The translations under genes and the position numbers were made by a program. Under the pieces are notes generated by a model. The model was not told where the DNA came from. It ran no database searches and saw nothing but the letters and a program-made list of their open reading frames with translations. A DNA stretch of 60,000 nucleotides from Bolinopsis microptera (lineage: Eukaryota > Ctenophora > Tentaculata > Lobata > Bolinopsidae). Below are positions 1 to 60,000 of the stretch, one piece after another (within the stretch, counting starts at the first letter, position 1; every line of letters begins with the position of its first letter). The stretch spans positions 18,320,837 through 18,380,836 of the forward strand of contig NC_087073.1 in the NCBI RefSeq assembly GCF_026151205.1, in the 5' to 3' direction.

Positions 1-1383
1 TGTTTTTTCCTGTTAAACTGTGCCGGAGCTTTGTTTTCGATATATACAGGGTGGCCCATAAGTGACTACCCACACGCAACCTCTTAATAACTCACGTAAT
101 TCGTCTCCAAATTGCACCAAAATTTCAGAGATTATAGATATGGGTCAAACTTAGATTTCCTGAAAGTTTCGTAAGCCACGCCCAATTACAGTGGGCGTGG
201 CGTGACACTCCCTCTTTTTCACTATTGTCTTCATAAAATGAGAACGCTTTAAGCTAAGAACTCAAAATTTTTTGCACACATTTGGCTTGATAATTGAAAA
301 CTTTTCCAAAAGTTTCAAGTTCATTGGTTAAAATATGGCTGAGTTATGACCATTTTAAAATCCATCGGATATGTGATCCGAGCACTCAGTCAGTGATATT
401 TGCACTCAATTAGTGATCTCGTCACCCAATCTGATCAAGAGTAAGGCGTTAGCGTGTATTAATGAGGTTCATTAGGCTTTGATTGGATACCGATGATGAC
501 TTTGCTAGAAAGGGAATATATATATATATGAAAAGTTTCAATCCGTGAATACTGAACATTTATATGATGAAATATTGATTGTAAATAATTTCCTCGAGTC
601 GTCTGTATTAAATGTTTGATTTGATTCGTTCTGTCGTCTAATGACTACTCAAACTCTGTTTGAGATTAAGAATGCTGGACAGAGGAACGCTTTAGGAGGC
701 TGGAAGATATTTGTGGTCATATCATCGGGCCTTGGTGATACCAACAACCAATGCATTCGATCTCCACAAAATAATTGTGGTATTTATCCAGAATATAATA
801 GCAGGACAGGGACATAAAGTATGAGGCAAACTCAACAGTTATGCACAGGGATAATTGATATGGATAATATCCAGGTTTACACCGACCCTGCAGCTTATCG
901 TGGACAGAGATAACATTATCTTCCGACTTCCACTACCGGGTGTATTCTCATATGGCTAAAATTTCATCTGACTTTTGGAAGGTCAAATTTCTTAGGAATT
1001 CTTAAATCTTACTATTCAACTCACTTTGTCGTGAAATGAAATGAGGTATTTATATCCCGCTCATATGATTAACCAACAACACAAGGAAGGTGGTTAACCA
1101 TGTCAGAGCGGCTGACTGTGAGTGATGTGAGCAAATGTGTAAAAATGAACAAGAGTATAACGTAATATTAATATAAGACCAAGACAAAATTAAAACATCT
1201 TTTATTTTAAACCACACTAAACTAAAAAGAAGCAGAGACCATACAATACATGTAGGTATAATAAAGGTTAGTACAGTAGTACAGTGACATAGAAAGGTAG
1301 AGAACTTAGACATAAAATGGAGTGCGGTAAGAAATAAAAGCCAAGGTGTCTTGCAAAAAGAAGACATATGGAAAGAAAAAACA
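1..1383. other. Repeat-rich stretch without a gene
   Basis: No open frame here looks coding. A tract at about 45-70 reads CAGGGTGGCCCATAAGTG just after TA, which looks like the end of a Tc1/mariner-type element, but I found no matching inverted end. A perfect 9-bp hairpin (GCCACGCCC at 175-183 with GGGCGTGGC at 193-201) lies inside it. Positions 1140-1383 probably include the 3' untranslated part of the retrotransposon relic that ends at 1384. Confidence 0.5.
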
Positions 1384-1566
1384 TCAAAACTGATTATATA
1401 AATGGTTCTTTAACATTCGCTTGAAGCAGTTGGTATCAGTAATACATCTCAACATCAGTGGAAGAGAGTTCCATGCAATCGGTGCATGGCTTGAGAAACG
1501 TCTGTCATCAACTTTGGACTTTTTATTCTTTGGTACCTTGAGCATGAGATGGTCACCAGGTGTCTA
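1384..1566 (-). pseudogene. Non-LTR retrotransposon ORF, C-terminal relic
   Basis: Read on the minus strand, this gives about 60 residues ending in a stop at 1384-1386. It contains the block RRFSSHAPIAWNSLP followed by LR, FKRMLK and NHLY. That pattern (R-FS-AP-WNSLP, then LR, then FK-LK-HL) is the usual last stretch of reverse-transcriptase ORFs of CR1/L2/Jockey-type non-LTR elements. An in-frame stop lies directly upstream, so only the tail survives: a 5'-truncated or decayed copy. The clade cannot be fixed from so little sequence. Confidence 0.65.
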
Positions 1567-1739
1567 AAGTTAGCATAATAATCAATTTAATTTAGTGATT
1601 ACAAGATGAAATCGTAACATCAGTTGTTTAAAATATCTTATAATATTTGTTCCTAGTATCCCCCTATAAGAACTATCAGTACCTTGGATCAATAGTATGT
1701 TTCAAAACCGCTCCCCTCCGCTTGATTACAGTTCGTGGC

Positions 1740-2066
1740 ACACGACAGCTACTGTCTGGAGCTTCGGGTGGTACGTGAGAGATTAAGGAGGTTACACGAG
1801 ATCCCTAATAAGGTCACATGAGAGGTCACATAATGAGGTCACATGAGAGGATTGATGGGATCATTAAGTCACGTAGCAGGTCTGATTACGTCACGTGACG
1901 CCCAGTCACCCAGGACAACTTGATAGTAATAATAATACTAATTGGGTCACGTGAGATAATTGGTCGTCACGTGGTGGGTCTGAATAGTTCACATGAGAGT
2001 GCTTGATTGTCACATGACACTATTGAGACAGTCTCATGTTTGGGCACGTGGGAGTCTAATTACCTT
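1740..2066. promoter_or_regulatory. E-box cluster upstream of the TULP4-like gene
   Basis: Within about 330 bp there are four CACGTG palindromes (near 1895, 1946, 1969 and 2045) and several CACATGA or TCACATGA variants, mostly in a GTCAC(G/A)TGA context. One is embedded in TTACGTCACGTGACG, which also offers a CRE-like TGACGTCA relative. Such sites bind bHLH-ZIP factors of the USF/MITF/TFEB/Myc type in animals. The cluster ends just before a TATA box, so it is a reasonable proximal promoter. Transcription here is inferred. Confidence 0.5.
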
Positions 2067-2106
2067 CTATTATAAATAGTTTGCGGCAGTTGGAGTCCTT
2101 ACAAAT
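2067..2106 (+). promoter_or_regulatory. TATA-box core promoter, likely for the TULP4-like gene
   Basis: TATAAATA at 2071-2078 is a near-ideal TATA box, with start-site candidates 25-35 bases downstream around 2100. The next plus-strand gene begins at 2607, so a 5' leader of about 500 bases, or a leader with an intron, would be needed. A possible acceptor (TTCCCAATAG) ends at 2560. It could instead serve an unrecognised transcript. Confidence 0.45.
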
Positions 2107-2606
2107 CATTCATTGTTACCAATTTCTCTTGAGTTTGTTTACCTCTGAATTAGTGTTCTATTGGAACTTCCTGCTCTTTTCGTTTATTTTACGACCCACA
2201 ATATTTTCAGGGCAAGTTGCCTTGTAGTTTACAATTTTCACAATTCAGGCCACAGCACTTGATATTTTACCTTATTGGGTTTAATTATTATTACGTCAAC
2301 TGTCTCCCGCCCTCATCCATCTAATATCGCGCTTTTGTTTGCTCGGAAAATAATATGCCGTATGTGATTTTAGCACTGCTCTACTGTTGTTATTTCGCTT
2401 TCGAGTCCAATGGCCGAAGATACATGTAGATGTCGTCTCTTCAGTATTTTGCCGTTGTTTTTTCTTATTATCAATCGAACAATACAAATCTGATTTTTAA
2501 CTGTTAAGTTCTAAGAACGATATTTTTCATACATAATCTTACCAAACTGCTTCCCAATAGCTTGAACAGAAAGGCCACATATCCCACTACTACCCCAGTT
2601 ACTACC

Positions 2607-4647
2607 ATGTATACCAGCACAGAACCCTCCACTACCCCTATCATCTGCGCTAAGATCCACTGTATGGCTTGGCTCCCCGACCCTGACGGTGGCGGTCTCC
2701 TAGCTACTGGAAACACAAGCTCAGCGGTCTCCGTAGCCATTGTCAACGAACAGAAACAACAAAACAACTCCTACAAAGTGTGCGTCCTAAAACCGGTGCT
2801 TAGCTCCATCCTCCACCCTCTCCGACCCCAACTGAAGGACGTGACCCACGTATCCTGGAGCAAGAAGTACCAGTTCCTGGCCAGTTGCCATGGTTACAAC
2901 CACGTGCTCATCTGGGACAGACATGGCAACAGGGTAACCAACAAACCTGTAGTTATCATCAGAGACGAATCCCAGGACACCAACAGAACAATTCCAGCTT
3001 GCACAGTCAGATGGGCCCACACTAAACCAACACTGCTGATCACCTACGAGGACGGCATCATGAAACTTGTCAAAGTGGCTAACGAAACCAACACCAGTTC
3101 TCAGATCAGCGTAGATAACATCTCTTTCTCTGACGCCTACTACAACAACGCACTCTACAACGGAGCTGAACTCGACCCAGAAGAGAGGACAGTTAAACTG
3201 AAGAGCTCCTGCTGGTCACATGATGACGAGGTAGTTTACAGTGCAGCGGAGAACAGTACGGAGATCCTGGTAACCAGTGTAGCCGGAAGAAGAATCGTCG
3301 CCAAGATATCCATCGACATCCGCGTTGAGGTAGGTTCAATTCCATTTAGTCAGTTAAATGCGTTTTTATCATCAATCTTTGATCATCACCAAACTAGTGT
3401 CCAATGTCCATCCTCCCAATTGTAAAACCCCTAATTAACTTTTTAAAATCTAATGTTAAATTCCCCCGCAGGAGCTACACTCTTGGTGCTGCCCAGATCG
3501 AGGACAACTCCTGATAATCCACCACCCCTGCGCAGCTGCTACCATAGTCAACGTGGACCCTAAGCATCAGATTCTCGAAGAGAAACTAGTCCTGACTCCC
3601 TTCGCTATTGGTTCCACGAAAATGGCGGTACGACAAACAGACGGTCTCATAGCTATCGGAGGACGTGTTAACAGTACGGGAGCTAACATGGTGTGTATCT
3701 ACCATACTACGGGGAGTCTGATGAAAAAGGTTGTTACTCCTTGTGACAAGTTTATCTCAGCACTCTGCTGGATTGGGAGGTCATCTCTCTCCGTAGCTAC
3801 AAAGAATCACGTTCACAACATCACCGTCAGCAAGTCCATACCTTCCCTGGAGTTTCTAGCAAGTCAGGCTGTAACGAATCTGCAGAAGAGAGCAGCTGGA
3901 CCCAAACTACCAACCAACATCAGGATAAACTTTGAGATCGCTAAACGGACTTTACCTAAGAATACGCCGCGGGTTTTCTCTGATACAGACAGTGCCAGCC
4001 AGTGTACTCTACGGGTGGTGAAAGGAGTGACGGGAGTGCAGGAGGCGCAGTTCATGGTCGCTGAAGTGGGAGGTGAAGCAGTGGCACTGAGAGCGATCAA
4101 GCAGACTGGTGTTATGTCCCTCGGGGTTCACTACGACATCATGCTTAGGAACGACTGCATGAGAACGGACGAGAAGCAGCTTGGACTGATAAACCGGCAC
4201 AACAACAACACGGCCCCCAAGATGCTGAACTGTTCCTACACTGATAACTTTACACACGCCCTGAGGATGTCACACAGACCGCTCAGCAGAGGAAGCACAC
4301 TGGTCAGCTCCCTGGAAAGCAACAAGTCCACCCTGTTTTACGGTCTCCACTACTCAGAGAAGAGGAACCTGCTAACTGTACACCTCTACAACAGCTCCAT
4401 TGGAGCCATCTCAGGGACTGATAATACCCCCTACGTTGAAGCTACTGGACTGATACAACGACCTGCTCCTCATGAGAGTGATGATACCAGTCCTACTCGC
4501 ACTGTCGTCCTACAGTTCCAGAACACTGAGGTGTTCCAGCTGCTCAAGTGGCAGAAGGGAAGTTACAGTGTCCGTTACAAGTCTCCTTTTACCATGTGTG
4601 CTGCTTTCTGCACCGCAGTCAACTGCATCTCCAGAAAACTTATCTGA
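2607..4647 (+). CDS. TULP4: TULP4-like protein: WD40, SOCS-like segment, tubby domain
   Basis: Two exons join in frame: 2607-3329 (donor GAG|GTAGGT) and 3472-4647 (acceptor CCCCCGCAG), giving 632 residues. The start at 2607 is chosen because MYTSTEP...ICAKIHCMAW lines up with the family start MY...LCLSW; the frame is open further upstream but has no earlier ATG. The N-terminal half is WD40-like (GGGLLATGNTSS, CTVRWAHTKPTLLITYEDG, CWSHDDEVVYS). After SALCWIGRSSLSVATKNHVH comes SLEFLASQAV then LPTNIRI, a degenerate SOCS-box-like stretch. The tubby domain ends in KSPFTMCAAFCTAVNCISRKL, matching the tubby C-terminal helix. TULP4/TUSP proteins are thought to act as cullin-RING substrate adaptors. 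Vertebrate TULP4 exceeds 1500 residues; this one lacks the long proline-rich insertion. WD40 plus C-terminal tubby fits TULP4 rather than TUB/TULP1-3. Confidence 0.85.
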
Positions 4648-5530
4648 TCATTATTATTTCTTGTTTGTAATTTTTTTCGAAATTACTTTTTTAAATTCTG
4701 ACTTTAAAATCACTACCAAACTGTGTCATCGGGCAATTTATTGTCAGTCATATTAATGAAAATTAACGAGTATTTTCCCAAGTTTACGAGGTGTAATGGC
4801 GTTGTTTAGCAACCTAGCCGCACATGACATTTTCTTGACAATCATTGGTCAGAAAATGTCACAATTTACCAATTTCTAAATATGAAGCTGCCTTCTTGTT
4901 CGTTATCACATATCGATCAGTACTTTTTCATCGACATACCCTTCTCAGCCGTTACGACTTTAAAGAAGGCAGTCACGTACAGTTTCAGAAAATATTTATA
5001 TTCAGCGTCTGCTTTTGATATTCAAAGGTCACTTTTGATAACTGTTTTGTTATGTAATATTGATTATATGCAGTTATTTTTATTCGTGTGTTTATCAGAA
5101 GTTTATCGAACAAATTATTTACTAATCGTTATTGTTTTCTTGCCTTTTAATAACCTGTTCCAGAAGGACATGCCAGACTTTCAGCTGATTCTAAACATGA
5201 CCCTTCTATTCATATAAATTAGATTAGGAATTATTTCCGAACTCATAAACATTCATTTATAAGATTGAGTCCTTTACAGCAGGCTTGATTGTAGCCGATT
5301 TCTCAAGTTTTTTCATTTAAGTTAAAAACAATTTGTTTAGTAAGCACAAATAAACAACATTCTCTGCGATAAAGGCAATTCAAAACTAAAATTAACAGGG
5401 TCAGTTCAATAAAATCGATATGATAAAATGATAATCATGCATATATTGTAAATACAGTTTGATTCCTCTGAGTTGATATTCGTCGACCAAGGATTAGTTT
5501 CAGAAAGCTACAGGAACATTAAATGAAGAT
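4648..5530. other. Convergent intergenic gap
   Basis: AT-rich spacer between the plus-strand TULP4-like gene and the minus-strand protease, so it should hold both 3' untranslated regions. An open frame at 4882-5217 has low-complexity composition and no recognisable domain; I do not call it a gene. Confidence 0.6.
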
Positions 5531-6841
5531 CTAGGTAGCTTTCGTTTTACATTTTAGGACGTAACTAGTAAACCTCGTGTCTGTCTTTCCTTTAGGTATC
5601 TTATTTAACCAACAATTGTTGTTATTCTTGCAGGTAACAGCATTGCATTCTTTCAATCCCTCACAAGCTTTTTGGGCATCAGCTTTCTTCAAGATATCTC
5701 CCTGGATCCTTTGCTTCATCTTCTGGTCTTCTTTTGTTACCCATTTACATGTCTTTTTGTCATCCTCACCATCGTCACCATCGTCACCACCATCTCCACC
5801 ATCTCCATCAGAACCGGTGACAAGGGGATAGTGGCCGTATTTGGAGATTGAGCAGGTGTTACCTCCTCTCTTTATCATGATGTATCCCCCAAGTCCCCAT
5901 CCAGGCCCCCAACTGTTCCTGACTTTCCAGTAGTCCTTACCGGAGTCTGTACCGTAACCTACAACGTCCATAGCATGGTTGATTGATGTGCATCCACTCC
6001 CTCCCGAGTAAACACCGCTCTTGTAAGAGAAAAAGCTATCAATAACTCCAAAAGCGACGGAAATGACCCCAATACTCGCATCAGAAACAGCTGCTTTCAT
6101 GGCATCATCTCCTTGAGCGAGATATTTAGTCCCAGTGACTGTATACCCCTGGATTCCTGTCTTAATACCCTGGGCAGAACCACGGCAAGTTCCATCTGAG
6201 GCTACATAAGGATAGTCTCCGTTTAAAGCGATCATGTTGCCGTTCTTTTTGGTCCAATCGTAACATTTAGACGGCCACCCGCCCTTACATCCATCACGAG
6301 TACCCTCGTACACACAGTCCAGATACTGCTGCTCTGACAGAGACTTGACGGTTTTACTCTCCTTGTTGACTTGGTACTCCAGCGCTGCAACAGCTCCAAA
6401 AGCCCAACAGCTCCCACAACCCCCTTGCTGCTTAATTCCAGGCAACTTGCTGGTGTAATCAACAGCTGCTTGAAGTTGACGCTTCTCAAAGTCATAGTCG
6501 ATCTGCACGGGCTCACGAACAACACTCAGAGATTTTCTCTGCTGTTCTATGATATCTGACGCGTTCAGACCTGTCCACTTATCGTATCTCTCTGTTCTAG
6601 ACATGAGTGCAAACATGTTTACCTCAGCTACAAAACCATCCGGATCCTCGTTGTTGTGTTTCTCTACTCCTCGAACAAACTCACAAAACTCAGCGAAATG
6701 TTGCTTTGAGTCTTCCTGAGAGGATGAGACGACCGGCAAACCGTATTGGGCCTGGGTCTTTCTGTACAAGTCCCGCATGTCATCGGAGAGTACTGCCGCT
6801 ATCACAGCAATGAATGCCAGTAGTGGTAGTAGCTTTATCAT
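5531..6841 (-). CDS. Papain-family (C1A) cysteine protease with acidic linker and six-Cys tail
   Basis: Single-exon frame of 436 residues. A signal peptide covers about 1-19. The propeptide (about 45-95) has a loose ERFNIN/GNFD-like pattern including VNMFALMSRTERYDKW. The mature enzyme starts near 113. The catalytic set is intact: oxyanion Gln139, Cys145 in QGGCGSCWAFG, His289 in SINHAMDVVGYG, Asn309 in VRNSWGPGWGLGGY. A Gly/Asp-rich linker (about 344-362) leads to a tail of about 70 residues with six cysteines (365, 393, 399, 404, 410, 431) in a PAN/apple-like order, including ACEGLKECNAV. Such enzymes are secreted or lysosomal endopeptidases; the tail may bind carbohydrate or protein (inference). 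Intronless structure in a locus rich in introns could mean retroposition or intron loss. Confidence 0.92.
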   Translation of the reverse strand: MIKLLPLLAFIAVIAAVLSDDMRDLYRKTQAQYGLPVVSSSQEDSKQHFAEFCEFVRGVEKHNNEDPDGFVAEVNMFALMSRTERYDKWTGLNASDIIEQQRKSLSVVREPVQIDYDFEKRQLQAAVDYTSKLPGIKQQGGCGSCWAFGAVAALEYQVNKESKTVKSLSEQQYLDCVYEGTRDGCKGGWPSKCYDWTKKNGNMIALNGDYPYVASDGTCRGSAQGIKTGIQGYTVTGTKYLAQGDDAMKAAVSDASIGVISVAFGVIDSFFSYKSGVYSGGSGCTSINHAMDVVGYGTDSGKDYWKVRNSWGPGWGLGGYIMIKRGGNTCSISKYGHYPLVTGSDGDGGDGGDDGDDGEDDKKTCKWVTKEDQKMKQRIQGDILKKADAQKACEGLKECNAVTCKNNNNCWLNKIPKGKTDTRFTSYVLKCKTKAT

Positions 6842-7240
6842 CTTAAAGGGGATTGCAGGGTTTGTTATATTTATTTCTTAATGATGGATTTAGTAATATG
6901 CACGATTAAGATGAATTTTGAAGCAAAAAATGAAAGATAAATAAAATGGCAGAATGGTGTTCCACAAATAAAAGAGACACGGCAAAATGGAAAAGATGAA
7001 GCGTACTAAGTTTTCTCAGCAAGCTCACCCTTTTTAAATGGTTCAATCTTCTGCCTCGACCTTGTTAGACCATTGTTTCAGACGTCTCTCTTTGTATCTT
7101 TTTGTGATCGGTGAAATTCTACCCCCGTCCATTGTGTCCCCGGCAAAATAATGAAGCCTATTTATAGTACTAGATAATAAACTAGGCAAGAAAAACAACA
7201 GCACAGTCCATGTACGTAAACAAGTTCCTTGTTATCCTGA
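6842..7240. other. Upstream region of the protease gene
   Basis: On the minus strand an AT-rich AAATAAATATAAC tract sits about 25-35 bases before the protease ATG and could act as a TATA-like element. CCTTTAAG directly before the ATG could also be read as a splice acceptor. No other feature is visible. Confidence 0.35.
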
Positions 7241-7321
7241 ATTGGAGGATCTATCCTCGCCGGTAAATCCGCCTTCCAGAAGAAGTGGATCTCCAAGCAA
7301 GAGTATGAAGAATCTGGCCCC
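7241..7321 (+). pseudogene. Actin-family C-terminal fragment
   Basis: Translating plus from 7241 gives 27 codons beginning IGGSILA and continuing [18 protein letters not shown]. This follows the conserved actin C-terminus ([27 protein letters not shown]). The codon before is TGA where actin has Trp, and the sequence after GP (7322-7372, to a TAG) no longer resembles actin, lacking the Ser-Ile-Val-His-Arg-Lys-Cys-Phe end. It looks like a small decayed actin or actin-related piece. A genuine exon is unlikely because no AG acceptor precedes it. Confidence 0.6.
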
Positions 7322-7372
7322 ATGTGGTCTCCATGGAAGAATTTTTTTAACCGTGAATTTTTGGTTTCCTAG

Positions 7373-8058
7373 CTTTGATGATTTGTTTTGATTGGATTTA
7401 TAACTTTTTACTTGTAATTTCAATTTTTAAAATGCTTCGTTAATTTTGAGTCAAAAAGAATAAATGAGCCATAAAAATGATCGAAACTGTGTTTCAACGA
7501 ACCATAGATTACTTCTATCAACAATAGTTCAAAATCGTCAACTTGTACGAAGCAGCTGACCAGAGAATTTAAAAACGAAAACTCTAAGAAAAGAGTTTCA
7601 CAATTCTAAATTAAACAATGACCATCATATTTGCAGGGAATCCCCCATCTTTCTTGTGTTATCCTCTTTTTCGTCGTGGTAAAAGTTGTTCTGACCAGAT
7701 ATGTTGGTTTTTGAGAATTAACGTATATTCTTGATAATAGCATTCAGCGGTGAAACAGAGTTAGTCACGTGATGAGAAGTAGCTCTGATTTTCAAGATCT
7801 CACCACAACTTAAGGGTTTTGATTGGCATGAATCCTGACTCTTGTACAGAAATAGGTCACGCATTTCTGTCGTCTTTATAGAATTATAGCCTCTATCATG
7901 TCAGACAACGTAAATTTCAGTGTGTCAATAACAATAATCACCGAACATCATTCTTGTTTCATATTTAAAACGTAGGGCCCCAAACGTATTACAACAGATT
8001 CCAAGTCCAATTTTAGTCCACAGTTTGCGAAGTCCTGTTCAGCTTTCACGGACTCTGT
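7373..8058. other. Intergenic, no gene seen
   Basis: AT-rich sequence between the actin fragment and the GPCR stop codon. It contains one TCACGTGA palindrome near 7765. No coding pattern was found on either strand. Confidence 0.5.
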
Positions 8059-8520
8059 TCAGATGACTAAATTTCTTGATATATCTTCAGTATCTCCAGT
8101 TGATCTTTCTGTTACAATGAAGCTAGCATAACTTGTTAGATAAGTCGTCACTGTCTCCATCCTCGTTTTAAGAAACTGTCGAAAACTGGGCACAGTTATG
8201 CTATAAACAAAGACGTTACCGACAACGTTGAAAAACATGATCGTTTCCGTGACTCGTGGAACGATCACTCGGTACGACTCACTGGTCACATGTGACCAGA
8301 TCACCAAGTTTACAGCCTCAGGGAGGAATGACAGACAGTACACTGCAGCTGTCAGAATAACTGTCGCAATACCTTGCCAGCGAGCATCACTCCCGGCGCG
8401 CTTTGCTACTTTTCTTGCATGGAAGAGATGTTTCACCAAGAGGACAGATGACATTACAGTGATGATGGTTGGGATCACCGCAAATGTTGCCAATAGGGTA
8501 GGCTTCAGAATCTTCCATGA
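8059..8520 (-). pseudogene. Class A GPCR, C-terminal half (TM5-TM7), cut off by an insertion
   Basis: Minus-strand frame encoding WKILKPTLLATFAV onward: TM5, a short third intracellular loop, TM6 with LSFLPEAV (Pro6.50) and TM7 with NVVGNVFVYSI (an NPxxY variant, N-V-F-V-Y), then a tail of about 45 residues. About 152 residues to the stop. There is no frameshift or stop inside. Upstream of 8520 the frame runs into the inserted element, so this part cannot be made from its own promoter. It pairs with 11811-12365. It would be a working gene if the element is absent on another allele. Confidence 0.85.
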
Positions 8521-9089
8521 TAGTAAGGGGAAAAGTGGTCGATTAAAGGGTTCCGTTGGATTTGAATGTTCACAAGGATTTCTCAACGGAATATGGTAGT
8601 TAGGACCCCTACGAACATAATTAGACTTGTTGCCAATTTTGTATCTCAACAGAAACACCACTTTTACCACTTTTTACCACCTTTGTACCACTTTTCTGGT
8701 TTGCCAAATATCTTTAGTTGTGAACGTCGTAGAAGGCTGAAAATTAACCTAGAATGTTTATCTTATCAAGGAGTAAAACTTTTGTATCAAAAATTTTTAC
8801 ATTGGACAATCAGCTAATTGGATAATTACCAATTAGTTAATCACCAAAAAAAGTGAAAATTTTTTATTGGCTCAAAATGATTGAAATCGTTTGAAACACG
8901 GAGAAATGTAGTTTTTAGAAAAACTTCAAAAATTTTTCACTTAAAATTTTTTTTCGAGACTTCAAAAAAAAAGTTTGAAAATTTGAAAATATTTTTTTTC
9001 CGCCAAAAGTGATCGAATTGCATGAAACGTGGATAAAAATGCCTTGCAGAAAAATTTCGAAGATTTTTAGATTGAGGAATACTAAAATC

Positions 9090-9206
9090 ATCAATATTTG
9101 AAGTTGGAGTTCAGTAAATCTCGACATATTTTAGTAATTAGGAATAGCTTAGCGGAAAGGGCTGGACCTGAAAAAGGTTAACCACACAATATTAGAGTTT
9201 CGTAAC
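9090..9206 (+). repeat. 117-bp segment present only in the left arm, tRNA-like A box
   Basis: The right arm passes directly from the sequence before 9090 to the sequence at 9207. The extra segment contains TAGCTTAGCGG (9145-9155), an exact fit to the RNA polymerase III A-box consensus TRGCNNAGYGG, and about 45 bases later a weak B-box-like GAGTTTCGTAAC. It could be a SINE insertion in this arm or a deletion in the other. No flanking duplication is clear. Confidence 0.35.
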
Positions 9207-9487
9207 TAATTACAATACAGCTTTATCAAATTCCACATAAAGAAACAGCACAAAAGGACCATTTAAGATCGAACCGATTTTACCTGCTGTACTATCATTT
9301 TATTGATTTCAATGATCAAAACCTCTGTCAATCTTGCCAATCTATACCGGGTATCTGAATGTACCGGACCTCTTATTTACCTCTATAATTAGACCCAGTT
9401 GTGCAAGAAATGCGATTTCTCACAGGGGTTTCTTTAAACTGTGCACTTTTTATCACTCTCGCAACTCGCAAGAGGCCTGGTATTATA

Positions 9488-9537
<50 letters not shown>
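9488..9537 (+). repeat. Homopolymer of 50 G
   Basis: An uninterrupted run of about 50 G in the left arm. The matching run in the right arm (10938-10961) is only 24 C. The length is unsafe because such tracts are unstable in replication and sequencing. Glycine- or proline-rich open frames over these tracts are artefacts. Confidence 0.95.
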
Positions 9538-9538
<1 letters not shown>

Positions 9539-10531
9539 ATAGGAAGCGAGTGTAATTATACCTTCCATCATCCATTGTGGCTTTTTTGTATTGTGAATGC
9601 GCATGCCGCTTCGTTTGCTATGCCATATACCTCGAATAACCCCCATATGTCATTGCCAGGGTCGGGATAGAGCTGGAGATAGCATTGAAAAGTTGCTAGA
9701 AATAGCTAGATTTAGAGTAAACTGGTGGTAGCTGGGTGGTGCTAGCATGGATGTAGCAGAACGTAGCTACACGGGGTTTCATTGGAGTTGGTTATTTTAA
9801 TGGCCAAAGAGTGCCGGAACTAAAGTTACTTAAGATTGCAGTTTAGGGGCAGTGTAAACCACGGTGTAGTCAGGGACACAGAGCTACAGTGCAGGAGTAC
9901 TGCAATAGAACAGTGCAAGTGATACAGTCTGCAACAGTAAAACGCCGACGAAGCTAGACTTAGAGTGAACTGATGGAAGCTGGGTGGTGCTAAAATGGAG
10001 GTAGCAGAACGTACTACATGATGAAAACAGGAAAACTAAGGCTGGTTGAGACCTAAAAAGATGTGAATCTGTCCTGATAGATCCAGTGAAGAGCGAGTAG
10101 CGAAGAGTTTGATCACTAACCTAAAGCTCTAAAGAAGAAGAGGGCTAAAGAGACTCACTTTGATCAATAAATCCGGTACGGCAAGGTCTGTAGCCTTGAT
10201 AAGAAGATACCATGAAGTAATTCATGCAGAAAAGTCGATTTATATAAAGGGTTTCGTTGGATCTAAAAAGGGTGGGTCAGTCTCTCTGTTTTCATAAGAT
10301 TCTGATGAAATGCTGTTAAGCTCAGGACGGTGATCTTAATAGGTCGGATAGCTGTATCTGGTTGCTTCCAGCCCACCCTTGTCGCTTGAAAATAAGTTCT
10401 CACCCCACCTCTTCCAAAAATACAGTTACCAGAGCAGGAAACTCTTCTTCCTCCTCTTCTTTCAACACAAACACAATCAGGTTCCAGCTACTCTCCTCCT
10501 CTGTAGCCACAATCTTACCTCCTTCTTCGGA

Positions 10532-11810
10532 GTTTTACTGTTGCAGACTGTATCACTTGCACTGTTCTTTTGCAGTACTCCTGCACTGTAGCTCTGTGTC
10601 CCTGACTACACCGTGGTTTACACTGCCCCTAAACTGCAATCTTAAGTAACTTTAGTTCCGGCACTCTTTGGCCATTAAAATAACCAACTCCAATGAAACC
10701 CCGTGTAGCTACGTTCTGCTACATCCATGCTAGCACCACCCAGCTACCACCAGTTTACTCTAAATCTAGCTATTTCTAGCAACTTTTCAATGCTATCTCC
10801 AGCTCTATCCCGACCCTGGCAATGACATATGGGGGTTATTCGAGGTATATGGCATAGCAAACGAAGCAGCATGCGCATTCACAATACAAAAAAGCCACAA
10901 TGGATGATGGAAGGTATATTTACACTCGCTTCCTATACCCCCCCCCCCCCCCCCCCCCCCCATAATACCAGGCCTCTTGCGAGTTGCGAGAGTGACAAAA
11001 AGTGCACAGTTTAAAGAAACCCCTGTGAGAAATCGCATTTCTTGCACAACTGGGTCTAATTATAGAGGTAAATAAGAGGTCCGGTACATTCAGATACCCG
11101 GTATAGATTGGCAAGATTGACAGAGGTTTTGATCATTGAAATCAATAAAATGATAGTACAGCAGGTAAAATCGGTTCGATCTTAAATGGTCCTTTTGTGC
11201 TGTTTCTTTATGTGGAATTTGATAAAGCTGTATTGTAATTAGATTTTAGTATTCCTCAATCTAAAAATCTTCGAAATTTTTCTGCAAGGCATTTTTATCC
11301 ACGTTTCATGCAATTCGATCACTTTTGGCGGAAAAAAATATTTTCAAATTTTCAAACTTTTTTTTGTCTCGAAAAAAAAAGTCTCGAAAAAAAATTTTAA
11401 GTGAAAAATTTTTGAAGTTTTTCTAAAAACTACATTTCTCCGTGTTTCAAACGATTTCGATCATTTTGAGCCAATAAAAAATTTTCACTTTTTTTGGTGA
11501 TTAACTAATTGGTAATTATCCAATTAGCTGATTGTCCGATGTAAAAATTGTTGATACAAAAGTTTTACTCCTTGATAAGATAAACATTCTAGGTTAATTT
11601 GCAGCCTTCTATGATGTTCACAACTAAAGATATTTGGCAAACCAGAAAGGTGGTACAAAGGTGGTAAAAAGTGGTAAAAGTGGTGTTTCCGTTGAGATAC
11701 AAAATTGGCAACAAGTCTAATTATGTTCGTAGGGGTCCTAACTACCATATTCCGTTGAGAAATCCTTGTGAACATTCGAATCCAACGGAATGCCACTTTT
11801 CCCCTTACTA
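10532..11810 (-). repeat. Right arm of the foldback element
   Basis: Inverted copy of the left arm. It begins opposite the GTTTTAC sequence that closes the stem and ends CCACTTTTCCCCTTACTA at the outer end. It includes the C24 tract at 10938-10961. Confidence 0.9.
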
Positions 11811-12365
11811 TGACTTAGAGGAATTCCCCAGAAAACTGCACGTGTATTTGCTTTCATCGACTTTTACATCATCTTTATCTACCATGAGAAACACACCCGG
11901 GACACAACATGACAAAGTCCACAGGCCTGCACAGACCATGTGGGCGTGTTTTATTGACCTAGATCTTGCTTTAAGGGGGAACTTCAACATCAGCAGCTTC
12001 ACCACCGTCATCCCACAAACCAGGAGTATGCTCGCAATGACACCACAAGATCCTAGGTAAACCTCCACGTAGCAAACAAATGTTCCGAAGACCCATCGGT
12101 TCATCATTAAAGAAACACTTTGTGTGAAGATGGTAACAAATGATATGAGGAGGTCACACGCAGCGATGTGCTGGATGAACGTTACTATGAGTTTATTCAG
12201 TCTAAAGGCTTTGTACTTAATGGAAGCTACAAGAATGGTGGTGTCTCCTAAGAGAGACACTAGAAACAACAGCATTAGCCAAACTGCCCAGATGAGGCGT
12301 TCAACATCGTTTTCTATCCGTTTGTAGGCTGCTGGGTTCCAATGTGAAGACTGGTTTAAGGTCAT
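11811..12365 (-). pseudogene. Class A GPCR, N-terminal half (TM1-TM4), cut off by an insertion
   Basis: Starts with ATG at 12363-12365 (MTLNQSSHWNP, with an N-glycosylation site). TM1 has LLGDTTILVAS (Asp in place of Asn1.50), TM2 has HIAACDLLISF (Asp2.50), and TM3 starts at FVCYVEVYLGSC. The DRY position reads VVKLLMLKFPLKAR, so the motif is lost. TM4 has the expected Trp (GLWTLSCCVPGV), and ECL2 has the conserved Cys in KYTCSF. The frame then runs into the element at SSKS and stops at once. Joining lysine-serine to WKILKP across the removed element gives one 337-residue receptor. The ligand is unknown; the divergent motifs resemble lineage-specific orphan receptors. Confidence 0.85.
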
Positions 12366-13952
12366 AGCTAGATTGAAATAGTGAACTGTTATTTATACCT
12401 ATTTTCAAAACAAATATTATATAAATGTAATAATAATATCAGAAATATAATTGAAAATTCATCGTGCATTTCAAAGATGGGATATTGAATATCCATCTGA
12501 ACACGGCGAAGTTTTCTTTAGAACTATTGAAAATTGAAATAGAACAAACCTTTCTGATGCTGCTGGAAAGGTATTGTTCAATTTCAACAGCAATACAGTC
12601 TCGGCATATAAAATGCATTGTTGTTATAAAATTTAACAGCTGTTACTGTGTTAGCTACCTTTAATTTACTTTTGTTAGCTCCGGTACCCTTAAGCGTGTA
12701 CACCGGTCGTAATGCAAGGACCGAATGATCGGTAAAACAGTCGCGTCGGACTAATTTCAGCTTACCAAATAAAAGATAAATGGTTAAACTTTGAGAATTA
12801 TTTCTTATGTCTCAATAATTCGTCAGCTCGCTGCACGACTAATCCAATTTTCCGTTACTGGACACAAGATGTATTGACATTCACGTCGGAATATATCAAA
12901 AAATGTAGTCCTAGAATTCGTTGGTTTGCTTATTAAATTAGGATAATTTAGTCGATGAAAATGATAAAAGGGGAAATTTAAACTAAAGCAGTGTCGACTT
13001 TAAATAAAATATTCTTGCACATGTATCACTTAAGTTTATTTTGGTACATAGAATAAATTGAGGCCATAATGGATTTACTAAAGACAAAAAGTAAACTTAA
13101 AGACAATGTTGAAGACTTTTTACATTGTCTATTAATTAAGTAGCTATCAATGAAAAGCGTTTTAAGGCGTTAATAACACAAATTGTCCACCTCGAGGTTG
13201 GGGTAATCAAACTAATGATCTAAGTTCTTAGAGATAAGGAAATATCGATAGTGAATATTAACATTAAGGATAATATGTATAAAATCCCGCAAGATAATGC
13301 CTTTTTAAATTTAATGTTGTAAAGGTTTCCAATAAAGAATCAATGTAACTGCCAACTCTCTCAACTCCTCACATTTTCCACTATTATACAAAGCGGAGCT
13401 AAGTTCGAAGAATCGAAAAATCAATATTATGTTCTTAATATCTTCTTCAAAAACCAGCGATGTGGAAAGTGTTGAGTTTATTCTACGATAATAAAAAAGT
13501 TCGAAGTATCAGCTAGTATATGCTTTTTATCACATTAAAAAAAATCTGTCACAACCAAATTTATGCACTTGATATTTAAAGAGTTCTCAGACATTATGGA
13601 CACTTTAATCGAATTGCTCAGAGTCTTACTAGTACTGTTCCGTCTTTTACATTAGTGGTGCAGTGAAACATTCCCACATCACCCTGGCTGTTCTGCGATA
13701 AGGGGGACTTGAGGCCCTCAAATACTACTAGAATGATAATACATCTTTATCAAAATGTTACGGTTCATACAGCTTATCTAACAGTTGTCCGCCTATCTTA
13801 TAAATATCCTCCTGAAATTGAATCTGTCCACCATTGTTGGATCCAAACCCTTACAAAGTGTGACTAGTGACTAGTGAAACTAGATAAGTATCTACTACAG
13901 TATCTACTACGATTGTATCAGGCTCTGTGATTGACACCCCACATCCAATCAG
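12366..13952. other. Gap where the COG6 5' exons would be expected
   Basis: AT-rich sequence with many stops. The only open frame of note (12464-12664) is short and has no recognisable domain. I looked for upstream COG6 exons here in plus orientation and found none I could support. Near 13860 there are short direct repeats (TGACTAGTGACTAG and ATCTACTACAGTATCTACTA). Confidence 0.4.
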
Positions 13953-14794
13953 TTGCTGCACGTGGTGATTGGACCCATCCTTACTCTATGTAACATGTCT
14001 GCCTCTCAATTGGACCCGGTAGATAACGCTGTTTACATCATCAACTTGGTGGCCTGTCTTTACAATGTTCTGGCTATGTACGAGAATACTGATAACAAGT
14101 TGGAACTACTCCAAAACAAGGTACGAGCTGAAAATAGTTAAATTGCTTAATGAGATTACTTTTGGTATTGATTGAAAGATAGACCGTCAATCTTATGAAA
14201 AAGAGCGTTGATTAAATAGTAGAATTACCCATCTTCTCATCTCCAAACCACTTCAATCATAGTTGAAGCTGCAAATTCACAGGATCTTATTAAATTTAAT
14301 TACACCACAACAGATAAATGAAGAGTTGGAGACCCTGACAAACCTTCAGTACGATCACATGATAAAGACAACCAAAATTCCTCCAGCCGAGATGATTAAC
14401 AAGGACAGACTCTCTGTTGTTGCTTCTAAACTTGATCAGGTAATTTCTACTTTGCAGCTAAACTAGGTACAAGTTATCGGGTGCATAAACAAAAAACTTT
14501 GTTAAGAGTCTTATTTAAGACCTAAGTAGAACTTCTTTGACTTGATCAGAACTGTTAGCCATTACTGAGTACGAGTAACTAATTTAATCCATCTCCCCGG
14601 CCCAGGCATTGCTGAACACAGAGTTGCTATGGTTACAACAGTGTACGAGATTGTCCGCATTACGTCACCGGAACACAGTGTGGCGCGGCGCGTGCGAACA
14701 GTTCGTTAAGGTGTACACAACTCTGATTCAGTCCACGTGCAATGAGGGGATCCTGCTTAAATCCCCTGATCAGATTGCTCAGCTTTTGAAATAA
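13953..14794 (+). CDS. COG6: COG6, C-terminal exons only (conserved oligomeric Golgi complex)
   Basis: Three exons join in phase 0: 13953-14120 (donor AAG|GTACGA), 14263-14439 (donor CAG|GTAATT) and 14606-14794, giving 177 residues. The first carries ILTLCNMSASQLD and LAMYENTDNKLELLQNK, matching COG6 LLQMCTVSASNL and LALFEFTDRRLEMLQ. The last ends FVKVYTTLIQ...ILLKSPDQIAQLLK, matching the COG6 terminus EVYAAVMNP...ILHRSPQQVQTLL. COG6 is a lobe B subunit of the COG tether for retrograde traffic within the Golgi. Full COG6 is about 650 residues, so roughly 480 N-terminal residues are missing upstream. An acceptor (ATCCAATCAG) precedes 13953 and the frame is closed by TGA at 13932, so upstream exons are expected; either they lie beyond the GPCR as a nested arrangement or this is a truncated copy. 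Confidence 0.8.
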
Positions 14795-14797
14795 ATT

Positions 14798-14803
14798 AAT
14801 AAA
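14798..14803 (+). terminator. Polyadenylation signal of COG6
   Basis: AATAAA four bases after the COG6 stop codon; a second AATAAA overlaps the stop itself (14790-14795). Their closeness to the stop implies a very short 3' untranslated region. Confidence 0.5.
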
Positions 14804-15307
14804 CAGTAGAGATCCTCCAATTTTCACCACTTTTGGTTTAAATCCTCCTCTATTTTCATTGATCTATGTCTATAAGTATAACTTATATATAACTATTAAC
14901 TGGATCTATGGGTATTTGATCTTTTAAAATGTGCACTGCATGTAACCTTAATGTGCAGACGAATATTATTGCTAGTATTTAAAGCATGATCTTGAATGAA
15001 GGGGCTGTAGTTTGTGAATGAAGTACTTTAGGGCACTCTTCAAGTTTTGTGATGTTAAATTAGTTATTGAGCAAACACTAAACAATTGAAATATTGATTT
15101 TGTTATGAATACTTTTGTGTAATACTGAAAACTTTGAGATTGTAATACATTTATGGATTGATTCTTGCGTATTTGCATTGGCTGGGCCCAACTTCAATTC
15201 GATTCTTAAAAAGTTAGAACTGTTATTATATCGTCTAATTTACCCTAGAACTAATATAATACTTATCACTTATAATAAACAACTAACTCCTCCGCCTGAT
15301 TTAGAAA

Positions 15308-15930
15308 ATGAGTATGTTCGGCCAGCAAGGAATGATCGGGGGACAAGATCCTCAAGCTATGATTAATAACGTTAGTTGCTTTTTACTTTCATTCAATTAA
15401 TTGTTTATTCTTCAATTATTTCCTGTGTGATTATTGGGAAAGAACTCAAAGATTATTTGCATATTGACAGATCCCTGAAATGACAAGATTTGCCTGTTAA
15501 CAATCTGTCCACTTCAGATGCGGCAGTTTGGTGCGATGTTCAACATGGTGACGGAAGAATGTTTTTCACGCTGTGTGTACAGTCTAGGAGACGGTGCTCT
15601 TAATGCTGACGAGGTTAGTTTGTGATTTAGGACGCATTCGTCTAGAACTCAATTTACGATTCCAAATAGTTCTGTGGATACTCATGGACTTTTCCATTTT
15701 AAATTATATTTAAATCAAAGTTAAACGATAGCATTGCTGCACCCTCACGCATTTACTAATGATGTGTTTGTATAATTGAGCACTTATACTCTAATTAGGT
15801 GTTAATAAGTTACTTCCAGGGTAAATGCGCAGATGACTGCATCTCAAAGAACTTCAACGCCTCCAATCGGACAATGATTAATTTCATGAAGGAGAAGCTG
15901 GGACAAGATCCTCCAAAGCCGGAAGGATGA
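15308..15930 (+). CDS. TIMM10B: Small TIM chaperone, TIMM10B/TIM9-like
   Basis: Three exons join in phase 0: 15308-15370 (donor AAC|GTTAGT), 15518-15613 (donor GAG|GTTAGT) and 15820-15930, giving 89 residues. The twin CX3C motif is complete: CFSRC and CADDC, separated by 15 residues as in the family. The core TEECFSRCVYSLGDGALNAD matches TIMM10B (TELCFQRCVPSL...ALDAEE) better than TIMM10 or TIMM9. Small TIMs form hexamers in the mitochondrial intermembrane space that escort hydrophobic carriers to the TIM22 complex, in which TIMM10B is a peripheral partner. The start is the first ATG of an in-frame MSMFGQQG leader, which is Gly/Gln-rich and not conserved. The gene lies 513 bases downstream of COG6 on the same strand. 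Confidence 0.87.
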
Positions 15931-17440
15931 TCCACATCCGACTCAGAATCACTTCATCTCAATGCTGAGTTCAAAGAATACTGCTAGATGAATAGTAACT
16001 ATGACATGACTGGATACATCTAGTCGTTGCTCGCCACGCGCCATTTTACCAAGTTTTTGTACATCTTTAAGTTTAAAGCCTCCCTTTTAACGGTTATTCA
16101 CCCTGGCTTTTTAACTTGTAATATATTAGTTTACATCTGCGATTAAATTCATGATCAGACTTCAGTTTGCATCATATGTAAATTTAGGATCACTCGTTAG
16201 CAACAAAATAATACACTCTATAACTAGGCACTAGTGCTCGAGATTTTTTACTATTTGCTAAATTATTGATACTTTAAATTGTTAGTCCTTTTGATATAAT
16301 CGATTCGTCTGCAGTTATATCAATAATATACAATCTAATGATCTAGCTACTGCGTAGTGCGTATGACTATGGGTGCATTTTAAGTGGAGTATTTGTATCG
16401 TATGTGACATTTTGATGAACCCAGAACTAATTTATTATTTGCAAAATAGAGCTGGTTTTAATTCTTGAGAGTTATTGAACAAAAGAATAATACTGAATTG
16501 GGAATTAGACAAATTTATAAAAAATGTCGTTTTATGTACAGAACAAGTCTAACCAGACAAATAATAGACGGTTTTAAATATTTTGACGGTACCTATTAAT
16601 CAATAAGACATTACATAATTGATTGACCCATAAACAAGCTTCAAAATTATTGGGGAATTGTTATAAAAAATCTTGGTTATAATCACGAAAAGAATTCGGT
16701 GTGGTAAATTTAAACTTCAGAATTCAGAGGGTAAACTAAGAGTAAATGTTATTTTTCCAGCGATTGTCAGTGTCCATCTTCTGACTGCTTAGTTTTGTGC
16801 CATTATGACTCAAAAAACATAAAGCTTTTAAAATTTAAGGTACTTGATGCAATTTTTTTATCTTCGACGTTTTAACCCTAGCAATTCAAGATTTTGAGTT
16901 ATTTATTATATGGTAAAATATGAGTAATTTTCAGGGTAAAGTTTTAAAACGTCGAAATATAAAATTTGGGATGTAAAAGTCTCATCCTTTGGTATCATCA
17001 ATGTTTTGAATTAAAAATAATTTACATAAAAACAATCGCAGAATGTGGCAAATCAAAACCATTTCTCTTGATCACGTATCAACATTCAAATATCAAAATT
17101 AAATCGGTTAGATTTTAGTGTTCAACTATAACAGCCTGAGTTTCGTAAGGATAAAAGAATCTAAATTTTATATAGAATACCTTAGGTATCTTTAACATCT
17201 GTATTTATTACGATTTTATGAAAGTTATCCACTTAAAATATAAAAATTGTTCTCGTAAAATCATGGATAACTGTTGCAGTTCAACATACCAATTTCTGGA
17301 GTAGCTTTTACCGTTAAGCTTCTTTTGAATAAAAAGAATTCAAAAACGAGACTCATCAGCCGTTTCACTCAAATAAAACGTAGCCCTTTCAATCAATTTT
17401 ACGAAAAATAATCAAACAGTTAAAAAAATTAAAATGAAGT
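15931..17440. other. Convergent gap between TIMM10B and the semaphorin
   Basis: Very AT-rich. It should contain the 3' ends of both transcripts. No gene or element was recognised. Confidence 0.55.
17204..17209 (-). terminator. Candidate polyadenylation signal of the semaphorin
   Basis: TTTATT on plus, read as AATAAA on minus, about 230 bases beyond the semaphorin stop codon. It is the nearest consensus hexamer I saw downstream of the gene. Confidence 0.35.
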
Positions 17441-20400
17441 TCATATAGCACTGGAGACCTGCAATTTTGTACTGTAATCGCTGATTAGTCCAGGCAGCAG
17501 TCTATTTAAATTCTGTCCGTCTTGTGAGGATGAAGTGATGGGAGCCGTGCTGTGCACTGGCACACCACTCGATACTGGCAAATCTGCCACTGGTAGATCA
17601 TGTGGAACTGGTGTGGCACGTGACGCTGGCATATTTGCGGGAGGATAACAAATGCCTGGCATGTTGCCAGGGTAAAAGTCTCTAGAAATGGGGAGAGTGG
17701 TGCTATTGCTCATGAGAGGAGACATGTGTCCATTAATGGCGTTGTGGGCGTTGAAGGCACCGGGTGGCAGGACTGGCGGCGAAATAGGCGGAGGTCGCAG
17801 CGGTACTGTCATAATCTCAGCGTAGTCCCGACTGGGTAGAGACGCTGCTGATCTAGGGTACCAATCAGACATAGTCTGACCATTCCCTGGAGAATAGGCT
17901 GGAGGAGCCTCCTCGTCCGTCATTAAGTTTGTCATGGCGGTGTCGGGAGTGAAGGCACCGTGACTGGATAGTCCCGTTTGATGACGATGATATGACTGCC
18001 ACGTGCTGTTCCAGTTTTGGTTGGGAAGAGGACAGAGGTAGCCCGCGTCATCCTGGTGAGGACAACCACTGAACTGAGAGTAGGTGCCTTGGTGAGGGCT
18101 GTCTTCTATGTAATCCTGAGAGTGATTGTTGTTAGTTCAGAGGCAAACGAAGATATTTTCTCAATTGTCACCAAATTGTGGTTGATGGCAATATGATTTG
18201 AAGGGAAAAAAAAAGTTGTTCTACCTCTCAAAGACGAGATCATACGGAACAAGTAAACATGATGCACTTACCCTCTTCTGCTTCCTTCTTCTGTAGACCA
18301 TGTGAACGGTGAGACCGATGACAAAGCACACGACAGCAGAGATAACGATACCGATAGTCAGGACTGTTATTGAGATGGGGGAGTCGTAGGATGATTCGTC
18401 CGCAGCAGGACTGTAAGGATCCAACTTGTCTGAAGAATGAGTTGTGGTTAATAAATCTCTAGGTATCCATTTAATTGAGAAGGAATTGAAGAAGGAATTG
18501 AATTCAGTCTCACTTAAAAACAAGCTGACTTTATAAAAATAATGGCTAAAATTCAGAGAGAGAAAAACACTCACCATTGACAGTAACGTAGGCAGTTTTG
18601 CTCTTAGACTGGCTGATTTTGCCGATATCGTTCTTGATAAAGCAGATATAACCGCCTTCATCAGCCTTCATAACCCTGAATATCTCTAGATCCCCATTTG
18701 GAAGCTGTTCACTGCCATCTGGTAATTCTCCGTTAGTTCGCTCCCACCAAATCTCAGGTTTAGGTAGACCCTCAACTCTGCAAGTAAGGATGAGATCCTG
18801 GTTTCCTTTTGTAACCGTCACATTGGACGGTTCTACTCTGAACTTTGCTGCAACTGTGAAAAAAGACATGTTACAATGACGTAGTATTATATTATAATAG
18901 AAATTAGAATTTGATGTGGATTGAAGCATATACTAGTCTATTGAGAAGGAAGAAATGATAGTTCTCGAAATGTAATTGTAAACCAGAGAGGCTAAACTTT
19001 GTCAAGCCAGTACAATAGAACATACCTTGAACGTAAAGGTAACCCCGGGACACAACAACACCAGAAGTGTTGTTCACCGAACACTCGTAGTAACCAGTGT
19101 CTTCCAGCCTCACTTCAGGAATATAGATATTTCCAGAGTCCAGGAAGACAGCTTTGCGAGGTAGTCCAACTCCGTCCTTACCCCAGGTCACCAGGGCGTC
19201 ATGTGACGCACATTTGAATTGAGCTGTTGCTCCTTCACCAAGAGTGATGTTCTGTGGTGACTTGAAGAACCTGCAGAGAAATGAGATCATGATATAATGG
19301 GGAAACCACGGCATGTGAAAATTGTAATCGAGTTTTGAGGTTATGTTGTCACTCTGCGACCATCATATTGTTGTCCCCTTAACTCAAAGCTACTGTACAC
19401 ACAAAAGTTAATTGTAAAACTTACGTTGGTAGAGGTTTACAGGTGTCAGTAGGTGCCACCCAGTCAGTAGAAGGGCATTTCGTCTTAGTGGTACAGGACC
19501 ACTTTCCAAGAGTCACATCGGAACACCAGCCACAGTAAGGGAAATGAGCTCCAACACACTCACTGAAAATAGAAACTGGTCAGTAAGTACTCTGTGAAAT
19601 CAAACGTCAGTGACTTATGAACCGTGTTACATGATTTGAATCGGAATATTCATATTATTAATTAAAATACCCGGATATGTTCTACGATTCACATTTCACG
19701 TTCATAAATGATACAAGTTTTATAGTACATTATTAACTAACAGTGTCTTGTTAGGCTCACTTTTAGAAAAAAGCACGATGACATCATGTTATCATTTTAA
19801 AAGTTATTGGCCAGAACGACTACTAATATTAAAGAAGTAGTTCAGAAGTTTCGACCTGCTACGCTACCACATCAATAAATAAATGAATTTGAATGTTTGA
19901 TTGAGCCCGCGGGGAACGCGCGCACGGTTTCTGTCACAGTAAATGCTGGAACTATCTAAAAGGCTTGTGCGCGTTCCAGTACACGTAATTCATTTACAAA
20001 TTATGTCCCAAAACGGCGTGTGTCCAAAGATGTAAAAGTAAACTGAAAGAGCCGACTACCATCAAAGGCTCGCGCCTTATCACTTATGTATGCAAACATT
20101 TCCAAGCGGCTGAACGGAATTCCTTGCGGTACAACTCATTCTGTAGCACGGAACACGGTCGTCCCTTTTATTTGATTGTGACAAAACGTACCACTAACTC
20201 GAGATGAACTATTTGTAACAGGAGCGCCGTTGCTTTGAACCCACCTAAATAACCGACTATATAACTAGACTGGAAGTGATGTAACACATATTTCTATAGT
20301 TTTACACAAAGGATATGTAACTGCAGACCCCATATTCGGGTAACAGATGTTGGGGCTGAATTTACCTAACACAATAGGATTGATTAGGTCCACCTATTGA

Positions 20401-23400
20401 CTAGTGGACCATGAAATATTGGACTCTATACATTGGGCTATTTTACTGCATCAGTGATTCTAGTTATAATGTATTGGTATTGTTTATTAGCATTATGGAG
20501 ACTTTTTGGAGCTTACAGACGTATCCATTAACCAAGAGTCTAGTGCTTCAAAAGGTCGTGGTGCCGCAAAAAATGTTTGAAAATTTGGAAATATAATCTA
20601 GCTTTCAACTACATTTTACAGAATAGACTCAAATTAAATGGATTATAGTTTCAGTGGAATCTTAGCAGCGAACAGATGTATCAGTTCATGAACATTGCGC
20701 TGAAAAGCTGAGTTGATAAATTCATCTTCACATTGAAACTGGAACTTTGTCACTAATTACTCATATCAGAATATCGATTGAACGGACAATAGATTCAGTT
20801 GAACCTCCTAACGATGGTGGATCTATTTTATTTCATCGGAGTAAGTTTCTCTGAATTAAGCCATAAAAAGTTGTCATGATGAATTAAACTTTGAATATTG
20901 TATCTAGAAGAAGTCTCGCCTTTCGCTTCAACATATTGTCCTAAAAACAAGATAATATAGCGATGGTAAAATAAAGCTAACTATTATAAAGATCTCAATG
21001 TTCCACCGATTGACTCAATACAGACTTGGACGGATAATTCTATTATAATATCACGGTAATTTAGTACTATTATTATTCCGATGTAATTAGCAACGCTATT
21101 AGTGTGAGTATTGCGGCACTTTTTTAAACACACACGTGACCGTATATAACACATCACCAATGTAACAGTAATGACACTAATATTTCAGTAAAAACAAATA
21201 GTAGAAACGTCAGTTAACTGCCACAATGGCAGTTTATTTACCATAATCAACACAACACCATTTACACTGCGTATCACCATTCACCAGTGAGCAACAGTTT
21301 AACTAACTTTATATTTACTTTACGTGTCTTGTAAACTTCAACATCGTAGTTAGTTGGCAAACTAAACCCAAAATTAGGAGACGGAACTGGAGTGTTGTAC
21401 AAACTTAACAACGTGGAATATCAGAAGACAAAAGTAATAATCGTAACAAACGAACAAACAAACAAACGAACAGACTTACCCACAACTCGAGGCTGCACAT
21501 TCCTGTTTGATAGGAACACTGGTAACCCAGTTAGTTCCCATAGCGTACACGTGACCAGCACCGTATGTTACTGAGATTACTTTTCCATCTCCCTGCAAAG
21601 GAGTGGGTTAGTTTTATTAGATCTGCACTCAACCTTCAAGGAACTCGTTAACTTTAGTACTCTCTCGACTGACAGTCCACGTCTTATTATACGACAGTGT
21701 CATATTATATTCATTCCGAATCTCTGAGAGCCTGATTCTAACCATGATTTTACTCTAATTGATCGACTAAGGACCCTCGCAACGACTTACAAGTCAGGGT
21801 ATTGCACCATAACTGAATTTATGACAAAACTTGACACATATGCACATCTTCTGGGATCTTCTTGAACAAGTTATAATAGAACACAGAATCTGGGTAAAAT
21901 CCTGACTCTCGATAACTCACCACGATATTAATTGTACGATACGAGAGAGAGAGAGAGGTTCTGATATATATATATATAACTGTGAGTGATTGTAACGTTG
22001 AGCTGATATATTATTATGTGGTAAAAGCATGATCTCCTGTCGAGATATTACTTAGAACTTAGGACTACCTGTAACATAAAGTGAGAGGGAGGGAGGGAGA
22101 CCTGGTGTGTTGGACAGGGAGTTATACAACTGAAGGGGAGATGATGGTGGAGAGAGAGAGAGTTGACATAGCATGTAGATGTGATTACAGGTATTAGTGA
22201 TAAGAGATAGGAGCTCTGAGTTATTAGATTTATAATGGAGGATGAATAGAGGAGGAGAGGGTGAAAGTGGGGGGTTATATCTCTAGTGATAAGGATAACG
22301 TATATCATGACAATAGAAATATCGGATATATGACAATAGGTATCAGTAATAAGTATTCCTTATAAAGTTATGCACTCACCACTTTTATTGAGGTATGGTA
22401 GACTTTACTATCTAACTCTCTGATAAACGCTATTCTGTGTACTCGACCAAGATCTGAAATATAACAAACTGTTAGTATTATAATTTTTTGAAAGAATTTA
22501 CAATTCTATAGAAAGAAATAATGATAATACGTCGTCATACAACGATCATCATCACCCGATTTCTCCAATTTAAAACAGCACGCAAGATAGGGTGATCCTA
22601 AGGAAAAGTTACTGATTAACATAATATTTCCCATCAAGCCACGTTTTAAACCGGGTATCCCCGTGCTTTTTTAACTCCATCAGTCATATCACGGCATATA
22701 CCACGTCGGGATTGTCATTCCAGGTCTACTTTAGTACAGACCGAGACGTCTGACTGACGTCTCCCTCTCCCCCACTATTTACTGTAATCGAATCAAAATA
22801 TCAATCCGTAAACTATTAAACTACAACGGCACATGTCACCAAAAACATCCTTATTCAATTAACGAGAGTGTGAGATTCGTGTAGTTTTAACAGTTATAAC
22901 CTATCTGAGAACAGCTTGGGTGTAACTCACTTCATAATCACTTATAATCAAATCTTGTTATTTTTTGATCGGTTTGAGGGAAGTTAACGGATAAGTTTAG
23001 GGAAAAAGATAATTGTAATAACATTTGGAGGGGTTAGGAAAACTTGGGCGCAGTGTCACTTTCTCCTGATTTATTTTAAAATAAGCCTGTAATTGACATT
23101 TACCAGTCCACTTATGACTTACCAAAACAAATTTATGCAGTTTTTAAAATATTTCTTTGTAAAGAAAATATCACCAGTCCATTGACGGTCTCCCACACGA
23201 GATGATCAATGATATTGAATAAAGTACGATAGCTAGAAAACAACTAGACAGTATTCTGAGAGTTTGCTCTGAAATAACATGAACAGAGACAGAAGTATTG
23301 ACTTTTTAAAAGGAGCTGGGGAGTATGATGTTAGTGGAGAGTGGCGGTGAATGCGGTTGAAGGACTGCCTGCTCAAAGGCAGGCCCGCTACATGTCACAC

Positions 23401-26400
23401 ATCGCTTAAACGCAGTGGGATCGGGGGCCTTTATCCCATCAAAATATTCGTGTAACTCTACTTTTATTATAATTAATATGATATTACCTAAAATTATAAA
23501 TTACGCTCTGGTAGACAGGTTGAGGTCAGCACAAAGACCTCCCCTCTATTACTCTAATGAGAGTTGGTGGAGTTCAGGGAGAGAGAGAGAGGGACAATGT
23601 CCCGGGCACAGAGTTCACTTCATTGTCATTGAGATGGGCAGTTTACTGAGTTGCAGAAGACAAGGGGGGAGTAGCTGAGTAGCTGAGCAGTGAAGTGGGT
23701 GGTCACGTGACACGTGACAATACCACGTGACACAATGAACTGCGAGTGGAAGTGTGCCCACACGTGCAGGTTCGTGTTTATCTTTGTTTAGACTCGTGCA
23801 GATCATTGCAGGTTTGTTCTGTTTAGACATCCAGGGTTGATTACTGGCTAGTTTAAAGAGACAAGCATTGTTATAGTATGATAATTAGGGAACTCTGGTG
23901 GTACTTCCAGATGACCTCTAGGGTGGTAATGCTCAAGTTCGTACACGAGATTACAGAACAATTCCCGCGCTCACTGATCTAACATCTGTTTCTAAAGGTT
24001 TCCAGTTTCAACAAATTAACAAGGCCACCCTGTTCACCGCCACACAATTATAGATTTACCATATGTCAACCTCCCTCAAATTCCTCCCTCTTTTGTAATG
24101 GAATGCTTTAAACAAGAGACATCCTATTTAATGAACCCCGAAGTTGTGGGGTATGCCGGATTGTCGCGGTGAAATTGATTACAGTTACCACCCTCTCCCC
24201 TTACCTTGAAGGAACATATGTCAACTGGGAACAATATCATGGTATTAACGATATCAGGGGGATTAGTGTGGGACTGGGTGGAGGTAACCAATACTGTCCC
24301 ACTATGAAACCACTATTGACTGAACAGCAGGCTCCTTGATTACAATAAACGATCATCTTGCAGCTTACAGTTAGGCAAAGTATTGAATTTGGGTAGTATA
24401 GTAAACTGGTCCGGTTTTATATAGCGATACTTTGTTAGCCTGTGTATTGTGCAGTAGAAGTTATCTAGGCGATATTATAGTGCTGCACGGTTATATTGGA
24501 AGTGTAAAACTGTAACGTACACTGGAAAAAAGAACACATGTGACATGATGTACTTGAGAATTGCGGGCCCGGGGACTACATACAACTACACTTGAGGTTG
24601 GTGCAGGCCCTCAATAGAGCACCGAAGTACGTGGTTGAGAAATAGCTGGTAAATTGTTTGAAATATCACAACTGAATTTCATGATATTGTATTATATATA
24701 ATAAATATTAACCAACGTCGATAATAGTTGATATTGATTGTTTTCGAGAGTTAAACTTATCCTATAAGTTATAACATGAAATAAGTGCGCGACTTTACTA
24801 ATGTGGCTTTGTAAAATGCAAATCTTGCACTATTCAATTAATTATACCTTAATCTCAACATTCTAAGAATTTGTTCTAAGTTCTTCCTCGCACTGCTCAA
24901 TTTCACAATGTCGCACTTTTAAGTGACCTACTTATATTCTACGATTTATGATAAAGTGGAGAGTTCAAAGTAATAACTCATGCACATGTCTCCCAAGTGT
25001 GTAGCTTGTATAGCTGAAAATGTAAACAAATCAGTCTCTACAAAACGGCTGCAAAACTGATCAAACGTTGAGGGGGTCCATCATGTCCCTCGACCCCCAC
25101 TACTTACACAGTAACTTTACCCTCTCTTTCTTGATATCATCTAGATAAACTAACCGATTAATATTCACACTTTATTCTCCTCAATAACTACGCCACTCCT
25201 TCTCCAACTATTGGATCCAAATGTTAATCTCTATTTCTCTACCATCAAAGTCCCCAGCAGCAGTTACCTCAGTACCTTGCAACTTTGCAACCCACTCTAC
25301 CAGCTCCCTCAAAACCACCCCACTCTGCACATGCTATTACTGCACCCACACCCACACACACCCACACATGGGTCACTTCACTCTCTATCCTAACAATACC
25401 CCTAACAATACACACAGACCCCAGTTACAAAGCACATGCACAATCTAGCACTGATAAGTCAGTAACAATCCGTCCAATAGGCTGACAATAGGCCGGGGTT
25501 GAGTCTGATAAAGGACCCAGTTGAATACATAAAGAGGTTTAAGAAGGTCAGTAACCTCTCCAGGTCCTATTTAGTCTGGTCAGGCTGCGCATAATGTCTG
25601 CTGTATAAGTTGCAATCAGTACTGATAGTAATGAATTGTTCCTATTGTTCAGTGTCAGGCCCGCTCATGCGGCATGTTAACTATGTATGAGTGCAAATCT
25701 CTCCGTTACAAATCACATTTAGCTCTCAAATATGTACCCCCGCATATCATCCTGGAATGTATGAAATATGGAAACATTCGATTCAAGACAAATTCTCCTC
25801 GCTGTAAATCAGAACCGATTTAGGAGACACTTTGAAGAAAGTTTGAGTTGACTCCAAGTGTGTGTATGTGTAGCAGAGTACTGGTAATTCTACGATATAT
25901 GAATCATTAGTGCTATGATTATGCGGATTGGGGAAACCTTGCTACTCTCTACCTGAGCTTGAGGTAACTAATAACAGGTCTCGTGGCGGTGTGAGCTGGA
26001 AATCAAGTGGTCTGAGTCGTAATTGGTGAGGAGGAGGAGAGATCAACCCGGTTTGGGGGTAATGTTTATGTATCAATCGAGAGTTTGAGTAGCCAGACAA
26101 ATTGGAGACAATTGCTGGCGGGGTCAATATAATGAGTTAATTAATTGAGTCTTGTTTGAGCAGTTTAATGGGTCAAAATAATAAGTCTTATCTTTAAAGT
26201 TGCCAATTCTTATTTATTACATAACTTAAACATTTTCCGCGTTAGATTTCTGGTAGAAGTAACATGGAGCATAATATATTATTTCATCTGTAAATTGAAA
26301 CAATCATGCAATTAGTCTAGCACTCAGTTCTTGAAACCTCTCTTAATTGCAGAGAACATGTCGTTACTCCCTTGAACTTTAAGTTGTAAATCTACAGGAA

Positions 26401-29400
26401 GAAGGCCATGCCGACTAAACTAAAGACTGAATTTCCGGTTGGATAAAATTTAAGTCTAGGAAATTGGTTCATTGTCGTCGACCTCTGGGTGCCCATGATA
26501 AGGTGAAAACAGACTAAATGATTTGTGTTGGTCACGGTATGTAACCATTATGGCCACTCAAATTGCAGTTTCTTTAAAAGTCTAGAAGTCTAAAGTTCTC
26601 TCATTTTAAGGGTTTGCAAAATGTGACCAGCGGTTTTACCAGGCCTCATTACACAAGACTCCTTGGTGACCATAGCTACTCAGGGCAAAAGTAACAAATT
26701 AAATTCCTGTTTCACATTCCTGGTGTAACAGAGCACGTGATCAAGACTAACCATCGTCGTACTACTCAAAGTCAGAATCAGGTGTAGTAGGTCATCATGC
26801 GGCAGTGACCAAACTTATGATATCATATCAGGATCTTTTGATTGGTCCTTGATAACATAGTGAATAGTGTTGACTCAGAGAAAGAAAAGAGAGAAGCAAT
26901 AAAATCACCTAGTAGCTTGCGTTTATCATCCTTAAATTTTAAGAACATTTTCCTTATTGCAGAGGCTCAGAATACAAAAAGTCAGGGTTTAGCTCTATTC
27001 ACGGAACATGGAGCCAATATCGTAGAAGTAAGATACACCGTTATTGTTAATTAGCTACAGATTCGTGTAGTTCAGACAATGTAGCAGTGAAGTGGGGTGT
27101 ACTTAAGTTTTTTTTTTCTAATTAGGCAGCAGGTACAATTAACACATGTATAGTATCGGGGGAGGGGGAGGGGGTACTAGTTAGCGAGAATAATATCCAA
27201 CGTAAACATCAAATACTTGTACAGTATCCGTTACTTGAAGAGTGAGTGTGTAAACACTAACTCGACATGTCTGGTATGTGTACCGTCAAGCTTCACTCTT
27301 TATTACCAATGTAGACATGAAGAATCAGAACAAAATTAGTCACATTACTATTTCGCTTCTTTTCAGACTTCTGAACTCTCAGAAATGGAAGAATAGAAAT
27401 AGTATTGTTCAAGCTGACTCCAGCTCTGTCCACAGATCTCATACAAATATACGTGAGCACTGTGTTCAGGTCTAGGTAGCAGTAATTACTTCAGAGTAGC
27501 AGTGTTAATAGCATGAAACTATCTTCGACGTTTTGAACAGACATGATACGTTAGAAAAACTGTTGTTAGATGTAGACTGGTTTATTCTAATCTTGGAAAG
27601 TTAGAATTAAGAATGGAATATTGTCAGATATGTTTTGCTATACAGTATACTCATTAGTAAGGCCCTTCACCATTCTTACTTTCATATCTTCTAAATAATG
27701 TGCCTTTGTTTAATTTTGATCAATGATCATCATTATATAAGCTGTAGATTAGAGTATGAAATTAAAAACCTTCAACTGTCCTTTATTATATTATAGCTTC
27801 TGTTATTACTTACTATTACTTACTATTAGTTAAGCTTTTGTCTGAGCTACAAGAGACAAGGAGCGTTAATGTTATACAGCCCGTTTGTTTTCTAAACAAT
27901 ATTCATTTAAATTGCGTCAATAATTGGCAGGCTGCCAATTAATGGCAGGTCCTCTTCAGTTTTAAAGCTTTTGTCAAAAATTCGGCGGCAAATCACAGGG
28001 CGGCACATCCTATAACTCCGGTTTGTACTCTTGCCAACATGACACTTGTATTATGCAGCAGAGGAAAAGGGTATTTCCAATTGTTAATCAATTAAAATTA
28101 AACCCAATTCAATTTAATGCAGTCAAGTGTGTCGTTCTGCTCAATTAATAGCAATATATTTAACTTTCCTTCCGCTAAACGAACGAGAGGGAGGGCTCCT
28201 TATAATGTGTTCTGACATGGCTTCCTAAACTGTAGGTTAAACTTTAGAGCTACGTTAAAGTTTTCAATTCTGTGCTCCAACAGCTCTAGTTCTGACATTG
28301 ACTGTTTAACTTGGATCCTCAAACTAAACTGATGGTGATCATAGCTCTTAGGAATACCTCTAAAAATAGGAGAGCATAAAATGTCAACTATCTAGAAGTA
28401 TCTACAGTAGACCGCCATTTAGCTTAATGTGGAGCAGGGAACCCTGCTCTTTAAGTTGAAGTCTAATACCAAGAAAACGTAGACCAGGAGACTAGAGTTA
28501 CTGTTTAAATGTCTTGGAAGAAATTGACAGGAATTAAAGAACAGTGAACTAGATTGACGCGACGGTACTGGAATGTCATTGTTAGGGAATGTAATTGTTA
28601 GAGAATGTAATTGTTAGAGAATGTAATTGTTAGAGAATGTAATAGCTAGGGGAATGTTTGGGGGTTGTAACGTACCTGAAGCGGCGTAGAGCACCATAAT
28701 ATCCTCGTTGTTATATGTGAAGCTATCTGCTGTTATGGCGTTAACTCTGCAAATAGAACCCGGGTTAGAGGCTGAACTAACAGTACCGGTTATAAAGTTG
28801 CATAACATAATAATAGAAAATTAGTTACAAAATCATGCCGACCACGTATGATAATAATAGTCACTTAAAGTCACGCTTTTCAATATTTGTCTCGAATATT
28901 TTTCCCGAATATTCCAATCTTCCACCTCTTATCTTCCTGAGTTCAACAAGACCTTGACACAATCCCCAGTACCATGGACCTAAACCCTGATTACTCCCAC
29001 ATGTTGGTGGGGTTTGGTGCTTGTTCGGGTGTAGTGCTTGTTACAAGAACCACAACAATAACCCCCGGTACTATGGGCAGTGCTTGATGACATGCTAATT
29101 AACCAGTTTACTAGTGAGATTTTACCCCCTCCTCCCCTCTCTCTATAAGATACATGACAAAACATTGACAAGTACCCAGTTTAGCAGTTATCTTACTATC
29201 CATACACTTAGTGTCAACTGCATGTCAATTCGGGCAATAAACAAATTAATCGACTGGTAGTAGAGAGTACAGACAAGAGAGCCCTGCTGCTGCTCCTCCC
29301 TGGGACCCAGTAGTGAACAGTTAACTGACCCAACCCTGGCATCAAACCCGGCGTGTTCTCATACATTTCACATGTAAATTTACGGTACTATGGGATACAC

Positions 29401-32400
29401 TCTAAAACACATGAGTTTGTGTGAGATGTGAACTGAAAACCATTTAGATCACCTGGGAGCAAGGTTCTATCTCTTATTTTCTTTGTCTTAATAGACGATA
29501 ATGGGTTTCACTCATGGACAATAACTCGTACATCGCAACCCGCAATCACATGCATTATCTCCACTTGAGATTTTCAGACTGGGACTCAAATTGGGATCAA
29601 AGTTATTAGTTGGATTTGAGGGAGGCAAGTGGTACGATTTGGTATGTAACTGGTACGATCCGACTCAAAGTAACATTGTTTTTGTTAGAGGAATCTGTTT
29701 TTGTTACAGGAATCTGTTTCTTGGAGCGGGGAGCTGACACACACTGTCACTAACAGCTGGGTACCCATTTAACGTGAGATTTGTGAAGGAGTTAGAAGGT
29801 TTAAAGAGAGTTAGTCGCTGTAAACAGATTATTACTCCTCATTTGCATTTAAACGACAAAACTTCTCGTATTCATGGATTATAGAGGCATAGCCCCAACC
29901 ATGTGTACATAATAACATATGTAACCCAAACAATTCGACCTCCTTCACCAATGACCAATGACCATCGTGTCCAAATTTTAAACAAAACGATGAAAATGGT
30001 CTCAATATAGATCATGATGATTTTAGGGGCAGACAAATCCATAATCAGTGTCTACTACCACTATTTGGATCAAAGAGATCACGAGGATGATAATTAGGAG
30101 ATAACAACAATACAAACAATTCAACTGAAGATTTACCTTTCTGATGACTCGGTGTTGAAGAGAGGTGTGGGATTGTGAATCCCTTTTTCCATTAGGAATT
30201 TCAGTATAGCATCTCTTCCTTCTTTCTTTTTATTACACTGGAGAGGTGAGAGGTATTACAATATAGCTCATATGTGACTGGTATTGACATTCATTCATCT
30301 GATATATAATATCGTGTAGTTGTAAGGGTTGCATTTCAAATTTCAAAGAAAAACATTTACAGAGCAGATGACCTAATAACGTATATTTACAACGAAATAG
30401 TAACTCTATTTTCTTCTTTTCTAAACCTAACTAGTACAGCGTTTCAATGAAGATCCCGACACTTGGGCAGTGTTGATATAAAAGAAAAACCCGCGTGACA
30501 AAACTAGATCAAAATTAGATCATACTAAAGCTTTGGTATCTTTACTTGTATCATGTGGTATCTTGTATCATGTCACGTTTTAGGAAACAAATCTGCACGA
30601 TACGTCTCATCCCACCATTTGTCATCAAGTCCTACATCATAATACCACCTTCACCACTATTCCCTGTACCACTACTACTACAATTAGTCCAATTAGAAGC
30701 TCCCAACTGTGTCATATACCGTAACTGCAGCCTTAACCACTATTACAACATAGTACCAGTTCCCCCACAATACTGAAAACTTCTAAACTCACGTTGAATT
30801 TGCGGTTTTCTTCAGATTCCCACTCCCGTGTCTCCTTGTTAAATGTGAGGTAAGGACCATCAAACACTTCGTCTATAGCTCCTATCGGGAAGGAGCACAC
30901 TATGGATCCAGTCTGAAGGTTCCTGGAACAAGTTGGAGTTTTAGTTAGAGAGAAACTGAGTCATAACATATCAAGTTAGAGTGACTAAGAGTCATGACAT
31001 GCAGTTCTAATTAACATTATATAAGTTGGAGTGATAATTCGCAGTTTTTAACCAGAATTACCGAGAAATAATATACTGATTGCTTTGTTATGCAGTGGCC
31101 ATGCACGAGTCCCCACACTCTACTATATACGTGTGTCATAACACCGTGCCGGGGAGATATAATACCGTTAGAATGACTAATCAGTGTTGAAATATCACTT
31201 CTCTAATCTCTACCTATACTATGTTTTAATTTCTCATCTCTCTCTCCGATCTTATATTTAGTTGTGTTTAACAATGCATGCTCATTTAGTATGAGACTAG
31301 TTCTGATGACAGCGATGACAATGATTGATGACAGGCGTGACGACAGGGTGCTGGAACTTACTTGGGTCCGCTGAAAGCAGCGTAGAGTACTCGTTCCTGG
31401 TAGACAGCTCCATCTGAAAACAAAACAATGTTAGATTTCTAAATTAATCGTTCCTTAGCACAAGTTCTGCAGACGTAAGACACTGAGACGTTCTCCAGAT
31501 TTTAACAGTTTTTATGTAAAATCATCATCCTCAGCATAATCCACGTGAGGGTTACTGTAAGGTGTCCAAAAATATTTTGATAAAACATAACAGGTTTACT
31601 ACAATATCTTAAGCTGTGAAAAAATTAATGCACGGCTGCTTTACCGCTTTCTTATTGTAAACATGACGTCATGTTATCATCTACTGAGTGTAGCTTTTTT
31701 CTAAAACAATGACTAATTACGCATCGTAAAAGGGGTTTGGGAGACAAATGCGCAGTTTACACGGGTATTAGGCCCCTCCTACCCAGTCTAAATAACAGTT
31801 CATCACAGCCTCACTATAATACTTGAGGGGTGCCTCTTTGTGATCTTACAATAGTTCTCTAACGTAACCGGTGACCGATCTAAAACTTAGATTATTTATC
31901 AAATTAACTATGATTACTACCTAATATATTATGTAGTTATACCCTAACCCTTGCTACTTTAACGTAGTTATATTGGATCTTAACCATAAACCAGATGAGG
32001 TCTCTCAACCAGGTCCCTACTGTAACTCCTTGGCACATTGTTGCAGTGATTCAACGTGTGTTAGAGTGTTAGCACAAGTAGCAGCCATCCTACCACAGGT
32101 CTAGTGCGCGGTTCATTGTTTCACCCGTGTATTAGCTGCTTTCAATCTCCCGCCGATCAGTCTACCCCCAATCGTTCTCTTTGTTTTAAACTTATGAATT
32201 CAGTGTCCAAATGCTAATCGTCTGGTATCAAAGGAACCATCTCTCCTGGTGGGTCAGCAGCTCTTTTACATCGTGTAGATTATGAGGGATGAACGGAGTG
32301 GAACGTATTGTAAAGCAGTTATTACACGGTTAGCAGTGCGTAACATTGGGTGCTGCTTTCAAGTGAGTTAATTATTAATGTTGCTTTATGCTGGGTCTAA

Positions 32401-35400
32401 GAATAGAGGGTTAAGTGAGATCATATGCTAATTTGGGAGTGATCACACCATTCATTGGGGGCAGTGCAGAAGTCAGAAAATTTTTGCAACATGTGAGAGT
32501 TGGCGACTTTGAAAGTTCTTGAGACAAAGCTATAAGAAGCTGAGAGCTGAACTGTATGCATAATAAACCATATTCATGAACCATATTCATGAAGTTAAGG
32601 TTACAAAACGAATCTTGTAGCTCGGAATAAGTTACAGTACAATCTTGAATCACGAAATTTTGACGTACGCTAGAATGGGGGCTAGATGAACAATTTCTGA
32701 ACCAATCATTCTAGACTAGACTAGGTCGCAATTTTTGTAGTCTCTCACATGATAAGTACTCATCTGCCCAATGTTTACACATCTTTTAATGTTGAAAAAT
32801 ATGCTTTACTTTAGCATCTACCCGCCCTTTCCTTCACCCAGTGTACCAGAAGATTAAATGAACTTTGTGCATATTTTATACAGGATCAGTTCATCCCTAT
32901 TGCGTAAGTGTTGTACGAAAATTTGAAAAAATAATATGTAACTCGACTGTATATTTAGCTACAGCATAATGAGCCAAAGATCAAACACTTTGCACCAAAT
33001 AAATAGTACACAAAGTGTCCCCACTTATTGTTTGTGTAACTAACTGCAGATTGTCCCTCACATAAAATAGTACACTGCACTGGGCGGTACAACAAATACT
33101 AAAGGAGTAAAGGGTACGTACCGACTTCGTCGTGGTCGAAAGGCTGCTGCCCGGCTTGAGAGCTAGTGCAGTAGAACCTAGCCTTGAAGAAGGAGGTGAA
33201 GACATCCTGCATGAACGGGCTGCTGCTACCAACATCGTTCTTACACACTCTGCCTATCCTTGAGTAAATTTTCTGAGGAAAAGTTGCATGTTAGTAATTA
33301 CTAATTAATTAATTATCGTTAAATATTACATAATTATGTCGTACAGTTACACTAATTTAAAATAAAATGTCATTTTAAGTTGCAGTATGTCGAAGTGTTT
33401 CAGTTTTAACAAGATAATTGGAGTGTAAATACATGTAAAATACTGGAACCAGATGGCAAAAACAATATAAACTCGATAAAGTATCTGATTTTAGGAGATG
33501 GTCATGGTAGTAGCTCTGGAAATTTAGGTCAAATTGCTAAATATTTGTCCACATGGAACAATTCCAATTCCGCCGCTTCGCAACGCCTGGCTGCGAAGGC
33601 AATTGGTATAATATACTGTATTTTTTATCAGCAATGTAATGGGTCCAACTGGCACAGCACATCACCTCTTATCGCACCAATTCGAATGTAGATTTAACGT
33701 ATCAAACCGGTCAAAATAATATTAGGGCATTAATTATCATTTAAATGTACAATTCATTTAGACAAAAAACGCTGCCTGTCTCTGATTCCTAACACTGGGT
33801 TCAAATTACAAACTTTTGGGTGCAGTATGCTACAATATATAATCCCAATATATCTTAAAATCATGGGGTTTCTAAATCATAACTCGACGGTTAGTTCGAA
33901 ACACTAAAGAGTCTTCGTGCCTCTGTGACTGTTGAGAATACTAAATAAGGGAATGCACATTCTGTAACTGAACTATTCGAAGAGAAGAAGCCTGTGGGGT
34001 CACTAAATTGTGAGTAGTAACCTTAAAGTTTTAATCCAGAATCACATGTTAAACTGAAGGTCGGGGGTCTTAGGTCATTTATTTCAAGGAATTCTTCATT
34101 GGCCAAATTCCATTTTACGGAGATTTGTATGGGACCGTAGCAAACAGTTATAGTGACAAGTAACAACACTATCATTACGTTGTGACCCAAAATAGGGTTG
34201 TATTATTACAAAACTACTTGTCAATTTGATTTTAAGTTTGTTTACATAATATTAGTTGTTAAAATAAGCCTTAGCTCATTCTCATGTGAAACTTAATCGT
34301 TTAAATAGACTCAAAGAGAAGATGACAATGTTTTAGATGAGCGAAATTCTGATCTAGAATCCAGATAGCCCATAATTTTGGCCGAATGATATCACAATCA
34401 AATGGCACTTTCTTCCTTTGGATATAATTTGACGCGTGGTAAACATATAACTAAAACATAACAACAAACCTCAGTTGGGAGCTCTGAAGCAGTCTCCTTG
34501 AAGACAAAGTACACGTAATCGCCCTCTTGGAAGGAATACACGAACTTAGGGTCACTAAGCTGGTCATTCGTGTTGAAAGTATGGGATGTGGAGGAGAGGG
34601 AGCCAGGTTGGAGGTTGAATCTTGTGATTTGGTCACTTGCGCAGACATCCGTGCAGGTTCCAGCAAATCCTATATCTGGGGGAGGGAGACGGTTTAGAAA
34701 TTTGTGCGAAACTTTGCTAAATAATTAGTCAGAGCCCGGGAAGGGTTTTAAGTAATTTGTACCCAGAACTCTGTGAAATAATTTGTTATTATTAGGTTTA
34801 AAAACAAGGAGTATGTTAACATACGAACATATATTATGAATTTTTAAAAGAAAGCGAACATATTGTCATAAATCTGATGAGTTTTAAAAGTAGGAACCCT
34901 AGAAACAATTTGTAAACCACTAATGAACCACAGTTATTACATAAATTAATACCCGAACCCTCATGTAATATTCAAAAGCGGGACAAGTTCCTTACTTTGC
35001 TGTAATTCTCATTTAGCTTGAGTTTCAATTTGAGGTCATACAGCCTCAGGGCATTTAGCGCATGTTATTAGGCTGGGTTCAATGAACCATGACACGGGGG
35101 AGAGGAGCCGGGAACCCTCAATAGAGGGGTGTCTGGTGGGCGGTAGTTAGATATCCCTCAATAGACAGACCAGCTCAAAACTATCAGATCTTGCGGGCAC
35201 CTGCAGCTTCAGTGGTGGCCATCATCCTGAATATTATATAACACAGTACATGGTACTGCCACTATTGGATGTCACTAGGCGGTGTTTCAGTTGGAACTGT
35301 GTACAGCTGTGAACCGGTGCAGACTGCAGTTCAGTAGATACACGCGCTAGGAATGCTAACTATTTGTGAGCTGCAGTTATGCACACCTGCTGATAGCCCG

Positions 35401-38400
35401 GTAAAAACAAGTGTTAAGATCAACAGATCTGTGTATCAGAGTCTGTCTTTGTAGCAGATCAGTGTATTTAATGGTTTGGATACAGTGGACCACTAGTGGC
35501 AGGTTACTAGTAACTAAGGGTAGTTACTAGAATACTAAACCGTAACCTTATTGCAACAATGTGTCTCTTCACGCTCTGTGATCTTTATAGTATTGTTATA
35601 CTGTCCCCGGGTCTAAAGGTCCAGACATTAAACATCCCCAGATTGCCCTCCCACTGTTAGGAGTAACAAAAAAAACGGGGGTTCCCTTTAGTCTAGTACA
35701 CTGTATGAGGAGATCACTAAATACTTGTGTTACTGAAACTGGTTCTAGATACACACAATTACTTGAGTAATACTCATGTAATGAGCACAGAGTTTTAGTT
35801 GATCTGGACTTGGTATTAACAATGCCGTACAAAGTAATCTCGACTAGATCTCCATAGTCTATAGATCTGGATACGGGCGGTGGGGAAGTGAGCCATACTT
35901 GGAGTGACACTTGACAGTGATTCTGGGTTTTCATTGGTCAACGCTGAAAGCAGTTTAGTTAATCTCTGTCACGTGTCAGAAATAAGATATGGTTCACCTC
36001 CTTTTCACAGTGCCCAGATCTATATAGTCGGCGGAGACACGATCGCTAGATAGTTGTGGCACTGAAACCGGTTTAAAGATCTAGTATATCATTATCAGAG
36101 AGTTGCGGCTAAACGTGGATATAAGATTTATAATGGTGGTCATTACTCTGAATGGTAAATATGCCAGAGTTTCAGTAGATCTGGTCGAACAGAGACACTG
36201 AACAGCCGGTAAGAAGATATTATGTACTGCTTGCAACAATGGTGGTATTCATGAACTTCGTCTAAATGGGAGAAAGTTGTAGTCTGTGTATGAGCGACTT
36301 GTTATTATGAAGGAGTAACATTAGGTTGGTATAATGTGGATCGGGTATGCTGCTATCTTGCCATTGTTTATTTCGGGTCTTTTACATTATACACCTCATT
36401 TTACAGCGACCAATAGGAGGTCCGGGAATAAAATCACCAGTCCAGTTGCATACTTCTGTGTTATCACGTGACCAGAATTTCACGATAATAATACAGGTCA
36501 TTGGAGGGATACAAGGCATGAAAATGATAATTGGACGCTGTAAAAGGAGTGATTATCAGACGAGTAAACAAGCATGTAGCAGTGGTAATTTGACGTGTAG
36601 TAGATTGGTTACAAGGAAGAATTACAAGTCGGGAAGCTATAAGAGTAGAAGTTGAGATGGCTTCAAGACAAAGGCTGACTGAGTTTGCAAGGTCCCCAGT
36701 ACAGTTTACAAGGTCCCCAGTACAGTTTACAAGGTCCCCAGTCCAGGGCCACTGATTGTTATTTGCCACGTGATCATTTATTACAGACCAGGGAACCATA
36801 CTCAGAACTTCTGAACTACACTTAGGAAGTATACACAGAACTCATGAACAGTTAAATAACAGTTATTTAATATAACAGTTATTAGCAAGTTATTAGCAAG
36901 TAATTCTGTCATTATAAGAGATTTTGACATAATTTCGGAAACTTGTACTTCGTTCCCAAGATTCTGTCGGTAGTACATGGCGAGGCCTGTACGCAACCTT
37001 GATGTTCAGTACTTCAGTAATATTAATCTACTCAAATGTTATGTATCGTAGTAAACATATTAAACTAGATAATCACAATTGAAACAATCAAAATTGGTGG
37101 TCCCACCAATTTCGATTGTTTCAATTTTTATTAAACTGTTCCTGCATGCCTGTTGAGCACTCTCTGGGAAACTAGAACAACAACTTAATATAGTAGTAAA
37201 CTTTATACTAGATCATTGATACATATTTTATAAGTGGTAAAATATAGAAAGAAATACAAATTGTACGCTTAACAAACCTCCACTAAGTTTGAGATAAGAT
37301 GTAGGTTCCCGAGGGTTGGCAGGACAGAACCCATTCCCATTCCGCACGTGGGCTCGCTCTCTGAACTCCAGCGCTGTCACCTGGAGAAGGAATGTGTGAG
37401 AAAGCAAATTGATCGAAATTGCATAGCTCGGGAAATTAAAGATCTAGTACTATTCACTGTGATTGTGTTCAATTATTTGGTTATTCAGGGACACAAGACA
37501 TACAAGGAGAAACATTTAGAACACGTCATTTCAATTTAAAGAACCCTTCACAGCCCACGCTCGTGACGATCCTTCTAAACTTCGTTTGAAGTGTTGGTAA
37601 ATTAGCTGAAATTTGTTAAAAGGATCGGTTTATTTGCTGGAATTTGTTGAAAAGTTCAATGTAATCTGTCAGGGCCGTCCAGTTTGCTCGGTATTACACC
37701 ACAACTTACACTCCTTTACAACCCGTTCTCATATCAAAGTTCCTTGGATTGACTAATTCGAAACACGGAGATTAGTAACCCGTATAACTAATGTCGCTCC
37801 AAAATGTAACCCAAATATTGAGAAAGTATGAGTAGGGACCTCCGGCCTCCCAAGCGAGTATATAAAAGAGTACTGAGGAAGCCGTGTCTCCTGTATTGTA
37901 ATGCAAATGGGTACTTGACATTCCCTGATACAGTAACCTGCTAGTACCCTGCTCTCAGCTCTATACTTCACTACACAGCTACTACAGTCCTGTAAAGTGC
38001 ACGTGTAGTGGTCTCCTCACCACGCTCACTCGTGCATGACCAACACGAGCCTGGACACTTTATTTAAACGGACTCTAATTTGTACGGAGCTCAGGAGGAG
38101 CAGACGAGCTTGTGCAAACATAGAGATCTGGTAAACTTGCTAAATCGAGCTCGCAGGATCAGGAGATCCTTCTCAAATATGAGAGAACTTTTTTAGTGGT
38201 TTAATAAGCATAGTTAAGGGCAATCTTTGTGGGGAAAGAGGTGACGTTGAGGTCTGGGCTAGAAAATTCTTTCTTCAAATTAATGAGGTTTTGTGTGTTG
38301 CATGGCAGTACCAGTGTTCTTGTGAGTAGCAAGGCGGACTAAATCATCGCTTCAAAAACCGCAGGTTCTAATTAAAATCGTGCGAGTGTGATGGAAGGAT

Positions 38401-41400
38401 GTGAAGTAACCTTTTATCACGTGACCTAACTGTGTTAGATCAGAGCTGGAATGTGTCGGATATAGTTCAGTCGGTGTAACGCAGAGTGGTCCAAATTAAT
38501 TAGCTTGTAGGTCAACAGTAGTTTAAGTGAGATCTAGGTCTCTGATGAATCACCTGCTCAGAGTGGTTACACACACTCTCAAGTGACTATATTGGTCACG
38601 TGACAAAATACACGCTACTCAAGTACGTGAAGTTTGTTTTTAGTTTTCATTTTATTCACATAACGACGGATAATAATTGATGATTCTACACATTCTTTTG
38701 TGGTCCACTGAACGACTAATCACTCCCGGGATAGCAACTTTCAATTGAATACCTGGAATTTAATCCTACAAAATCAATTAACCCCGCAATCCTCAGATAT
38801 ACTCTCTTTAAAACACATTAAAATGACCTCCTGATAGATTTGGCCGGGTTCTAACAACCCCTGCTGCACCATGATCAGGTTGCCCCAGTGACATATGGCA
38901 CTTTACTCGATAACCGCCTCGCACATTGAATACTAATGTCAGGTTAATGCGATTTGGCACCTATCGGGCCGTGCAGGACGACAGTCATCAGCTCTCAGTG
39001 TCGACCCTGCTCGGTACAATAACAATCACAGTATTAACATTAGATTAGATATAGTGCGGAGAGAGGGAGGGAGGGCGTGAATATGGGTGGTCACGTGATC
39101 TGATTTGATTGGGAGATGGGACTACAAGTAGTCCTTTGTAGGGGTGTGCTACCGGGGTAGGTGCTGTATCATCAGCAGGGGTGAGCTGTGCGTCTTTCCG
39201 GGATTAACGCAAGATTGTATGACAGTTATATTGTCATGTAACGACACATTTGCATTATATATAATACGGTGTTGTAATTTGATTGGGAGGTTCGGTTGTT
39301 TGGGAAACAACCAAGCGGGGATTGAACAGCATAACTATAAGCCCCAGGAACCATATTCAGGCTCATTTCACAGGAGTTGGGGAGTGTGTTAAAGTAGGTA
39401 CTCAGGGAGGCAGTTAAAGGAGGTTACAGCGATTAGTTTGGGGATACAGACGGAGATTTTCAGTTTAAAATAGTTAGTAATGGTACCAAACACAGATAAT
39501 TTCTAAACTTCGTAGAGATTTCCTAATTCCTAAGTAGTTGGATTTTTCGTGTTGCCGCTAAATTTATAATAACATAAACCCGCCACGCAAAGGGTTTATA
39601 TTTAACAGATCATCCCGCGCTAGCGGGATGATCTGATAAACACATACGAGTGCGCGCAGCGCACGAGTTTTGTGTTAATATGTAATCCCGAAGCGCCAGC
39701 TGAGGGATTACATTTATTTAGCCCTGAGCGTGAAGTGTTTATGGATTATAATTATCTCCGGCGATTTCGACAAGGGATTTATACTTTAGAAGAGAGTGAT
39801 AAAATACGATTGGAAAGCAGTTCATCAATCTGAATGTCAAACCGATCTGTCATAGTGGAGCAATAGCTTGATCAACGTTAGCAGGAACAAGAGCTGGAAG
39901 GAGAGCAAGCAAAACAATACTATTTTTAGGGCACGGACAAGGGTAGCTGGCTAGTCGCCAACTTCTCACGCCACGCGTTGGAGAAATTCCAAGAATTAGC
40001 TGCTTTGGCAACGTTCCCAGGAATTTGCGTGTAAAAGAAGTGGACGGTTACGATGTTTCATATCACGTGGTGCGCTTTCGTGTCACGTGGTATAGACTCG
40101 GCGTATGCTATTGGTGGCACGTGGTACGCACGTGACGCGCCCACGTGATCGCGCGTCTAACTGTTCTACTATTATCGAGTTCTAATCAGCAGTATCATTG
40201 ATTATTGTAAGTCGGAGAATTGAATGATAAACATCAGTTACGACTAAAAAGCGGGCCGGGTTTATACAAATTTCCGGGGCGGGATGATATCACCTTGAGA
40301 TGTTTATCTAACAGCGGGCCGGGCTGAGTGATAATATGATCCCGCGTCGAAATCCCGGAGATATTTATATTATCCTCACGTGGCCCATGGATTGCGCCCT
40401 CTTTGGCCCGATATTATGATTTAATAACAAAACAGTTGTTATACTTCTGTGAGGGCCAGAGATACCTCACATAGGGTTACAGATACCTCACATCAAGTTA
40501 GAGATACCCCACATAAAGTTAGAGATACCCCACATATTATGAATGATTATAGTTATTTAACTACATTCTTTGCCAACACCACGGCTGGCAGCCTTGGAAC
40601 CCTGTTTACCGCTCAACTACATTTCTCATACCTTTAAGGGGGCAGGGGGGGGGGGTCTTTATAAAATTTCTCTCGAAATTGATTTTATAGTTGTTTCTGA
40701 TAGAGGGGAGTGATACCTAACAGATATTTTTGGTCCCATGGAAAAATTTTGTTCCTAGCCGAAATTATTGCCGGTCAAAGGTCAGCGTTCATGTGTAATT
40801 GTATTGCGCGAGCGATTTTCAATCGCGCGCCCTGAAAATCGAGTCTAAAAATCTATCTCCTCCTACATTTTTTGAGCAATCACCTTGAAACTTTCAGGAT
40901 ATGTTCTAAGGACCATTTAGAAACTTTTGCTCTTTTTAGAATTTCGAGATAGGCCTTTTAAAATTTTTTATTCGATTTTGAAAATCTTGGACCTGAAAAA
41001 ATCGTCAAAAAACGAGGTCCAAGATTTTCAAAATCGAATAAAAAATTTTTAAAGGCCTATTTCGAAATTCTAAAAAGAGCAAAAGTTTCTAAATGGTCCT
41101 TAGAACATATCCTGAAAGTTTCAAGGTGATTGCTCAAAAAATGTAGGAGAAGATAGATTTTTAGACTCGATTTTCAGGGCGCGCAATTGAAAATCGCTCG
41201 CGCAATACAATTACACATGAACGCTGACCTTTGACCGGCAATAATTTCGGCTAGGAACAAAATTTTTCCATGGGACCAAAAATATCTGGTAGATATCACT
41301 CCCCTCTATCAGAAACAACTATAAAATCAATTTCGAGAGAAATTTCATAAAGACCCCCCCCTGCCCCCTTAACCGCATATCATGATACCGCGTCACATTC

Positions 41401-44400
41401 CCCAGACTGTGTCTCAGTAAACCCCTTGAATATGCACGAGTGCTGCAGTTCATTGAAGCGCACAACACATACCAGACTCCAGAGTCTATGAATTGAACGA
41501 TGTAAGAGAGTATCACACAACAAGCCAATGACTTGCTTGATGATACAATTAACATTCTTAACCTGGCAATGTAATTCTGACCAAGAGTTAAGTAGGTAAC
41601 CATAATCATGAATTATAATAACAAAAAGTTCGTGCCAGGCACCAGGAGGGGAGCCATGAACTGTACATAGTTCCAAATCAAGAGATTACATCGCTTAAAT
41701 TCTATTTAATTTGATCTCCCACTCTCTCTCCCCCCAACTTTTACCTGTTGAATGTTGATGGAGCAATGCACTTCCAAGTTGGAATCATGATCTTTTTAAC
41801 TGACCCTTACCGGCATCATTGAGCATAACGCTGTGGCGATGGTGCGAGATCTGATGCCTCATTACTTATTACATTACAGATCATAACTCTTAAAACAGAG
41901 CACACCTCACGATCACTCTCTAGTTTTACGTTTCCAATAAAGTTCACCGCAAAAGGGAGCACCAGAGGGAGAGAGAGAGAGAGAGAGAGAGAGGGAGTCA
42001 GGTAGGAGAATGTGAGGACACCTTGACTAATGATGATAATATCTCGCGAGAAACTCAACACTTCACCTGCTTCAATTTGATAATATCAGCGATCACCGTG
42101 TTAAAATTCACACCTGAATCATCACGTGGTTCGTTAACAATCGCATCTAGATATCATCTCTTAACGAGATCTAGATATCATCTCTTAACGAGATCTGCAG
42201 ATACTGGCCCTGAGGTGAGATGATGTAATCCCAATCCTCATCAGCGCAAATGAGATTTACTGTCAACCGATAATTTGAAACGCGATTCATCGGCCAATCG
42301 CAATCGTGTGTCACATGAGATCAATTTTGATTCAAATCATAATGGAACTGCTGATTTTATTATTAAGAGAAATATTTCTAACGCTCTATTTCTTTGATTC
42401 ATATCTCTGACTATCTTGAAGCGTAAAAGACATCTGACATTGTAATTTAGAGCCTTTGAAGCGAACTGAACGACATATGCAGAGAGATTGATCGCGAATG
42501 ACGCGGAGAGAAATTTCGTTTTAAAATTAACCGTTTATATGATATGAGATGGTCACAATATTAAGGTTCCTTCAGCTTTAGATTTTTGATCTGTCAACTT
42601 GAAAGCATGGTCAAGCTCTGCCAAGTTGCTATGCATAAGATGTCGTCTCCCCTATATACAACGCGAACGTCGAGTCTTGCTTTGAACTTTAAAGACGATT
42701 GCTCAATCCCAGAGTTTTATACAGACTTTCCAGGAATTTATGTACACATAAAGCTCGAACATTATGATATAATCCCAAAGTTTAGGGTTTATTACCCGAA
42801 TGTAAGTTGCGAGAATTTGGTTTCCTAGTTCTAAAAGTGCATGATGATACTGTGAACATATTTTCTCACCGATTGCCGAGCTTGGGGAGGCAGTCTACTT
42901 CCGGTATTTAAGCAGACATCCCTCATTTTACACAACACAACACATCACAACACAGCAGTACAGACTCGCTAACAACAGGGCACTTCACGCCAACTTCTGG
43001 TCACAAACCACGAGGCCTCCACATTTTCATCATATCTTTTACACTTTATTATAATTACTATTTTTGTCAAGTCAAGAATTTCTGGTTGGTACAGAATGTT
43101 CCAGATGAAACTGCCGCCCTACCTTAGGGATATCAGGACAGGCTAAGATGTCACCTCTTTAGACGCTATGAAACATTAGTACCCACGCCATTGTCAGCCG
43201 GTGGTAGTTTTTGAGGTAAATTGGACACTTGATATGATCTGACAAGATTGACTACAGACTAGACTTTAATTGGGGGTCATTAAGGCAAACTGTGGAATTG
43301 TTCACGTTTAACACCTGCGGAAGTGGTACTTTGTGTTCCTAATGAGGTTGTAATTAACGAGAATGTAATTAATTGCCGCCTCTAGATCTTGCTAAGAATC
43401 ACAAAAGATGTAGAGCCGAGGTGTAAAGTGTAAAGATGACCAGCAATCCACAGGAACTATTGAGTCCTTACTCATAGTCGTGTTGACGGGTTTGAATTGG
43501 GTACACAAATTACTGTGATTCTCACTTGTACTATAACTCAAAATCCTTTATTCATATCTTAACCATGTGGCTAGAACCTGCCTTAAAAACACCTAGTAAA
43601 CTGTTGAATCTACACCATTATGATACGTCTCAAAAATAGTCATTATGTCCGCCTTTTTGTCTACACCATATCTTCTAAATCTTACTCCTACAGCGTACAT
43701 CGAGGAATCAAAAATAGAACAGAGCTCTTTTTCATTCGTCGTTAGATCACTAGATCAGGTGTTAAGTGTAGCACTAGCACAATAGAAACCGTTTCATGAA
43801 TCATGTAACACTAACAGGGATACAGCGTTGAGTAACAAGATCACAGCTGAGGGGAGTGGAGACGAAGGTGGAGATTGTCCTTTAATGTTAGCAACTCTAA
43901 AAATAGGCAAATTTGGCGCATTGGTCTGAACTCCTACAGTTTTAAGGGGAAGGTAGAGGGTAATGATGATGATATTTGGTGGTGGAAGAATGCCAGCTGT
44001 TTCGCACGTGCATCGCCTACCACCCCAGAGGAATTATTCGCACAGATACAATTAAACCTTCCAGGACCTATATAATAGTGGTCGTGAGGCTAGGATAAGG
44101 TAAATTGGCAGTGAAACTAAAACCTCAATATCAACAACTCGGCCTGGCCTCTTGAAGTGAGTACCACTACAACCATGAGAAGCAGGTGGGTTTATCTTCA
44201 CATATTGTCTACTTCTTGAAGTTTGAACACAACAAAACGGCCTCCGCCACTCTAGTTCTTGTCTCGCTCAGGACTCCCCTCCCTCTACAGTCTACACCCT
44301 GTTCCAAACCTGCCATCATTAGCACACGGCGGTGCACTTTCCAGAACCTCAAATTAGACGCTGGACGACTACAGATCTCCGGCGCGCGTTTTAATGCCAG

Positions 44401-47400
44401 ATATAGTACAATACCACATTGTATAATATTCTTAACTTTAGACACACCACGCTCAACTCATATTATTATATCACTCTCAAAGCCTTTATGTCCGTGATAT
44501 ATCCCGAAATATCCCGGTCTTTCTGGCCGGAATATCTCTACTTTGGAGCTGAACTCCTGGTGTCCTGTTAGAAACCAATTATCGGGACGATTAAGACAAG
44601 TGGAGGATGACAATACTGGTGATAGATATTAGATAATACAGAACTATCACGTTCAGCCAGCACTGCACCCGTTATGTATAATTTTAGTCGACGAGACGAG
44701 TTCAAATCTCAATAGATATTATGTAGTGCTCTCTCTCAGTTAGAAATCCAGGGTGGTAGAGGAGGTGAACTAAAATAGAGGAGGTTGGAGACTCGAGATG
44801 AGGAGAAGGAGGGTAACGATCTGGTGAGATGGGTATTTTATTGGAACATCACGTGATCATATCATTAGTAATTTAGACATAATTTTAATTGCACTAGATC
44901 AGGTACCTGGCGATGGGATGAATATGACGAACGATCATTGATCACATACATTACCGTCTAGAGTGTTTAATAGATCATTATTGATAAATGGCTTGTTGGG
45001 TATTTTTTTACTATGAATATAATAATAATAATAATAACTGAAATTGATACATCGCTTTATAGCAAAAAAGAACTCAAAACCCAAAGATTCAGTTCAAGCC
45101 ATCTAAAGCAACTCATGAATATGTACATAGTCATAAGAACTTATTTTTATGAAGTATGGGTTTTATGAGAAAATTATTATATGTTACTTATATGAATGCT
45201 TTATATATATTTAATAACCCACATGAAATACTCTCGGAAATACAGAGGTACTAGAACATAGCAAGATTGTATATTATTCCTCTGATTAACACCCAGAAAA
45301 TCGCTCAAAGTTTCTACGGTGATCTACATAATATTTTGTGTAAGGTGCTCTGAAATGTGTGCTGAAGTACAGTTCACACATACTTTTAATTCACCCTAAT
45401 TTTCAGCTACATTCTAGTCCAGGAACATGATGTAGCTCAACTATTGTAGACGGTGGAGAGATGTGTATATTATTGTCAGTTAGAGTACAATTAACAGTCA
45501 ATCAGGGAGCGAGCTGGGGGAGATGCAGCCCTACAACTACTGTAGGATGTGGGTCTACCAGGCTAAGCGGAGACATTGCTTGTATCATGTCTCCAGTAAT
45601 CCTGGTCAAGGAGATAACTTCCTCTTTTATATAATCAACATTATTTATCAAAGTTTCTCGTTTCGGTTTTCAGCCAGGACAACGAAAACAGCCAATCTTG
45701 TAAATTTTTGCTTGATATGCCGCACTGAGCCAAAGTGAAAAGTAGTTAGAAAATAGAAGTACATATGTCTAGCAGACATGTTGACTTGTCGCGACCGTAC
45801 CACAACACTTCCCCTCCGGCCACTGGTTGGAAAGTGTACGTGTATTATTATATGTTGTGTAGTGAAGAGGACCTGAAGATCAAAGGTCATCCATCCCACG
45901 CGCGTGCGATTTATTGGACAGAACTACAGAGGAACTTGCGCCTTTGAACTTGTACATTTTTTAATTTTGACAAATTAGCAGTGCCCTCTTGGTTTGGGTG
46001 TTTCAAATATAACCTGGCAAATCCAACTAGACTAACAATGCTGAGGAACAGTTTACCCTCCCCGTGACAAATTGACGCTGTGTTAGGTAATTTCCCTTTG
46101 TAGATATAGAACAGGACGTCTTACAAATCGACACAGAAAAAATAACAAACCAACAGAATTAGAGAAAAATGAGAAAATATTAGAGAAACGTTTAAAGATA
46201 AAACTTACTGTTCTGACATCGCACTCGGGAGCAAAACCCCAGGTACCACAGGACATTATATCAGTTTCTGAGAGCATGAGAAGCACTTTGTAATAATTCT
46301 GGCAATCCTCCTGAAATATAATTATGTTAATTATGTTTCAAGTATTGAATATCATAATTATAATTTTAATGGTACATTCAAATTGAATATTTTGTTTAAT
46401 TTCTCAATTTTTGATCAATCATTAAAAAATGTAGCTCCAAAACTACAATGGGTTCGTGCTTGTAAGTTTATCATAATATTGTGATCTTTAATAATAGTAT
46501 GATATCGCTACAACAAGCTGCATGGATTGATGATTCTAACAATGCACTGAGTGTAATGCACCTGAGCTGGGTGCTGCACTATTGTACTACTATTTATATC
46601 CTATCTCCATTAGCTAAATTTAAAGGCACTAACAATAACTTCACACAAGCATACACATAAGCCCAACAGGAAACATGTTCCAAGTATGTTAAGTATGTAG
46701 CTCCCTCTCTATCACCACTTCAAAGAACATTAGCGGCACATATTATACCCATAATTCAAAATGTGCTTCACATATCCTTGAGGTATCTGGTATAGCCTAA
46801 ACAAATTACACAACATGTGACATCAAATAGTAGAACGTGTAACGTGAGTTTAAGATTTAGATTTGAAATTAAACACGTTGGGTTTTTTAAATGTATATAC
46901 TGGTAACTTTTCTGGGAGATTTGTTGTAATCGTAAGATCAGTTTATAAAACTTGAATTAAATGACTCACTGTCTTTTTAAAGGTTTAGAGTTCACAATTT
47001 AACCACGTCTATTTATCATGATCTGTTCAAATGAATCCACTCTAAAGGATTGGCTAGCCGAATATAGCTAAATCAGCTCTGTCAAAAACATGATAAAGTT
47101 TCACCCATTCTTTTAACTCGCTAAAACTCGTGAATACTGAAAGCAACACTTTTTGCGCAGACTAATATGGTTCGCCTGTTCAAAGATAATGGGTTCAATT
47201 TTAAGGAGCTCAAACATGCTGACAAACTTAGATTCACTAGTTCTAGAAACTTCCATAAACTTCTGAGAAACTATGTTTCAAGGGATGGTTTAGAACTGAC
47301 ATATTGCAATCTACGACTACTTAACATGTTTTATTGAAGATGATAACTTAAAACACGTTTTATTGAAGCTGAGAGCTTAAAACACATTTTATTGAAGATG

Positions 47401-50400
47401 AGAGCTATAACTAAAAACAAACAGATCTGTTCTGATGTTGGGAACACTGCTTTTACTCTTTTATTAGAAAGTGATATGGTAAAAAGAGCTGAAGTGTACA
47501 ATTCCTGGGATACCCCAAAAAACATTCCACAATGCCCACTTTGTCAGAGTAGATTAAAAATAACAGAATATTCCGGAGCCGGAGCCCCTTAGGGCCGCTA
47601 CATGTGCCCTACTATTGTACTACACAATCTACTATTACATTATAAAGTTTCATCATCATCATAATATGATATCCTTCAGTCATCGATAGAAAATAACTGT
47701 ACAGTTTGAGGCCAATTAATCGAGCTGATCTCCGAGCTGATTAATGAGGGAACAAGCAGATAAGTTAAAGTCACGTGACATCACGTTATAAAGCAGTGTA
47801 GTGTGACGGTAACCATATAAGGGCATGTCATGTGAGGTAAGCCAAGTTTACGATAAAAGACTTATTCACGAGGGAACATGTCATAGTGTCGGTAATGAGA
47901 TTGGGAGATAATAAAGTCACGTGATACGCCGACAGGTCACTTGACGTGATTTCAAGCAAATTCATTGGCTGAAGAGAGGGTTCCGTGGTTATGGATTATA
48001 TAAGTCAGCTGATGTTGAGAAATAAAACTTGAGCTGTTTACGTAAACATGCAGCCCGCTTATCTCTGACAGACCAGTGTAAGTTTGTGCAAGACAGTGAG
48101 ATTAATTGGAATCCAATCAGTAACCACGCAGTATGACCAGGATATCAAGTGTTAATTTGTTACGGTCTGTTAATGATAGTTGGGTGGAGCATCATCAGTG
48201 TGACCCCTCGCTGATCAGGGAGCTAATCACTAATTAGAATTTCAAGTAATGATATAATGAAGATACCGGGAGTATGAAATATCTGGGACAAATGCACGGT
48301 GTAGTCTCCATTATTACTATACTATAGATCTGAAACATTCAGAAAATGAGCTCACCTAGACCCTGTAGTTATTAATAGAAATGACAGATATTACAAGTGA
48401 ACCCTGTGCAATCAGGCGATTAACCGGAGATAGCTGAGTAGACTTCAGAGACAATGGACCATACAATTTGTCCTGATCGGTTCAGATAGGAAACCTTTAA
48501 ACGTTGAGAAGTATCTAGATACAACTGTGGGGGGATTGTAGGGTTTCACTGGTTATGCTGACGAGGTGTTTGGCGAATTAGACCGAGTTTCATGAAAGCA
48601 ATCACTATGATTGAGTGTGCACCCACTGGGCTTGATCGGCGTGTATTGGATATGGTGTGATTGTACGGCATGAGATTGCCAATATTTTAGTAGGAGATTT
48701 GTGGGTATGATATGAGATTGCCAATATTTTAGCAGGTGATTTGTGGGTATGATATTTAATAAGATTGCCAATATTTTAGCAGATTTGTAAGAAAATATAC
48801 CTCAATTCGTCCCTCTTCCATACACTGTTCAACTCTTGCCTCCAGCTGATCCTGAAGTGGATTAGAGTTAAATCATTTGAATCATATATCGTAACCATTT
48901 AATGGTACAACTCAAATGATTGCCTTATATAATTCTATCATAATCTGAGAGGCAAACGACCGGCATTTTCTGTCGTTTAACTGCGATTTGGAGTCACTTA
49001 TCCCAGAGAACAGCATCACGACTTGTCATCTATTCCCATATATTCTTAATAAACCTTAAACGATCATAAATTGGGTTCTCACATAACGGTAAAAATGACA
49101 GTTTTATATAAACTGATTGGAAAGGTTGGAAAATAAACCGGCGGGAGCTTGACAATTGTCCTGCCGCTAAATCATGTTAAGCTACAAGCCGAAAGTTATA
49201 TAATATCGGAGAAGCTTTCCAGCATGATGCAGTGATGTCAACCGTTTTTAGTCGGTACTGAGCAGACGTGCAGCAGTCTGCTTTACATTGGTAGAAAATA
49301 TGAAAGTTAATAATGTAACCAGTAATCCGATTAAGAGGTACACTAAGTCTTACCCTAGACAGGCATGGCAAATAGAAGTTTAATGAATCAAATGAGATCA
49401 AAAAATCTTGTCATTTGCGCGGATACGCATTGAAGGGAGCCTCTGTTACACCATATTATTCCATCACATACCGGGAATCATTTTCATTAATATTTACATG
49501 GTAAATAATCGCACATTAATATGGTTAGTGCGTAGCAGTGGACTTCCTCAGATATTGCTATGAATTTAGTTGGCAAAATTGTACTGTAATGGTTTTTACG
49601 ATAGCTATTAGGGCTACATAATTTAGTTAGTTGACGTATATCCAATTAAGGATGTAACCAGGTGCTAAATGACGACGTATTTTACAATGGTTTTGAAATC
49701 TCTATAATAATCCGATATAAAGAAGCAAAATGGTTATATATGGAAATTTTGATGAGCACTAATAAGATATTTGACATCTTTCACGATGAATGATAAACGT
49801 GGCACTCAGGTGCCAGTCTTTGGGGTAATAGAAGTGTTTCCATCTTTATTGACTAATATCAAAGCATTGTTACTCATTTTGCCGCTGGAGTGGCATCTAA
49901 TTTCACCACCATACAAATAGTAAGAGAAACATAATTCTCAGCCCGGGGAGTAATGGGTTTATCAGGTAAAATTAGGGTAATCTAAACAGGGACTACTGTC
50001 TGGGCGACCTGCTAACTTATCTGAGTGTCACCCAATCTTGTTTTTACACCTCACCACAGGATCACAATGTACAATAATCAAAAGCAATCAGAATTTTACA
50101 CCTCCAATCTAACACCCTCTTAGAGGGGAACTTGATAAGCGTGATTTGATTAGTATGAGGTCTCTCCCCTGCTTTTCAGGAATCCTATATTATAGAGGGA
50201 TAGAAATAATTCAAAATCAGGTCTGTTTTGAACCAGAATTTGAGTTCAGTGTAATCATGCACTGGATACAGATTTAGGTCTTGATGGCATCGATGGTATC
50301 TGAGTTGAAAATGTAAGGACTTTACTTACAGATCCGTCTTTGTAGGAGGTATGTGTATCTGTTAGCATATCGACTGAATGTATGGTGTTCCTGAAGAGGG

Positions 50401-53400
50401 GTATCAGTTAGGTCCCATAAAATTTAACATCGAGAATCGAAGCATTATTTTGCAGTTTTGAAATATTCAAGTTAATGGTGGTTTCATGAAACGGTAATTG
50501 GGTTTTGTCATATATGTATAATGCATGAGCGGGAAAAACGTTCTTTGTATGGAAGATTTGTCTTTGTAGCGCCATGTTGGAATTAACATGGCTTTAATTA
50601 TAATATTGGACCAGGTCTCAGGGCGGGGCACAGGGCAGACCTGTGTCCAGTTGGCAGGAATGTACCCTGACGAAAAGTCCACGCGCACAGACTAAAATTT
50701 GCCCTTATATCAGCCATTGTGCCCACCCAATTTCAATTTGAGTTATCGTTTAGTTAGGTCAGAATGAGGCAGTCTGTGTCCATGGGAAAATTTTAACTGT
50801 CTTTTTAGCATGGACAATGGTGCGGCGTCTCAAATCTCACCACTGAACTGGAACCAGACACTGCGAACAAGCGTAAGACAGGTCTCACGCGGCGATACTT
50901 GTGACCAGCGCAACATATTAGCCACTATTGTCGAACAATTACTAGAAGAATTCCTTGGTGCAGGGTTCACTTTAGGGGCCGCTGGAGTAGCTGGCACAGA
51001 AGTTTCGAGAGTTTTGATTGGGCGCGCATGACATGCCTTCGTCCAATGAGCGTATTGGGTGTCTCTAGTTGGGGTGTTCTAAGATTAGGATGTAATTGTA
51101 GGTGTGAAATATCACAGGTTTTGCTAAATAGAATTATTAGATCAAAGATACAAGGTGAGCTGTTTCAGGATTATTACATAAACAGGCCTCGTTATCAGCA
51201 GTAAAAGTAACTCTGATGATAAACATGCGCCACCAGGCGTCTAAGTCATTTTATTCCAACCGGGAAAAGAAGCCCTTCATTCATACCTTTTCAGATATGA
51301 ATGATGCAAAGTATATTTTGAAGGTTTCGCGAATGCGCGGATGTTTTTAAAGGAAATGTCAGACAGCTTCCTTTCCCGGTTCCCACCCTTCTAATTTAAT
51401 TGACCGCGCAGTTGATGCACACTAATAGATTTTATTCAATCAAGTCTGATGTAATTGCTGTTTTGTAAGATAAGACACTGCAACATATCATCAAGTCACA
51501 GAGGCGAGTAAGGAGCGTCATCTCTAAAAAGGTTCCAAAAATTACCCCGCACCACCATACCTGTTACCTTTCCGCAGTGACGCAACCGCGTAATATCCGT
51601 TAGCGATACATATCAGATATGAGGTTAAACGACAATTTGCAAGGATTCATGGTGCCAAATCGGTGCTAGATTGCCAATTGCGTCACAATGCAAGTCGCGT
51701 TAATGTTAATGAAACATTACAATTGCCATGTTTACTAGGCCACGCGTAATGATATGTCTTCGCAATTGCAGACTTCGGAACCTGTGGCCGGCTACTTGGT
51801 ATATTTAGGGGTGTCGTAGGGTGCTAAATCTGGAAACGGTCTAAATAGCGGGCTTCGTTAAGGTGCGCGTAATGACCCCGGAAAATTGGTTACTTTGAGT
51901 ATGCTTATGATGACATGAAATATGAATAGTGCTTGTATGTAATGACATCAGTTAACCTTCATTATTGGAAACTCAAATGGGGTCAAAAATAAATAAAGTT
52001 CCTGATTATCAACATTTAGTATACATTTTAATTAAAATGATAAATTAGTCATTAGCAATGCATAAGCAAGTTATAGATAATAAAGAGGCACATTTTAAAT
52101 AATATAAATGGATTTAAATTCAATACATTTTATTTTATACTGTACAGCACAATCATGAAACAAATGCTATTTTTTCTTCAAATTTGTTAACAATGATAAT
52201 ATGATATGGAGCTGTACAGAACTAATATAATGATATAGTTATCTAATATAATGATATAGTTATCTAATATAATGATATAGTTATCTAATATAATGATATA
52301 GTTATCTAATATAATGATATATTAGTTATCTGAAACATACCTGCTGTACAGAACCAATAATATAGTTATCTGAAACATACCTGCTGTACAGAACCAATAA
52401 TATAGTTATCTGAAACATACCTGCTGTACAGAACCAATAATATAGTTATCTGAAACATACCTGCTGTACAGAACCAATAATATAGTTATCTGAAACATAC
52501 CTGCTGTACAGAACCAATAATATAGTTATCTGAAACATACCTGCTCTACAGAACCAATAATATTGTTATCTGAAACATACCTGCAGTACAGAACCAATAA
52601 TATAGTTATCTGAAACATACCTGCTCTACAGAACCAATAATATAGTTATCTGAAACATACCTGCTGTACAGAACCAATAATATAGTTATCTGAAACATAC
52701 CTGCTCTACAGAACCAATAATATAGTTATCTGAAACATACCTGCTGTACAGAACCAATAATATAGTTATCTGAAACATACCTGCTGTACAGAACCAATAA
52801 TATAGTTATCTGAAACATACCTGCTCTACAGAACCAATAATATAGTTATCTGAAACATACCTGCTGTACAGAACCAATAATATAGTTATCTGAAACATAC
52901 CTGCTCTACAGAACCAATAATATAGTTATCTGAAACATACCTGCTGTACAGAACCAATAAAATAGTTATCTGAAACATACCTGCTGTACAGAACCAATAA
53001 TATAGTTATCTGAAACATACCTGCTGTACAGAACCAATAATATAGTTATCTGAAACATACCTGCTGTACAGAACCAATAATATAGTTATCTGAAACATAC
53101 CTGCTGTACAGAACCAATAATATAGTTATCTGAAACATACCTGCTCTACAGAACCAATAATATTGTTATCTGAAACATACCTGCAGTACAGAACCAATAA
53201 TATAGTTATCTGAAACATAATTGCTGTACAGAACCAATAATATAGTTATCTGAAACATACCTGCTGTACAGAACCAATAATATAGTTATCTGAAACATAC
53301 CTGCTGTACAGAACCAATAATATAGTTATCTGAAACATACCTGCTGTACAGAACCAATAATATAGTTATCTGAAACATACCTGCCGCCTAAGATGAGGGT

Positions 53401-56400
53401 ATTGGAAGTGACAAATAGCATTGACATGAACATTGCACTGTCATCGTAGTACTGGTTACAACCCTGGCAATCTGAAAATGGTATACCTTTAAACCACGCT
53501 GGGTGTGGGAAATGGCTTCCCATAAGTTTGAACATTCATTCATTTTATTACCTTACAAGGTCTGTTGAAGTTGCAGAACAAACCTTTAAACCCAGTAATC
53601 TGATCAAGCAATTACTTCAAGTTAAAAAGTAAACACTGTATTTAGGTTGTCTAATAGTTTGAAATGTTATGCTTAATAGCCTTTTGGTCACGTTGTTATT
53701 CCATCTCTATTCCCTATACGCAAATAATCATATCACAAGCTGATTTGATAAACCCTTTATTGCTTCAAGTGGTCGCATATTATGCAGGCGTCTGTGTAAT
53801 TTTTGTCATAAATATTTGATGCTACCTTATAAATTTAGTCATTGGTTAGGAAAAACAAATTAAATATCCCGCAATTTCAACTGTAATCACTTTATGGCGG
53901 TATGAAGATTCAAGCACCAAACATCATGATCCCCATTTTATTTACACAGGGGTCCCCACGAGTCTCTGAAATAGATCCACCTTGGTATATGCTTTAATAC
54001 GTCGCAAATTAGTTCAGGTGTAATGCTCAAAGCGGGTTGGGAGTCTGGTGTCTGAATGTAATGTTCCAGTCACCGTGAGCTGTTCCTTGTGTTACACAGG
54101 ATTCACATATCAGTCATTTCGAGTGTGATGTTTTCTAAATTTCTAGCATACCAGACAAACGGACATTTAAAAAACTTGGTCTCTCTTATAACACCGGAAA
54201 GAATAGAAATGATGGTGCAGTTTCATCCGAGAAAAGGATGACGCTAGATTCTGACAGATTCTGCGGAAGTATTTGAATATATTTTTGCTTGGTTTACTCA
54301 AAGCGGACGAGGAAATTTGTAGAACCTGTCAGAAAAACAAGAACTAGCGAGTGTAAAACCGGGCGTGTACCCTCTCAGAGGAGTACACAGTTGCAGCAGT
54401 TGTGGGAGCACAGATATCCTTTGATCTATGACACTGATGTGTGAGCAACTTATGATCGTTTATAAATACAGTTACAGCTTCAATATATTATATAGTTATA
54501 GTTTCAACACACACTCGGAATCCTTTTGTGTCCGACATTTCCAATAACCAGCTTAACTTAAAATTGTACCGTTCAATGATCTCAATTGCTAGCACCAAGC
54601 CCGCCCAATTAACCTCAACCCTAACGTAGCAACATGATTACAGTTAACATTGATACTAGAGATTTCCGGGTGGGTTCGTATTGCAAGACAAGGTTAAAAC
54701 GAGGGTAGTGTGGTACAGGGAAAAGGTGATTAAGAATGTTGCGGTATTGGGCTGTCAAACTAGAGGAGTACTTGTGCAGTTGACTAATCCCGTCTACTGT
54801 CTAGAAATACTATTGTGTAGTTTATTTAGCTACAATTCACTAATTGGCTCAATATACTCTGTCTTCATGTGTTAGCCAGACAGAATAACTGATTCGGGAA
54901 TCAGGGTGGTGGTTGGATAAAGTCTCAAAATACCCGTTACGTTTCAGAAAATGTTGTTATTCTTCAAATACGAGATATTTGCAGTAAAACAGTTGAAAGT
55001 GTTGGCTTTAGGGGCCTTGTAAATTTAGTAGTACAGCGTTTGAGTAGACTTTTACTGTGGTTAATTCAAGTAGGGTGGTACTGTTTGGTATTCTTTACAA
55101 AATAGCAATTAATACAACCGAGGGACGTGGACATGGTCGAGTCTTATATCCTGGCTAAAGGGTAGTTTTTATATTAATTTCATAATTTGATGAAACATGC
55201 AAAAGGGCTCCATGCCACAACCTTCAGGGGTCAATGCCTACTTTAATTTCTAGGTATAAAAGAAATCCGCAAAGCCAAATATATATTATATATATATATT
55301 ATAAAATATAAAGTTGGCACTTCAAGTTGAACATAGTTTACGCTGACAGTATTTTGATCGAATACAATCAAAATACTCGGCTAAGTTGTCAAAGTGGCCA
55401 TCACAGTATTAATGTAACCCATCAGAATCTAAGTACAATTTATGATTGTTCTATCAACCTGGTGACCTTGCTTTGACAAGTTGCCCCCTAATACTAATAG
55501 AAACGTTAAATATTCTCCCTCTGCTTCGTGATTGAGCACAAATTAAATGTCAATTTGTCAGAGCTTCAATCTAATATCATGTTAGGTTAGCCCCAAAGTA
55601 GTTGGTTCATCTATTAGACAGCATGTTATGGAGCAGAACTATTTACTTCAATATTCTCCCTTTTAGAATGACCATATGATTATCTTCATTAAAGTTGCAC
55701 AATATTTAAATATCATGTATATATCAATCAATGGTTAAAGCTAAGATTGTTCATTTCACATTTCCCGGCTAAGAAGTCTAAATATGTTCATCACATTTGT
55801 TTTACCCTACCATGTCCTTAGTAAGAATGTAGAGAACACACACTAATTACAACATGGACACAAAAGGGCTAATCTTCTACACAGTAGCTGTTCAATAATA
55901 CCAGGTAGAACCTTAATTGAATGAAACAAAGTACTCCAGCTTTATAAACTAATTGAGAACCATCCTATGTGGTCCCGAGATATCGAGCTCGACACACACT
56001 CGCATAGTACTACAAAAAGACAGAGCGTTGAGTACGAAACAATGGTGCATATTTTGACTGAAAATTTGAGAGTTCAAGTGTTCTTGAATAGCTTTTGCAA
56101 TAATTTCCACATCTAAAATCTATGTTTCCCTCCCCTTGTAGACTTGAAATATTTAAACTATGTATCGTTTATGTTAGCACAGCACTACATGGTATATTGT
56201 AACGGGTTCTGTCAGTGTACACAAGTTGAAAATTGGGCCCTAGTTTGCGGTTTCCTTAGTCCGGTGACAGAAATGTCACGTGACTGAAACAAGTGGTCTA
56301 GAGTGAAGAGTCCTCGCTGTGCTGCAGCGAATCACATTAATTGAAACAGGAAATGGGTTACATCACAATTACAAGTTATGATACTAGAGTAAACAAAAAT

Positions 56401-56524
56401 GGGCAGAAGTTATAGTGCTAATTGAAGATCTTAACTTACCATAATCAGTGAGTTGCAGCCACCTCTGCAGACCTGTGACACATCCACAGCCGACCAGTAG
56501 TAATAACCATGTAAGTGATCCCAT
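17441..56524 (-). CDS. Transmembrane semaphorin: sema, PSI, two Ig, TM, proline-rich tail
   Basis: Nineteen coding exons (minus, 5' to 3'): 56440-56524, 53381-53471, 50330-50390, 48801-48851, 46209-46310, 37278-37380, 34470-34675, 33122-33272, 31362-31413, 30793-30922, 30137-30237, 28676-28746, 22380-22453, 21480-21592, 19425-19562, 19026-19270, 18575-18853, 18272-18429, 17441-18115. All introns are GT-AG and phases agree throughout: 2886 nt, 961 residues. Signal peptide MGSLTWLLLLVGCGCVTG; the start is fixed by it. Sema domain about 30-463 (QNYYKVLLMLSETDIMSCGTW, SRIGRVCKNDVG, SIVCSFPIGAIDEVFDGPY). PSI domain 464-510 with FPYCGWCSD. Ig domains about 511-591 and 592-684. Membrane span about 703-727, then RRRKQKR. 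The tail (738-961) has PLRPPPISPPVLPPG and ends SSAI, a possible class I PDZ ligand. Semaphorins signal through plexins in guidance and adhesion. Two Ig domains plus a TM tail fits no vertebrate class exactly. TTTCTAG directly before the ATG may mark a 5' leader intron. Confidence 0.93.
18116..21479 (-). other. Semaphorin introns 14-18
   Basis: Introns 15-18 are short (145-172 bases). Intron 14 (19563-21479) is 1.9 kb and contains an imperfect GC-rich inverted repeat (GGAACGCGCGCAC near 19913 with GTGCGCGTTCC near 19967), and nothing else I recognise. Confidence 0.6.
23704..23729. promoter_or_regulatory. Triple CACGTG cluster in semaphorin intron 12
   Basis: Three CACGTG palindromes in 26 bases (23704, 23711, 23724), each followed by A, with a fourth at about 23761. 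This fits a homotypic bHLH-ZIP binding cluster. Function is inferred only from site density. Confidence 0.4.
28577..28643 (-). repeat. 16-bp tandem repeat beside the exon 12 donor
   Basis: About four copies of ATTGTTAGAGAATGTA, ending some 30 bases from the 5' splice site of semaphorin exon 12 (exon end 28676). Confidence 0.85.
28747..34469 (-). other. Semaphorin introns 7-11
   Basis: Introns 11 (28747-30136), 10 (30238-30792), 9 (30923-31361), 8 (31414-33121) and 7 (33273-34469). AT-rich without recognisable genes or elements. Open frames here are short, lack domains and mostly shadow the exons. Confidence 0.55.
36688..36747. repeat. 21-bp tandem repeat, about three copies
   Basis: Short direct repeat of AAGGTCCCCAGTACAGTTTA with the last copy partial. 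Confidence 0.85.
37077..37126. repeat. 24-bp inverted repeat with 2-base loop
   Basis: Left arm 37077-37100 begins AATTGAAACAATC; right arm 37103-37126 is its complement with one mismatch, which would be a G-U pair in one transcript. It lies about 150 bases downstream of semaphorin exon 6 in the intron. The tiny loop and 50-base length argue against an ordinary microRNA precursor; a very short palindromic element is as likely. Confidence 0.8.
39574..39713. repeat. Row of four hairpins
   Basis: Four successive inverted repeats in 140 bases: ATAAACCC/GGGTTTAT (39574-39599), CAGATCATCCCGC with its complement around GCTA (39606-39635), GTGCGC/GCGCAC with outer AACACA/TGTGTT (39639-39676) and ATGTAATCCC/GGGATTACAT (39680-39713). 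Downstream GC-rich pieces such as AGCGGGCCGGG (near 40250 and 40314) repeat. It resembles a small transposon or structured DNA; no matching ends were found. Confidence 0.7.
40064..40147. promoter_or_regulatory. Five CACGTG palindromes in 84 bases
   Basis: CACGTG at 40064, 40084, 40118, 40129 and 40142, in a locally CpG-rich segment, with another near 40378. Likely a bHLH-ZIP binding cluster, perhaps an intronic enhancer or alternative promoter. Binding and activity are inferred. Confidence 0.45.
40458..40536. repeat. 21-22-bp tandem repeat, about four copies
   Basis: Repeats of AGAGATACCYCACAT plus 6-7 bases, ending about 100 bases before the TTAA foldback element. Confidence 0.8.
40638..41368. 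mobile_element. TTAA-flanked foldback element (piggyBac-like MITE), 731 bp
   Basis: The element is almost entirely one palindrome: left arm 40638-40994, 20-base loop 40995-41014, right arm 41015-41368, with only a few differences. It is flanked by TTAA on both sides (40634-40637 and 41369-41372), the target duplication of piggyBac elements, and the ends read GGGGGCAGGGG with its complement. No coding capacity. Arm identity suggests a recent origin or copying between arms. It lies inside semaphorin intron 5, where an RNA copy would form a very long hairpin. Confidence 0.85.
42147..42194. repeat. 24-bp tandem duplication
   Basis: Two adjacent copies of CTAGATATCATCTCTTAACG plus AGAT. Confidence 0.85.
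47771..48030 (+). promoter_or_regulatory. Promoter-like stretch inside semaphorin intron 4
   Basis: Two TCACGTGA palindromes (47772 and about 47921), an inverted CCAAT (ATTGG near 47966) and a TATATAA box (about 47996-48002) are ordered as in a TATA promoter pointing plus, antisense to the semaphorin. The arrangement resembles that upstream of the TULP4-like gene. No downstream plus-strand gene was found, so it may be chance, a repeat or a noncoding promoter. Confidence 0.3.
48673..48800 (-). repeat. Imperfect tandem repeat abutting the exon 4 donor
   Basis: Three imperfect copies of GATTGCCAATATTTTAGCAG followed by GATTTGTGGG, ending directly at the 5' splice site of exon 4. Confidence 0.8.
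48852..50329 (-). other. Semaphorin intron 3
   Basis: AT-rich, no feature recognised on either strand. Confidence 0.5.
50810..51031 (+). CDS. Possible nested small protein in semaphorin intron 2
   Basis: A 73-codon frame starts with ATG and is preceded by TAACTGTCTTTTTAG, which reads as a splice acceptor. Codons are mixed in GC and the protein has a plausible sequence (DQRNILATIVEQLLEEFLGAG then TLGAAGVAGTEVSRVL) with an amphipathic helix. I do not recognise it. It lies antisense to the semaphorin. No clear polyadenylation signal follows and no upstream exon was identified. It may be a small gene, one exon of a gene, or chance. Confidence 0.3.
   Translation: MDNGAASQISPLNWNQTLRTSVRQVSRGDTCDQRNILATIVEQLLEEFLGAGFTLGAAGVAGTEVSRVLIGRA
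52222..52321 (-). repeat. 21-bp tandem repeat, about five copies
   Basis: Copies of TATCTAATATAATGATATAGT, next to and apparently derived from the 40-bp array: the flanking GCTGTACAGAAC and AGTTATCT are shared with it. Confidence 0.85.
52322..53380 (-). repeat. 40-bp minisatellite built from the exon 2 splice donor
   Basis: About 26 copies of a 40-bp unit, joined directly to semaphorin exon 2. On minus each unit starts GTATGTTTCAGATAAC and ends GGTTCTGTACAGCAG, so each junction recreates CAG|GTATGT, the same donor used by exon 2. Variants (TGTAGAGCAG, TGTACTGCAG, TAACAATA) occur in an order that repeats after 600 bp (units at 52541-52600 and 53141-53200), implying a second-level duplication of 15 units. 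It is not a CRISPR array: there are no unique spacers. Confidence 0.95.
53472..56439 (-). other. Semaphorin intron 1
   Basis: AT-rich, with a TA-rich simple tract near 55280-55310. No gene or mobile element recognised. Confidence 0.5.
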
Positions 56525-58134
56525 CCTAGAAATGATATTATAGCAAACTAAAAATTGAATTGTTTATGCTTTATTCCTAAAATCACATGATTATTTTGAG
56601 ATATTAAACAACCTGCTCTCTAATGAAATATTTACACAGAACATGAACAGTACTCTGACTAGTTTCCTAGTCAAATCAACCCAGTGAGCACTGAGCAGAA
56701 ATTCACATACCAAGAAATTATAGCATCAAGACCTATAATTTTTTAGCAGGCCCCTTATGTAGAAGTTAGAAAACGGAAATACATTTCATACCCACAATCG
56801 ATAATGTAAAAAACCAATATCCACGACATTAAATGAAAAGCCCATAACAAATTTCAAATGATGAAAAATTAAATTTGGCATCTAACCCCAAAATATGAGA
56901 ATTAAATAGACAATTCTGATTAAAACTGCTCGTGTCTTTGAAAGTTTAAAGAGAGAATAAGAGTATCAGGAGTACAAGAAGCTGGGAGTGATTTCCCCTT
57001 TTGATTCTTCTGTATTCAAACTGTAATCATATTTTAATTGTAAAAATATTTCAAAGCGAGATTGTAGAAGTATTTCAAGCAAGATTTTTAGTACAAGGCC
57101 ACTAGGCCATGAAAATACCATGAGACCTAAAGAGCGACACTGATTCAGGCCATCAGTCATCGCTTCAAGATCGAAATTAGGAACATATGATTAGAAGTGG
57201 AGTCAGTCATTAAAATATGACCAATGCCAGTGATTCTACGGATTGAATAAAAAAGAAAGAATTGATATCCAACCACATCTATAATAATAATATGATGAAT
57301 TTAATATTTTGAAATCGTTGACCATCTAAATGAGATTATTAACGTTTAAATGGAAAAAATAAGATTTCAATTAAACGAAAATCAAACAACTATCTTTCTG
57401 AGGGACTATTTAAAGTGAAATAAGATATAATTCTTAAAATATATTGTTGTGAGAGGGCCAAGACAAAATCAGGTTTAATAATGGATCATCCTTGGGCGAT
57501 CTAGGCTTACCAGCAACAGCTAGCAAGGCAGTTGGACCATGGCTTAAGGGATTTGAGCTTCACAAGTCCTATTTCACATTTATTTTGAGTGCCAAATCTC
57601 TTCTTAATGCGGTATGCCTATCTTGGTCACTGATAAAAGAATTTAAACAATCAATAAATAATGTATTAAACCGCCGATATGTCTTAAATGCTGATTACAA
57701 GTCCCTTAAAACAACCACCAAAGCCATTTATGTCCTAAGATCTCTAGCATATTTTTTAGCGATATCATAGGAGATGAATTCGATCTGTTTTGCAATAGAT
57801 AACCGATCAAACGTCTTGTTTGAAACAGATTATCATAATTCATAAAAAAAGCAAATAAATCATATGAGGCAATTCGTGCACTGCAACTGATAGAGCAGAA
57901 AACAAATTAATCCAATAATACTGAATGGAGTTGGGTTAAAAACATATAAGTGATACGATAGTTTAAGTTGAAGAAGCTTTCAATAAACATGTGTTAACCG
58001 TCGTCAGCGGAAAGTGATGTGGTGGACAATGCTTATATGTAATTGAGTGGTGTCAAGGATGGAGGGTGAGGGGTGTTGTGGGTGGGAAAGTAAAAATTAC
58101 AGTACAATGTCAATAAAAATAAGGAGGAAGAATG
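56525..58134. other. Upstream of the semaphorin start codon
   Basis: AT-rich sequence that should contain the semaphorin 5' leader and perhaps its promoter. A plus-strand frame (57492-57770, 92 codons) has no ATG at its start and no recognised domain; I do not call it a gene. Confidence 0.4.
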
Positions 58135-58375
58135 TTAGGTTTCTGTTGAGGCTGAGAAGGAAATGCCAGATGGTGTGGACTTTAAGGATTTGGCGATCTT
58201 AGGAAGGTTGGGGTCCCAGAGGGAACAACATTTGGGTGCGCGGTCTGTTCTGTTCATGGCTGGTTGTCGGATTTGTATAGCTGCGTGTTCTGTGAGGTCA
58301 AGTTCGGAGCGTGAGGTGAGGGATTTGAGGACTTCTATGTTGTTCCAACAATCCAATAATGTTAAAACTGTATGA
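58135..58375 (-). pseudogene. Possible retroelement tail
   Basis: A minus-strand frame ends with LTEHAAIQIRQPAMNR followed by LWDPNLPKI. The order E-IxIR-P-xNR-LWD-L resembles the tail after the GIY-YIG nuclease or reverse-transcriptase region in Penelope-like and related retroelements. The upstream part of the frame (to 58497) is AT-rich and does not fit. A decayed fragment at best. Confidence 0.3.
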
Positions 58376-60000
58376 ACGATATCACTCAATCTTTCGTACA
58401 TGAGTGTGGACAACATTACTTGTAATGACAAGATGAAAACTAAAGATATAAAAGGGAACAGCAAAGAAAGCATCAATACATAAGTGCACAGACACAATCT
58501 GTAAGAAAGTGCTCACAACAATCGTATAAAAGAATGTGTGCAGTACATTCAAACAATCATTGTATTCCGACAGTCAAATAACAAATTGTGAGATTCATCC
58601 CATCTTTAAAATGCTTAATGCATGACAGATCACTAACGAAAAGTGAAAACAGAACACCTTACCATACAACAGTTATCATATGTGGCAATCGTATATGACC
58701 AACAATCCAATAATCAAAGCGGCACATGGACGTTAGGTGATCATACTGGAGCTGGAGAGTATCCATACAACCATCACCAAGTATCACCAACTGAAAAACT
58801 TTTCGTTTCATTGAAAACTTTTCGTTTCATTGAATATAAATTCATGTAAATTTTAGAATTTTTAAAAGAAATAGTTTTTTATTAAAAACTTTTTGTATAA
58901 AAATGTTGGAGGACTTCGCAGCCTTGACGCGCAAACTAGCATTCTTCAGAGCAACGATCTGAAGGGATTGACATCGTTAATAAAAAAATGATATTTCTAA
59001 AATTTTGTTTCAAATAGAGTATCATATTAAATTTGTAAATTAAGAATGCAACTTACTTTACTATGTACAAAAGCGTGTTTTGTGCTTTGGTCGGCGCGCG
59101 TACGAACGCGCAGCAAGTTGTATTCGTAGACGGTCTTGCACTTGGAACAAACATTTTACGTGTATCACCCGGCCGTTAAAGGAAAATTACACATCGGGTA
59201 CTTTTTGTTTTAGGGCTTAAGTTGCATTACCTGGGGACCTCAGGCTATCATGTCCATAAACATAAAATAGATATTAGGCGGAATGCATGACAGGCTGAGC
59301 GCGGCCCAGCTCAGTAACCCAAAAAAGCTTACCGGCTGGCCGTGGTACTAGAGGTGGTTGTTTTTCGATGGCACGTGTGTCAGCGCGCGTGACGTAACGT
59401 TCACTGCATGATCGCTCGCTCGCTCGCGTGAATTACAATCTGGAGTCATGACAACGACATTTCTTCGCAAAGTTTAAAAGCTGCGATCTTTTATTTAGCC
59501 CAAAATCAAACTTTTCGCGATAATTCAAAATCTACATTGTTTTGAATTTGGCTCCTGGGGAGCCTACTTTAGTTTTACGAGACGGACATTTTGTTGAAAA
59601 CCGGACGTTTTTTTCTCTTTTACTTCCGAAGTTAGGCCCCTAACATGCAGTAAGGTTTCCTGGGCCCAGTTGACACGTAGCAAGGTATTATTAGTCTATG
59701 TAATAAGCGCCATGAGCTGGCACAGAATTTTTGTCTCTGATTTTGATAAATTTGGTATTAAAAGTTGCCTCTAAGTGTGAATAATGAAAATTCACCGTGT
59801 AGCACGATAACGTCGAGCTGTATGTGGGCCTTTTGTGCATTGCAAGAGTGTACAAAGGACGAAAAATAGGTAATTTATTGCTTAAAATGCCTATAACTCC
59901 TAAAATATTGAATTTTTGGAAATAATTCTTTCAGGATCGTAATGAACTTAGTCAGACGCAACTTTTAGTACCAAAATTTTAATTTTTGAAGCACCAAATT
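58376..60000. other. Repeat-like end of the window, no gene
   Basis: A 17-bp direct duplication (AAAACTTTTCGTTTCATTG) is at about 58796-58832. A CTGAAG/CTTCAG-rich stretch at about 58950-58970 and a GC-rich segment at 59080-59400 look like pieces of mobile elements, but no boundaries were found. No coding sequence recognised. Confidence 0.4.

Follow-up and report, generated by a model that had tools for sequence, protein, structure and literature searches.

A splice-junction minisatellite with 26 donor copies in a probable semaphorin-type gene of the ctenophore Bolinopsis microptera

The stretch of Bolinopsis microptera DNA analysed here, 60,000 nucleotides in all and called the window below, holds a gene on its minus strand whose second intron opens with a long tandem array of 40-bp units. 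The predicted exons of this gene and the arrays at its second exon are as follows.

56440..56524, minus strand: predicted exon 1, from the predicted ATG, with a signal-peptide-like start MGSLTWLLLLVGCGCVTGLQRWLQLTDY, donor TATG|GTAAGT, phase 1
53381..53471, minus strand: predicted exon 2, DCQGCNQYYDDSAMFMSMLFVTSNTLILGG(R), acceptor CCATTTTCAG|A, donor GGCAG|GTATGT, phase 2, in frame with exons 1 and 3
52323..53384, minus strand: 40-bp minisatellite, unit GTATGTTTCAGATAACTATATTATTGGTTCTGTACAGCAG, with 26 exact CAG|GTATGT, the exon 2 donor among these
53181..53220, minus strand: the single donor-less unit of that array, beginning CAA|TTATGT (donor position 53220), from the reading in 40-mers
52222..52321, minus strand: second array, 21 bp x 4.8, perfect, abutting the 40-bp array, with ATAACTATAT common to both (TRF; likeness judged by eye)
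50330..50390, minus strand: predicted exon 3, (R)NTIHSVDMLTDTHTSYKDGS, acceptor CCCCTCTTCAG, donor TCT|GTAAGT
48801..48851, minus strand: predicted exon 4, DQLEARVEQCMEEGRIE, donor GAG|GTATAT
46209..46310, minus strand: predicted exon 5, EDCQNYYKVLLMLSETDIMSCGTWGFAPECDVRT, a conserved semaphorin block, also from Sema alignments

The predicted exons 1 to 5 give a single open frame if the first donor is used. When this exon chain was joined to a further block near 37.4 kb and the peptide was compared with the PDB set, it matched Sema4D (E 5.1e-11) and Sema1A (E 6e-11), with the last part of the exon 2 segment falling within both alignments. The gene hosting the 40-bp array is probably of semaphorin type, the label that an earlier note on this DNA had already given it and that these two matches bear out. 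The Pfam Sema model gave no match in the 60-kb window or in two joined peptides, which suggests that the gene is a divergent one. Two other repeats were observed in the window, namely a 42-bp array of 2.6 copies at 48670-48782, about 18 nt into intron 4 and just past the predicted donor of exon 4, and a poly-G run of 50 G at window positions 9488-9537 (TRF).

Intron 2 extends from 53380 to 50391 (2,990 nt), and the 40-bp array occupies approximately its first third. For the array, TRF gave a period of 40, 26.5 copies, 97% matches and a score of 2033, in agreement with the earlier description of a tandem array of about 26 copies in this intron, and the array touches the exon 2 donor CAG|GTATGT, as had also been noted, by overlapping the final 4 exon bases, GCAG. 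Cutting the transcribed minus strand into 40-mers from the exon 2 donor, 53380 downwards, yields 26 whole units and a partial 27th, with 16 identical units. In the 60-kb window the word CAGGTATGT is present in 26 places on the minus strand, always inside the 40-bp array, and is absent from the plus strand; the first of the 26 CAG|GTATGT is the exon 2 donor itself and the remaining 25 are intronic copies. The claim that every unit recreates this donor therefore stands for 26 periods and fails for one, which reads CAA|TTATGT. An AG lies directly 5' of the GT at all 25 intronic donors, so that the layout of a recursive splice site proposed earlier, also that of a dual-specific site, is indeed present, and it does so in three junction variants: ACAGCAG|GTATGT (17 donors), AGAGCAG|GTATGT (6) and ACTGCAG|GTATGT (2). 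Different unit variants follow one another in alternation through the array and recur in blocks; one donor in 27 has been lost, but given this recurrence in blocks no selection on the donors is claimed.

A search of the 264.65-Mb genome, in which very common words were skipped, did not find the 40-bp unit at other places, nor did it find a dispersed satellite or a segmental paralogue of the semaphorin locus, which was seen as one copy. Past the 21-bp array, the flank has a single ATTAGTTCTGTACAGCTCC / ATTAGTTCTGTACAGC that by eye is close to the 3' part of the 40-bp unit. Taken together, the absence of the unit elsewhere in the genome, this relative in the flank and the related 21-bp array make the unit look home-grown.

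The array is a real and clean splice-junction minisatellite, and it is of a known kind. A minisatellite with multiple splice donors in human IFI6 (6-16) was reportedly described by Turri et al. in 1995, to judge by the title of that work, and is said to lie at the exon 2 donor and to consist of about 26 copies of a 12-bp unit. The earlier statement that no minisatellite of this type had been described does not hold, because both the IFI6 array and the mirage minisatellites of amphioxus are already in the literature, as the portions of these papers drawn on here make clear (PMC4526556, PMC3087553, PMC3902484). In IFI6 as in the semaphorin gene the minisatellite units carry splice donors, and for IFI6 the use of extra donors has been reported, two downstream repeat units being employed in this way according to the portion of that report drawn on here (PMC4526556).

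Mirage minisatellites have been described at the exon-intron boundaries of the amphioxus globin and Adh3 genes, where, according to that part of the report, the data suggest that regular splicing is undisturbed and the repeats were proposed as a source of introns (PMC3087553). TnC and PGBD5 are named as further mirage genes in the corresponding part of a later paper (PMC3902484). As far as these portions go, the mirages of Adh3, troponin C, the globins BflGb6 and BflGb9, and PGBD5 share with the semaphorin array that they are tandem repeats at a boundary with AG/GT in many units; either boundary may be affected, the Adh3 unit measures 10-72 bp, and the copy number of BflGb6 differs between haplotypes (PMC3087553, PMC3902484). 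Both structural marks of a mirage, an overlap with the exon-intron boundary (here 4 nt) and an AG/GT signal in the units, are found in the semaphorin array. Mirages have been reported from cephalochordates and the present host is a ctenophore, a difference in the place where such repeats have been seen and not in their structure; the semaphorin array also differs in overlapping only 4 exon bases and in having 26 donors. The sequence of the genome itself likewise reads as that of a ctenophore. A glutamate receptor (iGluR, L048) had its best matches in ML032222a (7.7e-62), a Mnemiopsis protein, and in 4zdm (1.7e-54), a kainate-like receptor of Pleurobrachia, all others being at 5.5e-29 or weaker; a second receptor, L047, lacked this pattern and was matched best by delta-1 (2.4e-25). 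Among the homeodomain matches listed, all except one fall on C1-C13, and inspection by eye showed no extended run resembling the Hox cluster of bilaterians; 13 chromosomes are reported for the ctenophore Hormiphora (PMC8527503). An amphioxus origin of the DNA was rejected on the homeodomain and receptor results. Human UBC and others likewise have repeat units bounded by AG|GT, each a potential acceptor and donor, but in UBC the units are coding and their use has been measured (PMC10809524), whereas the semaphorin units are intronic. In comparison with IFI6, the mirages and UBC alike, the semaphorin donors are predicted from sequence. In the Rogers model of intron gain an AGGT segment is duplicated in tandem, a feature in common with the semaphorin array; at the semaphorin locus the duplication lies at the donor of an intron that already exists, and no new intron is seen. 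In fission yeasts, as stated in part of the source, introns extend across two or four duplicates of 24 bp (PMC4974935). The semaphorin array, striking as it is, belongs to a kind of repeat already described and does not amount to a new mechanism.

Arrays of donor words at splice junctions are not confined to this gene. We searched the genome (264,652,675 bases in 232 contigs) and inspected 26 places with arrays of at least three donor words, taken from the matches listed first in contig order (6 + 9 + 2 new + 9), the first of the two sets of nine including the window's own array and the three-donor place L032. A junction was counted as homology-supported when it lay in or at the array and the match had an E value of 0.01 or better. 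Among the matches listed, 10 of the 26 inspected places had such a junction, and in 9 of the 26 it was accompanied by the donor word on the gene's own strand. Besides the semaphorin gene, the places with matches to known proteins were the following.

G000:C2:15839500-15841400 (L031): BBS8 exon, 21 donors, PDB match at E 1e-22
C2:15891000-15892600 (L032): duplicate BBS8 exon, 3 donors, by likeness to L031
L033: dynein heavy chain, Dynein_C at 5.2e-7
G000:C1:884500-886000 (L037): dynein heavy chain, E 4.5e-7
G000:C10:4506100-4508100 (L057): homeobox gene, Q|VWFQNRR intron of 771 nt with 20 donors, homeodomain at E 3.2e-13
L030: SLC6-type transporter, array on the acceptor side, SNF at 3.7e-12
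L014: copine, array on the acceptor side, Pfam 1.5e-4, under the curated cut-off
L052: MABP1/WDR62-like WD40 protein, Pfam 6.2e-5, under the curated cut-off
L035: Sushi protein, Pfam 0.0038, under the curated cut-off

It is the shortness of the exon pieces that puts the scores of the copine, the WD40 protein and the Sushi protein under the Pfam cut-offs. One further place is weak (L011, Sushi at 0.043), and ten are read from an open frame and splice consensus alone (L009, its duplicate L012, L027, L028, L029, L034, L050, L051, L054 and L056); among these, the Pfam search reached no better than 0.042 for L050 and gave no match for L051, L054 and L056. Five more of the inspected places (L010, L013, L053, L055 and L058) have no clear junction reading. 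At L014, L009, L012 and L029 the gene that was read and the searched donor word are on different strands, the word being absent from the strand of the gene, so the word there is not the gene's donor. In the four cases tested, the exon part held in common with the unit was 4 nt for the semaphorin gene, 3 for BBS8, 8 for the dynein at L033 and 26 for the Sushi gene at L011, and this overlap of 3-26 nt rules out that the array edge always falls at the junction. By crude scaling, nine listed CAGGTATGT places in about 54 of 265 Mb would correspond to about 44 in the whole genome.

Several of these places have peculiarities of their own. Nearly bare donor words form the 11-bp arrays at L034 (AACAGGTATGT, about 143 copies) and at L055 (AACAGGTAAGT, about 48 copies). 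Most of the homeobox intron is made up of an array of 35-bp donor units, and in the joined frame a stop follows soon after the homeodomain. At L037, a 171-bp coding stretch of the dynein heavy chain exon is duplicated in frame beside the donor array.

How far the donor word as such is overrepresented was considered by reading the patterns backwards. AGGTRWGT repeated three times gave 4,974 matches against 548 backwards, and 4,842 against 755 with gaps of 41-71; CAGGTATGT three times gave 283 against 22, and CAGGTAAGT three times 451 against 0. The permuted control word GTGARWTG, also three times, gave 1,491 matches and its own reverse 3,770, and we therefore do not claim that donors drive the formation of arrays. 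All these matches count units rather than arrays, with long arrays weighing heavily; on account of this weighting and of the permuted-word counts, what is claimed is the recurrence of junction arrays and not an enrichment of donors.

Among the six permuted-word arrays listed, no homology-supported junction was seen inside an array, the far end of the L044/L045 array lying outside the inspected stretch. Three of the six are near a matched exon: at L038 a gap of 19 nt separates the array end from the acceptor of the Sushi exon (2.6e-8) that follows, at L039 the array begins 16 nt past a dynein exon (3.2e-4), and at L044 there are 70 nt between a Sushi-like exon (0.0052) and the array start. Closeness to exons is therefore also found in this genome for arrays of other words. 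The ratios of 10 in 26 donor-word places and 0 in 6 control arrays show no clear difference at such a sample size. At L038 (G000:C1:396000-397500; Sushi exon at about 856-1026), a neighbouring array overlaps the donor of the exon as well.

Duplicated loci show a labile copy number next to a preserved exon. The two BBS8 places, L031 and L032, lie 51 kb apart and share 94% identity over 845 nt, but L031 has 21 donors and L032 has 3; on the exon side they differ at 4 positions in 206 nt and their last 67 residues are identical. Similarly, the duplicates L009 and L012 have 36 and 24 donors. Each of these pairs may represent paralogues or unmerged haplotypes.

What the array donors could do in splicing was assessed by prediction. 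Pairing with the U1 5' end was predicted at -8.5 for the unit donor, and the fourteen further donors listed ranged from -5.6 to -12.7; of the 191 GT in intron 2, 27 are predicted to pair at least as strongly as the unit donor, and 25 of these are array copies. Since the array donors have the same sequence as the exon 2 donor, their U1 pairing is equal, and the donor itself gives the first copy no advantage. The 14 nt before the array AG contain 8-9 pyrimidines, compared with 7-11 at seven comparison acceptors, and TAAC is present upstream in the 40-bp unit. By these predictions the array sites are plausible as splice sites. When joined to exon 3, all 25 intronic CAG|GTATGT lead to a premature stop, the first of them (+40) through a frameshift and the other 24 through a stop within the retained array; a splice step that ended at the ACAG|CAG acceptor would lengthen the message by a single codon in frame.

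We consider it probable, and hold this with fair confidence, that the array is a minisatellite of the mirage/IFI6 type that arose by duplication at the boundary and grew by slippage or unequal exchange, with its donors as tolerated passengers. A short tandem duplication at the boundary of exon 2 and intron 2, with its breakpoint in the GCAG common to the exon end and the unit end, would have been expanded to about 26 units, presumably by slippage or else by unequal exchange, and the donors would have been copied along as the array grew. The first donor, joined to exon 3, would give the normal message and would be the one mainly used, and the gene would tolerate the array because exon 2 and its own first donor are intact. 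This passenger reading is supported by the array edge, by the open frame of the predicted exons, by the junction arrays in other genes and by the copy numbers that differ between near-identical duplicates. A point against it is that in human IFI6, to go by part of the report, two downstream repeat units do serve as donors (PMC4526556).

The same IFI6 observation favours an alternative that we regard as unlikely, in which a fraction of the transcripts would use the array donors as decoys or regulated sites. Array-donor use would always wreck the frame and would hence lower output through nonsense-mediated decay in a manner dependent on copy number. The stops reached from all 25 downstream donors, the U1 pairing of the unit donor within the range of other donors, and the 25 array copies among the 27 strongest GT are all consistent with such decoys, but the amphioxus Adh and TnC mirages were reported, in the relevant part of the paper, to occur without aberrant mRNA (PMC3902484).

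Less probable still is stepwise removal of the intron, in which the AG|GT units would serve as acceptor and then as donor, in steps of at least two units, and would leave the message unchanged. The AG before each of the 25 internal donors and the pyrimidine content before it would suit such a role. The ACAG is damaged at 8 of the 25 junctions, however, and a single 40-nt unit is probably below the workable length of an intron, so that a step would probably need two units or more. Recursive splice sites of the fly occur in introns of tens of kb, whereas intron 2 has just 2,990 nt.

It is very improbable that the copy number is an effect of assembly, with a true array that is longer or shorter although itself real. 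The semaphorin locus was seen as one copy in one assembly, and the BBS8 pair could consist of unmerged haplotypes, but the alternating unit variants would be unlike the residue of a simple collapse. Bulk recruitment of U1, by which 26 identical donors in 1.06 kb at the intron start would guard the transcript from early polyadenylation or strengthen the definition of exon 2, is highly improbable and leaves unexplained both the acceptor-side arrays (L030 and L014) and the four inspected arrays in genes opposite to the donor-word strand (L009, L012, L014 and L029, of which only L014 is supported by homology).

The semaphorin array probably places splice-junction minisatellites in a new phylum. 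Among the papers listed, a search of the open-access literature by title and start of abstract found no ctenophore report of such arrays, and its scope makes this weak evidence of novelty. The recurrence of junction arrays in one ctenophore genome suggests that mirage-type minisatellites are more widely spread than amphioxus, and this spread is likely the new element here. With its 26 copies of one donor, the semaphorin array offers a natural way to test how the spliceosome chooses among identical 5' splice sites, every wrong pick being predicted to lead to a stop, and the recurrent arrays, including the duplicate exons with 21 and 3 donors, are replicates for testing tolerance and intron gain, the BBS8 pair in particular being a natural long and short pair for a splicing test. 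A bolder and distinctly doubtful idea is that junction arrays recur across many genes of this ctenophore and that their AG|GT units persist because any number of them can be spliced out, so that arrays at a junction would be silent at any length, their units would be interchangeable as donors and acceptors, and direct and stepwise splicing would together take out the semaphorin array. If this were true, arrays of this class would still be giving rise to new introns and to variation at junctions.
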